Assembly (NCBI GenBank): GCA_947629685.1
Contig: CANREP010000006.1
Coordinates: forward strand, 1 to 64,000
DNA length: 64,000 nt
Source: an uncultured Phascolarctobacterium sp.
GTDB lineage: Bacteria > Bacillota > Negativicutes > Acidaminococcales > Acidaminococcaceae
Direction of reading: 5' to 3'
Positions 1 through 64,000 of this stretch are shown one piece after another. A model generated the notes under the pieces. The model did no database searches. It was given only the letters and a program-made list of their open reading frames with translations, and was not told the DNA's origin. The first letter of the stretch is position 1. Each line of letters begins with the position of its first letter. A program made the position numbers and the translations under genes.

Positions 1-98
1 TGCTCATGCACGCTATGGGCCCGAACGTTGCAGGCGTTATCGGTACTGCAGTAGCTGCAGGCACCATGCTGGCTATGATTGGACCGGCAACCAAATAA
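1..98 (+). CDS. Sodium-pumping decarboxylase beta subunit, C-terminal end (partial)
   Basis: Only the last 31 codons are in the window, ending in TAA at 96-98. The visible end has the small-residue-rich tail HAMGPNVAGVIGTAVAAG, which I recognise as the C-terminus of the membrane beta subunit of biotin-dependent sodium-pumping decarboxylases (OadB/MmdB/GcdB family). This subunit couples decarboxylation of the carboxybiotin carrier to sodium export. Oxaloacetate, methylmalonyl-CoA and glutaconyl-CoA enzymes share the family, so the substrate cannot be read from this fragment. The two dicarboxylate carriers just downstream make methylmalonyl-CoA (succinate to propionate) an attractive inference. 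Confidence 0.8.
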   Translation, partial: LMHAMGPNVAGVIGTAVAAGTMLAMIGPATK

Positions 99-117
99 TT
101 GCTTGCTACTCCCCTGA

Positions 118-150
118 CAGGGTACGAGATTTCGTACCCTGTTTTTTATT
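118..150 (+). terminator. Rho-independent terminator after the decarboxylase gene
   Basis: A perfect 10-bp stem (118-127 with 132-141) closes a 4-base loop and is followed by six T residues. It separates the decarboxylase gene from the DASS carriers. Confidence 0.9.
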
Positions 151-475
151 TGCCTGAAAGATTCCTGCGAACAGATATAAAGAAAATAGGCAGGTAGAGC
201 GCCGCTGGCAGGCAGATAAGGCATTTTGTACTTAAAATAGGTAATTTTGAAAATAAAAATTGTAACGAAACCCTAAGAAAGCAGGAAGCATCGGGAGTTT
301 GCCGGTGGTAAAAGATTATCTGTGTGCATCAGAAAATAAATTAGGACGTAAAATACAGTATTTTGAAGGATGAATACTTTAAAAACAGCATATGCGTACT
401 AATCAAAAAGACCATGTATGCATATAAAGTGTAAAAAATACAAAATTATCACTTTTTATTTTTAGCAAAGGATGT
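151..475. other. Non-coding stretch upstream of the first DASS carrier
   Basis: No convincing gene is seen here. The stretch turns strongly AT-rich after about position 340 and probably holds the upstream control region of the carrier gene. I could not fold the GC-richer part (about 200-320) into any riboswitch I know. Confidence 0.5.
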
Positions 476-481
476 TATAAT
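473..481 (+). promoter_or_regulatory. Candidate extended -10 promoter for the first DASS carrier
   Basis: TGTTATAAT is a perfect TATAAT (476-481) with an upstream TGn. No good -35 hexamer is visible at the right distance. The leader to the start codon would be about 125 bases. Confidence 0.45.
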
Positions 482-611
482 ATGTATATCGGATTGAAAG
501 AAAATACAGAGAAAAAATCCGGCAGTTCTTTAATATCTTCATATTATATTGTTCCGATATATAGTGCTTCGGCATTGTATATAAATAAATATTATAAAGG
601 AGGAACAAAAA

Positions 612-1889
612 ATGTCCCCAGCAGTAAAATGTCTCATTCTGTTGGCAGTAGTTGCTTTATTCTTTGTAACTGAACTTATCCCTCTGGCAATTACTGCAAT
701 GGCAGGCGCTATCGCATGTGGCCTGCTTGGTCTGATTCCTGCTAAACAAGTATTCTCCGGTTTGTCTGACTCTACCGTAGTATTGTTCGCAGGTATGTTC
801 GTCGTAGGTGGTGCAATGTTCTACACTGGCCTTGCACAAGCTATCGGCAACAAAGTAGTTAAAATGTGCGGCACCGGTGAAAACAGCCTGATGTTCGGTC
901 TGATGATGGTAGGTACCCTGCTTTCTTCCGTACTTTCCAACACTGGTACTGCAGCTTGCCTGCTCCCGGTTGCACTGGGCGTATGCGCAGCAGCTAAGAT
1001 CCCTGCTTCCCGTCAGTTGATGCCTTTGGCATTTGCTTGCGGTTGGGGCGGTATCATCACCATGGTTGGTACCCCGCCTAACATCATCGCAACTGGCGCT
1101 ATGAAAGCAGCAGGTCTGACTGATACTTTCACTTTCTTCGAATTTGCTTGGATCGGTATTCCTCTTTCCGTAGCAGGTATGCTGTACATGATGTTTGTTG
1201 GTAAATATCTGCTTCCGAAAGCTGAATTAGATGCTGACCAGGAAATCGAACAAGAAATCGAAGCTAATGAAACTTCTAACAGCAAAATGATCGTTTCTGG
1301 CGTTATCTTGCTGGCAGTTGTATTCGTAATGGCTATCGGTATTCCTGGCGTAACTCTGGAAATGGCAGCAGTTATCGGTGCACTGGTTTGCGTACTGACC
1401 GGCTGCTTGACTGAAAAACAAGCATATGCTTCCATCGACTGGGTAACCATCTTCCTGTTCGCTGGTATGATGCCTGTATCTTCCGCAATGGATAAATCCG
1501 GTGCTGGTAAACTTATCGCTGACTGGACTGTTAGCCTGATGGGCGGCTCTCCGTCTCCAATCGTTGTTACTGCAGTACTGTTCATCCTGTCCTGCGGTCT
1601 GACCCAGTTCATGTCCAATACCGCATCCGCAGCTCTGCTGTGCCCGATCGGTATCGCAATTTCTAAAAACCTCGGTGCTGACCCGAAAGCAGTACTTATG
1701 GCAATCGCTGTTGCAGCTTCCTGCGCATTCGCATCTCCTGTAGGTACTCCTCCGAACACCCTGGTTCTTGGCCCTGGCAATTACAAATTCATGGATTATG
1801 TAAAAGCTGGTACCGGCCTGATTATCGTATGCTTCGTAGTATCTCTGGTAATCATCCCGATTGTATGGCCTTTCTTCCCCGGCAAATAA
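612..1889 (+). CDS. DASS/SLC13-family dicarboxylate carrier, copy 1
   Basis: A 425-residue polytopic membrane protein of the divalent anion:sodium symporter family, which takes up C4-dicarboxylates or related anions. Two inverted halves each carry an SNT motif (SNTGTAACLLP in the first half, SNTASAALLCP in the second) and a GTPPN motif (MVGTPPNII and VGTPPNTLV), the hallmarks of the binding site in this family. The start is ATG with an AAAGGAGG site just upstream. Copy 2 (2315-3592) is the same length and nearly identical in protein sequence. This copy uses many more T-ending codons (GGT, GCT, GTA/GTT), as expected of a very highly expressed gene. Next to a sodium-pumping decarboxylase gene, succinate uptake is the likely role, but the substrate is inferred. 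Confidence 0.85.
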   Translation: MSPAVKCLILLAVVALFFVTELIPLAITAMAGAIACGLLGLIPAKQVFSGLSDSTVVLFAGMFVVGGAMFYTGLAQAIGNKVVKMCGTGENSLMFGLMMVGTLLSSVLSNTGTAACLLPVALGVCAAAKIPASRQLMPLAFACGWGGIITMVGTPPNIIATGAMKAAGLTDTFTFFEFAWIGIPLSVAGMLYMMFVGKYLLPKAELDADQEIEQEIEANETSNSKMIVSGVILLAVVFVMAIGIPGVTLEMAAVIGALVCVLTGCLTEKQAYASIDWVTIFLFAGMMPVSSAMDKSGAGKLIADWTVSLMGGSPSPIVVTAVLFILSCGLTQFMSNTASAALLCPIGIAISKNLGADPKAVLMAIAVAASCAFASPVGTPPNTLVLGPGNYKFMDYVKAGTGLIIVCFVVSLVIIPIVWPFFPGK

Positions 1890-1918
1890 TTTGACGGCTG
1901 TAAGATAAAAAGCTTTAA

Positions 1919-1951
1919 ATAGGCGTAACTTAGGTTACGCCTATTTTTTTT
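1919..1951 (+). terminator. Terminator after DASS copy 1
   Basis: An 11-bp stem (1919-1929 with 1934-1944) and a 4-base loop run into a run of eight T residues. Copy 1 therefore ends its own transcript, and copy 2 needs its own promoter. Confidence 0.9.
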
Positions 1952-2086
1952 GTCTTTGGCATTATGGGTGCTGAAAGAAACGGGTCTATTTATATAGGTA
2001 GGGAAGAGGAAAAAATACTCAGATATTATTGCATAAAAATACAAAAATAAAAGTGTAAAGCAAGAAGAAATTTTCCAGAAAAAATA

Positions 2087-2120
2087 TTGAAATAATTGTG
2101 AAACTGTGTTAAACTTAACA
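2087..2120 (+). promoter_or_regulatory. Candidate promoter and overlapping inverted repeat for DASS copy 2
   Basis: TTGAAA (2087-2092) and TAAACT (2110-2115) are 17 bases apart. An inverted repeat TGTTAA-AC-TTAACA (2107-2120) lies over the -10, where a bound regulator would block polymerase. About 20 to 40 bases further down, the 14-base element AATAAAGTAAG(T/C)GA occurs twice (2138-2151 and 2160-2173), spaced 22 bases start to start. Functions are inferred from position only. Confidence 0.5.
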
Positions 2121-2314
2121 ACAGCAGAAATTAAGTAAATAAAGTAAGTGAATTAAGAAAATAAAGTAAGCGAAAAAATCGCCTTTATTTATCTAAAATA
2201 CACGAAGAAATTCATAAAAAAACCTATCGGTACATAAAAATGATTTTCTGCTTTGCTTACTTATTATTTTCAGCGCGCCACAGAAATGGCAAATAATATT
2301 TAAGGAGGATTATA

Positions 2315-3592
2315 ATGTCCCAAGCAGTAAAATGTCTCATTATGTTGGCAGTAATTGCGGTCTTCTTTGTTACTGAACTTATCCCCCTCGCAGTTACCGC
2401 TATGGCAGGCGCTATCGCCAGCGGCCTGTTAGGTTTTATTCCCGCCAAGCAGGTGTTCTCCGGCCTGTCTAATTCTACTGTTGTTTTGTTTGCAGGTATG
2501 TTCGTCGTAGGTGCTTCCATGTTCTACACCGGCCTGGCTCAGAAAATCGGCGGCGTCGTTGTCAAAATGTGCGGCACCGGCGAAAACAGCCTGATGTTCG
2601 GCCTGATGCTCGTCGGCACCCTGCTTTCCGCAGTACTTTCCAACACCGGCACCGCAGCCTGCCTGCTCCCGGTAGCGCTGGGTATCTGTGCGGCAGCTAA
2701 AATCCCGGCTTCCCGTCAGCTCATGCCTTTGGCATTTGCCTGCGGCTGGGGCGGCATCATCACCATGGTTGGTACTCCGCCTAATATTATTGCCACCGGC
2801 GCCATGAAAGCAGCCGGCTTGACTGAAACCTTTACTTTTTTTGAATTTGCCTGGATCGGTATCCCCGTATCCATCGCAGGTATGCTGTACATGATGTTTG
2901 TCGGCAAATATCTGCTGCCTAACAAACAGCTGGACGCTGATCAGGAAATCGAACAGGAAGTTGTAGCAAACGAGTATTCCGCTACTAAACAGGTTGTTTC
3001 CGGCGTGATCCTGCTGCTGGTTGTCCTGACCATGGCTATCGGTATCCCCGGCGTATCCCTGGAAATGGCGGCTATCATCGGCGCGCTGGTTTGCGTGCTG
3101 ACCGGCTGTCTGACAGAAAAACAGGCTTATGCTTCCATCGACTGGGTAACCATCTTCCTGTTTGCAGGCATGATGCCCGTATCCACCGCTATGGATAAGA
3201 CCGGCGCAGGCGCGCTGATCGCTGAATGGACCGTAGGCATGATGGGCGGTTCTCCGTCCCCGCTGGTTGTTACCGCAGTACTGTTCATCCTGTCCTGCGC
3301 GCTGACCCAGTTCATGTCCAATACCGCTTCCGCAGCGCTGCTGTGCCCGATCGGTATTGCAATTTCCCAAAGTTTGGGCGCTGACCCGAAAGCAGTACTG
3401 ATGGCGATTGCTGTTGCAGCTTCCTGCGCATTCGCATCTCCTGTAGGTACTCCTCCGAATACCCTGGTACTCGGCCCCGGCGGCTACAAATTCATGGACT
3501 ACGTAAAAGCAGGTACCGGCCTCGTAATTGTGTGCTTCGTGGTATCCCTCGTAGTTATCCCCATGGTATGGCCTTTCTTCCCTGGTAAATAA
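2315..3592 (+). CDS. DASS/SLC13-family dicarboxylate carrier, copy 2
   Basis: A 425-residue paralogue of the carrier at 612-1889, with the same SNT and GTPPN motif pairs and the same ends (MSxAVKCLI at the start, VWPFFPGK at the end). Most differences lie in the loop around residues 205-225 and in conservative membrane substitutions. The start is ATG behind TAAGGAGG. Codon choice is much richer in C and G at third positions than in copy 1. Even so, long blocks are identical at base level, for example 50 consecutive bases at 3410-3459 and 1707-1756, which suggests recent duplication or gene conversion. It has its own promoter region and terminator, so the two copies can be expressed under different conditions. 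Substrate (succinate or another C4-dicarboxylate) is inferred from context. Confidence 0.85.
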   Translation: MSQAVKCLIMLAVIAVFFVTELIPLAVTAMAGAIASGLLGFIPAKQVFSGLSNSTVVLFAGMFVVGASMFYTGLAQKIGGVVVKMCGTGENSLMFGLMLVGTLLSAVLSNTGTAACLLPVALGICAAAKIPASRQLMPLAFACGWGGIITMVGTPPNIIATGAMKAAGLTETFTFFEFAWIGIPVSIAGMLYMMFVGKYLLPNKQLDADQEIEQEVVANEYSATKQVVSGVILLLVVLTMAIGIPGVSLEMAAIIGALVCVLTGCLTEKQAYASIDWVTIFLFAGMMPVSTAMDKTGAGALIAEWTVGMMGGSPSPLVVTAVLFILSCALTQFMSNTASAALLCPIGIAISQSLGADPKAVLMAIAVAASCAFASPVGTPPNTLVLGPGGYKFMDYVKAGTGLVIVCFVVSLVVIPMVWPFFPGK

Positions 3593-3605
3593 ATAAAAAG
3601 TGCAG

Positions 3606-3642
3606 AAAAAGCATCGGAAAGATTTTTCCGATGCTTTTTTGT
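3606..3642 (+). terminator. Terminator after DASS copy 2
   Basis: A long A-rich/T-rich stem around GCATCGGAAA / TTTCCGATGC closes a short loop and ends in six T residues. Confidence 0.9.
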
Positions 3643-3686
3643 TATCTGCGGACATAAAAAAAACATAAATATCTGATAAGATAATT

Positions 3687-3715
3687 TTGACCAGAAAAGG
3701 TACAGTGATTATAAT
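3687..3715 (+). promoter_or_regulatory. Promoter of the MacAB-type efflux operon
   Basis: TTGACC (3687-3692) and a perfect TATAAT (3710-3715) are 17 bases apart, about 40 bases before the first gene. Confidence 0.7.
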
Positions 3716-3753
3716 AAAAGTAGTAGTATTACATTTGTAAATGAGGGATCGAT

Positions 3754-4827
3754 ATGATGAAGTTTGTGAAGAAGAACAAATACGCTCTTATCTTATGTGC
3801 ATTTATCGCATTGAGCAGTTATGGCGGCTATCAGTATTATCTGAGCACTACCCAGACCGAAGAAACCATCAAGACGGCGGTGGTAGAGCAGGGAACACTG
3901 GTGGAGACCGTATCGGCGACCGGCAGTCTCAGCGCTGTGGATAACGTAGACATCAGCTCCAAGATTACCGGCAGGATCGTCGAAGTACTGGTAGTGGAAA
4001 ATCAGCATGTCAACGCCGGCGACATCCTGGTCAAACTGGATGACGTAGCGCTGAAAGCTACCATGAACCAGATGAAGGCCAAGCTGGATTATGCAGAGGC
4101 CAATTATCTGCGCTACAGCGACCTGGTGAGCCGCGGCGCCGTATCCCAGGCTGATTATGACAATATGTATGCCGAGTACCTGGTAGCCAAGTCTAATTAT
4201 GAAAAGGCTGTTTCCGATGTGCAGGATACTGTCATCACTACGCCTATCGACGGCTATATCATCGGCGAGCCTACTCCCGTCGGCCAGACCATCAGCTCAG
4301 GTATCAGCGAGCCGCAGGTAATCATGTCCGTGGCTACTTTGGATGATATGCAGATTGAGACCATGGTGGACGAGTCCGATATCGGCCTGGTAAGAGTGGG
4401 CCAAAGCGTGAAATTCACGGTGGACGCTTTCCCAGAAGAAACCTTTACCGGTAAGGTACGGCTGATTTCCAGGGCAGCAGAGACAGAAAACAACGTTATT
4501 TACTATAAAGTATATGTGGATGTTGACGATGCTAAAGGCAAACTGCTGCCGACCATGACGGCACGCACGGACATCATTATCGACAGTGCGGAAAACGTGC
4601 TGATGATACCGCTGAACTGCCTGAACCGTGACGGTAAGCGCGCCTATGTAAGCATCTATGACGCTAAGACCAAGACGAGTCGCGATGTGGATGTCCAGAT
4701 TGGCCTGAGCAATGATAATGAAATCGCGGTAACGAGCTCCGAGCTTAAAGCGGGCGACGTGGTACTGGCTAAAAAGGCTGTGGCCAAACAGACCGGCACC
4801 GATGCAAGAATGCCGGGCATCCGCTAA
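3754..4827 (+). CDS. MacA-like periplasmic adaptor (HlyD/MFP family)
   Basis: A 357-residue membrane-fusion protein expected to bridge an ABC permease to the outer membrane. It has one N-terminal membrane anchor (about residues 8-24), a biotinyl/lipoyl-like half motif (GRIVEVLVVENQHVNAGDILVKLDD), a short alpha hairpin (about 100-155), the second lipoyl half (TTPIDGYIIGEPTPVGQTIS) and beta-barrel/membrane-proximal domains. The short hairpin fits the MacA type rather than long HlyD hairpins. The start is ATG at 3754 with GAGGGA upstream; a second ATG follows directly. The ATPase gene begins 13 bases after the stop, so this is the first gene of a macA-ATPase-permease operon. The exported substrate is unknown. 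Confidence 0.85.
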   Translation: MMKFVKKNKYALILCAFIALSSYGGYQYYLSTTQTEETIKTAVVEQGTLVETVSATGSLSAVDNVDISSKITGRIVEVLVVENQHVNAGDILVKLDDVALKATMNQMKAKLDYAEANYLRYSDLVSRGAVSQADYDNMYAEYLVAKSNYEKAVSDVQDTVITTPIDGYIIGEPTPVGQTISSGISEPQVIMSVATLDDMQIETMVDESDIGLVRVGQSVKFTVDAFPEETFTGKVRLISRAAETENNVIYYKVYVDVDDAKGKLLPTMTARTDIIIDSAENVLMIPLNCLNRDGKRAYVSIYDAKTKTSRDVDVQIGLSNDNEIAVTSSELKAGDVVLAKKAVAKQTGTDARMPGIR

Positions 4828-4840
4828 AGGAAGTGAGCAT

Positions 4841-5524
4841 ATGACGGCGGTAATCGAATTAAGAGATATTATGAAGACCTATATTATGGGCGACAGCGTC
4901 GTACACGCACTGGATCATGTCTTCGTGCAGATAGGCCGCGGGGAGTTTACTTCCATCATGGGGCCTTCCGGCAGCGGCAAGTCGACCATGATGAATATAT
5001 TGGGCTGTCTGGACCGGCCTACTTCGGGTGAGTATTACCTGGACGGCAAGGAAATTGCCGGCTATGATGACGACGAGCTGGCCCATACCCGCAACGCCAA
5101 GATCGGCTTCGTCTTTCAGAACTTCAACCTGCTGCCTAAGCTGACGGCGCAGGCCAACGTGGCCCTGCCGCTGATTTATGCCGGCGTGGACGAGGAAGAG
5201 CGCATGGAACGGGCCAAAAAGGCGCTGGAAGCCGTAGGCCTGGGCGAGCGTATCGAACACAAGCCTACGGAGATGAGCGGCGGCCAGCGGCAGCGTGTGG
5301 CGATTGCCAGGGCGCTGGTCAATAATCCGGCCATTATTATGGCCGATGAGCCTACGGGCAATCTTGATACCAAATCAAGTTATGAGATTATGGATATTTT
5401 CAAGGCGATGAACGCCAGCGGCAAGACCGTGGTCATGGTTACCCATGAGCCGGATATCGCCGAACAGACCAAACGTATCCTGGTGATGCGCGACGGCAAG
5501 ATAGTAAGTGATGAATGGAGGTAG
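4841..5524 (+). CDS. MacB-type ABC transporter ATPase
   Basis: A 227-residue ATPase of the LolD/MacB type that would power export through the adjacent permease. It has Walker A GPSGSGKST, the Q-loop region FQNFNLLPKLTA, the ABC signature MSGGQRQRVAIARAL, Walker B IIMADEPTG and the switch histidine in VTHEPDIA. I place the start at ATG 4841 (MTAVIELRDI) because AAAGGAAGTGAG sits just before it. An in-frame ATG at 4802 lies inside the adaptor gene and lacks such a site. ATPase and permease are separate genes here, unlike the fused MacB of enterobacteria. It overlaps the region carrying the permease ribosome-binding site. Confidence 0.9.
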   Translation: MTAVIELRDIMKTYIMGDSVVHALDHVFVQIGRGEFTSIMGPSGSGKSTMMNILGCLDRPTSGEYYLDGKEIAGYDDDELAHTRNAKIGFVFQNFNLLPKLTAQANVALPLIYAGVDEEERMERAKKALEAVGLGERIEHKPTEMSGGQRQRVAIARALVNNPAIIMADEPTGNLDTKSSYEIMDIFKAMNASGKTVVMVTHEPDIAEQTKRILVMRDGKIVSDEWR

Positions 5525-5529
5525 GGAGT

Positions 5530-6744
5530 ATGCTGAACGAATCCATTAAAATGGCTATCGACGGTATGGTTTCCAATAAGCTGCGTACCTTCCTGACCCT
5601 GCTGGGCATCATCATCGGCGTCGGCGCAGTTATCGCCATGGTAGGGCTGGGCTTCGGCGTGAAGGAAAATATCCGTGAGAATATTTCCAAACTGGGCAGC
5701 AACCTGCTGATTATCACTTCCGGCGGCCGTACCGCTTCCGGCGCCAGGCTGGCAGCCGGTGAAGGCGCGCGGCTGACCTATGAGGACGCGCAGGCCATCG
5801 AAAACCAGGTGGACGGTATTGCCAATGTGTCTGCCAGCGTCAGCAGCAGCTATCAGCTGGTTATGGGCAATCAGAACTGGACTTCCCGTGTGGAAGGCAC
5901 TACGCCCAGCAATTTCATTATGCAGAATTATGACATCGAAGACGGACGTGCTTTCACTGAGCGCGACCTCAACAGCCGCGCCAGAGTATGCGTTATCGGG
6001 CCAACAGTTGTGAACAGCCTGTTCCCGGAAGGCAATCCGGTAGGCAAGATTATGCGTATCAACAAAGCGCCTTTCCAGGTAATAGGCGTCCTTAAGAGCA
6101 AGGGTCAGTCCGGCGGCGGCACCGACCAGGACGATATCGTCTTTATCCCGCTGACTACCGCGCAGAACAGGATGATGGGCATTACCCACGTGCAGCGTAT
6201 TACCGTACAGGCAGAAAGTGAGAATGTAATTAACGATGTGCAGGCAGAAGTAGAACAGGTGCTGCGGCAGCGGCATAAAATCAAGGACGGCGATTACGAC
6301 GACTTTACCGTAGGCAACATGGCGGCCGTTATGGATACCATGATGGAGACAGCCAACAGCATTACCATGCTGCTGGGTTGCATTGCAGCTATCAGCCTTC
6401 TGGTAGGCGGCATCGGTATTATGAACATCATGCTGGTATCCGTTACCGAGCGTACCCGTGAAATAGGCATCAGGAAAGCATTGGGCGCTACTTATGACAA
6501 TATCCTGCTGCAGTTTCTGATTGAAGCCATGGTTATCGGCATCGTGGGCGGCTCCTTAGGCGTAGTGCTCGGCGTTGGCGCTTCTTATGCCATCAGCTAT
6601 TTCGCCGGCTGGACGACGGTAGTTTCCTGGTGGGCAATAGTTATCGCAGTAGTGTTCTCCGTAGGTATCGGCCTCTTCTTCGGCATTTATCCTGCCCGGA
6701 AGGCGGCGCTGCTTGATCCTATTGACGCGCTGCGCTATGAATGA
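5530..6744 (+). CDS. MacB-type ABC transporter permease (FtsX family)
   Basis: A 404-residue permease with the usual FtsX/MacB layout: one N-terminal membrane helix (about 20-45), a large extracytoplasmic MacB periplasmic-core domain (about 50-270), then three C-terminal helices (about 285-400). The conserved segment VGGIGIMNIMLVSVTERTREIGIRKALGA is unmistakable for the family, as is the end IYPARKAALLDPIDALRYE. The start at 5530 follows GGAGGTAGGGA; the in-frame ATG at 5515 lies inside that site and is less likely. The product should form a dimer with the ATPase and dock to the MacA-like adaptor. An antibiotic, peptide or lipid substrate is possible but cannot be read from the sequence. Confidence 0.9.
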   Translation: MLNESIKMAIDGMVSNKLRTFLTLLGIIIGVGAVIAMVGLGFGVKENIRENISKLGSNLLIITSGGRTASGARLAAGEGARLTYEDAQAIENQVDGIANVSASVSSSYQLVMGNQNWTSRVEGTTPSNFIMQNYDIEDGRAFTERDLNSRARVCVIGPTVVNSLFPEGNPVGKIMRINKAPFQVIGVLKSKGQSGGGTDQDDIVFIPLTTAQNRMMGITHVQRITVQAESENVINDVQAEVEQVLRQRHKIKDGDYDDFTVGNMAAVMDTMMETANSITMLLGCIAAISLLVGGIGIMNIMLVSVTERTREIGIRKALGATYDNILLQFLIEAMVIGIVGGSLGVVLGVGASYAISYFAGWTTVVSWWAIVIAVVFSVGIGLFFGIYPARKAALLDPIDALRYE

Positions 6745-6756
6745 TGCGGAGGATGC

Positions 6757-6942
6757 ATGATGAAAGAAAAACAATCTCCGCGTAAACCCGAAACACATTG
6801 GTATGAATATGTACAGGCCTTCTTGGATTATCTGAGAAGGCCTAAAACTGTTTTTGATCTCAAAGACAGAGCCAAGGCCGTTCTTTTGCTGACAGTGATA
6901 ATTATTCTCCTGCAGATGGTTGTAGAAAAGCTTTCTGATTGA
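6757..6942 (+). CDS. Small single-pass membrane protein of unknown function
   Basis: A 61-residue protein with a charged N-terminus, a basic stretch (RRPKTVFDLKDRAK) and one C-terminal hydrophobic helix (AVLLLTVIIILLQMVV). It begins 12 bases after the permease stop, behind GCGGAGGATG, so it is probably cotranscribed with the efflux genes. I do not recognise the family. Its place as the last gene of the efflux operon suggests a small accessory subunit, but that is only an inference. A promoter for nadD overlaps its last codons. Confidence 0.65.
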   Translation: MMKEKQSPRKPETHWYEYVQAFLDYLRRPKTVFDLKDRAKAVLLLTVIIILLQMVVEKLSD

Positions 6943-6948
6943 TATAAT
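6920..6948 (+). promoter_or_regulatory. Candidate promoter of the nadD operon
   Basis: TTGTAG (6920-6925) and a perfect TATAAT (6943-6948) are separated by 17 bases, just before nadD. Confidence 0.55.
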
Positions 6949-6981
6949 TAAATGATAAGATAATCAGTCAAGGAGGCTGCA

Positions 6982-7620
6982 GTGAAGAAGAAGAAGCTGG
7001 GAATCTTAGGCGGAACCTTTGATCCCGTCCACAACGGACATATATATTCGGCACAGGCTGTATATGAGCAGCTGCAGCCGGAAAAAATACTTTTTATACC
7101 CGCCTTTATCGCCCCCCACAAGGTGGGGCAGGATTTTGCTCCGGCGGCAGACCGTTATAATATGACGGTGCTGGCGACGCAGGACTATCCTTATTTTGAA
7201 GTATCGGATATGGAGCTGCGGCGCAGCGGTATCTCTTATACTCTGGATACCGTCAAGGAGCTGCAGAAAATATACCCGGAGTACGAGCTGTATTTTCTGA
7301 TCGGAGCGGATACAATCCCGCAGCTGCAGACCTGGCATAAGATTGACGAGCTGCTGCAGCTGGTGACCTTCGTAGCAGCCAAACGGCCTGGGTACCGGCA
7401 GGTACTGGACAGAGCCTGCAGCAGTCTGGGCGTTATTGCCCGGGAAAAGATCGTGCTGGTAGATACGCCGGAGTATGAGGTGTCCTCGACGGATATCCGG
7501 CAGAAAATCAAGAGCGGCGCGAGCCTGCAGGGGCTGGTGCCGGAGCCTGTAGAGCAGTACATCCGGGAACATCGGTTATATTTATTTACAGATGAGGGAC
7601 ATAGCTATGCTGAAGATTGA
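6982..7620 (+). CDS. nadD: Nicotinate-nucleotide adenylyltransferase
   Basis: A 212-residue cytoplasmic enzyme that adenylates nicotinate mononucleotide to deamido-NAD in NAD synthesis. The nucleotidyltransferase signature is clear: GGTFDPVHNGH at the N-terminus (residues about 10-20), and the late SSTDIRQKI motif equivalent to ISSTxIR. The start is GTG at 6982, 6 bases after AGGAGG. The reading continues past the start of the next gene, so nadD and yqeK overlap by 14 bases. In many Firmicutes nadD, yqeK, an LCP gene and rsfS follow obg-proB-proA. Here that second half stands alone, with obg-proBA about 27 kb away in the same window. Confidence 0.95.
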   Translation: MKKKKLGILGGTFDPVHNGHIYSAQAVYEQLQPEKILFIPAFIAPHKVGQDFAPAADRYNMTVLATQDYPYFEVSDMELRRSGISYTLDTVKELQKIYPEYELYFLIGADTIPQLQTWHKIDELLQLVTFVAAKRPGYRQVLDRACSSLGVIAREKIVLVDTPEYEVSSTDIRQKIKSGASLQGLVPEPVEQYIREHRLYLFTDEGHSYAED

Positions 7621-8206
7621 AGAAATGAAACGGATTTTAAAAGCGTCGCTGCCGCTGAAACGCTACAAACATTCGGTGGCGGTGTATGAAACGGCGCTGG
7701 AGCTGGCTTCGGTGCATGGGCTTGATATGCAGAAAGTAGGCGTTTCCGCCCTGCTCCATGACTGCGGCCGCGAGGTGCCGGGACGTGAAAGCCTGGATAT
7801 GGCAGCTAAGCTGGGCATCGAGGTAGATGAAACAGAAAAAAATCAGCCCATCCTGCTTCATGCCAAGCTGGGCGTCTACTATGCGCAGCATAAATACGGC
7901 GTTACCGACAAGGAAATCTTGGACGGTATTTTGTACCATACCACCGGCGCGCCGGATATGACGCCGCTAGCGATGGCGGTCTACCTGGCCGATCTGTTGG
8001 AGCCGACCCGCGATTTTCCCGGCATCAACAAAATGCGGCAGCTGGCCAAAGAAGACATGGAAAAAGCCATGATGTGCGCTTATGGGCAGACTATCCGCTA
8101 TCTGCTGGAATATGACCTGCTGATTCATCCCAACTGCATCTATGGTTATAACCAGCTGGCGGGCAAGTTTAAAAATAGAGACAGATGTGGAGCGTTTAAA
8201 GGTTAA
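7607..8206 (+). CDS. yqeK: YqeK-type HD-domain hydrolase
   Basis: A 199-residue HD-superfamily protein. The metal-binding pattern is visible as H-SVAVYETA, then HDCGRE (the HD pair), H in HAKLG and later D in YLADLLEP. The family is known to hydrolyse diadenosine tetraphosphate symmetrically, so a role in removing Ap4A is likely. I chose ATG 7607 because GAGGG lies 9 bases upstream; an upstream in-frame ATG at 7592 has no such site. It overlaps nadD and its TAA shares a base with the ATG of the next gene (TAATG), which indicates tight translational coupling. Confidence 0.88.
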   Translation: MLKIEEMKRILKASLPLKRYKHSVAVYETALELASVHGLDMQKVGVSALLHDCGREVPGRESLDMAAKLGIEVDETEKNQPILLHAKLGVYYAQHKYGVTDKEILDGILYHTTGAPDMTPLAMAVYLADLLEPTRDFPGINKMRQLAKEDMEKAMMCAYGQTIRYLLEYDLLIHPNCIYGYNQLAGKFKNRDRCGAFKG

Positions 8207-9225
8207 TGGAAGACAATAAATTGCAGCGGCCCAGCCATAAAAAGCGCAAGCTGCGCTGGGGCAGGCTGGTATTTTTACTGATACTGCTGTCGGCTTTCTT
8301 TACGGCGGCTTTCTGGGGCAGCGTCTGGGTATACGATAACCTCATCAATCCGCCTCAGGCTAAAATCATCGGTGCTGACGAAAAAATAGTCAGCGATGAA
8401 AAGCTCAATGAAAGAATCAATATCCTGCTTTTAGGCATTGATGACGGCGACAGCGAGGCGGCTGAAAGCGAGCCCAAGCGTACTGACGCAGTGCTGCTGG
8501 CCAGCTTCGATCCGGCGACCAATCAGGTAGCAGTGCTGTCCATTCCCCGCGATACCAAGGTCATCCTGCCCGGGCACCGCGACCCTGATAAAATCAATGC
8601 GGCCTATGCTTACGGCGGCGTGGTCATGGCCAAGCAGACGGTAGCCAATCTGCTGCGGGTGCCCATCCACTATTATGTGCTGGCTAACTGGCAGGGCTTC
8701 ATCGATATCGTCAACTTAATCGGCGGCGTGGATATCTACGTCGATAACGATATGTACTATGAAGACCCCTATGCCGACCTGGTTATCGACATCAAGCACG
8801 GCTACCAGCATATGGACGGCGAGACTGCCGGCAAGTATGTGCGTTTCCGTAAGGACGAACTGGGTGATATCGGCCGCGTGCAGCGCCAGCAGAAATTTAT
8901 GCGGGCGGCGGCAGAGCAGATGTTTTCCATCCAGAACGTGGCGCAGATCAGCAATCTGCTGGCAACACTGGACAAACACGTAGAAACTGATTTGAATACC
9001 CTGACCATGCTCAAGGCAGCCAACAGCTTCAAAATCTTCGGCGACGACAAGATCAGAAGCGGTATGCTGTACGGGCATTTTGACGATACCAGCGGCGTCA
9101 GCTATTGGGCGACGGACAGGGCGTCTGTCAATAAATCGCTGGACGAGCTGGGCATCCCCTATATGAAAGAGGACGGCCAGGCGGACGGCGCTGATCATGA
9201 GGATACAACAGAAATAAATCTGTAA
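8206..9225 (+). CDS. LytR-CpsA-Psr (LCP) family protein
   Basis: A 339-residue membrane-anchored enzyme with a short basic cytoplasmic tail, one membrane helix (about residues 18-42) and an extracytoplasmic LCP catalytic domain. Family hallmarks are visible: RTDAVLLASFDP, IPRDTKV with the arginine-aspartate pair, HRDPDKINAAYAYGG, and RFRKDELGDIGRVQRQQKF. LCP enzymes transfer polymers from lipid carriers to peptidoglycan. In a Gram-negative-walled Negativicute the acceptor and polymer are less obvious. The gene overlaps yqeK by one base and is followed 21 bases later by rsfS. Confidence 0.88.
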   Translation: MEDNKLQRPSHKKRKLRWGRLVFLLILLSAFFTAAFWGSVWVYDNLINPPQAKIIGADEKIVSDEKLNERINILLLGIDDGDSEAAESEPKRTDAVLLASFDPATNQVAVLSIPRDTKVILPGHRDPDKINAAYAYGGVVMAKQTVANLLRVPIHYYVLANWQGFIDIVNLIGGVDIYVDNDMYYEDPYADLVIDIKHGYQHMDGETAGKYVRFRKDELGDIGRVQRQQKFMRAAAEQMFSIQNVAQISNLLATLDKHVETDLNTLTMLKAANSFKIFGDDKIRSGMLYGHFDDTSGVSYWATDRASVNKSLDELGIPYMKEDGQADGADHEDTTEINL

Positions 9226-9246
9226 TTGATACTGGAGGTTGATGTA

Positions 9247-9600
9247 ATGACTACTAAAGAAATGGCAATGAAGATAGCTGCTTTTGCTAACGATAAAAAA
9301 GCTGCGGACATCCTGATGCTGAACATGGAAGGACTGTCCCCTGTAACCGATTATTTCGTTATCTGCAGCGCTTCCAACAATATCCTGGTTAAGGCTATTG
9401 CCGATAATATCGAGGATAAAATGGCAGAATTAGGCGTTTATCCCGCTCATAAAGAGGGTTATGCCGACGGCCGCTGGGTGCTGCTGGATTACGGCGATAT
9501 TGTAGCCCATATCTTCCTGGAAGAAGAACGCGATTTTTACAATATCGAACAGCTGTGGGCTGACGCTCCCTCTGAAGCTTTTACGGAGAGCGAAGCATGA
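9247..9600 (+). CDS. rsfS: Ribosome silencing factor
   Basis: A 117-residue RsfS/YbeB/Iojap protein, which binds L14 and blocks joining of ribosomal subunits when nutrients are scarce. The family segments are visible: KKAADILMLNMEGLSPVTDYFVICSASN, the LGVYPAHKEGYADGRWVLLDYGDIVAHIF stretch, and R-DFYNIEQLW at the end. I use ATG 9247 (MTTKEMAMK) because GGAGG lies 9 bases upstream. An earlier TTG at 9226 is not needed. The stop overlaps the next gene by four bases (ATGA), so the two are translated as a pair. Confidence 0.93.
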   Translation: MTTKEMAMKIAAFANDKKAADILMLNMEGLSPVTDYFVICSASNNILVKAIADNIEDKMAELGVYPAHKEGYADGRWVLLDYGDIVAHIFLEEERDFYNIEQLWADAPSEAFTESEA

Positions 9601-10484
9601 GCGAGCAGAACAAGCAGGTAAAATACCGTCCCGGCGACGTAGTGACCCTCAAGGTTGCCCGTACCGGCGAGCTGGGTGCGTTTCTGGACGCAGGCACCGG
9701 CAATACCAGCGACGACATACTGCTGCATAAATTGCAGCAGACTGCCCCGGTGCAGACTGGCGACGAAGTGAAGGTCTATCTGTATCTTGACCCCAACAAG
9801 CGCCTGACTGCCAGCATGAAGCTGCCCAAGATGCGCGAGGGCCAGCTTGGCTATGTGCGCGTACTCAGCGTTACCCGCGACGGCGGTTTCGTAGATATCG
9901 GCGCAGAACGCGGCGTCTTTCTGCCCTACAGCCAGATGCGCGGCCACGTGAGCCCCAACCAGCTGGTATGGGTTAAGCTGTACCGCGATAAAAGCGGCCG
10001 TCAGGCCGTTACCATGCGCGTTGAGGAAGATATGGTGCGCGCTTCTAAACCGGCGGAGGGCGTAAAGGTGGGCGACCAGGTTACCGGCACTGTCTACAAT
10101 ATCCTGCCGGAAGGCTTCTTCATCTTTACCAATCAGCGTTTCCTGGCTTTCCTGCACCGCAGCGAAGTGCCGGGCGGCAGGCTTGATTTCGGTCAGGAAG
10201 TGACCGGGCGTATCACCTATATCCGTCAGGACGGCAGGCTGAATATCTCGCTGCGCCTGCAGAAAGAAAATGCCCTCATTGCCGATGCCGAAGAGATTTA
10301 CAATTACCTGGTGAAACGCAGCGGCAGGATGCCCTACTGCGACAGTACGCCGCTGGAAATCATAAAGCAGAAATTCGGAATCAGCAAGGCGGCTTTCAAA
10401 CGCGCGCTGGGACATCTGATGAAAGAGGGCCGCATCTATCAGGAGGACGGCTGGACCTATCTGAAAGATAACGGTAAAAAATAA
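9597..10484 (+). CDS. cvfB: CvfB-type S1 RNA-binding protein
   Basis: A 295-residue cytoplasmic protein made of several S1-like beta-barrels followed by a C-terminal winged helix, the CvfB/YitL layout. The third S1 unit is the clearest (VGDQVTGTVYNILPEGFFIFTNQRFLAFLHRSEVPGG); the winged helix holds FGISKAAFKRALGHLMKEGRIYQEDGWTYL. In staphylococci the family affects virulence gene expression and binds RNA; its role here is unknown. Its ATG overlaps the rsfS stop, and a strong hairpin terminator follows, so it closes the nadD operon. Confidence 0.85.
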   Translation: MSEQNKQVKYRPGDVVTLKVARTGELGAFLDAGTGNTSDDILLHKLQQTAPVQTGDEVKVYLYLDPNKRLTASMKLPKMREGQLGYVRVLSVTRDGGFVDIGAERGVFLPYSQMRGHVSPNQLVWVKLYRDKSGRQAVTMRVEEDMVRASKPAEGVKVGDQVTGTVYNILPEGFFIFTNQRFLAFLHRSEVPGGRLDFGQEVTGRITYIRQDGRLNISLRLQKENALIADAEEIYNYLVKRSGRMPYCDSTPLEIIKQKFGISKAAFKRALGHLMKEGRIYQEDGWTYLKDNGKK

Positions 10485-10496
10485 TAGCGTATACAC

Positions 10497-10532
10497 ATAC
10501 ATGTACTGTCATCGGCGGTACATGTATTTTTT
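10497..10532 (+). terminator. Terminator after cvfB
   Basis: A 10-bp perfect stem (10497-10506 with 10518-10527), an 11-base loop and a run of T residues end the nadD-cvfB operon. Confidence 0.85.
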
Positions 10533-10546
10533 CAAGGAGGCCAAAG

Positions 10547-11293
10547 ATGGAGATAATCGTGCTGCTGACAGCTTGCGTAGTATTCCTGGCCGCTTTTTTT
10601 GCTACCGTGTCCGGCTTTGGCTTTGCGCTGGTGGCCACGCCGCTCTTATCGCTTTTTATGGACGCCAAGGAAGCGGTGGTGCTGGTGCTTTTGGCAGGTT
10701 TTGTGCTGCGTGCGATTACCATGGTGCGCAACCGGCACCATTTTGAGTGGGATACGGTGCTTTTGGTAACGCTCGGCAGTCTGCTCGGCATTGTGCCGGG
10801 CAGCGTGGCGCTGAGGGTCATCAGCATCGAGCAGCTGGAAATATTTCTCGGCGTTATCCTGCTTGCGGCGACTTTCCTCATGGGGCGCAAAATCGACTTT
10901 AATATAACCAATAAGACGCTGGGCAGGTTTACGGCAGGCGTCCTCAGCGGCTTTTTCGGCTCGGCGACCAGTGTCAGCGGGCCTCCGCTGGTGCTGTATT
11001 TTCTGAACGAGAATATGGAAAAGGACCTTATGCGCGCGAATATGATCTGGTGCTTCGGCCTAAACGGGACGCTGATGCTGATTGGCAGCTACCTGGCAGG
11101 GACCATGCAGTATATCGCCGTGGAGCCGGGCAGTTTATTATACAGTCTGGCGGCGCTTCTGTTGGGCTGGTGGCTGGGCGAGAAGCTGTTTTATCATCTC
11201 AATCAGCATCTTTTCCGACGGTTATCGCTGCTCATCGTCTGCGGCGGCGCGGTAGGGATGCTGTACAGCGGTATTAAAGCATTGTTAATGTAA
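10547..11293 (+). CDS. TSUP-family (TauE/SafE-like) membrane permease
   Basis: A 248-residue protein with about eight membrane helices and the TSUP pattern: a GFGFALVATPLLSLF segment near the N-terminus and, in the second half, a matching GFFGSATSVSGPPLVLYFLNENM segment. Members export or import sulfite, sulfoacetate, taurine or other small organosulfur or carboxylate anions. Nothing next to this gene narrows the substrate. The start at 10547 is preceded by AAGGAGG. It stands between the nadD operon terminator and the aromatic operon and appears to be a single-gene unit without an obvious terminator of its own. Confidence 0.85.
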   Translation: MEIIVLLTACVVFLAAFFATVSGFGFALVATPLLSLFMDAKEAVVLVLLAGFVLRAITMVRNRHHFEWDTVLLVTLGSLLGIVPGSVALRVISIEQLEIFLGVILLAATFLMGRKIDFNITNKTLGRFTAGVLSGFFGSATSVSGPPLVLYFLNENMEKDLMRANMIWCFGLNGTLMLIGSYLAGTMQYIAVEPGSLLYSLAALLLGWWLGEKLFYHLNQHLFRRLSLLIVCGGAVGMLYSGIKALLM

Positions 11294-11350
11294 AAAAATT
11301 TACAGTTGAAAGTGTAAATAAGTAAGAAAAAGAAAAATACAATGTTTTTA

Positions 11351-11379
11351 TTGACGGGAAAATATAAAAGCGGTAAAAT
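11351..11379 (+). promoter_or_regulatory. Promoter of the aromatic amino acid operon
   Basis: TTGACG (11351-11356) and TAAAAT (11374-11379) have a 17-base spacer. Transcription would start near 11386, giving a leader of about 310 bases before aroF. Confidence 0.7.
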
Positions 11380-11429
11380 TTGCCTAATCAAGTTTTGATG
11401 CTTAATTATTTATCTTGCAGGTGAGAAAA

Positions 11430-11576
11430 ATGGAATCTATGTTGAAGAAAACTGCAATAGAATACGGCTTTTATTTTGCACCGGTCTTTAGCTTTTACTT
11501 TAGCACCGGATTTTTTGCATGCCAAAATTCATACAGCAGTTCAATCGTAAATAGATGCCTTCCGGGTGGTATTTGA
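11430..11576 (+). CDS. Phe/Tyr-rich leader peptide of the aromatic operon
   Basis: A 48-codon ORF with ATG at 11430, an AGGTGAG site just upstream and TGA at 11574. Its centre reads YGFYFAPVFSFYFSTGFF, in which 10 of 18 residues are Phe or Tyr; all seven Phe codons of the ORF are TTT. It lies between the operon promoter and a terminator hairpin, directly upstream of DAHP synthase. This is the arrangement of ribosome-mediated attenuators such as the enterobacterial pheA leader. The peptide is probably a sensor of charged tRNA-Phe/Tyr rather than a functional protein. I read this from the sequence; I know of no description of it in this group. Expression and starts are untested. Confidence 0.8.
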   Translation: MESMLKKTAIEYGFYFAPVFSFYFSTGFFACQNSYSSSIVNRCLPGGI

Positions 11577-11607
11577 GATATCATCATTAACTTGCGTTTT
11601 CCAGCGG
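11504..11607 (+). promoter_or_regulatory. Candidate protector and antiterminator elements of the aro attenuator
   Basis: CACCGGA (11504-11510, within the leader codons just before TTT TTT) can pair with TCCGGGTGG (11561-11569) with one bulged G. The same 11561-11569 segment can pair, more weakly, with CCAGCGG (11601-11607), which includes the 5' arm of the terminator. This gives a 1:2, 2:3, 3:4 switch. The 2:3 pairing is only about six base pairs with an internal loop, so it needs proper folding. Confidence 0.5.
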
Positions 11608-11635
11608 GCTCTCTTACGAGGGTCCGCTTTTATTA
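11603..11635 (+). terminator. Attenuator terminator upstream of aroF
   Basis: An 11-bp stem (11603-11613 with 11618-11628, two wobble pairs) with loop TTAC is followed by TTTTATTAT. It lies 27 bases after the leader peptide stop and about 65 bases before aroF, so it can end transcripts before the operon. Confidence 0.8.
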
Positions 11636-11698
11636 TGCAGTGCGAGATAAATAATTACTGATAGACTTAAATAATGTATTTATAAAGGAGAGGTAAAA

Positions 11699-12712
11699 AT
11701 GGTCATAGTATTCAAACCGGGCGCACCGGAAGAGGTCAAAACAAAAATAAAGGTCAATCTGGAACAGCAGGGCTTCCAGATTAACGAAATTAACGGTCTT
11801 AACATGACGATTTTCGGTATCATCGGCGATACCAGCACGCTGGATATCAACCTGCTGCGCGTCAACGACTGCGTAGATAAGGTAATGCGCGTGCAGGAAC
11901 CTTTCAAACGCGCCAACCGCATGTTCCATCCTGAAGACAGCGTCATAGATGTGTGCGGCGTGCCTATAGGCGGCCGTAAGATTCAGGTTATTGCCGGCCC
12001 CTGTTCCGTAGAAAGTGCCGAGCAGGTTACCCAGGTAGCCAAATCCGTCAAACTGGGCGGCGCCAGCATGTTGCGCGGCGGCGCTTTCAAACCCCGTACT
12101 TCTCCGTATTCTTTCCAGGGTCTGAAAGAACTGGGCCTTGATTATCTGAAAGCGGCTAAAGAAGAAACCGGCCTGCCCATCGTTACGGAAATTATGTCTG
12201 CTGATAAGATTGAGCGCTTCGTCGAGGATGTCGACCTGATCCAGGTAGGCGCGCGTAATATGCAGAACTACGAACTGCTCAAGGAACTGGGCAAGACCCG
12301 TAAGCCCATCCTGCTGAAACGCGGTTTGTCCGCTACTATCGAAGAATGGATTATGTCCGCTGAATACATCCTGGCCGGCGGCAACGAAAATGTTATCCTG
12401 TGCGAGCGCGGTATCCGCACTTTTGAGACCTATACCCGCAATACTCTTGATTTGAGCGCTATCCCGGCTGTCAAGAAACTGAGCCATCTGCCGGTAGTAG
12501 TCGACCCCAGCCACGCTGCAGGTATGTGGTGGATGGTAGAGCCGCTGGCTAAAGCCGCCGTAGCAGTAGGCGCGGACGGCCTGCTGATCGAAGTGCACAA
12601 CGATCCTGAACACGCTTTGTGTGACGGCGCTCAGAGCCTGAAGCCGGAACGCTTTGCCCGTCTCATGGGCGAACTGAAAGGCATTGCCCAGATTGTAGGA
12701 CGCGATTTATAA
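11699..12712 (+). CDS. aroF: 3-deoxy-7-phosphoheptulonate synthase (DAHP synthase, type I beta)
   Basis: A 337-residue enzyme condensing phosphoenolpyruvate and erythrose-4-phosphate, the first step of the shikimate pathway. Residues 1-70 form the small ferredoxin-like domain found in the Thermotoga-type enzymes, which binds Phe or Tyr for feedback inhibition. The catalytic barrel follows, with IAGPCSVES, LRGGAFKPRTSPYSFQG, PIVTEIMSA, LLKRGLSATIEEW and the VVDPSHAAG metal site. The start is ATG 11699 behind AAAGGAGAGG. It is the first structural gene after the Phe/Tyr leader and attenuator, so the operon is probably controlled both by attenuation and by enzyme feedback. tyrA follows after 62 bases. 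I use aroF as the family symbol. Confidence 0.95.
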   Translation: MVIVFKPGAPEEVKTKIKVNLEQQGFQINEINGLNMTIFGIIGDTSTLDINLLRVNDCVDKVMRVQEPFKRANRMFHPEDSVIDVCGVPIGGRKIQVIAGPCSVESAEQVTQVAKSVKLGGASMLRGGAFKPRTSPYSFQGLKELGLDYLKAAKEETGLPIVTEIMSADKIERFVEDVDLIQVGARNMQNYELLKELGKTRKPILLKRGLSATIEEWIMSAEYILAGGNENVILCERGIRTFETYTRNTLDLSAIPAVKKLSHLPVVVDPSHAAGMWWMVEPLAKAAVAVGADGLLIEVHNDPEHALCDGAQSLKPERFARLMGELKGIAQIVGRDL

Positions 12713-12774
12713 TAAGAGACAATAGTAAAATAAAAAACATTGGCAGCATGGAAGTATGGTAGACGAGGTGTAAA

Positions 12775-13647
12775 ATGACTGAGGGGTTTTGGAATAAGGA
12801 TTGGCAGGAATTATGCTTTGCAGTGGTAGGCATCGGGCTTATCGGCGGGTCGTATGTTAAAGCGTTAAGAAAGCTCAAGGTAAAACGCATCATCGGCATC
12901 GACAGGGATGAGGCGGTGCTGCGTCAGGCAAAGGCGCAGGGACTTCTGGATGCGGCGCTTACAGGCGGCGACAGTACTTTGATTGAAGCTGATGTAATCA
13001 TCTGCGCCCTGTATCCCGATGCGGTGGAAAGCTTTGTGCGGGAAAACGTAGGCTTTTTTAAGCCAGGCGTCCTGCTCACGGATGTGGCAGGCGTCAAGGG
13101 CGCGCTGCCGGAACGGGTACAGGCGCTGTTAGCGCCCGGAATGGAATTTATTTCCGGCCATCCCATGGCGGGCAGGCAGAGCAGCGGCTTTGCCATGTCG
13201 GATGCGGCAATTTTTCAGGGAGCCAATTACATCGTGGTGCCTGATAAGCACAATACGGAAGCAGCAATCAGCTGGCTGGAAAGATTGGCTGCGGCCCTGG
13301 GATGCCGGCATACGGTGCGGGTAACGCCGGCGGAGCATGACAGCATCATCGCCTACACCAGCAATCTGCCCCATGCGGCGGCGGTAGCGCTGATTAACAG
13401 CCAGTCCTATAACGGCAAGACGCCTTATTTCGTGGCCGGCAGTTTCCGCGACGCTACGCGCGTGGCGGATATCAATCCAGATTTATGGACGCTGCTGTTT
13501 TTAAGTAATAAAGAAGCGGTGGCTGATAAGATAGACGAGTATATCCGTCAGCTGGAGCTGTGGCGCGACGCTTTGCGCAGCGGCGACGGACAGCAGCTGC
13601 GGGAAATGATGTGCAGTGCTGCTGCACGCAGAAAGGAACTGTACTGA
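12775..13647 (+). CDS. tyrA: Prephenate dehydrogenase
   Basis: A 290-residue NAD(P)-dependent enzyme that oxidatively decarboxylates prephenate to 4-hydroxyphenylpyruvate on the tyrosine branch. A Rossmann motif VVGIGLIGGSYVKAL opens the protein, followed by the family segments LLTDVAGVKG and FISGHPMAGRQSSGF and the helical C-terminal domain with SNLPHAAAVAL. It ends near residue 290 without an ACT domain, so feedback sensing by a C-terminal ACT domain is absent. The start is ATG 12775 behind GACGAGGTG. The stop codon overlaps the start of aroB (TGATG), so translation is coupled. Confidence 0.93.
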   Translation: MTEGFWNKDWQELCFAVVGIGLIGGSYVKALRKLKVKRIIGIDRDEAVLRQAKAQGLLDAALTGGDSTLIEADVIICALYPDAVESFVRENVGFFKPGVLLTDVAGVKGALPERVQALLAPGMEFISGHPMAGRQSSGFAMSDAAIFQGANYIVVPDKHNTEAAISWLERLAAALGCRHTVRVTPAEHDSIIAYTSNLPHAAAVALINSQSYNGKTPYFVAGSFRDATRVADINPDLWTLLFLSNKEAVADKIDEYIRQLELWRDALRSGDGQQLREMMCSAAARRKELY

Positions 13648-14711
13648 TGAGGAAGATTCATGTTGATTTGGGGCCGAAGGCCTATGATATAGAGATTGAC
13701 GCCGGACTTTTGCCGCAGGTAGGCGGCAGGGTGCGCGCCCTGCTGCCAAAAGCGCGGCAGGCGGTCATCGTTACGGACAGCAACGTAGGGCCGTTATATG
13801 GCGGCATCATGCAGCAGAGCCTGAAAGAGGCAGGACTTAAGGCAGCGCAGATCGTCATCCCGGCCGGGGAGCAGAGCAAGAATATGCAGACGCTGGCCTC
13901 CGTCCTAGAGCAGACGGCGCAGCTGGGACTTACCCGCAGCGACGTGCTCATCGCCTTGGGCGGCGGCGTAACCGGCGATCTGGGCGGTTTTGTAGCTGCC
14001 AGCTATATGCGCGGCATAGCCTTTGTACAGATACCCACTTCGCTGCTGGCGCAGATTGACAGTAGCGTAGGCGGCAAGGTGGCTGTAGATCTGGCGGCGG
14101 GCAAGAATCTGGCGGGAGCCTTCTATCAGCCGAAAGCCGTCTATATCGACCCGCAGCTTTTACAGACGCTGCCGGTACGCTTTCTGCATGACGGGCTGGC
14201 TGAGGCGATAAAATACGGCTGCATCAGCGACGCTAAGCTGTTTGCCGCTTTGGAAGCCTGCGCAGATGATGCGCAGCTTTTAGCATCGGCAGAAGATATT
14301 ATTGCCGACTGCTGCGCCATTAAAGCACGTATCGTGGAGCAGGATGAATTTGACACGGGCCTGCGGATGCTGCTGAATTTTGGCCATACCCTGGGACACG
14401 CCGTCGAGCAGTATTATGGTTACAGCGGTTATACCCACGGTGAAGGCGTGGCTATCGGCATGTATCAGCTGACGCTGCGCACGGAGGCTATGGGACTGAC
14501 GGAGCAGGGCACGGCAGAGCGCCTGGCACAGCTTTTGGCCAAATACAGTCTGCCTGTTGCTGCAGATGCACCGCGGCAGGAGCTGCTGCAGGTCATGGGC
14601 AGAGATAAAAAGAAACAGGGCAGCGCCATTACCCTGGTTATATTGGAAAAAATTGGCAGCGGCAGGCTGCTGAAAATAGACTGGCAGCAGCTGCCGGAGT
14701 ATTTGGGGTAG
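13647..14711 (+). CDS. aroB: 3-dehydroquinate synthase
   Basis: A 354-residue cytoplasmic enzyme that cyclises DAHP to 3-dehydroquinate, needing NAD and a divalent metal. Visible features are the NAD-binding region LGGGVTGDLGGFVAASYMRGI, the PTSLLAQIDSSVGGKVAVDL segment, LNFGHTLGHAVE with metal-binding histidines, and GEGVAIGM. I start it at ATG 13647 (MRKIHVDLGPKAYDIEI), whose first base is the last base of the tyrA stop. A longer in-frame reading into tyrA is not supported by a ribosome site. aroA begins three bases after its stop. Confidence 0.95.
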   Translation: MRKIHVDLGPKAYDIEIDAGLLPQVGGRVRALLPKARQAVIVTDSNVGPLYGGIMQQSLKEAGLKAAQIVIPAGEQSKNMQTLASVLEQTAQLGLTRSDVLIALGGGVTGDLGGFVAASYMRGIAFVQIPTSLLAQIDSSVGGKVAVDLAAGKNLAGAFYQPKAVYIDPQLLQTLPVRFLHDGLAEAIKYGCISDAKLFAALEACADDAQLLASAEDIIADCCAIKARIVEQDEFDTGLRMLLNFGHTLGHAVEQYYGYSGYTHGEGVAIGMYQLTLRTEAMGLTEQGTAERLAQLLAKYSLPVAADAPRQELLQVMGRDKKKQGSAITLVILEKIGSGRLLKIDWQQLPEYLG

Positions 14712-14714
14712 ATT

Positions 14715-16010
14715 ATGGATAAGGTACGGATTGCACCGACGAAATTTAACGGACAGATACATATTCCTTCATCTAAGAGCATGGGGCACAGAGAAATCAT
14801 CTGTGCCGGGCTGGCGCAGGGAACAAGCGTTATCGACAATATCAGCATGTCGAAAGATATTGAAGCTACCTGCCGCTGTCTGCAGGCGTTAGGCGTGCGG
14901 ATAGAAAGCGTTTCCAGCCGTTTTGCCGGACGCACGGCGCTGCGCATTACGGGCAGCGGCAAACTGACGCCGGTGAGCAGCGGCGCTGACTGCGGCGAGT
15001 CCGGCTCCACCTTGCGCTTTATCATCCCGCTGGCGGCGCTGACGGGTACGCCTTTTACGCTGACGGGCCACGGGCGGCTGGTGAGCCGCCCGCTGCAGGC
15101 GTATTACGATATTTTTGACCGGCAAAAGCTGGACTATACTACTGCGGACGGCCAGCTGCCGCTGACCGTTAACGGCACGCTGCAGCCCGGTCATTATCAG
15201 CTGCCGGGAGATGTGAGCAGTCAGTATGTCAGCGGACTGCTGTTTGCTCTGCCGCTGCTGGAAGGAGATTCCGTGCTGGAAATAACTTCGCCGCTGGAAT
15301 CTGCATCTTATGTGAATCTTACTTTGAGCTGCCTGGCCAAGTACGGTATCAAAATAGAAAACGAAGGTCACAGACTGTATAAGATACCGGGCAGGCAGCA
15401 TTACCAGCCTCAAAACAGCAATGTGGAAGGCGACTGGTCGCAGGCAGCTTTCTGGCTGGTGGCCGGAGCTTTAGGCAGGCAGGTGAGCAGCATGGGTCTT
15501 GCTGCCGGCTCTTTGCAGGGCGACAGGGCCGTGCTGGAAATAATGGGCCGGATGGGGGCAAAGCTTACAAAAGAAACTGACGGGGTTACGGCTGCGCAGA
15601 GCGCGGCAGCAGGCTGCCTTATCGATGCGGCCGACTGCCCCGATATTATCCCCGTACTGACGGTGCTGGCTGCAGTAAGCACGGGTACGACCAAGATTAT
15701 CAATGCGGCGCGGCTGCGTATTAAAGAATGCGACCGCCTGGCCGCTATAACCGGCGAATTGAATAAGCTGGGAGCAAAGATTACCGAGCTGCCGGACGGA
15801 CTTATCATCGAAGGCTGCCCGCAGGGACTGCGGGGCGGTTCCCAGGTAGACGCCTGGAACGACCACCGCATAGCCATGAGCCTGGCTGTGGCAGCGGCTG
15901 CCTGCGCTGAGCCTTTTGTCCTGACGGGGGCGGCCAGCGTAGCTAAATCATATCCTGATTTCTGGCAGGATTATGCACGGGCAGGCGGTAAAATGGAGGT
16001 GCTGGCATGA
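14715..16010 (+). CDS. aroA: 3-phosphoshikimate 1-carboxyvinyltransferase (EPSP synthase)
   Basis: A 431-residue two-domain enzyme that transfers enolpyruvate from PEP to shikimate-3-phosphate. Family motifs are visible: PSSKSMGHREIICAGLAQG for the substrate-binding N-terminus, ADCGESGSTLRFIIPLAAL, PGDVSSQYVSGLLFALPLL, and late DRLAAI and WNDHRIAMSLAVAA. The segment ESGSTLRF occupies the place of the usual LGNAGTAxRP, as in glyphosate-tolerant class II-like enzymes, so inhibitor sensitivity is a fair question; this is inference. It starts three bases after aroB, and its stop overlaps the aroC start. Confidence 0.94.
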   Translation: MDKVRIAPTKFNGQIHIPSSKSMGHREIICAGLAQGTSVIDNISMSKDIEATCRCLQALGVRIESVSSRFAGRTALRITGSGKLTPVSSGADCGESGSTLRFIIPLAALTGTPFTLTGHGRLVSRPLQAYYDIFDRQKLDYTTADGQLPLTVNGTLQPGHYQLPGDVSSQYVSGLLFALPLLEGDSVLEITSPLESASYVNLTLSCLAKYGIKIENEGHRLYKIPGRQHYQPQNSNVEGDWSQAAFWLVAGALGRQVSSMGLAAGSLQGDRAVLEIMGRMGAKLTKETDGVTAAQSAAAGCLIDAADCPDIIPVLTVLAAVSTGTTKIINAARLRIKECDRLAAITGELNKLGAKITELPDGLIIEGCPQGLRGGSQVDAWNDHRIAMSLAVAAAACAEPFVLTGAASVAKSYPDFWQDYARAGGKMEVLA

Positions 16011-17101
16011 GCGGTATTTACGGCATGAATATTAAGATGAGTATTTTCGGCGAATCGCACGGCGCGTCCATCGGCCTTGTCATCGACGGACTGCCTCCGG
16101 GACTTGCTCTGGACACGGAGCTTATTGCCCGGGAAATGGCTCGGCGCGCTCCGGGTAAAAACAACCTTTCTACGCCGCGTAAGGAAGCGGACAATTTCCA
16201 AATCCAAAGCGGTTTTTTTAACGGCTATACTACCGGCACGCCGCTGTGCGCCATTATTGCCAACAGCGACCAGCATTCCAAGGACTACAGCATCCTGAAA
16301 GATAAGATGCGTCCGGGACACGCCGATTACGCCGGTTACGTTCATTATCACGGCTACAACGATTACCGGGGCGGCGGGCATTTCTCCGGCCGGCTTACGG
16401 CGCCGCTGGTATTTATGGGCGCGGTAGCCAGGCAGGCACTGGCGCAGCAGGAAATTACTGTGGGCGCGCACATCCTGCAGATTGCCGATATTAAAGAAGA
16501 AAATTTCAATCCCCTGGGGGTTGATGATATAATACTTAAGAAACTGAGCGCTAAAGAATTCTGCGTGCTGGATGATGCGGCAGGTGAAAAAATGCAGCAG
16601 CGTATTTTAGCGGCGAAGGCAGACCTCAACAGCGTAGGCGGCGTGGTGGAAACCATCGTGCAGCATCTGCCCGCAGGTATCGGCGCGCCTTATTTTGATT
16701 CGCTGGAAAGCAGGCTCAGTCACGCGCTGTTTTCTGTGCCGGCAGTCAAAGGCGTGGAATTTGGCGACGGATTTGCCTTGGCAGAGCTGACAGGAGCCGA
16801 GGCCAACGACCAGCTGCATTATACAGAGGGCAAGGTAACAGCCTACAGCAATCATAACGGCGGCATTACCGGCGGTATCAGCAACGGTATGCCCATTATT
16901 TTCCGGGCGGCTATCAAGCCTACGCCGTCCATCGCTAAAAAGCAGCAGACGGTGAGCCTGCTCCAGCAGTGCGATACCGAGCTGGAAATCGCCGGCAGGC
17001 ACGATCCCTGCATCGTCCAGCGGGCAGTGCCGGTTATCGAGGCTGTAACGGCCTGGACAGTATGGGATTTATTACTGGAAGCTAAAAAATGGGAGAGATA
17101 A
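16007..17101 (+). CDS. aroC: Chorismate synthase
   Basis: A 364-residue FMN-dependent enzyme that converts EPSP to chorismate. Signature segments are present: FGESHGASIGLVIDGLPPG near the N-terminus, RPGHADYAGYVHYHGYNDYRGGGHFSGRLTAPLVFMGAVARQ in the middle, and SNHNGGITGGISNGMPIIFRAAIKPTPSI near the C-terminus, with RHDPCIVQRAVPVIEA at the end. The start ATG overlaps the aroA stop (ATGA) and the end overlaps or abuts the pheA start. It sits seventh in pathway order but fifth in the operon. Confidence 0.95.
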   Translation: MSGIYGMNIKMSIFGESHGASIGLVIDGLPPGLALDTELIAREMARRAPGKNNLSTPRKEADNFQIQSGFFNGYTTGTPLCAIIANSDQHSKDYSILKDKMRPGHADYAGYVHYHGYNDYRGGGHFSGRLTAPLVFMGAVARQALAQQEITVGAHILQIADIKEENFNPLGVDDIILKKLSAKEFCVLDDAAGEKMQQRILAAKADLNSVGGVVETIVQHLPAGIGAPYFDSLESRLSHALFSVPAVKGVEFGDGFALAELTGAEANDQLHYTEGKVTAYSNHNGGITGGISNGMPIIFRAAIKPTPSIAKKQQTVSLLQQCDTELEIAGRHDPCIVQRAVPVIEAVTAWTVWDLLLEAKKWER

Positions 17102-18222
17102 CAGTGGGTGAATTGGATTTAGGCGCCATCAGGCAGCAGATAGATAAAGTAGACCGGGATTTAGTACAGGCTTTAGAAGCAAGGCTGCAGCTGGTCATGC
17201 AGGTAGCCGCCTATAAAAAAAGCAAAGGGCTGCCGGTCAAGGATGCCGCGCGCGAAGCGCAGGTCATCAGCAAGGTGCAGGGGATGCTGGTAAATGAACA
17301 GTATGCTCCGGCGGTAGGCGACATCATGCGCTCCATTATCGACGCGGCCTGCGAGCTGGAAGAAGCGGCGCTGGCGGCAGCAGAAAATAAAGTGCTGCAG
17401 ATCGGCTGCTTTGGTGTGCCCGGCTCTTTTACCCATCAGGCGCTGGAAGAATATTTTGCCGGGCGCAGTTACGAGCGGCAGCATTTCAACCATTTTGAGG
17501 AAGTTGTCAGCGCCGTGAGCAGCGGACAGCTGGATTACGGCGTACTGCCCATAGAAAACTCCTCTACCGGCGGTATTACCGAGGTCTACGACCTGCTGCG
17601 CAAATATGACTGCAGCATCGTAGGCGAGCGCTGTGTGCGGATTGAGCAGAATCTGTTAGGCTGCAGCGGCGCCAGCCTGCAGAGTATTAACAAGGTCTAT
17701 TCTCATCCGCAGGGTTTCGCCCAGAGCAAGGAGTTTTTCCGCGATTATCCTGATATGCAGCAGATACCTTATTTCAGCACGTCCAAAAGCGCGGAAAAGG
17801 TGGCTGTCGAACAGGATATTACTTTAGGCGCAGTAGCCGGACGCAAAGCAGCGGAGCTGTACGGGCTCAAGGTGCTGGCGCCGGCCATCAACTACAATTC
17901 CAATAATTTTACCCGCTTCGTCATTATTGCCCGTCAGATGGAAAAAGATGCGGCGGCGGACAAAATCACGCTGATAACGGCGGTCAAACACGAAGCAGGC
18001 TCGCTGTACAAGCTGCTGGGCTATTTTTATCACAGCGGCCTGAATCTGATGAATCTGGAATCGCGGCCTATGGACGGCAAGTCCTGGGAGTATTTCTTCT
18101 ACATCGACGTTACCGGCAGCCTGCAGGATAACGCAGTAAAGGACGCACTGGACGAGGTGCGTAAAAACTGTACCTATCTGAAGATATTGGGCAATTATAA
18201 AGCGGATTGCCGAAAGGAATGA
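17089..18222 (+). CDS. pheA: Bifunctional chorismate mutase / prephenate dehydratase (P-protein)
   Basis: A 377-residue protein of three parts. An AroQ-type chorismate mutase occupies about residues 8-95 (LGAIRQQIDKVDRDLVQALEARL, then KVQGMLVN). A prephenate dehydratase domain follows, about 103-285, with FGVPGSFTHQAL, YGVLPIENSSTGGITEVYDLL and NFTRFVIIA. A C-terminal ACT domain (about 290-375) carries the NLESRPMDGKSWEYFFYID segment that binds Phe for feedback inhibition. It channels chorismate to phenylpyruvate. Two starts are possible: ATG 17089, overlapping aroC, or GTG 17104 behind GGGAG. Both keep all domains. Confidence 0.93.
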   Translation: MGEITVGELDLGAIRQQIDKVDRDLVQALEARLQLVMQVAAYKKSKGLPVKDAAREAQVISKVQGMLVNEQYAPAVGDIMRSIIDAACELEEAALAAAENKVLQIGCFGVPGSFTHQALEEYFAGRSYERQHFNHFEEVVSAVSSGQLDYGVLPIENSSTGGITEVYDLLRKYDCSIVGERCVRIEQNLLGCSGASLQSINKVYSHPQGFAQSKEFFRDYPDMQQIPYFSTSKSAEKVAVEQDITLGAVAGRKAAELYGLKVLAPAINYNSNNFTRFVIIARQMEKDAAADKITLITAVKHEAGSLYKLLGYFYHSGLNLMNLESRPMDGKSWEYFFYIDVTGSLQDNAVKDALDEVRKNCTYLKILGNYKADCRKE

Positions 18223-18227
18223 ACAGT

Positions 18228-19043
18228 ATGCAGTACGGGTTATTAGGCGGCAAGCTGGGACACAGCCTGTCGCCCAGGATACATGAATTATTTTTCCGTT
18301 ATACGGGTAAAGAAGGCAGCTATACTTTGCTGGAAACGCCGGAGGCAGAGCTGCCGGAGCGTCTGCGTCAGCTGCGCAGCGAGGGGTATACCGGCTGCAA
18401 TGTAACCATCCCCCACAAGGTGGCGGTTATGCCGCTTTTGGACGGTGTGGCAGACGAGGCTGCCGCTATCGGCGCAGTTAATACCATCCATTTTACAGAG
18501 CGGGGAGCCTTTGGTTACAATACGGATTATTTCGGTTTCGGCAGGATGCTGGCGTATAACGGTATCGACGTTGCCGGAAAAACCGCAGTCGTACTGGGCA
18601 GCGGCGGCGCCGCCCGGGCCGTGGTCAGCTATTTGCAGGCGCAGCAGGCAGCAGAGCTGTATCTGGTAACGCGCTCGCCCCGGCAGGTTGATAAATATTT
18701 TTATCAGATAGCACCGCAGCTGCGTGTAATCAGCTATGAAGAACTGGCGCGGCTCAGCGGCAGGCTGTTGGTAAACTGTACGCCGGTGGGCATGTATCCT
18801 GCCGTGGAGGCAAGTCCTGTTAGCAGTGAGGTTTCTGCCGCATTTGAAGCTTCTGTGGATCTTATCTACAATCCGGCTAAGACGCTGTTTCTGCAGCAGG
18901 CGCAAGGTGCAGGCAAACAGGCTGTCAACGGACTTTTTATGCTGGTGGCGCAGGCAGTGGCGGCGCAGGAAATCTGGCAGCAGGAAAGCTATGGCAGCGA
19001 GCTGATAGAAAAAATTATGACCGAGCTGGAGAATTGCTTATGA
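18228..19043 (+). CDS. aroE: Shikimate dehydrogenase
   Basis: A 271-residue NADP-dependent enzyme reducing 3-dehydroshikimate to shikimate. Seen motifs are GGKLGHSLSPRIHELFF for substrate binding, GCNVTIPHKVAVMPLLD with the catalytic lysine, GAVNTIHF, NTDYFGFGRML with the catalytic aspartate, and the Rossmann motif VVLGSGGAARAVV. I prefer ATG 18228 because AAGGA lies 10 bases before it. An in-frame ATG at 18219 overlaps the pheA stop but sits too close to that site. Its stop overlaps aroK (ATGA). Confidence 0.93.
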   Translation: MQYGLLGGKLGHSLSPRIHELFFRYTGKEGSYTLLETPEAELPERLRQLRSEGYTGCNVTIPHKVAVMPLLDGVADEAAAIGAVNTIHFTERGAFGYNTDYFGFGRMLAYNGIDVAGKTAVVLGSGGAARAVVSYLQAQQAAELYLVTRSPRQVDKYFYQIAPQLRVISYEELARLSGRLLVNCTPVGMYPAVEASPVSSEVSAAFEASVDLIYNPAKTLFLQQAQGAGKQAVNGLFMLVAQAVAAQEIWQQESYGSELIEKIMTELENCL

Positions 19044-19546
19044 AGAAGAATCTTGTACTGATCGGGATGCCGGGCTGCGGCAAATCGACTTTTGGCCAGG
19101 TGCTGGCTAAAGAGCTGAAACGGGAATTTTACGACGCTGACCAGGTATTGGAAGAGCGGGAGCAAATGTCAATCAAAGACTTTTTTAAAATCGGCGAGGA
19201 CGCGTTCCGGAAGGCGGAAACCAGGACGATTGCCTATCTGGCGGATAAGGAGGGCGCAGTCATCGCTACCGGAGGCGGTGTAGTTACACGGCCGGAGAAT
19301 ATCGAACTGCTGCGTAAAAAAGGCGTGCTGCTGTATATCGACCGTCGGCCGGAAAACATCATCCGCTGCATTCACGACGATCACCGCCCGCTTCTGGCGG
19401 ACGATAAGCTGAAAATCTTCCGGTTGTATGAACAGCGGCGCGACCTGTACAAAAAGTACGCCGACTATATTATCGGCAATAACGGCAAGCCTGACGAGAC
19501 CATTGCCAAGATAGTAAATTATGCTAGGAGGGAAGGTCTGATATGA
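19040..19546 (+). CDS. aroK: Shikimate kinase
   Basis: A 168-residue P-loop kinase phosphorylating shikimate at the 3-hydroxyl. The Walker A motif is GMPGCGKST, followed by the shikimate-binding FYDADQVLEER and the GEDAFRKAETRTIAYL region with the conserved arginine, then IATGGGVVTRPENIELL, and the lid arginine in DDHRPLL. The true start is ATG 19040, which overlaps the aroE stop. An upstream TTG adds only two residues. The stop overlaps the aroQ start. Confidence 0.94.
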   Translation: MKKNLVLIGMPGCGKSTFGQVLAKELKREFYDADQVLEEREQMSIKDFFKIGEDAFRKAETRTIAYLADKEGAVIATGGGVVTRPENIELLRKKGVLLYIDRRPENIIRCIHDDHRPLLADDKLKIFRLYEQRRDLYKKYADYIIGNNGKPDETIAKIVNYARREGLI

Positions 19547-19980
19547 AGAAGATACTGGTACTGAACGGCCCCAACATCAATATGCTGGGCATCAGGGAGA
19601 AAAATATTTATGGACATAACGACTACGCCAGCCTGTGTACGCTCATCAAGACGGCTGCTGCCAGACTGGGAGTGCAGGTAGAGCTGCTGCAGAGCAATTA
19701 CGAAGGCGACATCGTGACTGCCATCCAGCAGGCGTATGGCGTGTATGACGGCATCATCATCAATCCGGCTGCTTTTACCCATTACAGCGTGGCAATTTTA
19801 GACGCGCTGAAAGCGGTCAATATCCCCACTATCGAGGTACATATCAGCAACATCCATACCAGAGAGGAATTCCGGCATAAATCTGTAACAGTCGCAGGCT
19901 GCACCGGGCAGATCTGCGGACTTGGTTTTACCGGCTATATCCTGGCGCTGGAAGCGCTGACCGTCTACAGCGAAGAATAA
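19543..19980 (+). CDS. aroQ: 3-dehydroquinate dehydratase, type II
   Basis: A 145-residue type II dehydroquinase that dehydrates 3-dehydroquinate to 3-dehydroshikimate; the family forms dodecamers. Characteristic segments are LVLNGPNINMLGIREKNIYG with the active-site tyrosine, LLQSNYEGDIVTAIQQA, IIINPAAFTHYSVAILDAL, and the catalytic histidine in PTIEVHISNIHTREEFRHKSV. It is the last gene of the aromatic operon, overlapping aroK by four bases. With it, all seven enzymes from DAHP to chorismate are present in the same transcript. No type I enzyme is seen in the window. Confidence 0.95.
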   Translation: MKKILVLNGPNINMLGIREKNIYGHNDYASLCTLIKTAAARLGVQVELLQSNYEGDIVTAIQQAYGVYDGIIINPAAFTHYSVAILDALKAVNIPTIEVHISNIHTREEFRHKSVTVAGCTGQICGLGFTGYILALEALTVYSEE

Positions 19981-19985
19981 AAGAA

Positions 19986-20024
19986 AAAAGGCTTATGCAG
20001 TCTTATCACTGCATAAGCCTTTTC
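19986..20024. terminator. Bidirectional terminator between aroQ and the M20 gene
   Basis: A long stem (AAGGCTTATGCAGT with its complement) closes a 6-base loop, with A residues on one side and T residues on the other. It can serve both the aromatic operon and the convergent amidohydrolase gene. Confidence 0.9.
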
Positions 20025-20031
20025 GTTATTT

Positions 20032-21135
20032 TCAGCCTAATTTTTTCAATGTCATCTTAACCAGGAAATCGACGCCGTTTTGCAGGCCGTCGGTGTTGAA
20101 GTGCATATTGGGGTCGTGCAGGCCTGGTTCTGCGCCTACGCCTACGCCGATGTAAGCGGATTTAAGTTTGGGATAGGTTTTGGCGTAGTAGTGGAAATCT
20201 TCGCCGCCGGGGTTGTTGAGCTCGGGAGCAAGTTTATCTTCGCCTACTACTTCCTTGATGCATTCCGCAGCTTCGGCGGTCAGTTCTTCATCCAGCATGG
20301 CAGCGGGAATGATGCTGTCCGGCAGGATTACTTCGGCAGCAGCGCCGTAAGCGGCAGCCACGTTTTCCGCTACGCAGCGCAGCTTGTCCAGCAGCAGGGT
20401 CATGTCCTCGTTGGTTTGGGAACGGATGTCGAAAGTAACTTCTGCGGTATCGGGAATGATGTTGGTAGCTACGCCGCCGCCTTTGATGATGGTCGGCTTG
20501 CAGGACCAGGCGATGTTAGGATTGATCTTGATTGCGGCAACGGAGGTGATGATGGCAGCAGCCGCTTCGATGGCGTTGACGCCCAGGTGCGGACGGGAGC
20601 CGTGGCAGTTCTGTCCTTTGACTACGACTTTGGCAAAGGTGCTGGAGGAATGTTTTACAGCAGGGGAAAGAGTGCCGTAGGGGATATCCTGGATAGGACG
20701 GATATGCAGGCCCAGCATGATATCGACATCCTCGATAGCGCCGGTCTTGATGATGGACAGAGCGCCGTTCAATACCTCTTCGCCCTGCTGGAACAGGATG
20801 CGCAGGGTGCCGCGTTTGATTTTGCCGTACAGTTCGGAAGCTGCCGTCAGTACCATGGAGCAGTGGGAATCGTGGCCGCAGGCATGAATATTTTTGTGCT
20901 CGCCGTTAATGACGAAAGGCAATGCGTCCATATCGGCGCGCAGCATCAGCACGGGGCCGGGTTCGCTGCCCTTGATTTCGCCGATGACGCCGGTGCCGCC
21001 TACATTGCGGGTAACTTTATAGCCTATTTTTTCCAAAGCGTCTGCCAGGTAAGCAGAAGTCTTGAATTCCTGAAAACCGACTTCGGGAATCTGGTGCAGA
21101 TCCTGATAGATGTCTTTTACATTCAATACTGTCAT
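20032..21135 (-). CDS. M20-family amidohydrolase / N-acyl-amino acid hydrolase
   Basis: A 367-residue zinc hydrolase of the M20D group (hippurate/aminoacylase type), which removes acyl groups or splits small peptides. Metal-binding motifs are visible in order: LRADMDALP, HACGHDSHCSMVL, FQQGEEVLNGA, GLHI, and late NPGGEDFHYYAKTYP. A dimerisation domain lies in the middle (about residues 180-290). The start is the ATG at 21135, about nine bases after an AAGGAGG site; a TTG three codons upstream overlaps that site. It is divergent from a YjiH/YjiG-type membrane pair, a link that suggests the transporter delivers its substrate. The substrate is not readable from sequence. Confidence 0.88.
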   Translation of the reverse strand: MTVLNVKDIYQDLHQIPEVGFQEFKTSAYLADALEKIGYKVTRNVGGTGVIGEIKGSEPGPVLMLRADMDALPFVINGEHKNIHACGHDSHCSMVLTAASELYGKIKRGTLRILFQQGEEVLNGALSIIKTGAIEDVDIMLGLHIRPIQDIPYGTLSPAVKHSSSTFAKVVVKGQNCHGSRPHLGVNAIEAAAAIITSVAAIKINPNIAWSCKPTIIKGGGVATNIIPDTAEVTFDIRSQTNEDMTLLLDKLRCVAENVAAAYGAAAEVILPDSIIPAAMLDEELTAEAAECIKEVVGEDKLAPELNNPGGEDFHYYAKTYPKLKSAYIGVGVGAEPGLHDPNMHFNTDGLQNGVDFLVKMTLKKLG

Positions 21136-21289
21136 AACAGACAACCTCCTTAGATGTTCCTTAAAGCTTGGCCGCCTGACTGCCGCAGGCAGCGGCTGAC
21201 CTTGGGTTTAAATATATGAGAATTTTATCACATACTATACAATAATTCAAGAATAAAGTAGATTATAAAGATATATTCAATAAAAAATG

Positions 21290-21318
21290 TTGACAATATT
21301 TACTGAAAACAATATAAT
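21290..21318 (+). promoter_or_regulatory. Consensus sigma-70-type promoter of the yjiH-yjiG pair
   Basis: TTGACA (21290-21295) and TATAAT (21313-21318) are both perfect and separated by exactly 17 bases. Its strength suggests high or tightly regulated expression. Confidence 0.85.
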
Positions 21319-21372
21319 CTATACAACCAGTGTAACACTCTGGATTTTTTAGTTAGATAGTTGGAGGGTAAG

Positions 21373-22068
21373 ATGAAAGAAGAAAAAGACGCAAAACAAC
21401 AGGAAACCATCCAGGAACTTAATCCTGAACAATGGAAAGCAGGCCCCAAGGCCTTTATCGCGTTAATAGTCGCAGTCCTGTTCTTTTCGGGTTTGATGGT
21501 AAAATTCCCCGATATGAAATGGCTGGCAGCTTTTGACTTTACTACTTTGGTAGGTAATTTCGGCGTTATCAAGAATGTCGGCAAGGACACCTTCGTCGGC
21601 AGCGGCGGTCTCGGCGCAAGAGGCGGCTTCATGTTCGCGCTGTCTTTGGTGCCCAGCGTTATGTTCGCTATCGGCTGTATCGAAGTACTGGATCATTACG
21701 GCGCTATCAGGGCGGCACAGAGACTGCTGACTCCGCTTTTGAAACCGCTGCTGGGTTTGCCGGGGCTGACCGGCCTGGCGCTGATTACCGATTTGCAGAG
21801 CACGGATGCCGGCGCTGCGCTGACCAAGGAACTGTACGATAATAAGCTGATCAGCAAGAAAGAATTGACCGTCATGGGCTCCTGGCAGTATTCCGGCGCA
21901 GGTCTGATTAACAACTATTTCATGATCGGTTCCGCCGTATTTTCTTATCTGACCGTACCTTTGCTGCTGCCGCTGATTTTGATGTTCGTCTTCAAATTTA
22001 TCGGCGCCATCTATGTACGTATCATCCTGAATACCGTTTACAAGGAGGATTTCAAGAATGAGCAATAA
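21373..22068 (+). CDS. YjiH-family nucleoside-recognition (Gate) domain membrane protein
   Basis: A 231-residue membrane protein with about five helices after a charged N-terminal tail. The stretch QSTDAGAALTKELYDNKLISKKELTVMGSWQYSGAGLINNYF is the family core. YjiH-type proteins pair with YjiG-type proteins and are thought to be the two halves of a transporter, but the substrate is not established. The start is ATG 21373 behind GGAGGG. The last codons overlap the next gene by 11 bases. In E. coli the pair neighbours a dipeptidase gene (iadA); here it is divergent from an M20 hydrolase. Confidence 0.8.
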   Translation: MKEEKDAKQQETIQELNPEQWKAGPKAFIALIVAVLFFSGLMVKFPDMKWLAAFDFTTLVGNFGVIKNVGKDTFVGSGGLGARGGFMFALSLVPSVMFAIGCIEVLDHYGAIRAAQRLLTPLLKPLLGLPGLTGLALITDLQSTDAGAALTKELYDNKLISKKELTVMGSWQYSGAGLINNYFMIGSAVFSYLTVPLLLPLILMFVFKFIGAIYVRIILNTVYKEDFKNEQ

Positions 22069-22540
22069 TGCCCAGAGTAAACATCAGACCAATAATCCTT
22101 TCGATATATTCATCATCGGCGCCCGTAAGGGCTTCAATGTAGCCATCAACAACCTGGTACCGAACATCCTGATGGCTTACGCTGTTGCCCAGGTGCTGCA
22201 GATCATGGGCGTTATGAAATTTTTGGGCGATTTGTTCGGCCCGGCTATGGTAGTCTTCGGCCTGCCCGGCGAAGCTGTTACCGTTATCCTGACCGCCTGG
22301 CTGTCCAGCTCCGCTGCTGTAGGTCTGGCCGCTAACATGGCAGCTAACGGCCTGCTGGACGCACACGCTATTACCGTACTGATGCCCTGCTTCTTCCTGC
22401 TGGGCGCACAGCTGCAGTATATGGGTCGTCTGCTGGGCGTTGCCGACGTGCCTAAGAAATACTGGCCGCTCCTTATGTCCGCCAGCTTCCTCAACGCTTT
22501 CTGCGCTATGCTGCTGATGAACTGGGTTTTTGCCAGATAA
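22058..22540 (+). CDS. YjiG-family membrane protein, partner of YjiH
   Basis: A 160-residue protein with about four membrane helices. Visible family features are the IGARKGFNVAINNLVPNILMAYAV opening and the LSSSAAVGLAANMAANGLLD and LLGAQLQYMGRLLGV segments. It overlaps the YjiH-type gene and should form a complex with its product. Together with the divergent M20 enzyme it could make an uptake-and-cleavage unit for acylated amino acids or small peptides; this is inference. A strong terminator follows. Confidence 0.8.
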   Translation: MSNNAQSKHQTNNPFDIFIIGARKGFNVAINNLVPNILMAYAVAQVLQIMGVMKFLGDLFGPAMVVFGLPGEAVTVILTAWLSSSAAVGLAANMAANGLLDAHAITVLMPCFFLLGAQLQYMGRLLGVADVPKKYWPLLMSASFLNAFCAMLLMNWVFAR

Positions 22541-22545
22541 AACTT

Positions 22546-22577
22546 TCCCGGATACTTTGGTGTCCGGGATTTTTTAT
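22546..22577 (+). terminator. Terminator after the yjiG-type gene
   Basis: A 10-bp stem (22546-22555 with 22560-22569) with a 4-base loop is followed by seven T residues. Confidence 0.9.
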
Positions 22578-22715
22578 TTAAAAGACAGATATACTGTAAA
22601 TAAAGACAAAGAGGCGGTAAAAAAACTTGTTGTGCCGGCGTACCTGTAAAGAAAATTACATTAAAAAGGTGCTGACTTCCCGGTCAGCAGGTTTTGGCAA
22701 TTTTTTGAAAAAAAG

Positions 22716-22744
22716 TTGAAGAAAATATTAGTATACGCTATTAT
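22716..22744 (+). promoter_or_regulatory. Candidate promoter of the SLC1-type symporter
   Basis: TTGAAG (22716-22721) and TATTAT (22739-22744) have a 17-base spacer. A small hairpin (22671-22688) lies upstream of the -35. Confidence 0.55.
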
Positions 22745-22784
22745 ATGTACATGTAACAATATTACCAATAAAGGAGTGTGAAAA

Positions 22785-23975
22785 ATGAGTAACTTTTTAA
22801 GTAGCCTGCCTATGCGTCTGCTGTTGGGCGTTGTCCTGGGTATAGGAGTGGGGCTTTATGCGGATGAATCATTGATGCAGGTGATACTTACATGTAAAAG
22901 CCTCCTTGGTTATCTGATTACATTCTGCGTACCGCTGATTATCATCGGCTTTATTGCGCCTTCCATTACCAGACTGGGTCAGAACGCCAGCGTCATGCTG
23001 CGCGTAGCTATCACCCTTGCCTATATTTCTTCTATCGGCGCGGCTTTTTTCTCTACTGCCGCAGGCTATACCCTTATACCGTATCTGAACATCACCCCGA
23101 CAGTCGAAGGACTCAAGGAGCTGCCCAAGCTGCTCTTTGACCTGAAAATCGACCCGATTATGAGCGTTATGAGCGCGTTGGTCTTTTCCGTACTGATTGG
23201 TCTGGCTGCTGCCTGGACCAAGGCCGTTACGGTGACCGCTTTCCTGGAAGAATTCCAGCAGATCGTGTTGTCCATCGTTACCAAAGTTGTCATCCCGCTG
23301 CTGCCGATCTTTATCGGCTGCACCTTCTGCGGACTGTCCTATGAAGGCACCATTACCAAACAGCTGCCGGTATTCCTGCTGGTAGTAGTCATCGTTATGA
23401 TAGGTCATTACATCTGGCTGGCGCTCCTCTATCTGCTGGCAGGCGCTTATGCCAAGGCCAACCCTCTGGAAATCTTAAAGCACTATGGCCCGGCGTATAT
23501 TACCGCGGTAGGCACCATGTCCTCGGCGGCAACGCTGGCAGTGGCGCTGGAATGCGCTTTAAAAGCCAAGGTACTGCGCCGTGACCTGGTTAATTTCGGT
23601 ATCCCGCTGTTTGCCAATATCCATCTGTGCGGCAGCGTACTGACGGAAGTTTTCTTTGTTATGGTAGTTTCCCAGGTATTGTACGGTACTCTGCCTGCTT
23701 TCGGCACCATGGTGCTGTTCTGCCTGCTTCTGGGTATCTTCGCTATCGGCGCGCCCGGCGTGCCCGGCGGTACGGTTATGGCTTCTTTAGGCCTGATTAT
23801 CAGCGTCCTGGGCTTTGACGCTACTGGCACGGCGCTGATGCTGACCATCTTCGCGCTGCAGGACAGCTTCGGCACTGCCTGCAACGTTACCGGCGACGGC
23901 GCGCTGACGCTGTTCCTGACCGGCTATGCCAAAAAACATGCAGTTGAAGAAGTGGAAAATATCCACGTACTGTAA
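22785..23975 (+). CDS. DAACS (SLC1)-family sodium:dicarboxylate/amino acid symporter
   Basis: A 396-residue transporter with eight helices and two re-entrant loops. Hallmarks are FCVPLIIIGFIAPSI near the N-terminus, the serine-rich tip GTMSSAATLAVALECAL of hairpin 1, NIHLCGSVLTEVFFVMV where the family usually has NMDGT, and GAPGVPGGTVMASLG of hairpin 2. The replacement in the NMDGT region and the late DSFGTACNVTGDGALTLFLTGYA segment place it in a less studied branch, so glutamate, succinate or serine are all possible substrates. The start is ATG with AAGGAGTG upstream. It has its own promoter and terminator. Confidence 0.85.
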   Translation: MSNFLSSLPMRLLLGVVLGIGVGLYADESLMQVILTCKSLLGYLITFCVPLIIIGFIAPSITRLGQNASVMLRVAITLAYISSIGAAFFSTAAGYTLIPYLNITPTVEGLKELPKLLFDLKIDPIMSVMSALVFSVLIGLAAAWTKAVTVTAFLEEFQQIVLSIVTKVVIPLLPIFIGCTFCGLSYEGTITKQLPVFLLVVVIVMIGHYIWLALLYLLAGAYAKANPLEILKHYGPAYITAVGTMSSAATLAVALECALKAKVLRRDLVNFGIPLFANIHLCGSVLTEVFFVMVVSQVLYGTLPAFGTMVLFCLLLGIFAIGAPGVPGGTVMASLGLIISVLGFDATGTALMLTIFALQDSFGTACNVTGDGALTLFLTGYAKKHAVEEVENIHVL

Positions 23976-23990
23976 TTGCGCGCAGCAAAA

Positions 23991-24021
23991 TAAAAACGGA
24001 CGCGAAAGCGTCCGTTTTTTT
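23991..24021 (+). terminator. Terminator after the SLC1-type symporter
   Basis: The stem ACGGACGC / GCGTCCGT with a GAAA tetraloop is flanked by A residues and seven T residues. A second, weaker hairpin with T-tract lies at 24119-24140. Confidence 0.9.
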
Positions 24022-24146
24022 GTGGATTTTATCTAAATTTATATTTTGCTTAATCTGGCTTCAAAACAAGTAGCGTATCTTATAGATTGCCGCTGAAAAA
24101 TTTTTCTGCCGTTTGACGGGCCTGCTCAGCAGGTCTTTTTTATTTT

Positions 24147-24794
24147 TTAGATTTTAAGTAAGATATGATTTTTCTTGTAGGTAAGCAAGCCTTCTTTCTG
24201 CATCTTGGAAAGTTCATTGCTCATGGTACTGCGGTCAACGTTGAGGTAGTCGGCTAATTGCTGGCGGTTATAAGGCAGCTGGAAAGAATTGCTGCCTGCG
24301 CGCTTGGCGCATTCAGAAAAATAGGACATCAGCCTGCCCCGAATTGATTTGGAACTGGTGTGCAGGATACGCTGCGACAGCTGGAGACTTTTATAAGCGC
24401 AGACAGTAAGCAGGTTGCGCGCAAGCCGGGCATGGATGGGGCAGGCCTTAGTGCAGGTCGTTAAAATGCGTCGGGCGTTGATAAATAATATACAGGTATC
24501 TTCTGCAGCCGCTACCGTTACCAGCAGCGGCTGGCCGGGGATACAGGCATATACTTCGGCAAAGACGGAGCCGGGGGCAGCGTTGCCTAAAATACTGGTA
24601 TTCCCCCAGATATCATTGCAGGAAATCAGAGCCATGCCGGACAGCACGATACCGATATTTTCGGTCACGCTGCCGTCAGAAAGAATGATTTCTCCTTTTT
24701 TGTAATTACGTTTAAAAGCATTCAGACATTCTAATAATGTCTTTATTTCCTCTTCCTGCAGGCCACGAAATAACTGGGTATCAGCTAAATGCAT
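24147..24794 (-). CDS. Crp/Fnr-family transcription regulator (HcpR-like by context)
   Basis: A 215-residue regulator with an N-terminal cyclic-nucleotide-type sensor domain (about 10-120) and a C-terminal winged helix (about 145-215) whose recognition helix region reads NRQQLADYLNVDRSTMSNELSKMQKEG. Cysteines occur at several positions (for example TTCTKACP), but no clear iron-sulfur pattern of Fnr is present. It is divergent from a ferredoxin-like gene and hcp. In many anaerobes such a regulator (HcpR) controls exactly these genes in response to nitric oxide or nitrite stress, so that role is likely. The start is ATG 24794 behind AAGGAG. Confidence 0.85.
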   Translation of the reverse strand: MHLADTQLFRGLQEEEIKTLLECLNAFKRNYKKGEIILSDGSVTENIGIVLSGMALISCNDIWGNTSILGNAAPGSVFAEVYACIPGQPLLVTVAAAEDTCILFINARRILTTCTKACPIHARLARNLLTVCAYKSLQLSQRILHTSSKSIRGRLMSYFSECAKRAGSNSFQLPYNRQQLADYLNVDRSTMSNELSKMQKEGLLTYKKNHILLKI

Positions 24795-24809
24795 CTTTTT
24801 TCTCCTTTT

Positions 24810-24823
24810 GTTGTTATAACAAC
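24810..24823. promoter_or_regulatory. Perfect palindrome, probable operator of the Crp/Fnr regulator
   Basis: GTTGTTATAACAAC is a perfect 14-base palindrome in the gap between the divergent regulator and ferredoxin genes. Its centre is about 32 bases upstream of TATGGT (24846-24851), a spacing that suits activation by Crp/Fnr proteins. Confidence 0.7.
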
Positions 24824-24884
24824 GGATTTATGGGTTTAATTATAGTATGGTAAAGGCAGAAACACAAGCGAAAGGGTGATTGCA

Positions 24885-25586
24885 GTGATTAGGAAGATTA
24901 TCCAGATAGATGAAAATAAATGTAATGGCTGCGGTGCGTGTGCAGCCGCTTGTCATGAGGGTGCTATCGGCATGGTGGATGGCAAAGCCAGACTTTTGCG
25001 CGACGACTATTGCGATGGATTGGGCGACTGTCTGCCGACTTGCCCGACAGGAGCCATTTCCTTTATAGAGCGTGAGGCTGCTGCCTATGATGCACAGGCT
25101 GTGCAGGCCAATATGCAGCAACGCCGGCAGCTTAATGCAGCTGCTGCAGGCTGTCCCGGCAGCAGGCTGCAGCGCCTGCAACCAGTGCAGGAGACAGCCG
25201 CTTCTGCTGCAGTGCAGGCTGCGTCACAGTTAGGACAATGGCCCTGCCAGATTAAATTAGTCCCCGTTAATGCGCCCTATTTTGCCGGCGCAAAACTGCT
25301 GATTGCCGCTGACTGCAGCGCCTATGCTTATGCCAGGATGCACGATGAATTTATGCGCGGCAAAATTACGCTGATCGGCTGTCCTAAGCTTGATAATACA
25401 GATTACAGCGATAAGCTGACGCAGATTATTCAAAATAACGATATTAAGAGCGTCACTATTGTCAGGATGGAAGTCCCCTGCTGCGGCGAGTTGGAAATGG
25501 CGGCTAAAAAAGCTTTGCAGGCCAGCGGTAAATTTATTCCCTGGCAGGTTGTCACTATCTCGGTTGACGGAAAAATTTTAGAGTAA
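24885..25586 (+). CDS. Two-cluster ferredoxin-like protein linked to Hcp
   Basis: A 233-residue protein whose first 60 residues bind two [4Fe-4S] clusters: CNGCGACAAAC and CDGLGDCLPTCP. The remaining part (about 100-233) is a separate conserved domain with YFAGAKLLIAADCSAYAYARMH, IGCPKLDN and MEVPCCGELEMAA, containing further cysteines. Proteins of this layout often sit next to hcp and probably supply its electrons. I start at GTG 24885 because AAAGGG lies eight bases upstream; an earlier GTG at 24876 overlaps that site. The gap to hcp is 42 bases. Confidence 0.82.
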   Translation: MIRKIIQIDENKCNGCGACAAACHEGAIGMVDGKARLLRDDYCDGLGDCLPTCPTGAISFIEREAAAYDAQAVQANMQQRRQLNAAAAGCPGSRLQRLQPVQETAASAAVQAASQLGQWPCQIKLVPVNAPYFAGAKLLIAADCSAYAYARMHDEFMRGKITLIGCPKLDNTDYSDKLTQIIQNNDIKSVTIVRMEVPCCGELEMAAKKALQASGKFIPWQVVTISVDGKILE

Positions 25587-25628
25587 AAATTACTCGTGCA
25601 AGTAGCGAATTTTAAGGAGGAAGAATAT

Positions 25629-27269
25629 ATGGAACAAAAAATGTTTTGCTATCAGTGTCAGGAAACAGCCGGGTGCAAAGGCTGTACTGTTTCCGGCGTC
25701 TGCGGTAAAAAGCCGGAAGTAGCTGCTATGCAGGACTTGCTGGTATATGTTACTAAAGGGCTGGCTGCCGTTACTACTGCGCTGCGGCAGGAAGGCAGGC
25801 TGGTAACCGCTGAGATAAATCATCTGATTACCTTAAATCTGTTTACCACGATTACCAATGCGAATTTTGACCAGGAGAGCATCAAGGCAAGAATACAGGC
25901 TACGCTGACAGCGAAACAGGCACTGCTGGCACAGGTGCAGTCCCCGGACGGTTTGCCCGAAGCTGCGCGCTGGGACGGTACCGGTGACTGGGCGGCAAAA
26001 GCTGCTGCGGTAGGCGTCCTTGCTACTGCCGATGAAGATATCCGTTCTCTGCGTGAGCTCATTACTTATGGACTGAAAGGACTGGCGGCTTATTCCAAAC
26101 ACGCCAACGTACTGTTAAAGGACGATGAAGCCGTAGACGCCTTTTTGCAGAAAGCATTGGCAGCGACTTTGGATGATAGCCTCAGCGCGGAAGATTTGTT
26201 GGCGTTAGCTATGGAAACGGGCAAATACGGCGTAGCCGGTATGGCCATGCTGGATAAAGCTAATACGGACGCTTATGGAAATCCGGAAATTACCCAGGTC
26301 AATATTGGCGCAGGAACAAATCCCGGTATCTTAGTATCCGGCCATGACCTGCGAGATCTGGAAATGCTGCTGGAACAGACCCAGGGAACAGACGTCGATG
26401 TCTATACTCATTCTGAAATGCTGCCGGCCCATTATTATCCGGCTTTTAAAAAATATCCTAATTTTGTCGGCAACTATGGCAATGCCTGGTGGAAGCAAAA
26501 GGAAGAATTTGAAGCTTTCCATGGGCCAATCCTGATGACGACCAACTGTATCGTGCCGCCTAAAGACAGTTATAAAGACAGGCTGTATACCACCGGGGCA
26601 GCGGGCTTTCCTGGCTGCACCCATATTCCGGGAGAAATCGGCGGGCAGAAAGATTTTTCCGTAATCATTGAACACGCTAAAAAATGTGCGGCGCCTGCTG
26701 AGCTGGAAACAGGGACTATAATCGGCGGTTTTGCCCATGCGCAGGTACTGGCTTTGGCATATAAGGTTGTAGAAGCTGTTAAAAGCGGCGCTATCAAAAA
26801 GTTTGTCGTCATGGCCGGTTGTGACGGACGCGCTAAAAGTCGTGAATACTATACTGAATTTGCTAAGGCTCTGCCGCAAGATACCGTAATCCTTACAGCA
26901 GGCTGCGCAAAATATAAATACAATAAGCTTGCTTTAGGCGATATCAATGGCATTCCGCGTGTTTTGGATGCCGGTCAATGCAACGATTCCTATTCTTTGG
27001 CAGTCATTGCTTTAAAGCTTAAAGAAGTTTTTGGACTGCAGGATATTAACGACCTGCCGATTATTTATAATATTGCCTGGTATGAACAGAAAGCAGTCAT
27101 CGTCTTACTGGCGCTGCTGCATCTTGGCGTGAAAAATATTCATTTAGGGCCAACGCTGCCGGCTTTCCTCAGCCCTAATGTAGCAAAAGTGCTGGTTGAG
27201 AAATTTGGCATTGCCGGTATCGGTACCGTAGAAGATGACATGGCTTTCTTTTTTAACGATAACAAATAA
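25629..27269 (+). CDS. hcp: Hybrid cluster protein (hydroxylamine reductase)
   Basis: A 546-residue Hcp. The N-terminal cysteines (positions 7, 10, 19 and 25, with an extra at 16) ligate the cubane cluster. Hybrid-cluster ligand regions follow: [69 protein letters not shown] and AGQCNDSYS. Hcp reduces hydroxylamine in vitro and nitric oxide in vivo, and protects anaerobes from nitrosative stress. The start is ATG 25629 behind AAGGAGG. It is probably cotranscribed with the ferredoxin gene under the Crp/Fnr palindrome. Confidence 0.95.
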
Positions 27270-27316
27270 ATAATTTCAGGAAATTTCCTCTTGTTTTTAC
27301 AAAGTGGGAAACAGGT

Positions 27317-27365
27317 AAAACCTCCTTTATTTTTCAGGTATGAAAAAGTAAGGGAGGTTTTGTTG
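27317..27365 (+). terminator. Probable terminator after hcp
   Basis: AAAACCTCC(T)TTA at 27317-27329 can pair with TAAGGGAGGTTTT at 27349-27361. The T-tract is short (four T residues). The remaining gap to 27582 is AT-rich and shows no gene. Confidence 0.55.
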
Positions 27366-27582
27366 CATTTCTTTAGTTAAAAATAATTTGAATTCATATT
27401 TAACGGCATTTTTAGGTATTGCTTTTATGGGAGAAATGTGAATTATGTATCTTGGGAGTAGGGAAATGTAAAAAATTAGTACCTTTTGCCAACCCATGCA
27501 GGTAATTGCTGATATTTATAGTATTTATAATTATAAATAACTATAGTTTTTGGAAAATATATACGGTAAAAGAAGGACAAGG

Positions 27583-28089
27583 ATGATGTTTAGCAAGGGG
27601 AATTTCTGGAAGATCGTCAGTATAATATTGCTGCTGGTGGCGGTAATAGGTGCCGGTACGGGCATCAGGAATATGGCAGACATCCGTCCGGCTTCTGATT
27701 ATGAGGATAAAGGCGTATATGAATTTATTCCCTATAGATTATTGCCTGCGCAAAGAGAAAATACCGGCGCTGTGGGCAGGCAAAGACGCCTGCATCCTAC
27801 CAAGACGGTGTATGTGCTGCACTATAAAGCGCTGGGACATCCGTCTTACAGCTATAAACTTGATACTGCCGGCGAATATACGGCCAAGCAAATGCTGGCA
27901 GAGAAAAAGAGCGTGCCACGCAGGGTACTGGCAATCAAGGCGACCAAGAGATATATAACTGTGGAGCCGGAGCTGACGGCAGAAACGTATACCCGTAAGC
28001 AGCAATATAAATATATCTGGATAATTGGCTGCTCGCTGCTTTATATAGTTTATTTTGCTGTTCATGGAAGCAAGCGGTTAGGTTTTTGA
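27583..28089 (+). CDS. Membrane protein of unknown function with two helices
   Basis: A 168-residue protein with a membrane helix near each end (IVSIILLLVAVIGAGTGI and YIWIIGCSLLYIVYFAV) around a basic, tyrosine-rich soluble middle of about 110 residues. The middle domain probably faces the periplasm; it contains KTVYVLHYKALGHPSYSYKL and PRRVLAIKATKRYITVEP, with a beta-strand-like pattern. I do not recognise the family. ATG 27583 lies just after AGAAGGACAAGG; a TTG at 27550 is a less likely start. It stands alone between hcp and a carbonic anhydrase gene. Confidence 0.6.
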   Translation: MMFSKGNFWKIVSIILLLVAVIGAGTGIRNMADIRPASDYEDKGVYEFIPYRLLPAQRENTGAVGRQRRLHPTKTVYVLHYKALGHPSYSYKLDTAGEYTAKQMLAEKKSVPRRVLAIKATKRYITVEPELTAETYTRKQQYKYIWIIGCSLLYIVYFAVHGSKRLGF

Positions 28090-28164
28090 ATTTTGCGGGA
28101 CAGAGTTTGAATGACATACTGAATGAGAAATTTTGTTGAACATATTTTGCAGGCGGTTAATATC

Positions 28165-28173
28165 TGCTATAAT
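28165..28173 (+). promoter_or_regulatory. Extended -10 promoter of the carbonic anhydrase gene
   Basis: TGCTATAAT combines TGn with a perfect TATAAT (28168-28173), 35 bases before the start codon. No clear -35 is seen. Confidence 0.5.
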
Positions 28174-28208
28174 CCTGATGGATAGATAAAGTATAAGGGA
28201 GTGTCGTT

Positions 28209-28766
28209 ATGGCCTTGTTAGAACAGATTTTAGAAGAAAATGCAAAATTCGTGGCAGGACTGCCGGAAAGCTATGTGCACCGCAATGAAGGCGTAAGCAA
28301 ATATCCGGCTAAACAGCTGGCAATCTATACCTGTATGGATACGCGCCTGGTAGATTTTTTAGAGCCGGCTATGGGAATTTCCCGCGGCGAGGCGAAGATT
28401 ATCAAGGCAGCAGGCAATATGATTACCGGGCCTTTTGATGAAGTAATCCGCAGCCTGATGGTGGCTGTCTATGAGCTGGGCGTGACGGAAATCATGGTCG
28501 TTGGGCATGAAGACTGCGGTATGCAGCATTCTACTTCCGATTCGCTGAAAGCGCGGATGCTGGCGCGCGGTATTAGGCCGGAAGCTATTGCCGCCGTGGA
28601 GGGAGAATTTGCCAAATGGGTGGATGCTTTTCACCATCCTCGTGAAAACGTGGCAAAGACGGTAGCAGCTATCAGAAATAATCCGCTGCTGCCGGATGAC
28701 ATTGTTGTACACGGACTGCTATTCTGCCCGGAAAGCGGCAGACTGGAAGTAGTCGTACACGGCTGA
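28209..28766 (+). CDS. Beta-class carbonic anhydrase
   Basis: A 185-residue zinc enzyme interconverting carbon dioxide and bicarbonate. The zinc site and catalytic dyad are visible as YTCMDTRL (Cys, with the Asp-Arg pair) and VVGHEDCGM (His and Cys). KAAGNMITGPFDEVIRSLMVAVYELGV is the usual segment between them. It is short, like the Rv1284-type branch. Supplying or scavenging bicarbonate would suit an anaerobe relying on biotin-dependent (de)carboxylases; that link is inference. The start is ATG 28209 behind AAGGGAGTG. The phytase gene begins 17 bases downstream, so the two may be cotranscribed. Confidence 0.9.
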   Translation: MALLEQILEENAKFVAGLPESYVHRNEGVSKYPAKQLAIYTCMDTRLVDFLEPAMGISRGEAKIIKAAGNMITGPFDEVIRSLMVAVYELGVTEIMVVGHEDCGMQHSTSDSLKARMLARGIRPEAIAAVEGEFAKWVDAFHHPRENVAKTVAAIRNNPLLPDDIVVHGLLFCPESGRLEVVVHG

Positions 28767-28783
28767 GAAAGCAGGAGCAGGAA

Positions 28784-29746
28784 ATGAAAAAGATAATCTA
28801 TGTCATAGTTGCCTGTCTGCTGGCGCTGGGTTGTATGACTACATGTTTTGCCGTTGCGGTGACGGATAATGAGCATGGCGTTTTAAAGCTGGACAGAAAG
28901 AATGCAGAGGCGCTGCCGGAGAACTTCCGAACTGCTGACGATGCTTTTATCCAAGCGCTGCCCGGAGTGTATCTGCCATCCCGGGAAGGAATGGAGAAGC
29001 TGCATATTTCCGGCAGCAGAGCGTTCTCCGAGCTGGAATATCAGGAAATTTTAAAGCAGATACCGACAGCTCCAGGAAAAATATACGACATTGACTTGCG
29101 CGGAGAAAGTCATGGCTACATCAACGGTAATGCCGTGAGCTGGTATAAGGCTAACAACTGGGGCAACAAGGGGCGCGTTCACCGGGAGATAGTCAGCAGC
29201 GAGCGGCAGATGCTGGGAGAGATAGCAGAGCTGCCTTTTATCAACGTAGGTATTTTAGGCGACGATAAAAAAATCGTGTCGGGTCAATATTACACCTGGC
29301 CTGTAAAAAGCGTGCTGACAGAGCAGCAGATGGCCGCTAAGTGCGGCACCCGCTATCTGCGCCTGACTTTGACGGATCATCTGACGCCGCAGCATCTTGA
29401 AGTAGACAGATTTATCCGTTTTTATAAGACTTTGCCTGCGGAAGCCTGGCTGCATTTTCACTGCTTTGCCGGCAAGGGTCGTACAACGACTTTCATGGTC
29501 ATGTACGATATGCTGAAAAATGCCGATAAGGTAAGTTTTGACGATATCGTCCTGCGTCAGTACGCAATAGGCGGTATCAATTTAACAGCCTATGACCCGG
29601 CAAAGCCCGTCTGGCGGCAGCAGGCAGTAAGCGACAGGATTGCGTTTTTAAAACATTTCTATCGCTATGTGCGGGAAAATCCCAAGCTGGATAAATCCTG
29701 GTCACGCTGGTGTAAGGAAAACAATCTGCCGCTGGCAGCAGAGTAA
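28784..29746 (+). CDS. PTP-like cysteine phytase (myo-inositol phosphatase), secreted
   Basis: A 320-residue protein with a signal peptide (about residues 1-23, with cysteines at 17 and 21 that could offer a lipobox-like site). The active-site loop HCFAGKGRTT carries the CX5R signature with nucleophile Cys227 and Arg233. The upstream TLTDHLTPQHLEVDRFI matches the general-acid loop of Selenomonas-type phytases, and RGESHGYINGNAVSWYKANNWGNKG matches their N-terminal region. These enzymes release phosphate from phytate outside the cytoplasm. The gene lies directly downstream of a carbonic anhydrase gene. Substrate preference cannot be read from the sequence. Confidence 0.88.
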   Translation: MKKIIYVIVACLLALGCMTTCFAVAVTDNEHGVLKLDRKNAEALPENFRTADDAFIQALPGVYLPSREGMEKLHISGSRAFSELEYQEILKQIPTAPGKIYDIDLRGESHGYINGNAVSWYKANNWGNKGRVHREIVSSERQMLGEIAELPFINVGILGDDKKIVSGQYYTWPVKSVLTEQQMAAKCGTRYLRLTLTDHLTPQHLEVDRFIRFYKTLPAEAWLHFHCFAGKGRTTTFMVMYDMLKNADKVSFDDIVLRQYAIGGINLTAYDPAKPVWRQQAVSDRIAFLKHFYRYVRENPKLDKSWSRWCKENNLPLAAE

Positions 29747-29842
29747 ATAACTGTTGTTACGCAGAGGAAACAAATCCGCTTTAACAGGTATATTAAAACA
29801 GTTTGTCCGGCAGTATGCGGCAGACTGGTTAAGGAGGTTTTA

Positions 29843-30202
29843 ATGATGGATAAAAAAGTACTTGATTATGTTGCAGGTAAAACCCATGAGCTGCTGGAGG
29901 CTGCCAGCTGCAACCAGGAAACTGCTCAGACAGCTAAAAAATGGCTGGCTGCCGTTGGTACAGCTCAGGAAAAGGAGGCCACGGCTCAATATTTGGCCGA
30001 TTTAAAAAACTGCATTATGCCGATTGACGGGCTGATTGCTTTTGCTGAATCGGCAGCAGGCGAGCAGGTTTTCGGCAAGGAAACTGCTGCCCATATTGCC
30101 GCCCATGCCCATGAAATCAAGGCTGCCGGCGCTGTATATTGCGATTGTCCGGCCTGCGCTGCGGCTAAAGCAATTTTAGACTGTGAAAAGGATTTACTGT
30201 AA
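29843..30202 (+). CDS. Small soluble protein with a C-terminal cysteine cluster, unknown function
   Basis: A 119-residue, mostly helical, alanine-rich protein. Near the C-terminus it has CDCPACAAAKAILDC, a CxCxxC pattern with a further cysteine nine residues on, which could bind a metal or form a redox centre. Two other cysteines (positions 23 and 52) are spread through the chain. It starts at ATG 29843 behind AAGGAGG and ends before a bidirectional terminator, so it is a single-gene unit. I do not recognise a characterised family. Confidence 0.65.
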   Translation: MMDKKVLDYVAGKTHELLEAASCNQETAQTAKKWLAAVGTAQEKEATAQYLADLKNCIMPIDGLIAFAESAAGEQVFGKETAAHIAAHAHEIKAAGAVYCDCPACAAAKAILDCEKDLL

Positions 30203-30220
30203 GCTTAGCGGATAAAAATA

Positions 30221-30250
30221 AAAACCTGCACATTTTGTGCAGGTTTTTTT
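30221..30250. terminator. Bidirectional terminator between the small cysteine protein and leuB
   Basis: AAAACCTGCACA pairs with TGTGCAGGTTTT (30221-30232, 30236-30247) with a 3-base loop; it is flanked by A and T runs and serves both strands. Confidence 0.92.
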
Positions 30251-30268
30251 GTTATGTCGATCAGATTT

Positions 30269-31342
30269 TTATTTGAGCAGTTCCTGTGCTACCAGGTGTC
30301 CCATTTCGGAGGTAGAAACTTTTTTCAGACCTTCGGCATACAAGTCGGGAGTACGGTAGCCCTGTTCCATAACAGCGTCTACAGCCGCTTCGATAGCGTC
30401 TGCTGCGGCAGCCTGATCCAGAGAGTAGCGCAGCATCATAGCGGCGCTGAGGATGGTTGCCAGCGGGTTGGCGATCCCTTGACCGGCGATGTCGGGAGCG
30501 CTGCCGTGGATAGGCTCGTACATACCTGCGCCGTCGCCAAGGCTGGCGCTGGGCAGCAGGCCAATGCTGCCGGCAATGGTGCTGGCTTCGTCGCTGAGGA
30601 TGTCGCCGAAGATGTTGTTGGTCAGGATAACGTCGAACTGACGGGGATTGAGGATCAGCTGCATAGCGCAGTTGTCTACATAAAAATGATTCAGCTCGAT
30701 TTCAGGATATTCCTTAGCCTGCATCTCGGTAACGATTTTACGCCACATACGGCTGGAGCCGAGGACGTTGGCCTTATCTACGCTGGTTACCTTGCCGCGG
30801 CGTTTTTTGGCTGCTTCAAAGGCAAAGCGGGCGATGCGTTCTACTTCGGGACGGGTGTACAGCTCTACGTCGCTGGCTTCTTCCACGCCCTGTTCATTGA
30901 GATGCGCTTCATTGTGCTGACCAAAGTAAATGCCGCCGGTCAGTTCGCGTACGATTAAAAGGTCTGCGCCTTCGGCTTTTTCGGTTTTCAGCGGGGAAAG
31001 GTGCGCGGTGAAGCGTGATACGCTCATGGGGCGCAGGTTGCAGTATAAGCCGAGGGCTTTGCGGATGCCCAGCAGGCCTTTTTCCGGGCGGATGTCGGGA
31101 GCGACATTATCCCATTTGGGGCCGCCTACGGCGCCGAGCAGTACGGCGTCGGCAGCTTTGGCGGAAGCGACGGTGGCTTCCGGCAGAGGAACGCCGGTAG
31201 CGTCGATAGCGCAGCCGCCGATGAGCTGTTTATCATATTCTATCTGCAGATTGAATTTTTTTGCAGCAGCGTCTAATACTTCTACTGCCGCATCGACGAT
31301 TTCCACGCCGATGCCGTCGCCGGGAAGTAAAGTTATCTTCAT
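30269..31342 (-). CDS. leuB: 3-isopropylmalate dehydrogenase
   Basis: A 357-residue NAD-dependent enzyme oxidising 3-isopropylmalate in leucine synthesis. Motifs in order are [16 protein letters not shown] at the N-terminus, LRPMSV, the substrate-binding [24 protein letters not shown], the long [32 protein letters not shown] metal-site region, and [22 protein letters not shown] near the C-terminus. Its ATG overlaps the leuD stop by one base (TAATG). It is the last gene of leuCDB, and no leuA is in the window. Confidence 0.96.
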
Positions 31343-31824
31343 TATTTGTTTTCTCCTTTGATATAGTTGATAAGTCCGCCGCAGTCGGCAATTTTCTGGA
31401 TAAATTCGGGCAGGGGTTTGGTATGGATAGTAATGCCCTTGTTAAGGATTTTGATTTCGCCCTTGCTCATATCTACTTCCAGCTGGTCGCCTGCTTCAAT
31501 TTTTTCCACGTCGCTGCCGATTTCCAGTACCGGCAGGCCGATATTGATGGCGTTGCGGTAGAAGATGCGGGCGAAGCTGTCGGCAATCAGGCATTTGATG
31601 CCTTTTTCCTTGATGACTACGGGAGCGTGTTCACGGCTGGAACCGCAGCCGAAGTTTTTGCCTGCTACCATATAATCGCCGGGCTGTACGTTAGGAGCAA
31701 AGGAGGTATCGATATCCTCCATGGCGTGTTCGGAAAGTTCTTTAAAATCGGCAATGTTGAGATATCTTGCCGGGATGATTACGTCGGTGTCTACATGATC
31801 GCCGTAGCGCCAAACCTTACTCAT
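31342..31824 (-). CDS. leuD: 3-isopropylmalate dehydratase, small subunit
   Basis: A 160-residue small (swivel-domain) subunit that completes the isomerase with LeuC. Visible motifs are [28 protein letters not shown] and [21 protein letters not shown]. The short length is the archaeal/clostridial form rather than the roughly 200-residue enterobacterial one. It overlaps leuC by four bases and leuB by one, so the three are translated as a coupled set. Confidence 0.95.
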
Positions 31825-33086
31825 TTCATTACCTCCTCGGGGCTGGTGATATAGCCGGTAACGGCACTTGCTGCCGCAGTATAGGGGCTGGCAAGATAAA
31901 CTTCGCTGTCTACATGGCCCATACGGCCGCGGAAATTGCGGTTAGTGGTAGATACTGCGCGTTCGCCTGCTGCCAGGATGCCCATGTAGCCGCCCAGGCA
32001 GGGGCCGCAGGTAGGAGTGGAGACGGCCGCGCCGGCATCGATAAAGGTGTCGATGTAGCCAAGGCGCATGGCTTCTTTATAAATCTCCTGGGTCGCGGGG
32101 ATGACGATCATGCGGACATGGTCGCAAACTTTGCGTCCCTGCATGATTTCAGCAGCCTGTGCCAGGTCTTCCAGACGGCCGTTGGTGCAGGAGCCGATAA
32201 CGACCTGGTCGATTTTAATATCGTGGCCTTCGGCAGCCGGATGGGTATTTTCCGGCAGGTGCGGATAGGCAACCACAGGCACCAGTTTGTCAAGCTCGAT
32301 AGTGATTTCGCGGGCATAAACTGCGTCTGCGTCGGCAGTTACAGCTTCCCAGCTGCGGTCGGTAACGCGTTCTTTAAGATAGGCTTCGGTTTTTTCGTCT
32401 ACCGGGAAGATACCGTTTTTAGCGCCTGCTTCGATAGCCATATTGCAGATGGTGAAGCGGTCGGCCATGGTCAGCTCGCTGATACCGTCGCCGCAGAATT
32501 CCAGGGACTGGTAGCGGGCGCCGTCTACGCCGATCATACCGATGAGGGTGAGGATGATGTCCTTGCCTTTAACAAAACGGGGCAGCTTGCCGGTAAGGGT
32601 TACTTTGATAGCCTGCGGTACCTTGAACCAGGTTGTGCCGCTGGCCATAGCTGCGCCGATGTCGGTCTGACCCATGCCGGTGCTGAGGGCGTTGAGCGCG
32701 CCGTAGGTGCAGGTATGAGAGTCGGCGCCGATGATGATCTCGCCGGGAGCGGCAAGGCCGCTGTCAGGCAGCAGGGCGTGTTCGATGCCCATACGGCCTA
32801 CTTCAAAATAGTTTTTAATTTCATGCTTGCGGGCAAAGTCACGCATCCGTTTGCACATGGTTGCGGATTTGATATCTTTGCAGGGAGAGAAATGGTCGGG
32901 TACCAGGGCAATCTTGTTTTTGTCGAAGACGGGGCGTCCGATTTTTTCAAATTCATTGATGGCCGGAGGGCCGGTGATGTCGTTTGCCAAAACCATATCC
33001 ACCTGGGAAACGAGCAGGTCTCCGGCGCTGACGCAGTCGCGGCCGGCATGTTTAGCAAGGATTTTTTCTGTCATTGTCATTCCCAT
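31821..33086 (-). CDS. leuC: 3-isopropylmalate dehydratase, large subunit
   Basis: A 421-residue aconitase-family subunit holding a [4Fe-4S] cluster. Cluster cysteines are visible in [13 protein letters not shown] and [48 protein letters not shown] and [27 protein letters not shown] are family segments. The 420-residue length matches the short form that pairs with a 160-residue LeuD. The start is the ATG at 33086 behind GGAGGA. The gene follows a leucine T-box leader, so expression rises when tRNA-Leu is uncharged. Confidence 0.95.
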
Positions 33087-33144
33087 AAACTGATTCCTCC
33101 AATAATATAATAAAATAAAAGTAATCTTATTGCGGTAGGCTGAC

Positions 33145-33425
33145 GATAAAAAAGCCCCTACCTGCGCTTGCAGATAGGGGCGAAGATCGCGGTACCACCC
33201 TAAAATTTCTCTTCATTTTTCCGAATAGCTGATTCGGCGGCTTAACGCTGCTTCTGCGTCTGCTTCTAAAGGGCTGCGCCCAGGTCAAAGCAGCTGCTCG
33301 CGGCTGAGTTTCTTTACCTGTCCTGTAACGGCTTGCACCTGACGCCGTCTCTCTGTAAGCAGGGGCAGATAAATCTGTCCGTTCATTGCATTTTCATTGG
33401 TATATTGTTTTGTGAACACGTTTGT
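33145..33425 (-). promoter_or_regulatory. Leucine T-box leader of leuCDB
   Basis: Read on the minus strand, the leader holds the invariant T-box AGGGTGGTACCGCG (33188-33201) followed by a terminator stem around GCCCCTA / TAGGGGC and a T run (33145-33181). Upstream stem I contains AGAGAG and the apical GGTGCAAGCC. The specifier loop reads GAAACTCA, giving CTC (33306-33308), a leucine codon followed by A. Uncharged tRNA-Leu(GAG) should stabilise the antiterminator and turn the operon on. Confidence 0.93.
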
Positions 33426-33436
33426 GTGCTTTTTAC

Positions 33437-33465
33437 ATTATGACAACACAACGGGGAGTTGTCAA
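33437..33465 (-). promoter_or_regulatory. Promoter of the leuCDB T-box transcript
   Basis: On the minus strand TTGACA (33465-33460) and CATAAT (33442-33437) are 17 bases apart, directly ahead of the T-box leader. Confidence 0.75.
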
Positions 33466-33506
33466 GCGGCAAAATAATAAAATGATAAGAAAAAAGTTAT
33501 GTGTGC

Positions 33507-34025
33507 TTATATGGAGGATTTTGCCCAATGTAAATAAACATCGCTGCTGCCGGTGTAAAAAAAGTTACTCTTTTGCAGTACGCGGATGGAGGCGGCGTTG
33601 TCCTTGGCGGTAACAGCGGTAATCAGGCGCACGGAAGGCAGCGCAAGGGCAGCCTCGGTAAGCAGCCGCACTGCTTCCGTCATATAGCCGCGGCCGCGGA
33701 AATTGCTGCCTATACCGTAGCCGATTTCGACAGCTCCGTCTGTACCGGGACCGCCCTTAAAGGCAATGTTGCCGATGCAGAGCTTTTCCTCCGGCAAGGT
33801 CAGCAGCCACAGGGTATGAAAGAAGGGCTGCTGGCGGGCAGACAGAAACTTTAGGTAGCGCTGCTGCAGGGCGGTGCGAAAAGTACCAGTGAGCGGGCGG
33901 CCATGGTACGGCAGGCCAAGCTCCTGCTCCAGCTGCGCAGTCTGGCAGATAAATTTATAATACTGGGGCAGGGTCAGCGGCAGTAAAATCAGCCGTGCGC
34001 CTGTAAGTGGTTGTGGCTGCAGCAT
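33507..34025 (-). CDS. GNAT-family N-acetyltransferase (RimJ/RimL-like)
   Basis: A 172-residue acetyltransferase. The acetyl-CoA-binding stretch reads IGSNFRGRGYMTEAVRLLTEAAL, preceded by the beta strand GAVEIGYGI and followed by AVTAKDNAASIRVLQKSNFFYTG, the usual RimJ/RimL end. These enzymes acetylate N-termini of proteins or small amines; this one cannot be assigned a substrate. The start is ATG 34025 with AGGAGG upstream, and an extended -10 (TGCTATAAT, 34061-34069 on the minus strand) precedes it. It is divergent from obgE. Confidence 0.82.
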   Translation of the reverse strand: MLQPQPLTGARLILLPLTLPQYYKFICQTAQLEQELGLPYHGRPLTGTFRTALQQRYLKFLSARQQPFFHTLWLLTLPEEKLCIGNIAFKGGPGTDGAVEIGYGIGSNFRGRGYMTEAVRLLTEAALALPSVRLITAVTAKDNAASIRVLQKSNFFYTGSSDVYLHWAKSSI

Positions 34026-34118
34026 GGGCGTCTTCCTCCTTTCTGCGTTTACTACCTTTTATTATAGCACTGCTGCAGGCTGCAATAGCAAATTAACGGT
34101 GAATTTCTGCGGCGGGTA

Positions 34119-34148
34119 TTGAACAGAAGCCTTTAAACACGCTATAAT
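34119..34148 (+). promoter_or_regulatory. Candidate promoter of obgE
   Basis: TTGAAC (34119-34124) and TATAAT (34143-34148) are 18 bases apart, 60 bases before the obgE start. On the opposite strand TGCTATAAT (34061-34069) probably serves the GNAT gene. Confidence 0.55.
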
Positions 34149-34162
34149 AATCATAAGTATAG

Positions 34163-35482
<1,320 letters not shown>

Positions 35483-35526
35483 GTCTATACGGGAAAACTT
35501 ACTGATATGATGAGGGGATGAGCGTC

Positions 35527-36657
35527 ATGAGTTTGGAAAGAGAGGCCTTGAAGGCCGCCAAAAGGATAGTAGTCAAAGTCGGCACCAGTACGATTACCTA
35601 CAGCAACGGCAAGCGTAATTTCAGCCAGATCGACAGGCTGGCGCGGGAGCTGTCCGATTTGCAGAACCAGGGCAAGGAAATGATACTGGTAACCTCCGGC
35701 GCTGTAGCCGTGGGCGTAGACCGTCTGGGACTGGCGAAAAAGCCGGACACCATACCGGGCAAGCAGGCGGCTGCGGCAGTGGGGCAGGGCGTGCTGATGC
35801 ACACCTACGAAAAGCTTTTTGCCGATTACGGGCAGGTGGTAGCGCAGGTGCTGCTTACTAAGACAGAGTCGCTGGACAGGCACCGCTATACCAATTCCCG
35901 CAACACTTTTATGGAGCTGCTGCGGCAGCGGGTTATCCCTATTGTCAATGAAAACGACGTAGTGGCGCTGGACGAACTGAAAATAGGCGATAACGACAAT
36001 ATGTCGGCGCTGGTGGCGGGCATCGTCGACGCCGACCTGGTCATCATCCTGTCCGACGTGGACGGCCTTTATACAGCCAATCCGCAGACCCATCCCGAGG
36101 CTGAGCTGGTGCATACGGTAACGGAGATTACGCCGGAAATCGAAGAAAGCGCCGGCGGCGCTGGCTCGCTGCGCGGTACGGGCGGCATGGCGACCAAGAT
36201 CCAGGCGGCTAAGGCTGCTACCAGCAGCGGCATCAGCCTGGTAATTGCCAGCGGCACGGAGAAAAACGCCGTGCCCCGCATTGTAGCAGGCGAAGAAATC
36301 GGCACGCTGTTCGTCAGCCGAGAGAACCGTCTGCAGTTCCGTAAGCGCTGGCTGGCTTTCGGCGCGCGTATCATGGGCAGCATCGTCGTGGACGAGGGCT
36401 GCTGCAAAGCGCTGCATAAAGCAGGCGGCTGCAGTATCCTGCCTGCCGGTATTACCGGCGTGGAAGGCAGTTTTGAAGCTGGCAGCACCGTCAGCGTCAA
36501 GGACGCGCAGGGGCATGAACTGGCCCGCGGCCTGGTACATTACGGCTCGGAGGAGCTGGTAAAAATCAAGGGCTGCCGCTCCAGAGATATAGAAGAACTT
36601 TTAGGTCATAAGAATTTTGATGAGGTTATCCACAGAGACGATTTGGTTATCTTGTGA
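35527..36657 (+). CDS. proB: Glutamate 5-kinase
   Basis: A 376-residue enzyme phosphorylating glutamate at the first step of proline synthesis. The amino acid kinase domain (about 1-255) has VVKVGTSTITY, LVTSGAVAVGVDRLGL, FLxxR-type substrate residues in NSRNTFMELLRQRVIPIVNENDVVALDELKIGDND, and GGMATKIQAAKAATSSGI. A C-terminal PUA domain (about 275-376) follows. I choose ATG 35527 because GAGGGG lies nine bases upstream; the ATG at 35518 abuts that site. proA starts 11 bases after the stop. Confidence 0.94.
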   Translation: MSLEREALKAAKRIVVKVGTSTITYSNGKRNFSQIDRLARELSDLQNQGKEMILVTSGAVAVGVDRLGLAKKPDTIPGKQAAAAVGQGVLMHTYEKLFADYGQVVAQVLLTKTESLDRHRYTNSRNTFMELLRQRVIPIVNENDVVALDELKIGDNDNMSALVAGIVDADLVIILSDVDGLYTANPQTHPEAELVHTVTEITPEIEESAGGAGSLRGTGGMATKIQAAKAATSSGISLVIASGTEKNAVPRIVAGEEIGTLFVSRENRLQFRKRWLAFGARIMGSIVVDEGCCKALHKAGGCSILPAGITGVEGSFEAGSTVSVKDAQGHELARGLVHYGSEELVKIKGCRSRDIEELLGHKNFDEVIHRDDLVIL

Positions 36658-36668
36658 GGGGGATGGAT

Positions 36669-37925
36669 ATGGATACTTATGAACTGGTAAAGACGAAAGC
36701 GATTGCAGCAAAGAAAGCTGCGGCAGAACTGGCCGTAACCGGCGCGGCTGTCAAAAATAAGGCGCTCATGGCAATGGCGCAGGCTTTGCTGGACAGACAG
36801 CAGGATATACTGCAGGCTAATGCCGAAGATATGCGTCAGGCGGCAGCTAAAGGCATGAAGGCTTCCATGCTGGACAGGCTGAAGCTGACGGAGCAGCGCA
36901 TTGCCTCCATGGCCGAGGGGCTGGAGCAGGTTGCGGCGCTGCCCGACCCCGTGGGCACCGTCGTAGGCGGCAGCCGTCTGGCTAACGGGATGACTGTTAC
37001 TAAGGTACGAGTGCCGCTGGGCGTTATCGGTATCATCTACGAAGCGCGTCCAAATGTTACTGCCGATGCCGCCGGTCTCTGTCTGAAATCCGGCAATGCC
37101 GTCATCTTAAAGGGCGGCAGCGAGGCTATGCAGTCTAATAAGATGATTGCCTCCGTTTTAGCCGCGGCGGCTGAACAAGCAGGTATTCCTCAGGGAGCGG
37201 TACAGTTTATCGACACCAGCGACCGTCAGGCTGTAACCGACCTGATCCATATGAACGGACTGGTAGATGTGGTTATTCCTCGCGGCGGAGCAGGCCTCAT
37301 CAAGGCTGTAGTAATGAACGCTACCGTGCCGGTTATCGAAACCGGAGCCGGCGTATGCCATACTTTTGTAGACGCTTCTGCCGATGTACAGATGGCTATG
37401 GATATCGCCTACAATGCCAAGGTGCAGCGCCCGTCCGTGTGCAACGCCATGGAAACGCTGCTGGTACATAAAGATATTGCCGGCAAGTTTTTGCCGCCCA
37501 TGCTGGAAAAATATTTTGCAGCAGGCGTGGAAATCCGCGGCGATGAACGGGTGCAGGCTTTCAGCGGCCAGGTGCTTCCCGCGGTGGAAGAAGACTGGAG
37601 CACGGAATACGGCGACCTGCGGCTTTCCGTCAAAGTTGTCGACAGTCTCCAGGAGGCGCTGGCACATATTGCCGCGTACAGCACGGGACACAGCGAATGC
37701 ATCGTTACTTCCGATTATGCTAACGCGCGCCAGTTCCAGCTGCGCGTAGATGCGGCAGCGGTATATGTAAACGCGTCGACCAGGTTTACCGACGGTTTTG
37801 AATTCGGTTTCGGGGCGGAAATAGGCATCAGCACGCAGAAGCTGCACGCCAGAGGGCCTATGGCCTTGCCGGAGCTGACCAGCACCAAGTATCTTATCGA
37901 CGGCAGCGGCCAGGTGCGCGGCTGA
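36669..37925 (+). CDS. proA: Gamma-glutamyl phosphate reductase
   Basis: A 418-residue NADPH-dependent aldehyde dehydrogenase-family enzyme reducing glutamyl-5-phosphate. Visible segments are VPLGVIGIIYEARPNVTADAAGLCLKSGNAVILKGGSEA, VIPRGGAGLI, the catalytic-cysteine region ETGAGVCHTFVDASADVQMA and FGFGAEIGISTQKLHARGPMALPELTSTKY. ATG 36669 has GAGGGGG at a suitable distance; earlier GTG 36654 and ATG 36663 lie in or before that site. It completes an obgE-proB-proA unit that ends at a strong terminator. Confidence 0.94.
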   Translation: MDTYELVKTKAIAAKKAAAELAVTGAAVKNKALMAMAQALLDRQQDILQANAEDMRQAAAKGMKASMLDRLKLTEQRIASMAEGLEQVAALPDPVGTVVGGSRLANGMTVTKVRVPLGVIGIIYEARPNVTADAAGLCLKSGNAVILKGGSEAMQSNKMIASVLAAAAEQAGIPQGAVQFIDTSDRQAVTDLIHMNGLVDVVIPRGGAGLIKAVVMNATVPVIETGAGVCHTFVDASADVQMAMDIAYNAKVQRPSVCNAMETLLVHKDIAGKFLPPMLEKYFAAGVEIRGDERVQAFSGQVLPAVEEDWSTEYGDLRLSVKVVDSLQEALAHIAAYSTGHSECIVTSDYANARQFQLRVDAAAVYVNASTRFTDGFEFGFGAEIGISTQKLHARGPMALPELTSTKYLIDGSGQVRG

Positions 37926-37938
37926 CGGATAATGTAGT

Positions 37939-37970
37939 AAAACAGGCGGGATTTTCCCGCCTGTTTTTTT
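37939..37970 (+). terminator. Terminator after proA
   Basis: AAACAGGCGGGA pairs with TCCCGCCTGTTT across a short loop and runs into seven T residues. Confidence 0.92.
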
Positions 37971-38131
37971 GTGCCGTTTTCCGCGGAATATTTTTCCTAA
38001 AATTTGCTATTTTCTTCATAATTTGTATTTAAGAAAGTATATGCTTTACCGGGAAAATTTGATATAATAAATAAGATTTATAAGGGAAAGTGTTTTCCTA
38101 TAATTATACAGAGAAATTTGGAGGGAATGTT

Positions 38132-38635
38132 TTGGAAGAGTTGTATCGTGAGGAATCATCTACCAGCGGCGACAGGAAAGTCGTGGCGATTATTGCGCTG
38201 CTGATTATCGGCGTGCTGTTTAGTTATGAAGGATACGGGTATTATACCACCGGCAGGATCGACGTCCTGGGCTGGGGCATGAATATCTGCTTCCTGCTTT
38301 TGTGGATCTGGCGTGTTTCTTTCCGCTATACCCTGATTTTATACCGAGATCACCGTCTGGAAGTAATCAGCCACGGTTGGGGCATCAGCCGCAGCTATAC
38401 TGTAGATCTGACCCATACGGAAAGCTTTACCAATAAATACGTCAAGAGTTTTTTTCGCAAGACGAAGATCAGCCACTATATCCATCGTTACAGCTCCCTT
38501 GATTCCAATCCGCAGCGTCTGCTGGTTTTCACAGAGGGCAGGAAGAACAAGCTGGCCGGACTTCTATTTAAAGCCAGCGACCAGTTTGTACACCATCTGC
38601 GCAAACAGATGCCGGAAAAATATATTGAATTATAA
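38132..38635 (+). CDS. Membrane protein of unknown function, likely TTG start
   Basis: A 167-residue protein with two N-terminal membrane helices (VVAIIALLIIGVLFSYEGYGYY and GWGMNICFLLLWIWRV) and a soluble C-terminal domain beginning RYTLILYRDHRLEVISHGWGISRSYTVDL, which looks like the beta-rich domain of membrane-anchored PH-like proteins. I start it at TTG 38132 since GGAGGG lies six bases upstream; an upstream GTG at 38090 is the alternative. The closest ATG (38127) is in another frame. It precedes a small membrane protein and an RseC-like gene. I do not recognise the family. Confidence 0.6.
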   Translation: MEELYREESSTSGDRKVVAIIALLIIGVLFSYEGYGYYTTGRIDVLGWGMNICFLLLWIWRVSFRYTLILYRDHRLEVISHGWGISRSYTVDLTHTESFTNKYVKSFFRKTKISHYIHRYSSLDSNPQRLLVFTEGRKNKLAGLLFKASDQFVHHLRKQMPEKYIEL

Positions 38636-38664
38636 TTTAGACAGGTAGGTTTGAGGAGGACAAA

Positions 38665-38958
38665 ATGGAAGAAGCAATCGCACATGTAGCGCCTGTGCTG
38701 GTCTGCAGCAGGATCATCCAGGTATTTGTATTAGCATTCTTATATATATTCCTGGTTGCCAAGATTATCGGCCCGGAAAGAAAAGAACAGTGGTTCAAAC
38801 GCCGTACCAAGTATACCTTTTTCAATAGACGCGGTATTTTCGGCGAATACATCAATTTCGGCTATCCCAGATGCGTGGAGGGTATCCTGGTATTTATCGC
38901 TATTTACGGCGTTATTTTCGGCTTCGGCTACTGGTATATTTTTAGTTTAGCATATTAA
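38665..38958 (+). CDS. Small two-helix membrane protein of unknown function
   Basis: A 97-residue protein with two membrane helices (VLVCSRIIQVFVLAFLYIFLVAKII and CVEGILVFIAIYGVIFGFGYWYIFSL) joined by a strongly basic loop (ERKEQWFKRRTKYTFFNRRG). The loop should be cytoplasmic. It starts at ATG 38665 behind GAGGAGG and lies 13 bases before the RseC-like gene, so it probably shares a transcript with both neighbours. No family recognised. Confidence 0.62.
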   Translation: MEEAIAHVAPVLVCSRIIQVFVLAFLYIFLVAKIIGPERKEQWFKRRTKYTFFNRRGIFGEYINFGYPRCVEGILVFIAIYGVIFGFGYWYIFSLAY

Positions 38959-38971
38959 GAGAGGTTCAGGT

Positions 38972-39406
38972 ATGACTGATATAAAAGGTATCGTAATCAA
39001 AAGGCAGGGCGAAAGAGCCGAGGTAAAGGTAGATAAGAGCAAAAGCACGGGCAGCAATCTGCCCAAGTATCTCGACTGCTGGAATCCTGTCAATGCCAAG
39101 GCCGGAGAGGTTGTCGGCATTGAATATCAGGAGCTGGACAAACGCAAGGCTCAGCTGATTATGTACGGTCTGCCGGTACTGGGACTTTTGGCAGGCGCCG
39201 CTTTCGGCAACAGTCTGGCCATCTTCTTCCACATGGACAGACTTTACTTTATTGCCGGCGGTATAGTGCTGTGGCTGCTGGTAGCAATCAATTATGCGCG
39301 TATTTTCAAGCGTGATGCCATGCGTCAGGGCCTGCAGCCTGTCATTGTAGAAATAGAAGTCCAGAAGATGGTTATCGATATGAGCGATAACCCGGAAAAG
39401 AAATAG
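38972..39406 (+). CDS. RseC/MucC-like membrane protein
   Basis: A 144-residue protein with the RseC layout: an N-terminal soluble part (GIVIKRQGERAEVKVDKSKSTGSN..., ending VNAKAGEVVGIEYQE) and two central membrane helices (AQLIMYGLPVLGLLAGAAFG and LYFIAGGIVLWLLVAINYARIF). The usual N-terminal cysteine pairs are mostly missing; only one cysteine (in YLDCWNP) remains. RseC proteins modulate sigma-E signalling or associate with Rnf-type electron transport complexes; neither partner is nearby. The start is ATG 38972 behind GAGAGG. maf starts 9 bases after its stop. Confidence 0.65.
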   Translation: MTDIKGIVIKRQGERAEVKVDKSKSTGSNLPKYLDCWNPVNAKAGEVVGIEYQELDKRKAQLIMYGLPVLGLLAGAAFGNSLAIFFHMDRLYFIAGGIVLWLLVAINYARIFKRDAMRQGLQPVIVEIEVQKMVIDMSDNPEKK

Positions 39407-39415
39407 GAGTGTATT

Positions 39416-40015
39416 ATGCGGGTAATCCTTGCTTCATCTTCTCCCAGAAGGCTGCAGCTATTGCAGCAGATAGGCATCGAGGCAGAAGTACGTCCGGCAG
39501 CTTTTGATGAGCTATCTGGCGGCAAAAAGGCTGACGAAATAGTGCTGGCCAATGCAGCCGGTAAATGTCTTGCCGTCGCTGGCAGCTGTGGCGACGCTGT
39601 GCCGGTGGTAGCTGCCGATACTGTCGTTGTCCTGGACGGACAGATTTTGGGTAAGCCTAAAGATGCTGCCGATGCCGTGCGGATGCTGACGGAGCTTTCC
39701 GGCAGGACGCATAAGGTGCTGACCGGCGTTGCCGTAAGCTTTCAGGGCAGACAGCTGGCGGAAGTATGCGAGACAGAAGTGATTTTCCGTACTCTTACAG
39801 CCGCTGAAATCGCCGCTTATGTCGCTACCGGCGAGCCGCTGGATAAAGCCGGGGCTTACGGTATCCAGGGACGGGGCGCGGTTTTTGTAGAAAAAATTAA
39901 CGGCTGTTACAATAACGTTGTGGGCTTGCCACTCACCCGTTTGCATTTAATGCTGGCAAAATTAGGAGTGAACGGCAATGCCGCTAAAGACAATCAAGGA
40001 GATACCCCTGTGTGA
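39416..40015 (+). CDS. maf: Maf-family nucleotide pyrophosphatase
   Basis: A 199-residue house-cleaning pyrophosphatase acting on dTTP, UTP or modified pyrimidine nucleotides. The family opening is LASSSPRRLQLLQQIGIEAEV; VVAADTVVVLDGQILGKPKDAADAVRMLTELSGRTHKVLTGVAV and DKAGAYGIQGRGAVFVEKINGCYNNVVGLPL follow. It has the YhdE/dTTPase-type RTHKVLTGV pattern. It overlaps radC by 38 bases, which is more than usual and supports translational coupling. In Firmicutes maf-radC-mreBCD is a common order, as here. Confidence 0.93.
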   Translation: MRVILASSSPRRLQLLQQIGIEAEVRPAAFDELSGGKKADEIVLANAAGKCLAVAGSCGDAVPVVAADTVVVLDGQILGKPKDAADAVRMLTELSGRTHKVLTGVAVSFQGRQLAEVCETEVIFRTLTAAEIAAYVATGEPLDKAGAYGIQGRGAVFVEKINGCYNNVVGLPLTRLHLMLAKLGVNGNAAKDNQGDTPV

Positions 40016-40664
40016 CAGGCCCAGAGAAAAAATGGCGGCCTGCGGAGCCAGGGGACTGACAGATGCGGAGCTGATCGCTATCCTGCTGCGGACAGGCACG
40101 CAGGAAAAATCAGCGCTGGATATCGCCGGAGAAATGACGGCCGACGGCGGTTTGTATAACCGTCTGGCAGGAATCACCCGGATAAGTGAGCTTATGCACA
40201 TCAAAGGACTGGGGCAGGTCAAGGCGGCTGCGGTACTGGCGGCTTTAGAGATCGGCAGGCGTATCGCGTCGGCACGTCCGCTGGCACGGGTGCATATCGG
40301 CAGCGCGCAGGAAGGGGCAGATTTCCTGATGCCGCGTCTGCGCTATGCATCGCGGGAGCAGTTTGTCGCCGTTATGCTCAACAGCAAGAACAGGGTCATC
40401 GCCACCGAGGTTATTTCGGAAGGGACGCTGACTGGTTCTGTGGTACATGCCAGAGAGGTATTCGCTCCGGCGCTGCTGCACCATGCGGCAGCCGTCATCG
40501 TAGCGCATAACCATCCTTCCGGCGATCCGCAGCCAAGCCGTGAGGACCGGGAGGTTACTGCCATGCTGGCAGAGTCCGGCAAAGTACTGGGTATCCCGCT
40601 TTTAGATCATCTGATTATCGGCGACGGGGCCTATTACAGTTTTCAGGAATATGGAGCATTATAG
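39978..40664 (+). CDS. radC: RadC-family JAMM-domain protein
   Basis: A 228-residue protein. The N-terminal helix-hairpin-helix part (ARGLTDAELIAILLRTGTQEKSALDIAGEM, then HIKGLGQVKAAAVLAALEIGRR) precedes a JAMM/MPN domain whose metal motif reads HNHPSGDPQPSREDREVT. Despite its name, a role in DNA repair is not established. It lies between maf and mreB, the standard Firmicute arrangement. ATG 39978 follows GGAGTG and overlaps the end of maf. Confidence 0.92.
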   Translation: MPLKTIKEIPLCDRPREKMAACGARGLTDAELIAILLRTGTQEKSALDIAGEMTADGGLYNRLAGITRISELMHIKGLGQVKAAAVLAALEIGRRIASARPLARVHIGSAQEGADFLMPRLRYASREQFVAVMLNSKNRVIATEVISEGTLTGSVVHAREVFAPALLHHAAAVIVAHNHPSGDPQPSREDREVTAMLAESGKVLGIPLLDHLIIGDGAYYSFQEYGAL

Positions 40665-40687
40665 TTTTTTAGGAGGACAGGCAGGAA

Positions 40688-41731
40688 ATGAAGTTTACTT
40701 TCCCTAATATCAGTTTTTTTAACAATATGTCCGATGATATGGGTATAGATCTGGGCACCGCTAATACGCTGGTGCACTGCAAGGATAAAGGCATCATCAT
40801 CCGCGAGCCGTCCGTAGTGGCCGTGGAAAAGGATACCAATGAAGTATTGGCTATCGGTGCGGAAGCTAAGAGGATGATCGGGCGTACACCCGGCAATATC
40901 GTGGCTATCCGTCCTATGAAGGACGGCGTTATCGCCGACTATGAGATTACTCAGTCCATGCTGAAACATTTTATCAAGAAGGCTATGGGCAACAGAAGCT
41001 TTGTCCGCCCGCGTATCCTGGTAGGCGTTCCGTCCGGCGTTACCGAGGTGGAAAAACGTGCCGTTATCGACGCTACTATCGAAGCCGGCGCGCGCGAAGC
41101 CTATCTGATCGAGGAGCCGATGGCGGCTGCTATCGGCGCAGGTTTGCCTGTGCAGGAAGCTACCGGCAGCATGGTTGTCGATATCGGCGGCGGTACCTGC
41201 GAAGTGGCGGTTATTTCTTTAGGCGGTATCGTAGTGAGCAAGAGTACCCGTACCGGCGGCGACTCTATCGACGCAGCTATCGTGCGCTATATCCGTAAAT
41301 CCTTTAATCTTCTGATTGGCGAGCGTACTGCGGAAAGCATCAAGATAGAGATCGGTACTGCCATGCCTATCGAAAATCCCGATACCATGGAAGTGCGCGG
41401 CCGTGACCTGGTCAGCGGTCTGCCGAAGAATATCATCATCGACGCCAATCATATCTGCGAAGCGGTAGAAGAACCGGTAAGCAGTATTGTCGATGCGGTA
41501 CGCAATACTTTGGAACGTACTCCGCCGGAACTTTCCGCGGATATTATGGACAGAGGCATCGTGATGACGGGCGGCTCTTCCATGCTGCGCAATCTGGACC
41601 GGCTGATTTCCCGTGAGACAGGTATGCCCGTCTATGTATCTGACGAGGCGCTGAACTGCGTTGCGCTGGGTACCGGCATCGCCGTGGAAAATGTTGACGT
41701 ATACAAAAAAGGTTTTATGACTTCGAAATAA
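40688..41731 (+). CDS. mreB: Rod-shape-determining actin homologue MreB
   Basis: A 347-residue cytoskeletal ATPase that organises lateral wall synthesis. Actin-fold motifs are visible: [29 protein letters not shown], the [42 protein letters not shown] stretch, [19 protein letters not shown] for phosphate 2, and [23 protein letters not shown]. The N-terminal stretch before the fold ([13 protein letters not shown]) is amphipathic and likely binds the membrane. It leads mreB-mreC-mreD-mrdA-rodA. The start is ATG 40688 in a purine-rich context. Confidence 0.96.
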
Positions 41732-41750
41732 AATATCATAGGGCAAAAGC

Positions 41751-42617
41751 ATGAGTAAGAAAATGATGCTCTGCATACTGTTTGTGCTGACAGTATTTTC
41801 TATGCTGGTACTGGCTGTGGCAGGCAAGAGCCGTTTTCCGCTGATTAACAGGGCGGTGGCCGTGGTGCTGCTGCCTGCCGAAAGCGGTATTACGGCTGTG
41901 GGCCATTTAGGGGACAGTATCCGTGGATACTGGCGTTCTTTAACGGTTTTGCAGGAAGAAAATGAAGAACTGAAAAGAGATAATGCCGAGCTGCGCAATG
42001 CCAACATAGCTATGGCTTCTATTTATGCGGAAAACCAGCAGCTGCGTCAGCTGCTGCAGTATAAAGAGCAGCATCCGGCTCAGACTACGGTGCCGGGCAA
42101 GGTCATTGCCAGAAATTTCGGCGATCTGCGCGACAGTTTTTATATCAATATCGGCGCTGATAAGGGGCTGCAGCGGGAAATGGCCGTGGTCAACAACGAA
42201 GGCCTTGTAGGCATCATTGATGAAGTTTACGATGATTATGCCCGTGTTTTACTGATTACTTCTTCCAAATGCAGAATCGGCGGGCGCGTCTTACGCAATG
42301 ATTCGCGCGCTGTGGGCGTTACCTGCGGACGCAGTTCTGCCGGCGACAGCCTGATTATGGAGCATATTTTCCGCGAGGCCAGCATCCGTGAAGGCGATGT
42401 TATCGTTACCAGCGGCTACAGCGGCAGCCACCCGGAAAATATCCTGATCGGCAGGGTTACGGGCGTAAGCGTGGACAGCGTGGGCCTTTTGCAGCAGGCG
42501 GAAGTGGCGCCGGCAGCCGATATTGCCGACGTGGAACAGGTACTGGTGATAACTTCTTTTACACCGCAGCCTAAGATTGATGTTAATAGTGTTGAGCAGG
42601 GAGGACAGGCAAAATGA
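41751..42617 (+). CDS. mreC: Rod shape-determining protein MreC
   Basis: A 288-residue protein with an N-terminal membrane helix (MMLCILFVLTVFSMLVLAVAG), a coiled coil (LTVLQEENEELKRDNAELRNANIAMASIYAENQQLRQLL, about residues 63-103) and the periplasmic beta-barrel domain (VPGKVIARNFGD... GLVGIIDEVYDDYARVLLITSSKCRIGGRVLR ... GDVIVTSGYSGSHPENILIGRVTGV). It links MreB to PBP2 and RodA in the elongasome. Its stop overlaps the mreD start by four bases. Confidence 0.94.
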   Translation: MSKKMMLCILFVLTVFSMLVLAVAGKSRFPLINRAVAVVLLPAESGITAVGHLGDSIRGYWRSLTVLQEENEELKRDNAELRNANIAMASIYAENQQLRQLLQYKEQHPAQTTVPGKVIARNFGDLRDSFYINIGADKGLQREMAVVNNEGLVGIIDEVYDDYARVLLITSSKCRIGGRVLRNDSRAVGVTCGRSSAGDSLIMEHIFREASIREGDVIVTSGYSGSHPENILIGRVTGVSVDSVGLLQQAEVAPAADIADVEQVLVITSFTPQPKIDVNSVEQGGQAK

Positions 42618-43114
42618 GGAGACTGATTTGGCCCGTCCTATTTCTGTTCTTATTGCTGCTTCAAGGCTCGCTGTCTGTTTTTTACACAGGCTGGCTGGCT
42701 GTCGACCTGCCTTTACTGGCCGTCTACAGTTATGCCCTGCTGCGCGGAGAGAATTTCGGCGCGTTGACAGGCATTTGGGTGGGTCTGCTGCAGGACGCCA
42801 TGACCGTGGGTTTTTTTGGCTTCCATATCCTGAGCCGCGGCGCTGTGGGCTATCTGGTGGGACTGACTAAGGAAAAAATCTTTAAGGAAGGCACTTCCTA
42901 TCATATTACTCTGATCGGATTATGCAGCCTGCTGATACGTTTTTGTTACTGGTGGCTGGAACTGATCAGGGCCGACTGGCATTGGGACATCCTGCCGGCT
43001 TTCTTATGGGATACGCTGGGCTATTGCCTGGGAAATATGCTGCTGGTTGTGCCTGTGTATCATCTGGCTAAGAAAATATATGAATGGATAAAGAAAGAGG
43101 ATATTTCGTACTGA
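42614..43114 (+). CDS. mreD: Rod shape-determining protein MreD
   Basis: A 166-residue integral membrane protein with about five helices, the usual size of MreD. Typical features are the LPLLAVYSYALLRGENFGALTGIWVGLLQDAMTVGFFGFHILSRGAVGYLVG stretch, which matches the family's conserved G-x-GL-D pattern. It is assigned partly by place between mreC and the PBP2 gene. It overlaps mreC (ATGA) and ends 17 bases before mrdA. Confidence 0.9.
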   Translation: MRRLIWPVLFLFLLLLQGSLSVFYTGWLAVDLPLLAVYSYALLRGENFGALTGIWVGLLQDAMTVGFFGFHILSRGAVGYLVGLTKEKIFKEGTSYHITLIGLCSLLIRFCYWWLELIRADWHWDILPAFLWDTLGYCLGNMLLVVPVYHLAKKIYEWIKKEDISY

Positions 43115-43131
43115 GGGGAAGGGGGTAAGCC

Positions 43132-44955
43132 ATGCTTAATAAACATCATATGGAACGGCTGCATATTATGTTCGCTGTCTGCCTGGTGCTGTTTGCAGTG
43201 CTGATTGGACGCATGGTTTATCTGCAGCTGTGGCGCGGCGATTATTACACCCAGCAAGCCGACGGCAATCGTCTGCGGCAGTCGAAGATTATCGCGCCCC
43301 GCGGGCTCATCTTGGACAGCCAGGGGCGTGAATTGGTAAATAATCTGCCTGGTTATGCCGTCGCGCTGCAAAAGCAGAGCAGCTATGACCCTGCGATGCT
43401 GCAGAAGCTGAGTGAGCTGCTTAATATACCCCTGACAGACATCAATAAACAGATTAAGGAAAGCAAGAATTACTACGAGCCGATCAGGCTCAAAGGCAAT
43501 CTGTCACCGGAACTGGTGACCAAGATAGAAGAAAACCGCAGGGATATGCCGGATGTACTGTTGGAAGTACAGCCTATCCGTAACTATCTCTACAAGGAAT
43601 TTGCCGTACACGCATTGGGGTATGTTGGCGAGGTAAGTTCCTACGAGATCGAGCAGGGCCTGTTTAAGGATGTTACCCAAGGCAGCATCGTTGGTAAGGC
43701 CGGCTTGGAACAGAGTTATGATAAATATCTGCGCGGCGAGGACGGCGCGTTCATGGAGGAAGTGGACGTGGCAGGCAACGTGGTAAAGCATTTTGATACG
43801 GTGCAGCCGGTGCCGGGCAAGAATCTCAAGCTGACTATCAACTATGACCTGCAGATGACGCTGGAAAAATTTATCGACCAGCATCTTGCCTACCTGCGCA
43901 GTTCCGGGCTGGCTCCTAACGCCAGAGCGGCGGCTGTTGTAGCTATTGACCCGCGTAACGGCGCTGTGCGCGCCATGGTCAGCCGTCCTGGCTATGACCC
44001 CAATTTGTTTGTGCACGGTATTTCTGTCAATGCCTGGAATAAAATTAACGACGACCCCAATTATCCTATGAATAATAAGGTCATTACCGGCGAATATCCG
44101 CCTGGCTCTACCTTTAAGATTGTTACCGGCAGCGCAGCGTTTGAACTGGACAAGGTACGGCTGGACGAAATGATTTATGACGGCGGCTTTCATCCCCTGG
44201 TGCCCACCATGGGCAATGCGGAAGGAGAGGTGCTGGGCTGGCTGAGCTTTATCAAGGCGCTGGCCATGTCGGATAACGTATATTTTTATGAGCTTGGCTA
44301 TCGCGTCGGTATCGACAATATTGCCAAATATGCCGGTATCTATGGATTCGGGCAGCCTACGGGCATCGACCTTGACGGTGAAAGTACGGGCCTGGTGGCT
44401 TCCAAAAAGGTAAAATGGGATATCTGGCATGAGGACTGGCGTTTAGGCGATACGTTCAACGCCGCTATCGGGCAGGGTTTCAATCTGGCTACGCCCATGC
44501 AGCTGGCCGTGATGCTCAGCTGCGTTGCCAACGGCGGTATCAGATACCAGCCGTATTTGGTAGACAGCATTTTAAATGCCGACGGCAGTATGTATATGAC
44601 GCCGGAAAGAGCAGCAGGCAAACATATAGATATTTCCCAGCGCACGCTGGACTATATGCAGCAGGGTATGAGCGCTACCACGCAGGAGGGCGGCACCGCT
44701 TCTTACTTCCAGTCTCTGCCGCGGAAGGTGGCCGGTAAGACTGGTACGGCGGAAAACTCTCACGGGCGCGACCACGGTTTGTTTGTTGCCTACGGTCCGG
44801 TAGAGGCCCCGGAACTGGTAGTGGTAGCCATTGTTGAGCAGGGCGGCTTCGGTACGTCGGCAGCCGGCCCCATAGTTTACAAGGTTTTTGAAGAGCATTT
44901 CCGTGAGGAAGGGCTGCTGCCGCCGGAAAATGCGCAGGATAATAAAAAGAACTGA
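43132..44955 (+). CDS. mrdA: Penicillin-binding protein 2 (elongation transpeptidase)
   Basis: A 607-residue class B PBP. A membrane anchor (about 10-28) is followed by the non-catalytic head domain (RQSKIIAPRGLILDSQGRELVNNLPGYAV) and the transpeptidase domain. Active-site motifs are STFK in PPGSTFKIVTGS, SDN in AMSDNVYF, and KTGT in VAGKTGTAENS. It crosslinks new peptidoglycan during cell elongation with RodA, whose gene follows after 12 bases. The start is ATG 43132 behind AAGGGGGTAAG. Confidence 0.94.
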   Translation: MLNKHHMERLHIMFAVCLVLFAVLIGRMVYLQLWRGDYYTQQADGNRLRQSKIIAPRGLILDSQGRELVNNLPGYAVALQKQSSYDPAMLQKLSELLNIPLTDINKQIKESKNYYEPIRLKGNLSPELVTKIEENRRDMPDVLLEVQPIRNYLYKEFAVHALGYVGEVSSYEIEQGLFKDVTQGSIVGKAGLEQSYDKYLRGEDGAFMEEVDVAGNVVKHFDTVQPVPGKNLKLTINYDLQMTLEKFIDQHLAYLRSSGLAPNARAAAVVAIDPRNGAVRAMVSRPGYDPNLFVHGISVNAWNKINDDPNYPMNNKVITGEYPPGSTFKIVTGSAAFELDKVRLDEMIYDGGFHPLVPTMGNAEGEVLGWLSFIKALAMSDNVYFYELGYRVGIDNIAKYAGIYGFGQPTGIDLDGESTGLVASKKVKWDIWHEDWRLGDTFNAAIGQGFNLATPMQLAVMLSCVANGGIRYQPYLVDSILNADGSMYMTPERAAGKHIDISQRTLDYMQQGMSATTQEGGTASYFQSLPRKVAGKTGTAENSHGRDHGLFVAYGPVEAPELVVVAIVEQGGFGTSAAGPIVYKVFEEHFREEGLLPPENAQDNKKN

Positions 44956-44967
44956 GAAAGGAACGTC

Positions 44968-46074
44968 ATGGATTTAAAACGTATTTTACGCAATCTGGAC
45001 TGGTGGCTGATTGGCGCGGTCCTGCTGCTCATGGGCAGCGGGCTGCTGCTTATCGACAGCGCTACTCATTCTTTCGCCGTAAGCACGGGCAAGGCCTGGC
45101 ACGTGGAAAGACAGGGTATCTTTATGGTTATCGCCCTGCTGCTGGCCGCTTTTTCACTGCGCTTCGATTACCGTATCCTGAAAAATTACGCTACCCGGCT
45201 ATATATAGCCAATATCGTGCTGCTGGTTGCCGTCATGGTGTTCGGTATTTCGCAGCTGGGCGCGCAGCGCTGGATCCAGATAGGCTCCTTTTCTTTTCAG
45301 CCCAGTGAATTTGCCAAGGTTTTCCTGATTATCTGCCTGGCGGCTTTTATGGAAAAACGTATCGAATGGCTGGAAACTTTCCGGGATTATCTGCCCGTGT
45401 TCGCCTATATCCTGCTGCCTTTCGTGCTGGTTATGAAGCAGCCGGATCTTGGCACTTCGCTGACTTTTATCGCTATCTTACTGGGGATGATCTTTGTCAG
45501 CGGTTTTAAGTTCAACTGGTTTGCCAAGCTGGGCGTGCTGTTTGTAGCTATGCTGCCGGCTTTCTGGATGATTTTGAAAGATTATCAGAAAAACCGTATC
45601 CGTGTTTTTTTGAATCCTGAGCTTGACCCTTTTGGCAGCGGCTATCATGTTATCCAGTCAAAAATTGCCATCGGCAGCGGCGGCCTGCTGGGCAAGGGCT
45701 GGCTGGCCGGAACTCAGAGCCAGCTCAACTTCCTGCCGGAAAACCATACGGACTTTATTTTTGCCGTGGTGGGCGAAGAATTCGGATTTGTCGGCTCGAT
45801 GTTTATCATCCTGCTGTATATGATTATTATCTGGCGCGGGATTACGATCGCGCTCAATGCCGAAGACGATTTCGGCACTTTACTGGCTGTGGGCGTTACT
45901 TCCATGTTTATGTTCCACATCATGGTAAATATAGGGATGACCGTGGGCATTATGCCGGTAACGGGCGTACCGCTGCCTTTTCTCAGTTACGGCGTCAGCT
46001 CGCTGCTTACTAACGTGATGCTGGTAGCCATCTTATTAAATATCAAGCTGCGCGACCGTAAGCTGCAGTTCTAA
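44968..46074 (+). CDS. rodA: RodA-type SEDS peptidoglycan polymerase
   Basis: A 368-residue SEDS glycosyltransferase with about ten membrane helices. Family signatures are GAQRWIQIGSFSFQPSEFAKVFLI, VMKQPDLGTSLTFIAI with the essential aspartate of the periplasmic loop region, LPENHTDFIFAVVGEEFGFVGS and TGVPLPFLSYGVSSLLTNVMLV. It polymerises glycan strands from lipid II with PBP2. It starts 12 bases after mrdA and is followed 9 bases later by the radical SAM gene, which continues the same transcript. Confidence 0.94.
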   Translation: MDLKRILRNLDWWLIGAVLLLMGSGLLLIDSATHSFAVSTGKAWHVERQGIFMVIALLLAAFSLRFDYRILKNYATRLYIANIVLLVAVMVFGISQLGAQRWIQIGSFSFQPSEFAKVFLIICLAAFMEKRIEWLETFRDYLPVFAYILLPFVLVMKQPDLGTSLTFIAILLGMIFVSGFKFNWFAKLGVLFVAMLPAFWMILKDYQKNRIRVFLNPELDPFGSGYHVIQSKIAIGSGGLLGKGWLAGTQSQLNFLPENHTDFIFAVVGEEFGFVGSMFIILLYMIIIWRGITIALNAEDDFGTLLAVGVTSMFMFHIMVNIGMTVGIMPVTGVPLPFLSYGVSSLLTNVMLVAILLNIKLRDRKLQF

Positions 46075-46083
46075 GGAGGAAAT

Positions 46084-47943
46084 ATGGATAAAGACCTTAC
46101 CATCGATATATTAAGCAGTGTCCAAAAGCCTGCCCGTTATACGGGCGGTGAGTTCGGCAGCATCGTCAAGCCGGCAGCAGAGACGGAAGTGACGATTGCA
46201 TTGGCTTTCCCGGATGTTTACGAAGTAGGCATGAGTTATCTGGGTTTCAAGATCCTCTATCATCTGCTCAATAAAGAGCAGGGTGTGGCGGCGGAACGCG
46301 TCTACGCTCCCTGGGTAGATATGGAAGCCAAGATGCGTGAGCGAGGCATCCCGCTGCGGACGCTGGAAACTGATAAGGCCCTCAGCGAATGTGATTTTGT
46401 CGGTTTTACGCTGCAATACGAGCTTTCGTATACCAATATACTCAATATGCTGGATTTGGGCGGCGTGCCGCTTATGAGCGCTGATCGCGGCGAGGACGAT
46501 CCTTTCGTTATCGTAGGCGGCCCCTGCGTATATAATCCCGAGCCGCTGGCTGATTTCTTTGATTTTGCCATCATCGGTGAAGGTGAAGAAATCATGGTGG
46601 AGCTGATGGACTGTTACAAAGCCTGGAAAAAGGCAGGTAAACCAGGAGGACGTCAGGGATTTTTGCAGGAAGCGGTGAAGCTGCCGGGTATTTATGTACC
46701 GTCTTTTTATGCAGCCGAGTATAACGAAGATTTTACTGTAGCCGCAGTGCGCCCGTTGGCAGACAATGTGCCGGCAACTGTGCAGAAGCGCGTAGTAAAA
46801 GACCTCAATACTGTTGATTTTCCTACTGCGCCCATCGTGCCTTTTGGCGAAATAGTGCACGACCGTATCATGCTGGAAGTGTTCCGCGGCTGCAGCCGCG
46901 GCTGCCGTTTTTGTCATGCCGGTATGGTTTACCGCCCGGTGCGCGAGCGCAAGCCGGAGGTGCTGAAAGAACTGGCGCGTAAGCTGGTGGATAATACCGG
47001 CTACAACGAGATTTCGCTGGTATCTTTAAGCACGGCAGATTATTCCTGTCTGGCGCCGCTGATTCATGACCTGATCCGTGAGTTTAAGGAGGATAAGGTC
47101 AGCGTTTCGCTGCCGTCGCTGCGTATCGACAGTTTCAGCGTGGATATTGCCAAAGAGGTACAGGCGGTACGCAAGAGCGGTCTGACCTTTGCGCCGGAAG
47201 CAGGCAGTCAGAAGATGCGCGATATTATCAATAAGGGCGTTACGGAAGATGATTTGATGAACGCCGTAGGCGCGGCTTTTGCCTCCGGCTGGAGCAGCGT
47301 CAAACTGTATTTTATGATCGGCCTGCCAGGTGAAACAGATGAGGATGTACTGGCTATTGCCGATTTAGCTAAAAAAGTCCAGTACAAATATTATGAGGTG
47401 GCAGGCAAACGCGGCGCTAAGGTTACTGTCAGCGCTTCTTCCTTTGTTCCTAAACCATATACAGCTTTCCAATGGTTTGGGCAGAACGATTTGGAAACTT
47501 TGCGCCGGAAACAGTTCCTTTTAAAAGATGCGCTGAAAGTAAAAAATATCACCTTCCAGTACCATGATGCTAAGACCGGCATTATTGAAGCCGTCTTTGC
47601 CCGCGGCGACCGCCGTCTGGGTAAGGCGCTGCTCCTGGCCTGGCAGAAAGGCGCGCGTTTTGACGGCTGGAGCGACTGCTTCTCCTTTGAACGTTGGCAG
47701 GAGGCTATGGCGGAAGCTGGACTTGATATTGATTTTTATGCTGCCCGCGAGCGCGGTATGGAAGAAGTGTTCCCGTGGGAACATATCCAACCGGCGGTGG
47801 ACCGCAGATTCCTGCGCCGCGAATGGGAAAAAGCCCGGGCTCAGCAGCTTACCCATGACTGCCGCCGCGGCAGCTGTACAGGCTGCGGCGTCTGCCAAAA
47901 ACTGGGCGTGGATATTATCGACTGGGGACGAGGTGAAGCATAA
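46084..47943 (+). CDS. B12-binding-domain radical SAM protein (TIGR03960-like)
   Basis: A 619-residue radical SAM protein. Residues about 30-200 form a B12-binding-like Rossmann domain (ALAFPDVYEVGMSYLGFKILYHLLN, IVGGPCVYNPEPLADFFDFAIIGEGEE). The radical SAM core then starts with CSRGCRFCHAG, the CxxxCxxC ligand of the [4Fe-4S] cluster, and continues through LTFAPEAGSQKMRDIINKGVTEDDL. A C-terminal cysteine cluster (CRRGSCTGCGVC) could bind a second cluster. The family is always next to the DUF2344 gene that overlaps its stop here. The reaction is unknown; RNA modification has been suggested only by context with ribosomal and RNase E/G genes. Confidence 0.87.
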   Translation: MDKDLTIDILSSVQKPARYTGGEFGSIVKPAAETEVTIALAFPDVYEVGMSYLGFKILYHLLNKEQGVAAERVYAPWVDMEAKMRERGIPLRTLETDKALSECDFVGFTLQYELSYTNILNMLDLGGVPLMSADRGEDDPFVIVGGPCVYNPEPLADFFDFAIIGEGEEIMVELMDCYKAWKKAGKPGGRQGFLQEAVKLPGIYVPSFYAAEYNEDFTVAAVRPLADNVPATVQKRVVKDLNTVDFPTAPIVPFGEIVHDRIMLEVFRGCSRGCRFCHAGMVYRPVRERKPEVLKELARKLVDNTGYNEISLVSLSTADYSCLAPLIHDLIREFKEDKVSVSLPSLRIDSFSVDIAKEVQAVRKSGLTFAPEAGSQKMRDIINKGVTEDDLMNAVGAAFASGWSSVKLYFMIGLPGETDEDVLAIADLAKKVQYKYYEVAGKRGAKVTVSASSFVPKPYTAFQWFGQNDLETLRRKQFLLKDALKVKNITFQYHDAKTGIIEAVFARGDRRLGKALLLAWQKGARFDGWSDCFSFERWQEAMAEAGLDIDFYAARERGMEEVFPWEHIQPAVDRRFLRREWEKARAQQLTHDCRRGSCTGCGVCQKLGVDIIDWGRGEA

Positions 47944-48647
47944 TGAAATTGCGTATGCAGATTACCAAAGAAAAAGATATCCGTTTTATCTCGCATCTGG
48001 AATATATCCGTACCATAGAACGATCTATACGTCGAGCCAGGATACCCGCAGCCTATTCGGAGGGCTTTAATCCGCACATGAAATTTTCGTTAGCGTCCGC
48101 CTTAGGTGTAGGCGTGGTAAGCTATACGGAATTTGTCGAAATAGAGCTGAGCGAGCCGATGGAGGTGCAGGCAGCAGCTGCCGCGCTGAGTAAGGCGCTG
48201 CCGCGCGGCATCAAAGTGCTGGCGGCGGATGCGGTTGATACCCATCACGCAGCTCTGATGGCGCAGGCTGCCGGAGCCAGCTACCGGGTAACCGTACCGT
48301 ATACCGGCGAAGTTGCTGCGGCAGTAGAGGCTTTTAACGCAGCAGAGCAGCTGCTGTTTAAAAAGGCTGCGCCTAAACGGAAGGAAAAATTTAAGGAAAT
48401 AGACGTCAAATTTTATATCAGCCAGCTGGCTTCGCACAGGCAGGACGGAGAAGTTATCTTCACCTTTGATTGCAAGATTACTCCGGGCGGCAGTATGAAA
48501 GCGGTGGATCTGCTTAATGCTTTAAATGAGCACTATGCACTGCAGCTACCGGTTGAGAAGGCTGATATTGAGCGTCTGTCCTTATACAGATTGGATAAAA
48601 AAGGCCAGAAATGCTCTATGTTGACAGCGGATGCCGTACATATGTAA
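47943..48647 (+). CDS. DUF2344/TIGR03936 family protein
   Basis: A 234-residue protein of the family that partners the preceding radical SAM protein. The opening MQITKEKDIRFISHLEYIRTIERSIRRARIPAAYSEGFNPHMKFSLASALGVGV is characteristic. Its first base is the last base of the upstream stop, so translation is coupled. In many Firmicutes the two genes are followed by rng and rplU-rpmA; here about 2.9 kb of other genes is inserted. A strong terminator follows. Confidence 0.87.
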   Translation: MKLRMQITKEKDIRFISHLEYIRTIERSIRRARIPAAYSEGFNPHMKFSLASALGVGVVSYTEFVEIELSEPMEVQAAAAALSKALPRGIKVLAADAVDTHHAALMAQAAGASYRVTVPYTGEVAAAVEAFNAAEQLLFKKAAPKRKEKFKEIDVKFYISQLASHRQDGEVIFTFDCKITPGGSMKAVDLLNALNEHYALQLPVEKADIERLSLYRLDKKGQKCSMLTADAVHM

Positions 48648-48648
48648 G

Positions 48649-48686
48649 AAAAAAGACTTCAGAAAATTTTTCTGAAGTCTTTTTTT
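48649..48686 (+). terminator. Terminator closing the mre-rod-radical SAM transcript
   Basis: AAAGACTTCAGAAAA pairs with TTTTCTGAAGTCTTT across a very short loop and is followed by a T run. Confidence 0.92.
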
Positions 48687-48895
48687 GTTCTGAGACGGCA
48701 AGTAACAGGCAGCTTGGCTCAGCGGCTGAATTAGGCTTTAAATAAACATTTATTTCCGTGTGGGCAGGATGCTGCAATTACTCTTGGCAAATTATATAGC
48801 GCATATTAAAATTATTTAGTTTGAGAATAGAATAAGTATTATAATTTAATACATATATAAAACCTATTATCGTTAAAATCAAATAAGAAATAGTA

Positions 48896-48924
48896 TTGAC
48901 AAATAACAAAAAGAAAGGTAAAAT
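48896..48924 (+). promoter_or_regulatory. Promoter of the cobalamin riboswitch transcript
   Basis: A perfect TTGACA (48896-48901) and TAAAAT (48919-48924) are 17 bases apart, about 50 bases before the riboswitch core. The upstream 48690-48890 is AT-rich and shows no gene. Confidence 0.78.
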
Positions 48925-48969
48925 TGCTTTACAGTAATTAAATCAAATAAAATATAAGTTATATTTAAT

Positions 48970-49206
48970 TTTAGGTGTAGCGTTACTTAATAGTAAACAG
49001 GTGCAAATCCTGTACGGTCCCGCCGCTGTAATGCCGGAGCGCGCTTTCAGGTATGATTATGAAAGTGAGCGCGTAAAGGCAGAGTCAGACAGACTGCCTG
49101 AAAAAGCTTTGAATTTCTGCGAGTGACGGAAAAAGCCGGTAGATGAGTATAAGTGTTCCAATTTTGCGCTTTTCCGATTAACTGCGGAAAGGCGCTTTTT
49201 GTTTTT
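48970..49206 (+). promoter_or_regulatory. Cobalamin (B12) riboswitch with transcription terminator
   Basis: The conserved core is visible as GGTGCAAATCCTGTACGG then TCCCGCCGCTGTAA (B12-box region, about 48999-49031), followed by a variable arm and AGAGTCAGACAGACTGCCT (49081-49099). A terminator follows: an 11-bp stem (49166-49176 with 49185-49195, one wobble) with an 8-base loop and a T-rich run to 49206. This fits transcription termination when adenosylcobalamin is bound. The first well-supported gene downstream is at 49405. Confidence 0.9.
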
Positions 49207-49224
49207 GCCAGCAGGCATATCCGA

Positions 49225-49341
49225 ATGATGCAAAGGGTTTTATTCATATGTCTGCCAGTTATGCTTGCTTGTCTGCAGACGTTTTCTGTAAGCAAGACGG
49301 TGCTTGCTGTCCTGGATTCACAAATATTGCCTGTAGCTTAG
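49225..49341 (+). CDS. Short hydrophobic ORF after the cobalamin riboswitch, doubtful
   Basis: A 38-codon ORF (ATG 49225 or 49228) reading like a signal peptide: MMQRVLFICLPVMLACLQTF followed by a short polar tail. The ribosome site is weak. It may be the stump of a B12-regulated secreted or outer-membrane protein whose body has been lost, or a chance ORF. Nothing after its stop resembles the rest of such a gene. Confidence 0.25.
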   Translation: MMQRVLFICLPVMLACLQTFSVSKTVLAVLDSQILPVA

Positions 49342-49404
49342 AGCGCTATGGTATTAAGTTAATCCGGGTCATGCATAGATAATTTTTGCAGGAGGTTGAT
49401 AATT

Positions 49405-49764
49405 ATGACGGAAGATTTTATCGGTAAAAACGGCAGATTGGAAGAAGAATTTGTTGCTGCAAAAGATACGAAGCTGCATATGGTAGCGTTTGAAACGATG
49501 GAAGTAAGGGCGGCTAAGGAAAAGCCTTATCTTGCTGAAGGGCTTGCAAAGCTGAAAAGTATTATGGGGAAGAAAGATTTTGACAAATATATCAACAGTG
49601 CCGAGAATATCAACATCAGCGGCAATTCGATGCTGATTTTGGTGTCCGAAGAGAAAAAGCGTACTATATTGCTTGGCCGTTGGCAGGCTGATATAAAAAA
49701 TGCTTTCGGCGTTGAAAATCTCCGTATCGTAGGCGGAGCACGCAGCGGCCTTGACGCCTATTGA
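49405..49764 (+). CDS. Small protein of unknown function downstream of the B12 riboswitch
   Basis: A 119-residue soluble protein, rich in Lys and Glu. The second half (LKSIMGKKDFDKYINSAENI, then SGNSMLILVSEEKKRTILLGRW and IKNAFGVENLRIVGG) loosely resembles the fold pattern of DnaA N-terminal domain I (helix, short strands, long helix, strand), but I would not call homology from this. There is no cobalamin-binding motif that I recognise. ATG 49405 has AGGAGG upstream; a TTG at 49396 overlaps that site. It is the only well-formed gene on the riboswitch transcript before the minus-strand genes, so it is likely B12-repressed. Confidence 0.65.
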   Translation: MTEDFIGKNGRLEEEFVAAKDTKLHMVAFETMEVRAAKEKPYLAEGLAKLKSIMGKKDFDKYINSAENINISGNSMLILVSEEKKRTILLGRWQADIKNAFGVENLRIVGGARSGLDAY

Positions 49765-49820
49765 AACAGCAGACGGATAAAGGGATGATGAAAAGGGACG
49801 TCTGCAAGTAAGAAAATACA

Positions 49821-49856
49821 TGCCGGTCAGGCGGAGCAAGCCTGGCCGGCATTATG
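49821..49856. terminator. Hairpin between convergent genes
   Basis: A 12-bp stem (49821-49832 with 49840-49851, one wobble) and a 7-base loop lie between the convergent genes ending at 49764 and 49871. T-tracts are weak on both strands. Confidence 0.55.
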
Positions 49857-49870
49857 TCTGTCTATGGTAA

Positions 49871-50629
49871 TTATTTATCTGCAGCCATGACGGCAGCAGC
49901 TCCGTTATTGAACCGGATGACGGTATTCTTGGGCAGCTGGAGCGTGCTTTCGTCCGGCTGCGTCCAGAAAGCGGGGTCTTTAAGTATACCTTCGCTGACA
50001 AGCCCGTCGGCAGTAAAACGGATGGCAGTTCCCGACTTAAACGGAAGAAATCCGGCCGAGAAGCCGTTATTGTTTTTCTGCCAGCCTGCGGGGCGCAGCA
50101 GGTAGTCGTTTTTGAGAGTACCTGAGCAGACGCGGCCGTCAGGATAGAAGGTTAAGACCGTGTCTTCCTTAAAGGTTACAAAGCCATAACTGTCAGGCTG
50201 CAGCTGAAAAGTGGCGGCTTCATTAAGAGTACCGCTTAGTACGCAGCCCGAGGCATCAAAAGTAACGCGTGTGCCGCCTTTGTATTCTATATGCCTGTAA
50301 GTAGGCAGCAGGATGCTGCTGTGGTAAGGTACAGGACGCAGGAAAGGAGGGCCGAACAGGTTGGCTGTAGTGGCGAAATAATGGTCGTTGATAAGGTACT
50401 GCCAGCCGGCAGGGCGCAGATAGCTGCTTTTATCCAGAACGCCGCTAACCACCTGGTTGCTGTCATTTAAACTGACAGTGGAATTTTTCTTGAATTTCAG
50501 TTCGCCGCGGCTGACGCTCCAGCCTTGCGGTATCAGTGCCGTATCTTTTGACAGGACGATATCCTGCGCCTGGGCGTTGGTAAATAGCAGCAGCGTCAAC
50601 AGAGCAGCAGGTAAAAAACATTTCTTCAT
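49871..50629 (-). CDS. Secreted beta-repeat protein of unknown function
   Basis: A 252-residue protein with a signal peptide ending near TNAQA (residues 1-21). The mature part is built from about four related units in which a 'threshold' strand such as VTFDASGCVLSGTLN, LTFYPDGRVCSGTLKN or IRFTADGLVSEGILKD is followed by a loop such as YLRPAGWQ (seen twice). The pattern recalls MORN-like beta-hairpin repeats. It is predicted periplasmic or surface-exposed. The start is ATG 50629 behind GAGGTAGAAAG. It follows the proline-rich gene on the same strand after 30 bases. Confidence 0.65.
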   Translation of the reverse strand: MKKCFLPAALLTLLLFTNAQAQDIVLSKDTALIPQGWSVSRGELKFKKNSTVSLNDSNQVVSGVLDKSSYLRPAGWQYLINDHYFATTANLFGPPFLRPVPYHSSILLPTYRHIEYKGGTRVTFDASGCVLSGTLNEAATFQLQPDSYGFVTFKEDTVLTFYPDGRVCSGTLKNDYLLRPAGWQKNNNGFSAGFLPFKSGTAIRFTADGLVSEGILKDPAFWTQPDESTLQLPKNTVIRFNNGAAAVMAADK

Positions 50630-50659
50630 CTTTCTACCTCCAGGGCGGAGTGCATGGAA

Positions 50660-50959
50660 TCATTGATTATTGTTACGTCTGGCGTCCTGCTGTCGCTGCA
50701 TGTCTTTAGTACGTTCCAGCTGGCTGTCAGCGGTACGGTCGATACGTCTTTCTGTACGGTTATGGTTGATAGTCGTGCGGCGGCTGGCACGCGGCTCCTG
50801 TACTCGTACTGGCGGCGGTGCCGGTGTACGTACTGCAGGTTGGGCAGGCTGCTGTACGGCAGGCGGTTTGGCTACAGGGGGAGGCGCCTGTTGAGCAGCG
50901 TTTATGGCAGCTGCAGGAAGCAGCAGTAACATTAGAATGGCAAATGTTTTTCTGAACAT
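50660..50959 (-). CDS. Small exported proline-rich basic protein
   Basis: A 99-residue protein with a signal peptide (MFRKTFAILMLLLLPAAAINA), a proline-rich tract of about 35 residues (PPPVAKPPAVQQPAQPAV and more) and a highly charged Arg/Asn/Gln-rich tail. The proline tract could span peptidoglycan, and the basic tail could bind an anionic partner. No family recognised. The start is ATG 50959 behind AAAGGAGATG. It probably forms a two-gene unit with the beta-repeat protein downstream. Confidence 0.6.
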   Translation of the reverse strand: MFRKTFAILMLLLLPAAAINAAQQAPPPVAKPPAVQQPAQPAVRTPAPPPVRVQEPRASRRTTINHNRTERRIDRTADSQLERTKDMQRQQDARRNNNQ

Positions 50960-51082
50960 AAAATCATCTCCTTTATTATCTTTAGTATAGCAGTAATTTA
51001 TGGCAAAATAATGGTGTTTTACAAATTTGTCGGAGAAATTTTGCTGCCGGTATGTTACAATTATAACCTCGGAGGGACACGA

Positions 51083-51439
51083 ATGAAGAAAATAGCTGTA
51101 TTAAGATGTCTGCGGGTCAGCGCTTCCTGTGCTGGCAGTGGCTGCCTGCGGGCTATGAATGAGAAAACAGGAGCTTTTGCCAGCTATGATGCTGAAGAGC
51201 CGTTGCAGGCTGTGGCTTTCTGGACCTGCAACGGCTGCGCTGAACATAAGCTGCCTAATCAGGAAGGCGTGCGCAAGAAGATTGAGCGCATGAAAAAACT
51301 GATGCCGGACGCGGTGCATCTGAGCAACTGCACAATGCCTAAAGATGCAGCCGGCAACAGGCAGCTGTGCCCGGTTATCGCCTCTATCGCGGCAGAGCTG
51401 GAAGCAGCAGGCATCAGTGTTGTACATGGAACGCACTGA
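51083..51439 (+). CDS. CGGC-domain protein
   Basis: A 118-residue protein that opens MKKIAVLRCLRVSASCAGSGCLRAMNEKTGAF and continues with AFWTCNGCAEHKLPNQEGVRKKIERMKKLMPDAVHLSNCTM. The cysteine pairs and this order of segments match CGGC-domain proteins (named for a Cys-Gly-Gly-Cys motif, here Cys-Asn-Gly-Cys), thought to bind zinc or another metal. Function is unknown. I start at ATG 51083 behind GGAGGG; the longer in-frame reading from 51011 lacks a site. A terminator follows. Confidence 0.75.
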   Translation: MKKIAVLRCLRVSASCAGSGCLRAMNEKTGAFASYDAEEPLQAVAFWTCNGCAEHKLPNQEGVRKKIERMKKLMPDAVHLSNCTMPKDAAGNRQLCPVIASIAAELEAAGISVVHGTH

Positions 51440-51457
51440 GCGCGCGGCAGAAAAATT

Positions 51458-51498
51458 AAATTTACTGGCAGAGTTGTTTTGCCAGTAAATTTTTTTTA
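51458..51498 (+). terminator. Terminator after the CGGC-domain gene
   Basis: AAATTTACTGGCA pairs with TGCCAGTAAATTT (51458-51470, 51480-51492) and runs into T residues. A TATAAT (51507-51512) just beyond is a candidate -10 for rng. Confidence 0.88.
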
Positions 51499-51549
51499 TG
51501 CTAAAATATAATATCAGTGTAAAAGCATTTTTGCGGAAAGGAGGCAGTA

Positions 51550-52965
51550 ATGGCGGCAAAAATCATTATCGGCGTCAGTGAAGACGAGACCAGGATGGGA
51601 CTGGTGGAAGACGGACGCCTGATGGAATACATGGTGGAACGCGCGCAGGATAACCATCTGGTAGGCAGTATCTACAAGGGCAGAGTCTGCAATGTGGTAC
51701 GCGGTATCCAGGCGGCTTTTGTCGATATCGGACTGGAGCAGAACGCCTTTCTCTACCTGGGCGATAAGATGGACGTTACGGAAGGTCAGAGCCTGCTGGT
51801 GCAGATTTCCAAGGACGCCCGCGGCACCAAGGGCCCCACTGCCGTGCGGGAGATAACCCTGCCGGGTAAGTATGTGGTCTTACTGCCCCACGCATCTTAT
51901 ATAGGCATTTCCCGCAAGATTACGGATAAGGAAGAACGGGAACGTCTGAACAGGGTCTGCGCTGCGGTACGTCCGCAGGAGATGGGCATTGTAGTCAGGA
52001 CGGCTGCCGCCGGGGTGACTGACGAACTGCTGGCGGCAGATATTGCCGAACTGGCAGCCGGCTGGAAGATTCTTGCAGCCCGGGAGAAAGTAGCCAAAGC
52101 GCCGGCGTTGCTGCGCCGTGAGCTTGACCTGCCGGTACGTATCGTGCGTGATTATCTGCGCAGCGATTTACAGGAAATCTGCATTGATAACCTGCAGATA
52201 TATAAGAGGGTAGAGGAGCTGCTGCAGTGTATGCCGCAGGCGCAGTCTATCAAGCTGACGCTTTATCAGGGTTTGGAAGACATTTTCGCCTACAACAGGC
52301 TGACAGAGGATATCGCGGCTATTTCCGACAGGCAGGTGCCGCTGCCCAGCGGCGGGTACCTTGTTATCGATTATACGGAGGCTATGACCGTTATCGACGT
52401 CAACAGCGGCAAGTTCAGCGGGCGTGAGAGCCTGGAAGAAACCATCATGGAGATCAACCGGCAGGCTGCCGCCGAAATAGCCCGTCAGCTGCGGTTGCGT
52501 GATATCGGCGGTATTATCGTAGTAGACTTTATTGATATGCATACGGAAGAGCATAAGGCAGAAATCCTTGCGGCCTTGCAGAAATCGCTGAGCGGCGACA
52601 GGATGCATCCGCGCGTGCAGGAGATAACGCTGCTTAATTTAGTAGAGCTGACGCGTAAAAAGTCGCGGCAGAACCTGTCTTCCGTGCTGTATACGCCTTG
52701 CCCGGTGTGCAGCGGCAGCGGCAGGGTACAGAGCAGGGAAACACTGGCGCTGGAAATTAAACGCCGGCTGCGCAGCCTGCTCAAACGCCGCGGCAGCTCA
52801 AAAAATTTACTGATAACGGCCAATCCCTGGCTGGCAGAGTGGCTGCGGCTGCGCGATCTGAAACAGTGGGAGCGGGAGCTGGCCTGCAGCTTGAAGGTGG
52901 AAGCTGATGCGTCGCTGCAGGTAGAATCTTTTATGATTCTGGATAATAATCTTGTTGACAAATAA
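51550..52965 (+). CDS. rng: Ribonuclease E/G family endoribonuclease
   Basis: A 471-residue RNase G-sized enzyme. An S1 domain occupies about residues 35-120 (VGSIYKGRVCNVVRGIQAAFVDIGLEQNAFLYLGD). The catalytic DNase I-like core has VIDVNSGKFSGRESLEETIMEINRQAAAEIARQLRLRDIGGIIVVDFIDM with metal-binding aspartates. The zinc-link CPVCSGSGRV allows dimer-of-dimer assembly. No RNase E-type C-terminal scaffold is present. It processes rRNA and mRNA. It precedes rplU as in many Firmicutes. ATG 51550 follows GGAGG. Confidence 0.93.
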   Translation: MAAKIIIGVSEDETRMGLVEDGRLMEYMVERAQDNHLVGSIYKGRVCNVVRGIQAAFVDIGLEQNAFLYLGDKMDVTEGQSLLVQISKDARGTKGPTAVREITLPGKYVVLLPHASYIGISRKITDKEERERLNRVCAAVRPQEMGIVVRTAAAGVTDELLAADIAELAAGWKILAAREKVAKAPALLRRELDLPVRIVRDYLRSDLQEICIDNLQIYKRVEELLQCMPQAQSIKLTLYQGLEDIFAYNRLTEDIAAISDRQVPLPSGGYLVIDYTEAMTVIDVNSGKFSGRESLEETIMEINRQAAAEIARQLRLRDIGGIIVVDFIDMHTEEHKAEILAALQKSLSGDRMHPRVQEITLLNLVELTRKKSRQNLSSVLYTPCPVCSGSGRVQSRETLALEIKRRLRSLLKRRGSSKNLLITANPWLAEWLRLRDLKQWERELACSLKVEADASLQVESFMILDNNLVDK

Positions 52966-52983
52966 TTTTATGCAGGGTAAAAT
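52955..52983 (+). promoter_or_regulatory. Promoter of rplU-prp-rpmA
   Basis: TTGACA (52955-52960) and TAAAAT (52978-52983) are 17 bases apart. The -35 overlaps the last codons of rng. Transcription should begin near 52990. Confidence 0.8.
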
Positions 52984-52989
52984 ATACCA

Positions 52990-53085
52990 GTATGGACTGC
53001 GAGTAGTCCGTCCCCAACCGCGCAGAGAGGTTCCGTAAACTCTGACAGCAGAGTACCGTATTTGGCGAGTCTATCATAAGGGAGG
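52990..53085 (+). promoter_or_regulatory. L21-type ribosomal protein leader
   Basis: The roughly 100-base untranslated leader contains a stem GGACT/AGTCC (about 52995-53010) and a GC-rich segment with AGAGAGGTTCCGTAAACTCT. This place and the GGACT..AGTCC opening match the L21 leader found upstream of rplU in Firmicutes, expected to bind L21 (or L27) for autogenous control. I judge it by pattern, not by covariance search. Confidence 0.6.
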
Positions 53086-53093
53086 TGCAATAG

Positions 53094-53405
53094 ATGTACG
53101 CAATTATCAAAACCGGCGGTAAACAATACCGTGTAAGCGAAGGCGAAACCCTGCAAGTTGAAAAACTGGACGCAGAAGTTGGCGCTGAAGTTGTTTTTGA
53201 AGACGTTCTCACCGTAGTTAACGACGCTGATGTTAAAATCGGCACTCCGGTCGTAGCTGGTGCGAAAGTTGTAGCTAAAGTCGTTGAACACGGCAAAGCT
53301 GACAAAATCTTCGTTTTCAAATATAAAGCAAAATCCAACTATCGTAAACGTCAAGGTCATCGTCAACCGTTCACCACTGTTGAAATCGCTAAAATCGAAG
53401 CTTAA
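53094..53405 (+). CDS. rplU: 50S ribosomal protein L21
   Basis: A 103-residue L21. The opening [30 protein letters not shown] and the closing [30 protein letters not shown]-type segment (here [21 protein letters not shown]) are standard. It starts at ATG 53094 with AGGGAGGTG upstream. Codons are rich in T-ending forms (GTT, GCT, GGT), as usual for a highly expressed protein. prp follows after 5 bases. Confidence 0.97.
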
Positions 53406-53410
53406 CAGCA

Positions 53411-53737
53411 ATGATTACTGTTGATTTGTACAGGAACGGACAGGGCCTTATTACCGGGTATCAGGTCAGCGGTCACGCCGGCTATGCGGAAGCGGGGCAG
53501 GATATTATCTGCAGCGCTGTATCCGCTCTTACTCAGGCTCCTGTAATGGGACTGGAACGATATTTGAAATTAAAGCCGTCATATACGTTCAATGAAGATG
53601 ACGGTATATTAAAGGTGGCATTGAACAGTGCACCTGACGGCCTGACCCAGGCAATCTTGGAGACCATGCTCTGTGGGCTCGATTCCATTGCCCGTCAGTG
53701 TCCGCAATATGTTCGGATTAAAGAACATAGGAGGTGA
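53411..53737 (+). CDS. prp: Ribosomal-processing cysteine protease Prp
   Basis: A 108-residue cysteine protease of the Prp (YsxB) family, which removes the N-terminal extension of L27. The catalytic pair is visible: His in [12 protein letters not shown] and Cys in [10 protein letters not shown]. The gene lies between rplU and rpmA, the standard place. Its ribosome site is weak, so it is probably translated by coupling to rplU. The sequence ends NVR-type ([12 protein letters not shown]), and the stop slightly precedes the rpmA start. Confidence 0.93.
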
Positions 53738-53742
53738 AAGTA

Positions 53743-54039
53743 ATGTTTGAAATTATTCTGCAGCTTCATGCACATAAAAAAGGTACCGGTAGCTCCCACA
53801 ACGGTCGTGATTCCAACGCTCAGCGTCTGGGCACCAAAGCTCATGACAGCCAGCTGGTAACCGCAGGCAGCATCATCGTACGTCAACGCGGTACCAAATT
53901 CCATCCCGGCAACAACGTAGGCATGGGTAAAGATTACACCATCTATGCTAAAGTTGAAGGCCGTGTAAAATTTGAACGCAAAGGCCGTGATAAACGCCAG
54001 ATCAGCGTATATCCGGTTGCTGAAGAAGCAGCTATGTAA
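53743..54039 (+). CDS. rpmA: 50S ribosomal protein L27 with cleavable N-terminal extension
   Basis: A 98-residue L27. The N-terminus reads [10 protein letters not shown] before the usual [29 protein letters not shown]. In Firmicutes with Prp, L27 starts with an extension of the form MLKLNLQFFA that is removed before SKKG; this extension has the same length and the same LxLQxxA pattern, so cleavage between Ala10 and His11 is expected. The start is ATG 53743 behind AGGAGGTGAAAG. A GTG nine bases earlier is in frame but lies within the ribosome site. Confidence 0.96.
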
Positions 54040-54050
54040 TAGCGCATAAG

Positions 54051-54087
54051 CCCCGCATCGTAAGATGCGGGGTTTCTTTGTTTTTTA
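54051..54087 (+). terminator. Terminator after rpmA
   Basis: CCCCGCATC pairs with GATGCGGGG (54051-54059, 54064-54072) around a GTAA loop, followed by T-rich sequence. Confidence 0.9.
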
Positions 54088-54123
54088 TGAGTTACCCGGA
54101 CACTTAGATAAGTGATAACGGCA

Positions 54124-54158
54124 AAATAAGCATCTGTTTTACAGATGCTTATTTTTTT
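54124..54158. terminator. Second hairpin terminator after rpmA
   Basis: AAATAAGCATCTGT pairs with ACAGATGCTTATTT with a 3-base loop and a T run. The gap from here to 54340 is AT-rich and holds the autotransporter promoter. Confidence 0.85.
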
Positions 54159-54247
54159 ATGCGCGAGATGTTGTAACTGATAAAAAATATTTATATTTAC
54201 AATACATACTAAGTGTAAAAATTTAAAATTAACATATTAGACACATA

Positions 54248-54276
54248 TTGCACAAAATAAATTCAAATGTTATAAT
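54248..54276 (+). promoter_or_regulatory. Promoter of the autotransporter gene
   Basis: TTGCAC (54248-54253) and a perfect TATAAT (54271-54276) are 17 bases apart, with TGn directly upstream of the -10. A second TATAAT lies near 54289. Confidence 0.72.
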
Positions 54277-54340
54277 TAGAACATTCGTATAATATTATAA
54301 ATAATTATATCGAATCAAAAACATTAAGGAGTTAATTTAG

Positions 54341-57300
54341 GTGTCTGGCGTATTAAAAAGAAAAATTTTATGTTCTTTACTGGCAGCAAGTGTTTTTGGT
54401 GTATTGTATAATCCAAGTGCTGATGCGGCTGTTGTCAACGGCTCCAGTCTGCAAGCTGGTGAAGACGGTGTTATTACCATAACCGATAAGGATTTGCTTG
54501 ATGCCGGCAGTAAAAAATTTGTTTTTGGCCAAGGTGATAAAATTAATCTTGTAACTAAAGGCGATGTAAATAAATTAATCAAAGATTTACAGGCTGCTGT
54601 GAATCTTCCCGGCAAAAAGGAAAAACTTGCAGGTATCAGGAAAGCATTGGCTGATAACGCAGTGGTGGGAGTGATCGGCGGTGACGGACAGTTGGATACC
54701 GGTTTTACAGGCCTGCTTAAAAATAATATCATTAACGGCCTGCTAAGCGGCAAAGGTCTTCCGATTGATAAGATTATCCAGCTGGATACAGCAAAAGGTA
54801 CAGACAGCCTTAGCAAAGATGGGTCTACTAATGTTGTGATAGGCAGCGCTGACGCCTCTTCTGTCGTTATTGGTGTTGTCGGCGGCGATTTGTCTGTTAA
54901 CAGCGGACTGAATGGTAAAATACTTGACGGATGGCTGGGTAAGTTTTCTGCGCAGCCGACTGACATTGTTCGTAACGGTGATACTAATATAACCATTAAT
55001 AACGGCAATATCTTAGGCGGCGTCGGCAGCAGTGCAGCAGTAGCGGTTGGCAATATTAATGGTGAATTTAGCGCTAAAAGAACTTTCATGAGCTTTCCCG
55101 TTACAGCCAGGATGCCCTTTGAGTTTAACGGAAAGACGATAACTACGGTTAATGGGGATGCGAATCTTACTATTACTGACGGTGCCAATGTTGCTGGCTG
55201 GGCAAACGGAGGCCTGGCAGTAGGTATTGGCGGCGAGGCGACTTCTGTTGTTACCGGCAGCAGCAATATCAGGATTGATTCTAATGTCAAAACTGACGGA
55301 GCCTTAGACGGTATTACCACTTTTATTTCCGGCGGTGGTGCGGCGCTGACTACTATTGGCGGCAAGGCTAAAACTGAAGTCGGCAAGGCAAAGATTGACA
55401 TTCATAACGGCCTGAGTGCAGGTATTATCGGCAGCGGTATTGCCGTAGCGATTGATGCTGCCGGATTGCTGGGCAAGGGTAATGATGCAGGTTATTCTGA
55501 TATTACCGATGAGCAGCTGGAAAAATTATTGGGACTGCAAAGTGGTATACCTAAAGGCACGATTGTTATCAATGGCGCTATTGAAGGCGGCGAAGCTGCT
55601 GCCAAGACCGGCGATACTCATCTGACGCTGACCGGGAATACTGCTGCAGCCGGAGTAATGGGCGGCGGTATTGCTGTAGCCAGTCATACCTATACCAACA
55701 GGGATAATACTGATGGCAGTACAGAAAACAACGGCACTCCCGGCGGTTCTTCCCTTGCGAAGGCAGAAACAGGGAAAGCACATATTGTTGTTAATTTGGA
55801 AGGTGAACATAATACTGCCCAGTTATTTAAAGGCGTCGGCGGACTGAAAAAGGTTTTCGGCAATTTGGCTGCCGGTAAGGAAATGGCTGCTATTGCCTCT
55901 CTTAAAGATGCTTTAAAAGATGCTGAAGGGCAAAGCTCTGTCGTACTTTTGGCAGGCGGTGGCATGGCAGCAGCTCATGGCGATTCTAACAGCAGTGCAG
56001 CGACCAGCACTGCCGGAGCAGATATTGACCTGGTAAATGGTTATGCCACAGGTATATTCGGCGGTTCTGTTGCGCTTGCTGATAATAATGCCAAAGCTGA
56101 AGCTGCCATGACTGATGATATTAATATCTATATTCGCAAGGATATGGAAACTGTAGGCGTATTTGGCAATGGTCTGGCGTATTTTACCGGCAGTGCAGCC
56201 GGCGGGCAAAATAATCTCACTGGGCTGGCCAGTGTAACTGCTGCCAATACCAGCATCAAAATTGCCGGTATGGCAGATGGTGTGATTGGCGGCGGTATTG
56301 CGATTGATGACAGCCAGGCTGACAGAACAAATGCTTCTGTGCACACGAATGGCAAAGCAGAGGTTAGTGTTCTTGATGGAGCAGAAGTACATAAGCTGAA
56401 TTTTGCGCCGCTGGTAGCGCTGGCTGGTAAGAGTGTCGATGACAGTATCAATCTTGCTTCTTATGTAAAAGCTGTTAAAGCTGCAGCAGAAGATGTGGCT
56501 ATTTCCGGTGGCGGTGTTGCTGTTGGCGGCGGCGCGGAAAGCTATGTAAAAAATGCTGAAATCAATATTTATGGCGGTACAGTAAATGGCGATATTATCG
56601 GCGGTGGCGTTGCCGTATATGGACATGAAGAAAATGATGGTGCAGCCCATAGCTCACATGTGGAAAACAGTATGCTCAATCTTTACGGCGGTACTGTTAA
56701 AGGTGATATATATGCCGGCGGTTCCGCGTCTGCGATAACGACTGGCGGTACTGGTTACGATAAGGCACTGGCACGTGTAGATAAGGCTGTGGTTAATTTG
56801 GCGGGCGCAGTGGTGGAAGGCACGCTCAGCGGACAGGGAAAAAGCGGTAAGGCTGCCGATGCTGCAGGGCACAGCACTTTGCATGTAACAGGCGAGAATA
56901 CCTTGACCGCTGTTAAGAATGCAAGCAAGATCAGCGGCTTTAACCAGATTAATTTTGCGGAAAACAGTGTAACAACGGTACAAGGCTTAACTGCCGGTAA
57001 TGATGTTGCGTTCATTGATGGCAGCAAAGGTACTATCTCCGTAGCTGACAGCTCAAGGCTGAATATCAGCAAACTGGCTAAAGATGGAGAGAATGCTTAT
57101 TATATCGCCGGCAATTATGCTGCAGGCAGCTCCCTGTGGAACCGGGATCAGTTAGCTTATGACAGAACTAAAGGTTATGCTTCTGTTTCTGAAACAAATG
57201 GTAAATATGAAGTAAACTACAAAGAATTAACGCAGCTTAACGAAAAAGAAAAAGAAGAGGCTGTTGATGCAGCAGCAGGCAGCTTTGGCAGATTCGGCAG

Positions 57301-58360
57301 AAGTGCCCGCGGCATAATCGAAGGCATCCTTATAAATGCCGATGAAACCAATAAAGGCGCAGCAGAGCTGTTCAGCGATTTAACTGCTTCTGATAACCAG
57401 GAAAAAGCACAGCAAGGGCTTTATACCGGTATGATGCTTGGTGAGGACAGTGGCGTAACAGGTAATGCCGTGGCCATGGCACAGGACTTTGCCGATAATG
57501 CCTTTATGCGTCTGTCGCTTGCTCAGGATGATGTTAACAGTGATGAAAAGGGCAGCATCTGGGCCAAATATCTTCGTAACAGGCACAAAGTAGATGGTAT
57601 GAACAGCTCTGCTGGTAAGTTAACTGCCAGCAGCAGTTATGATGGCGTAATGGTTGGTGCAGAGTTTGCTCAGAAAGGCAACCTGCAGGCAGGTATTGCT
57701 TTTGCTTATGGTGAAGGCGACGGCAGCGGCCTGACTACCAGAAATGACTTTGATATGTGGGGCATCAGCCTGTATGGCAACGTGAAGAATGCTGACAGTA
57801 ATATTATCGGCGATATTGGCTTCAGTAAGAGCAGCAACAAAATTACTTCCAGCGTGATGGATGAAAAATTTAACAGTGAAAGAGACTTGAATATCTTCAC
57901 TATGGGTGTGCGGGCTGAAAAGGTCTACACTGCCGGCAATACCAGGATTGTTCCTTATGCCGGACTGCGCTATATGAGTGTTGACGCTGATTCCTATTCT
58001 GCTGCCTATAAATCCGGTGATGCTTTCCGTTATGATGCGGATCATCAGAATATCTGGACTATGCCCCTGGGTGTAAGCCTGAGAAATGAAACGGTGACTG
58101 CAAGTGGCTGGAGCATTATTCAGAAATTGGATGTAGCCTATATCCTGGCGTTTGGCGATACGGATAATAATGTGACTGTTAATGCAGGCAGCGGCAGCAG
58201 CGTGCTTAGCTATGATGTTATGGACGGCGGCAGCTGGCTTACTTCTGTGGGTATTGCTGCAGGCAAGGGTGACTGGTCCTGTGGTATAGGCTATATCTAT
58301 CAGAAAGGCAGCCATGCAGAGAATAACAAATGGTTTGCCAATGTAAATTACAGCTTCTGA
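54341..58360 (+). CDS. Autotransporter adhesin-like outer-membrane protein
   Basis: A 1339-residue type Va secretion protein. The signal peptide ends near ADA (residues 1-29). The passenger (about 30-1060) carries at least ten spaced copies of a Gly-rich motif such as GVMGGGIAVA, GVIGGGIAID, ISGGGVAVGG or DIIGGGVAVY, each followed by acidic and Asn-rich strands, a beta-helix-type repeat. The C-terminal beta-barrel domain (about 1071-1339) starts SIWAKYLRNRHKVDGM, includes a SYDGVMVGAEF-type strand and ends in an aromatic residue (NVNYSF). The start is GTG 54341 behind AAGGAG. It stands where obgE would be expected after rpmA. Its cargo function is unknown; adhesion is the usual role. Confidence 0.88.
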   Translation: MSGVLKRKILCSLLAASVFGVLYNPSADAAVVNGSSLQAGEDGVITITDKDLLDAGSKKFVFGQGDKINLVTKGDVNKLIKDLQAAVNLPGKKEKLAGIRKALADNAVVGVIGGDGQLDTGFTGLLKNNIINGLLSGKGLPIDKIIQLDTAKGTDSLSKDGSTNVVIGSADASSVVIGVVGGDLSVNSGLNGKILDGWLGKFSAQPTDIVRNGDTNITINNGNILGGVGSSAAVAVGNINGEFSAKRTFMSFPVTARMPFEFNGKTITTVNGDANLTITDGANVAGWANGGLAVGIGGEATSVVTGSSNIRIDSNVKTDGALDGITTFISGGGAALTTIGGKAKTEVGKAKIDIHNGLSAGIIGSGIAVAIDAAGLLGKGNDAGYSDITDEQLEKLLGLQSGIPKGTIVINGAIEGGEAAAKTGDTHLTLTGNTAAAGVMGGGIAVASHTYTNRDNTDGSTENNGTPGGSSLAKAETGKAHIVVNLEGEHNTAQLFKGVGGLKKVFGNLAAGKEMAAIASLKDALKDAEGQSSVVLLAGGGMAAAHGDSNSSAATSTAGADIDLVNGYATGIFGGSVALADNNAKAEAAMTDDINIYIRKDMETVGVFGNGLAYFTGSAAGGQNNLTGLASVTAANTSIKIAGMADGVIGGGIAIDDSQADRTNASVHTNGKAEVSVLDGAEVHKLNFAPLVALAGKSVDDSINLASYVKAVKAAAEDVAISGGGVAVGGGAESYVKNAEINIYGGTVNGDIIGGGVAVYGHEENDGAAHSSHVENSMLNLYGGTVKGDIYAGGSASAITTGGTGYDKALARVDKAVVNLAGAVVEGTLSGQGKSGKAADAAGHSTLHVTGENTLTAVKNASKISGFNQINFAENSVTTVQGLTAGNDVAFIDGSKGTISVADSSRLNISKLAKDGENAYYIAGNYAAGSSLWNRDQLAYDRTKGYASVSETNGKYEVNYKELTQLNEKEKEEAVDAAAGSFGRFGRSARGIIEGILINADETNKGAAELFSDLTASDNQEKAQQGLYTGMMLGEDSGVTGNAVAMAQDFADNAFMRLSLAQDDVNSDEKGSIWAKYLRNRHKVDGMNSSAGKLTASSSYDGVMVGAEFAQKGNLQAGIAFAYGEGDGSGLTTRNDFDMWGISLYGNVKNADSNIIGDIGFSKSSNKITSSVMDEKFNSERDLNIFTMGVRAEKVYTAGNTRIVPYAGLRYMSVDADSYSAAYKSGDAFRYDADHQNIWTMPLGVSLRNETVTASGWSIIQKLDVAYILAFGDTDNNVTVNAGSGSSVLSYDVMDGGSWLTSVGIAAGKGDWSCGIGYIYQKGSHAENNKWFANVNYSF

Positions 58361-58387
58361 TAACAAAGTATTTTTAATATGCAGCAG

Positions 58388-58423
58388 GCAATATCGGGTC
58401 CGCGAGGCCCGATATTGCTTTAG
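58388..58423 (+). terminator. Terminator after the autotransporter gene
   Basis: GCAATATCGGG (58388-58398) pairs with CCCGATATTGC (58408-58418). The loop is 9 bases, and the T-tract is short. Confidence 0.65.
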
Positions 58424-58477
58424 CTAACTGTTATAAATACTGCAGAAGTATTTTATCTATTCTGTCAGGTGATATTT

Positions 58478-58798
58478 ATGAAACGTACGGAAGACAGATA
58501 CTGTGTAAATGTAGGCAGCAACATCAGAAAATACCGTCTCCGGCAGGGTATTTCCCAGATTGAACTGGCTAAAGGTATTGGCGTGTCACAGACACATATG
58601 AGCAATATCGAAAATGGCAATTCCGGCATCAGCCTCTGGACTGCGGTAAAGATAAGCCGGATGCTGGGATGCAGTATTGATCAAATGGTGGATGATATGC
58701 CTGCTGATGATAAAAATAATGATAGGAAAATGGTGATAGATGTTGAGCTGCTGGCAGACGCCTTGAAGCTGATAGCAGCAAAAAATACCTTATACTGA
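58478..58798 (+). CDS. XRE-family HTH regulator
   Basis: A 106-residue protein with a Cro/CI-type helix-turn-helix in residues about 13-70: IRKYRLRQGISQIELAKGIGVSQTHMSNIENGNSGISLWTAVKISRMLGCSIDQMVDD. The remaining part is helical (VIDVELLADALKLIAAKNTLY). The start at ATG 58478 follows AGGTGA; a GTG nine bases earlier overlaps it. It lies just downstream of the autotransporter on the same strand, separated by a weak terminator, and could regulate it; no ligand domain is visible. Confidence 0.8.
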   Translation: MKRTEDRYCVNVGSNIRKYRLRQGISQIELAKGIGVSQTHMSNIENGNSGISLWTAVKISRMLGCSIDQMVDDMPADDKNNDRKMVIDVELLADALKLIAAKNTLY

Positions 58799-58933
58799 TT
58801 TGTTCATGCAGGCTGACATGTGCTGTATCTATTTCTAATGAAAAATATATACAATTCTTTCACAGAAAAAATTTGCCCAGTGTGCTAAACTTTATGTAAA
58901 CAATAATAGATTTATGCGAAAGGGCTGAAATAT

Positions 58934-59410
58934 ATGTTAGAGATTGGTACGAAAGCGCCTGCTTTTACACTGCAGGACAAAGACGGAAAAGAAGTAAGCC
59001 TGAAAGATTTTCTGGGCAAAAAAGTAGTGCTGTATTTTTATCCCAAAGATTCCACGCCCGGCTGTACTCGCCAGGCGCAGGCGTTCCGCGATGCTTTTGC
59101 TGAATACGAAGCTGTGGGAGCGGTCATTATCGGCATCAGTAAAGACAGCGTCAAATCCCATTTTAATTTTGCCGCTAAAAACGAACTGCCTTTCCTGCTC
59201 CTGTCCGACCCGGAGCTGCAGGCTATCCAGGCTTATGATGTATGGCAGGAAAAGAAGCTGTACGGTAAAGTAAGTATGGGTGTAGTGCGTTCTACATATG
59301 TTATTGATGAGCAGGGAGTGATAGAGGCTGCCTGGACCAAGGTAAAACCGGAGGCTAATGTTGCGGATGTCCTTGGATATCTGCAGAAAGGATGCAGCTG
59401 TGGGGAATAA
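58934..59410 (+). CDS. bcp: Peroxiredoxin of the BCP/PrxQ type
   Basis: A 158-residue thiol peroxidase. The peroxidatic cysteine sits in YFYPKDSTPGCTRQAQAFRD (Cys about 46), the family signature. The second cysteine position typical of PrxQ (five residues later) is Ala-like here, so this may be a one-cysteine or atypical form; cysteines near the C-terminus (KGCSCGE) could act as resolving thiols. It detoxifies hydroperoxides in the cytoplasm. The start is ATG 58934 behind GAAAGGGC. It overlaps the next small gene by 11 bases. Confidence 0.9.
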   Translation: MLEIGTKAPAFTLQDKDGKEVSLKDFLGKKVVLYFYPKDSTPGCTRQAQAFRDAFAEYEAVGAVIIGISKDSVKSHFNFAAKNELPFLLLSDPELQAIQAYDVWQEKKLYGKVSMGVVRSTYVIDEQGVIEAAWTKVKPEANVADVLGYLQKGCSCGE

Positions 59411-59708
59411 GACGATTTTTCTGCCTTATGCCTCGGTCTTAGCTGCTGCTTATTACCTCTTGCCCCTGTTGATGAATGATGCAGGTTCGGCCATGTTTAT
59501 CCTGCTGGCCTGTATGCCGCTCATTGTCTTTGTCAGCAGTTTTTTATGCTGCCGCAGACATCGGTTTCAATGGGTGATGATTGTACTGACGGTAGTCCTG
59601 TTCCTGCCAAGTATGTATTTTTATTTTAATGCAGCCGCTTTTGGTTACAGCGTTTATTACGCTATCGTATCGGCGGCAGGATGTTTTGCGGGAGAATTCC
59701 TCAGTTAG
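59400..59708 (+). CDS. Small membrane protein of unknown function after bcp
   Basis: A 102-residue protein with three hydrophobic helices (FLPYASVLAAAYYLLPLLM, AMFILLACMPLIVFVSSFL and WVMIVLTVVLFLPSMYFYF) and a further weakly hydrophobic end. It begins at GTG 59400, overlapping the bcp stop, with AAAGGA seven bases upstream. An ATG at 59358 deeper inside bcp lacks a site. Family not recognised; the Asp/Cys content offers no clue to function. A strong terminator follows. Confidence 0.6.
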   Translation: MGNKTIFLPYASVLAAAYYLLPLLMNDAGSAMFILLACMPLIVFVSSFLCCRRHRFQWVMIVLTVVLFLPSMYFYFNAAAFGYSVYYAIVSAAGCFAGEFLS

Positions 59709-59710
59709 AC

Positions 59711-59756
59711 AAAAAAGCAGTTTGAAAGCTTTGCTTTCAAACTGCTTTTCTTTTTA
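59711..59756. terminator. Bidirectional terminator between the bcp unit and the alcohol dehydrogenase gene
   Basis: A long perfect stem (AAAAGCAGTTTGAAAGC with its complement) with a 3-base loop, and A/T runs on both sides. Confidence 0.92.
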
Positions 59757-59759
59757 CGC

Positions 59760-60944
59760 TCAGCGCGCCAGTCTGTAGATATTTTCCATATCAGCCAGAG
59801 TGAGCTTTTTGACTGCGCCGATAGTACGGGTATTATTAAAACTGCATTTATAGGCCAGTTCTTTAATCTGCTCTTCGCCAAGCTCGATGCCGGCTTCGCT
59901 GATGGAGGTAGGCATACCGATGCTGCGGAAGAAATCTTCCAGCGCGGCGATGCCTTCCAGGGCGGTTGCTTCCGGGTTACGGAAATTATTGGGCACGCCC
60001 ATAACATTGACAGCAAACTGGACGAAACGTGGCAGGTTGTCCCGGTACACATAGCGGGCCCAGGTACCCCAGACAGCTGCCAGGCCTGCGCCGTGGGCGA
60101 TATCGTAGATGCCGCTCAGTTCATGCTCCAGCTGATGGCAGGACCAGTCGCCGAAGCTGCGGTCGCCGGTGGTATCGTTATGGGAAAGGGTGCCGCACCA
60201 CATGATTTCTGCCCGGGCATCATAGTTTTGCGGCTCTTTAAGGGCGATTTTCACATTGCGCATCACATCGCGCATCAGCTGCTCGCTCATCCTGTCGATG
60301 ATGTCCAGCTGGCAGGTCTCAGCAGCGGTAAAATAACGCTCCATGCTGTGGACGATAATATCCGTGCAGCCGCTGGCCGTCTGGTAAGCGGGCAGGGTGT
60401 AGGTAAGCTCAGGATTCATTACGGCAAATTTGCAGAAAGAATATTCCGACTGCAGATTGCGTTTGAGCCAGCCCTCTTCATTGGTAACTACCGAGGAAGT
60501 GCTCATCTCGCTGCCTGCTGCCGCAATGGTCAGTACGGCGCCGATAGGTGCGCAGCCGGCAGGACGCTTTTTACCCATGTAATAGTCCCATAGCTCGCCT
60601 TCGTTGACCAGTCCGTAGCCGATGCCCTTGGAGCTGTCGATGACGCTGCCGCCGCCTACGGCCAGGATGAAGTCTGCGCCTTCCTTACGGCACAGTTCTA
60701 CGCCTTCTTTGATTTTGGAAAGGCGCGGATTGGGGACTACGCCGCCTAAAAGTACATATTCCAGTCCTGCTTCGCGCAGGCTGTCGCAGATACGGTCCAA
60801 AAGACCGGATTTTTTAGCGCTGCTGCCGCCAAAATGTATCAGTACCTTGTGGGCGCCCCAGGCTTTGCAGAGAGCGCCTGCCTGTTTTTCTGTATCCTTA
60901 CCGAAAATCACCTGGGTAGGTGCGTGAAATTTAAAAAAATCCAT
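59760..60944 (-). CDS. Iron-containing alcohol dehydrogenase (butanol dehydrogenase type)
   Basis: A 394-residue group III alcohol dehydrogenase. The NAD(P)-binding N-terminal domain has LGGVVPNPRLSKIKEGVELCRKEGADFILAVGGGSVIDSSKGI. The metal-site region reads SGCTDIIVHSMERYF, then CHQLEHELSGIYDIAHGAGLAAVWGTWARYV, with histidines that bind iron or another divalent metal. The enzyme reduces aldehydes to alcohols (BdhA/YqhD-like); the substrate is undetermined. The start is the ATG at 60944 behind AGGAGG. It is divergent from a rhodanese gene. Confidence 0.9.
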   Translation of the reverse strand: MDFFKFHAPTQVIFGKDTEKQAGALCKAWGAHKVLIHFGGSSAKKSGLLDRICDSLREAGLEYVLLGGVVPNPRLSKIKEGVELCRKEGADFILAVGGGSVIDSSKGIGYGLVNEGELWDYYMGKKRPAGCAPIGAVLTIAAAGSEMSTSSVVTNEEGWLKRNLQSEYSFCKFAVMNPELTYTLPAYQTASGCTDIIVHSMERYFTAAETCQLDIIDRMSEQLMRDVMRNVKIALKEPQNYDARAEIMWCGTLSHNDTTGDRSFGDWSCHQLEHELSGIYDIAHGAGLAAVWGTWARYVYRDNLPRFVQFAVNVMGVPNNFRNPEATALEGIAALEDFFRSIGMPTSISEAGIELGEEQIKELAYKCSFNNTRTIGAVKKLTLADMENIYRLAR

Positions 60945-61011
60945 TGAACTGCCTCCTGTCTGTCGTAAAATATGACTATTGCTACTTAAATTTTAGCATG
61001 GCAGATATTAC

Positions 61012-61050
61012 TTGTAAATATTTGCTGCAATTTGATATAATATATATCAA
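61012..61050 (+). promoter_or_regulatory. Rhodanese promoter with overlapping inverted repeat
   Basis: TTGTAA (61012-61017) and TATAAT (61036-61041) are 18 bases apart. The -10 lies within TTGATATA-ATA-TATATCAA (61032-61050), a 19-base inverted repeat with perfect 8-base arms, the likely site of a repressor. Confidence 0.55.
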
Positions 61051-61084
61051 TAGAGGATTATTATTTAATATAGGAGTGATTGGC

Positions 61085-61459
61085 ATGAAATATTTACTGG
61101 CTTTATGTATCGTTGCCGGCGGTATCTTCTTTTTTCTGCAGCATAGCAGCGCCAAAGACCTGGTGCAGTATGCCGAACTGGAAAAGAAGCTTGCGGCGCA
61201 GGCTGATTTTATCCTGCTTGATGTGAGAACACAGGAGGAATATGACGAGGATCATATTCCTGGAGCGGTGCTGCTTCCTTATGATAAGATTGCAGAACAG
61301 GCGGCAGTGGTGCTGCCGGATAAGGAAAAGGAAATCATCGTTTACTGCCGCAGCGGCCGCCGCAGCGCTATTGCTGCGGAGACCCTTGTCAAGCTGGGTT
61401 ATATGCAGGTTGCCGATTTCGGCGGTATCAGCCGCTGGCAGGGGCAGCTGGAAAAGTAA
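61085..61459 (+). CDS. Membrane-anchored or secreted rhodanese-domain protein
   Basis: A 124-residue protein with an N-terminal hydrophobic segment (YLLALCIVAGGIFFFL), which could be an anchor or signal peptide, followed by one rhodanese domain: DFILLDVRTQEEYDEDHIPGAVLLPYDKI and the active-site loop IVYCRSGRRSAIAAETL, in which Cys is the sulfur carrier. Extracytoplasmic rhodaneses move sulfur or handle cyanide or sulfide; the role here is unknown. ATG 61085 follows AGGAGTG. Longer in-frame readings to 60944 cover the promoter and are not real. Confidence 0.85.
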   Translation: MKYLLALCIVAGGIFFFLQHSSAKDLVQYAELEKKLAAQADFILLDVRTQEEYDEDHIPGAVLLPYDKIAEQAAVVLPDKEKEIIVYCRSGRRSAIAAETLVKLGYMQVADFGGISRWQGQLEK

Positions 61460-61481
61460 ACGGACGTAAAGAGGTGGTATT

Positions 61482-62042
61482 ATGTATTATGCAGCCTGTT
61501 TTGGCGATTCGTTGATACAGGGATTTCCTTTCGGAGCTAAATATTCCTGGACGGCGGCAGCAGAGGCGGCAGGACGATTACGGCTGCTTAACTACGGCCT
61601 GTGCGGCGACTGCTGCGACGATATCCTGCAGCGGCTGCAGCAAACCGTGCTGCCGGAATATGTGCGCCATATCGTCTTTTTGGGCGGCGCCAACGATCTG
61701 CTGCAGATGCATCCGCAGCGGTTTATTTTAGAAGATATGGATAAGACCTGCCGCTGGTGTGAGGAGCGGGGCTACCGCCTCTGCATCGTCCTGCCGCTGA
61801 TCAGCAGCGAGCCGGAACTGAATGTGCATTTAACAGCTTTAAGGCAGGCTATCCAGGAACGTTTTGCGCAAAAAGCGCTGCTGCTTGATCTGCAGCCGGC
61901 TTTGGGGCTGACCCAGAAACAGCGCAAGCAGTCCTATCTGGACGGAGTACATCCTACCGCGGCTGCATACAAGGCCATGGGAATGTATGCCGAGCCCTTG
62001 TTGGAGCAGTGGCTGCGTGAAGGTCAGCTGTGTGAAAATTAG
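61482..62042 (+). CDS. SGNH/GDSL-type hydrolase
   Basis: A 186-residue cytoplasmic hydrolase without a signal peptide. The four SGNH blocks are visible: FGDSLIQG (block I, nucleophile Ser), GLCGD (II), LGGANDL (III, with Asn) and DGVHPTAAAYKAMG (V, Asp-His). It probably acts as an esterase or acyl hydrolase. The gene lies 22 bases after the rhodanese gene and starts at ATG 61482 behind AGAGGTGG, so it is probably cotranscribed with it. Confidence 0.85.
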   Translation: MYYAACFGDSLIQGFPFGAKYSWTAAAEAAGRLRLLNYGLCGDCCDDILQRLQQTVLPEYVRHIVFLGGANDLLQMHPQRFILEDMDKTCRWCEERGYRLCIVLPLISSEPELNVHLTALRQAIQERFAQKALLLDLQPALGLTQKQRKQSYLDGVHPTAAAYKAMGMYAEPLLEQWLREGQLCEN

Positions 62043-62051
62043 ATTGCACAT

Positions 62052-62096
62052 AAAAATACCGCAGCAGTTCATCGTTTTTCTGCTGCGGTATTTTTT
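62052..62096. terminator. Bidirectional terminator between the SGNH and EamA genes
   Basis: AAAAATACCGCAGCA pairs with TGCTGCGGTATTTTT; A/T runs flank the stem, which overlaps the end of the convergent EamA gene. Confidence 0.9.
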
Positions 62097-63033
62097 ATGC
62101 TTTGCTTTTGATTCCTAAAAGCTGCGGCGGTAACTGCGCCAGCATGATGGCAGCAAAAACCAGCAGGCAGCCGAAAATCTCGCGCAGGGTAAGCAGCTGG
62201 TCCAGAACGAGCCAGCCGCTGAGTACGGCAAAGACGGATTCCAGACTGAGCAGGATGGTTGCCAGTACCACATTGACCCTTGTCTGGCCGATAATCTGCA
62301 GGGTGTAGGCGATGCCGCTGGACATGATGCCGGCGTAGCAGATGGGCAGCAGCGCCAGTTTTACCTGTGTGGCGGTGGGCTGTTCAAAAATAAACATCAG
62401 CACCAGGTTGACGACGGCGCAGGTGGCGAACTGGAAGAAAGACAGTCGGACGCCGTCGACGCCCTGAGCAAAATGCTCCACGCTGAGGATATGTACGGCA
62501 AAGAAAAAGGCGCTGCCGAGGATGAACATATCCCCTTTATTGATAGAAAAGCTTTCGTTGAGGCAGATAAAGTACATCCCGACGGAAGCAACGGCTACAC
62601 TGAGCCATTGCAGGACGTTGACGGTACGGCCGAAGACGAAGCGCCCCAAAAGCGGTACGATGACGATATACAGAGAGGTAATGAAGCCGCCCTTGCCGAC
62701 GGAAGTGTACATCATGCCGGTCTGCTGGAACAGGGAGTCGATAGTCAGCACGAGGCCGCAGATCAGGCCGCCACGCCATAATTTCCGGCGTTCGGCAGGG
62801 TCTTTGGTACCCCAGAAACTGCATTTTTTGCCGTTGATGAAATCGAAAATGAAGATGGCTGGCAGTAAAAACAGCGACGCCAGGATGCTGCGGGAACCGT
62901 TGAAGGTCATCGGCCCCATAATCTGGCCGCCGAGGCTCTGGGCGATAAAGGCCGTGCCCCAGATAAAGGAACACAGCGTCAGCATGAAGATACCGCTGCC
63001 GCTGCTGGTAGATGTGCTTGCGTGTTCGTGCAT
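62095..63033 (-). CDS. EamA/DMT-family transporter
   Basis: A 312-residue drug/metabolite transporter with ten membrane helices in two EamA repeats. The first repeat has SFIWGTAFIAQSLGG and MTFNGSRSILASLFLLPAIFI; the second has GSAFFFAVHILSVEHFAQ and SLESVFAVLSGWLVLDQLLTLREIFGCLLVFAAIMLAQ, the typical EamA end. The start is the ATG at 63033 behind AGGAG; the reading frame is open to 63480 but has no supported start there. The substrate (amino acid, metabolite or drug export) is unknown. Confidence 0.85.
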   Translation of the reverse strand: MHEHASTSTSSGSGIFMLTLCSFIWGTAFIAQSLGGQIMGPMTFNGSRSILASLFLLPAIFIFDFINGKKCSFWGTKDPAERRKLWRGGLICGLVLTIDSLFQQTGMMYTSVGKGGFITSLYIVIVPLLGRFVFGRTVNVLQWLSVAVASVGMYFICLNESFSINKGDMFILGSAFFFAVHILSVEHFAQGVDGVRLSFFQFATCAVVNLVLMFIFEQPTATQVKLALLPICYAGIMSSGIAYTLQIIGQTRVNVVLATILLSLESVFAVLSGWLVLDQLLTLREIFGCLLVFAAIMLAQLPPQLLGIKSKA

Positions 63034-63259
63034 ATGGCAATACTCCTGAAAAATAATGTAATGAAATTTATTATAGCATTTTTTGGTTGATTTACAAGGC
63101 AATGACGTCTGAAAAAAGTATTGCTGTGGACTTTTGCCGGTGTTTTGCCGAAAAGTTACTCTGGGGCAGGACTGGTGCTGTAAAGGGATTTTGCGATTAT
63201 GCTCTTTATGCGGCAGAGTGCAACAGTCAGAAAATGTCAAGTCTTTTTTTGTAAGAAAA

Positions 63260-63275
63260 ACGCAATATATGGTAT
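63260..63275 (+). promoter_or_regulatory. NrdR-like box 1 upstream of nrdD
   Basis: ACGCAATATATGGTAT matches the NrdR consensus ACACWATATATWGTGT at 13 of 16 positions by eye. It lies 31 bases before box 2, start to start. Confidence 0.6.
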
Positions 63276-63283
63276 AAAAAGCT

Positions 63284-63312
63284 TTGACAGACAAGATATA
63301 TTGTGTTAGAAT
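63284..63312 (+). promoter_or_regulatory. nrdD promoter with NrdR-like box 2 in the spacer
   Basis: TTGACA (63284-63289) and TAGAAT (63307-63312) have a 17-base spacer. ACAAGATATATTGTGT (63291-63306), matching the NrdR consensus at 14 of 16 positions, fills that spacer. NrdR bound to both boxes would cover the promoter and repress it when dATP is high. Confidence 0.75.
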
Positions 63313-63415
63313 TTTAACTGCAATACCAATAGGTTGTTGCAGATTATTTTTGCGATTATAAAAATGCGTTGTAACGCGGACTTTTTTATAGTATTTCTGG
63401 TGGGAGGAAAAGGAA

Positions 63416-64000
63416 ATGAAAGTTATCAAACGCGACGGCACGACTGTTGATTTTGACGGCAGCAAAATAGTTATCGCCATTCAAAAAGCTAATGCGGCTG
63501 TAGAGCCGGAAGACAGGATTGCAGAGGAAAAAATCCAGGAGATTGCCCATACCGTTCAGGAAAAGAACAGGATGCGCCTTTTGGTAGAAGATATACAGGA
63601 TATGGTAGAACACAGCCTGATGGATGCCGGCAAGTTCGAGCTGGCTAAGCAGTACATTATCTACCGTTATCAGCGTGCGCTGGTACGTAAGGCCAATACC
63701 ACCGACGAATCCATCCTGTCGCTGATCCGCAACAGCAACAAGGACGTTATGGAAGAAAACTCCAATAAGAATGCGACCATGGCTGCTACCCAGCGCGATC
63801 TGATTGCCGGCGAAGTGTCTAAGGATCTGACCAAGCGTCTGATTCTGCCGGAAAAGATTTCCAAGGCTCATGAAGAAGGCGTGCTGCATTTCCATGACGC
63901 AGATTATTTTGTGCAGCCTATTTTTAACTGCTGCCTGATCAATATCGGCGATATGCTGGATAACGGCACTGTGATGAACGGCAAGATGATTGAAAGCCCC
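63416..64000 (+). CDS. nrdD: Anaerobic ribonucleoside-triphosphate reductase (partial)
   Basis: The first 195 codons of the glycyl-radical class III reductase, running off the window. Residues 1-90 form an ATP-cone (MKVIKRDGTTVDFDGSKIVIAIQKANAAVEPED...), which sets activity by ATP/dATP binding. The catalytic part begins with NKNATMAATQRDLIAGEVSKDL and HEEGVLHFHDADYF, followed by NCCLINIGDMLDNGTVMNG. The enzyme makes deoxynucleotides without oxygen. ATG 63416 is preceded by GGGAGGAAAAGG. Regulation by NrdR is suggested by two boxes in the promoter. Confidence 0.95.
   Translation, partial: MKVIKRDGTTVDFDGSKIVIAIQKANAAVEPEDRIAEEKIQEIAHTVQEKNRMRLLVEDIQDMVEHSLMDAGKFELAKQYIIYRYQRALVRKANTTDESILSLIRNSNKDVMEENSNKNATMAATQRDLIAGEVSKDLTKRLILPEKISKAHEEGVLHFHDADYFVQPIFNCCLINIGDMLDNGTVMNGKMIESP

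Follow-up and report, generated by a model that had tools for sequence, protein, structure and literature searches.

How the whole shikimate pathway is controlled from the short stretch between promoter and first gene is the question raised by the aromatic operon of this uncultured Phascolarctobacterium sp. A preliminary description, made from the letters of the window (the whole 64,000-nucleotide stretch of DNA analysed here), had proposed a Phe/Tyr leader peptide attenuator over an aromatic operon in a Negativicute. Comparative evidence supports the kind of device, its target and its place, while the pairing arms first suggested are restricted to one genus and had to be replaced. The locus very probably carries a ribosome-mediated attenuator of the trp/phe type, which would sense charged Phe and Tyr tRNAs (probably also charged Trp tRNA in many relatives) and set the expression of the whole shikimate pathway.

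Leader ORF and the nine-gene operon

A promoter, a 48-codon ORF with a ribosome site and an aromatic centre, a terminator beyond its stop and a nine-gene aromatic operon downstream had all been proposed from the sequence, and all of them were recovered.

11351-11379, plus strand: sigma-70-like promoter TTGACG-N17-TAAAAT (promoter-like, predicted from sequence)
11419-11425, plus strand: leader ribosome binding site AGGTGAG (sequence comparison)
11430-11576, plus strand: leader peptide ORF, ATG start, 48 codons, MESMLKKTAIEYGFYFAPVFSFYFSTGFFACQNSYSSSIVNRCLPGGI (kept in each of the 51 family genomes that could be compared)
11463-11516, plus strand: control codons, from Y12 through F29; 10 of the 18 encode Phe or Tyr (sequence)
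11603-11636, plus strand: intrinsic terminator, 3:4 hairpin (11603-11628) and U-rich tail (predicted from sequence and fold)
11699-12712, plus strand: aroF, DAHP synthase
12775-13647, plus strand: tyrA, prephenate dehydrogenase family
13647-14711, plus strand: aroB, 3-dehydroquinate synthase
14715-16010, plus strand: aroA, EPSP synthase
16007-17101, plus strand: aroC, chorismate synthase
17089-18222, plus strand: pheA, chorismate mutase/prephenate dehydratase
18222-19043, plus strand: aroE, shikimate dehydrogenase (its start is uncertain and may be 18207 or later)
19040-19546, plus strand: aroK, shikimate kinase
19543-19980, plus strand: aroQ, type II 3-dehydroquinate dehydratase

The genes from aroF to aroQ make up the full shikimate pathway together with the Phe and Tyr branches. 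They share one strand, with a gap of 62 nt after aroF and gaps of -13 to +3 nt thereafter, so the nine genes are likely to be cotranscribed. The closest named aroF belongs to an uncultured Phascolarctobacterium sp. and is 97% identical. Upstream of the operon, transcription probably starts near 11386; TTGACN and TANAAT hexamers were found again at the equivalent place in relatives, nearly all of which also have an AGGTG or AAGG-like ribosome site. The terminator hairpin contains 11 pairs (-18.6 kcal/mol) and begins 26 nt past the leader stop, and all family genomes examined have a terminator 3' of the leader.

The leader ORF carries 11 Phe/Tyr codons in total. In its core segment, YGFYFAPVFSFYFSTGFF, 10 of 18 residues are F or Y, a higher density than in any other of the 548 window ORFs with lengths of 20-80 codons. 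By itself this density is weak evidence, because one other ORF in the window scores 9 and three score 8 of 18. AT-rich ORFs with many F and Y residues thus arise by chance here, as would be expected if the leader were constitutive, with a leaky terminator and an F/Y ORF that is a by-product of U-rich sequence. Judged by comparison between genomes, it is conservation rather than density that decides against chance. The preliminary description had called for a check on whether related genomes keep an F/Y-rich ORF upstream of aroF. Among the 59 family genomes, 51 have an intact aroF and sufficient upstream sequence, and each of these 51 upstream regions contains a Phe/Tyr-rich ORF followed by a terminator. 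The leader of a 52nd genome (G028) is cut by a contig end and matches in its remaining part. Three genomes of one genus (G040-G042) have no close aroF and no leader match, with an aroF-like gene fragment present in G041. Tandem aroF duplicates follow a single leader at some loci in family genomes (L003, L004, L005, L009, L013 and L026).

Within genera, pN/pS is 0.37 in the leader core (108 non-independent pairs), and the leader peptide itself is therefore under selection. Judging from this selection at the protein level, the ORF is probably translated. Purifying selection of this kind, conservation that is independent in dozens of genera, the linked covariation of the RNA arms and the specificity for one pathway, both described below, all speak against a constitutive leader, which we find hardly credible.

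At many core columns of the peptide F and Y replace one another, and its conservation exceeds plain aromatic content, with the consensus SxGYF. This excess, together with the purifying selection, could point to a nascent-chain arrest peptide such as TnaC or the Erm leaders, in which a stall in the exit tunnel would sense a free aromatic amino acid or an intermediate and the same RNA arms would transmit the signal. However, the free exchange of F and Y at most core columns is what codon counting predicts, and many relatives have another C-terminal part or none at all, which is not what one expects of a specific arrest sequence. Where VNRC/VKRD is conserved at the C-terminus, region 2 of the RNA accounts for it (see below), because its nucleotides persist even where a stop lies ahead of them. 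An arrest peptide is accordingly an unlikely explanation, and we continue with the attenuator that reads aromatic codons.

Alternative pairings of the leader RNA

Three RNA regions are involved in the alternative pairings of the leader, in addition to the terminator hairpin.

11431-11456, plus strand: region 1, protector strand, the first codons of the ORF; pairs with region 2 (swap tests)
11535-11560, plus strand: region 2, antiterminator strand, CAGTTCAATCGTAAATAGATGCC, just past the aromatic codons; pairs with region 1 or, via 11545-11560, with region 3
11605-11619, plus strand: region 3, 5' arm of the terminator with its loop, CGGGCTCTCTTACGA; forms the antiterminator with region 2

For the source genome, the 1:2 duplex (11431-11456 with 11535-11560) amounts to -16.5 kcal/mol and the 2:3 duplex (11545-11560 with 11605-11619) to -12.6 kcal/mol. 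A different antiterminator, CACCGGA paired with TCCGGGTGG, had been put forward in the preliminary description. It can be formed on paper (-8.6 kcal/mol), but TCCGGGTGG occurs only in the source genome and its sister genome. As a conserved switch this pairing was rejected, as it is confined to one genus and the conserved arms are regions 1, 2 and 3.

In most family genomes a CGTAA motif begins about 29 nt past the last core Phe codon, and the spacing is kept whether the motif lies inside the ORF, spans the stop or falls beyond it. Its placement is independent of frame and stop; therefore it is the nucleotides, not the peptide, that are conserved at region 2. In other families CGTAA is replaced by ATGAG or AGAAYCT, and the terminator shifts along to CTCAT or AGGTTCT.

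Covarying stems, the other comparison proposed at the outset, were found in swap tests for both pairings; these tests and the shuffles below take groups as units with the tree not modelled, so that all p-values are guides. For 1:2, native arms reach -17.5 kcal/mol against -10.6 kcal/mol for swapped arms between genera (p = 5e-5), and -16.9 against -11.2 between families (p = 2e-5). For 2:3, the values over 14 families are -11.0 kcal/mol native and -8.5 kcal/mol swapped (p = 4e-5). Between genera within the family the 2:3 effect is small and suggestive only (p = 0.067), because both arms are nearly invariant there. Four control pairings of adjacent segments showed no covariation in the swap test (p 0.43-0.96). 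In the comparison with dinucleotide-shuffled sequences, 1:2 and 2:3 each score a negative z in 28 of 29 groups, the 2:3 value being just -0.4 in the source genus alone. A genome-by-genome scan of a wide stretch of the leader region, asking which segment pairs best with the terminator arm, was not significant, and the fixed-distance and between-family tests replaced this search. The covariation of both pairings suggests that region 2 alternates between region 1 and region 3.

Such alternative pairings form without translation, and the naked RNA folds well (z -4.8), as a ligand- or protein-controlled RNA switch would require if the ORF were a passenger and the arms answered some other factor. 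Selection is nevertheless strongest on the aromatic codons, the gene context is aromatic, no Rfam family matches, and the constant spacing of about 29 nt between the last Phe codon and region 2 suits a ribosome ruler; we hold a switch of this type to be very improbable. Attenuation by a translating ribosome is thus kept as the preferred reading. In the full-length fold the terminator is dominant throughout, and therefore the switch must be kinetic.

Two other RNA structures were observed at the locus. Complementary stretches of 17 bp at 11402-11419 and 11641-11657 flank the leader, one ahead of the ribosome site and the other past the terminator, and the sister genome shows compensatory changes in them; their helix could occlude the leader ribosome site in transcripts that pass the terminator. 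In the swap test this helix scored p = 0.00035. It was rejected as a general part, as the shuffle z of -4.3 holds in the source genus only and the mean over genera is -0.35 (p = 0.33). A nine-pair hairpin, GGUGGUAUU-UGA-GAUAUCAUC (11565-11585), holds the leader stop in its loop, and several relatives have a hairpin of some kind in the interval from region 2 to the terminator.

Proposed mechanism and ribosome-masked folding

With ample aromatic amino acids, the ribosome would read past the aromatic codons as far as the stop and cover or pass region 2, upon which the terminator (3:4) would form and transcription would end before aroF. A point against this scheme is that in the source genome the stop lies about 14 nt past region 2, so that a ribosome at the stop covers only part of region 2. 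Under scarcity, the ribosome would stall in the aromatic block with region 1 covered or displaced, and the free region 2 would pair with the loop and 5' arm of the terminator (2:3), letting RNA polymerase continue. If the leader were untranslated, 1:2 would form and the terminator would prevail. The sequences show the parts and their conservation, selection on the peptide, the covariation of 1:2 and 2:3 and the link to aromatic genes; we infer the stalling, the switching in the cell and the identity of the sensed tRNAs. Both Phe and Tyr codons occur in essentially all leaders, and Trp codons in 34 of 51 family leaders and 33 of 35 others. The device may pool the charging of several aromatic tRNAs, which would fit because the pathway feeds all three amino acids.

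In order to model the effect of the ribosome, each leader was truncated before the terminator 3' arm and folded with 31 nt masked by the ribosome. In the family, 2:3 has a mean probability of 0.38 for naked RNA and 0.65 with the ribosome at initiation; the mean is 0.59 on the first aromatic codon and 0.43 on both the middle and the last, and it falls to 0.23 on the stop. The means in other families are 0.27 naked, 0.53 at initiation, 0.39, 0.29 and 0.28 at the first, middle and last aromatic codons, and 0.16 at the stop. For the source genome, the probability is 0.32 naked, 0.77 at the first aromatic codon and 0.28 at the stop. The first aromatic codon exceeds the stop in 45 of 51 family loci and 26 of 35 other loci, with the opposite direction in 9 of the 35. 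In this model the direction matches attenuation on average, though not in each genome. The rise at middle and late codons is small (0.43 against 0.38 in the family), perhaps because the model allows 1:2 to close around the ribosome, a closure that real geometry would probably hinder; alternatively, the early aromatic codons may count most.

Distribution of the leader family

Leaders in other genomes were searched with a profile (HMM) that was built from the leader peptides alone and is blind to position. At E 0.01 it matches 90 of the 380 genomes of the class and, with distant members added, 108 of 380 (42 of 102 genera) at E 0.001. Aromatic-pathway genes follow most of the retrieved matches: 35 of 39 non-family matches precede aroF, aroA, tyrA or aroK, and 18 of a further 20 also precede aromatic-pathway genes, giving 53 of 59 retrieved non-family or second-copy matches in total; one other stands ahead of an ACT-domain protein. 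The further 20 include 11 genomes outside the class, matched in a scan of the phylum (398 genomes), in 10 of which the leader stands before aroF or aroB. Over all retrieved leaders the target genes are aroF, aroA, aroB, tyrA, aroK, aroE and pheA. Matches at L116, L122, L123 and L125 (among the 39) and at L154 (among the 20) were set aside as chance matches.

The same layout occurs in named organisms, such as Phascolarctobacterium sp. ET69, Megasphaera cerevisiae and Lucifera butyrica, as well as Clostridium beijerinckii, C. magnum, C. acidisoli and others; the scan behind these names, made through aroF with a loose ORF rule, also picked up some false loci, and its total is not used here. Several large families of the class (e.g. 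f20) have almost no leader-profile match among the 380 genomes, and either the spread is patchy or the profile is too insensitive in those families.

Some genomes contain two or three leader copies, so the element moves or duplicates among aromatic operons. Like leaders were seen before aroA-aroC, tyrA, aroK, aroE-aroK or pheA-aroK (L092, L097, L112, L094, L104, L105, L124, L155 and L156). At L150, the second leader copy of its genome precedes an apparent two-ACT-domain regulator and not an aromatic enzyme.

With moderate confidence, we regard these leaders as an old pan-aromatic attenuator family (Phe and Tyr, often Trp) of Negativicutes and several lineages of Clostridia, which would be mobile among aromatic genes, pool the charging of two or three tRNAs and form a main RNA control of the shikimate pathway, beside T-boxes in the same cell. 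If this is true, a class-wide peptide attenuator, present in other classes as well, would be the missing shikimate control in many gut and industrial anaerobes and a natural example of several amino acids being sensed by a single leader; short genes by the dozen would have been overlooked by annotation.

Comparison with known systems

The enterobacterial Phe leaders (pheA, pheST; Phe_leader in Rfam) share with the aro leader a short ORF of aromatic codons, the protector/antiterminator/terminator logic and aromatic targets. Of the likeness to them suggested in the preliminary description, the logic alone stands. The pheL leader is known for Phe codons only, while the aro leader mixes Phe and Tyr and often Trp codons. 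Furthermore, the aro leader governs the whole shikimate pathway, uses the start of the ORF as region 1, occurs in Negativicutes and Clostridium, and has no covariance-model match: the Rfam scan gave none at the gathering threshold, and none at E up to 10 for 11300-11700.

Negativicutes and Clostridium are usually thought to regulate amino-acid genes via other RNA devices. Histidine leader-peptide attenuators are known in Firmicutes (PMC2965389, PMC9413887). Like the aro leader, they represent the classical leader-peptide type in Gram-positive lineages once thought to be T-box territory, but they use His codons, precede his genes, belong to other taxa and are unrelated in sequence.

The closest published item is uORFC-13-1 (PMC8632094), compared here by description only. 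In that paper, it is a uORF before aroF with at least one Phe codon and an adjoining terminator, for which attenuation was proposed, and it is reported from Acholeplasma and unnamed environmental sequences only (24 representatives). The place before aroF, the uORF and the terminator agree with the aro leader; its text gives no alternative antiterminator, whereas the aro leader has the 2:3 pairing. On this description uORFC-13-1 may be a branch of the aro leader family. Three MAGs titled Acholeplasmataceae (L184, L185 and L188) have an aroF 77-80% identical to that of the window, and their GTDB-based kinship is with the same family; these labels may bear on the Acholeplasma assignment of uORFC-13-1. 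No description of the aro leader family, its mixed codons or its spread was found in Rfam or in the open literature searched. The type of mechanism is known; the widespread family that mixes aromatic codons is apparently undescribed, with priority uncertain.

T-box leaders resemble the aro leader in that tRNA charging leads to antitermination of transcription. The T-box binds the tRNA directly, without a ribosome. No match to the T-box model (RF00230) was found upstream of aroF. In the window, a T-box stands immediately ahead of a leuC-like gene (3-isopropylmalate dehydratase large subunit; 33173-33395, minus strand), and a cobalamin riboswitch (Rfam RF00174, 52 bits) lies at 48956-49115 on the plus strand. 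The source genome has 13 T-box candidates, 9 of them above the Rfam cut-off, and one T-box precedes pheS (L137, contig 24). A T-box and a peptide attenuator would therefore both serve Phe metabolism in one genome, and the pheS T-box and the aroF attenuator would offer two sensors of tRNA charging that can be compared within one cell.
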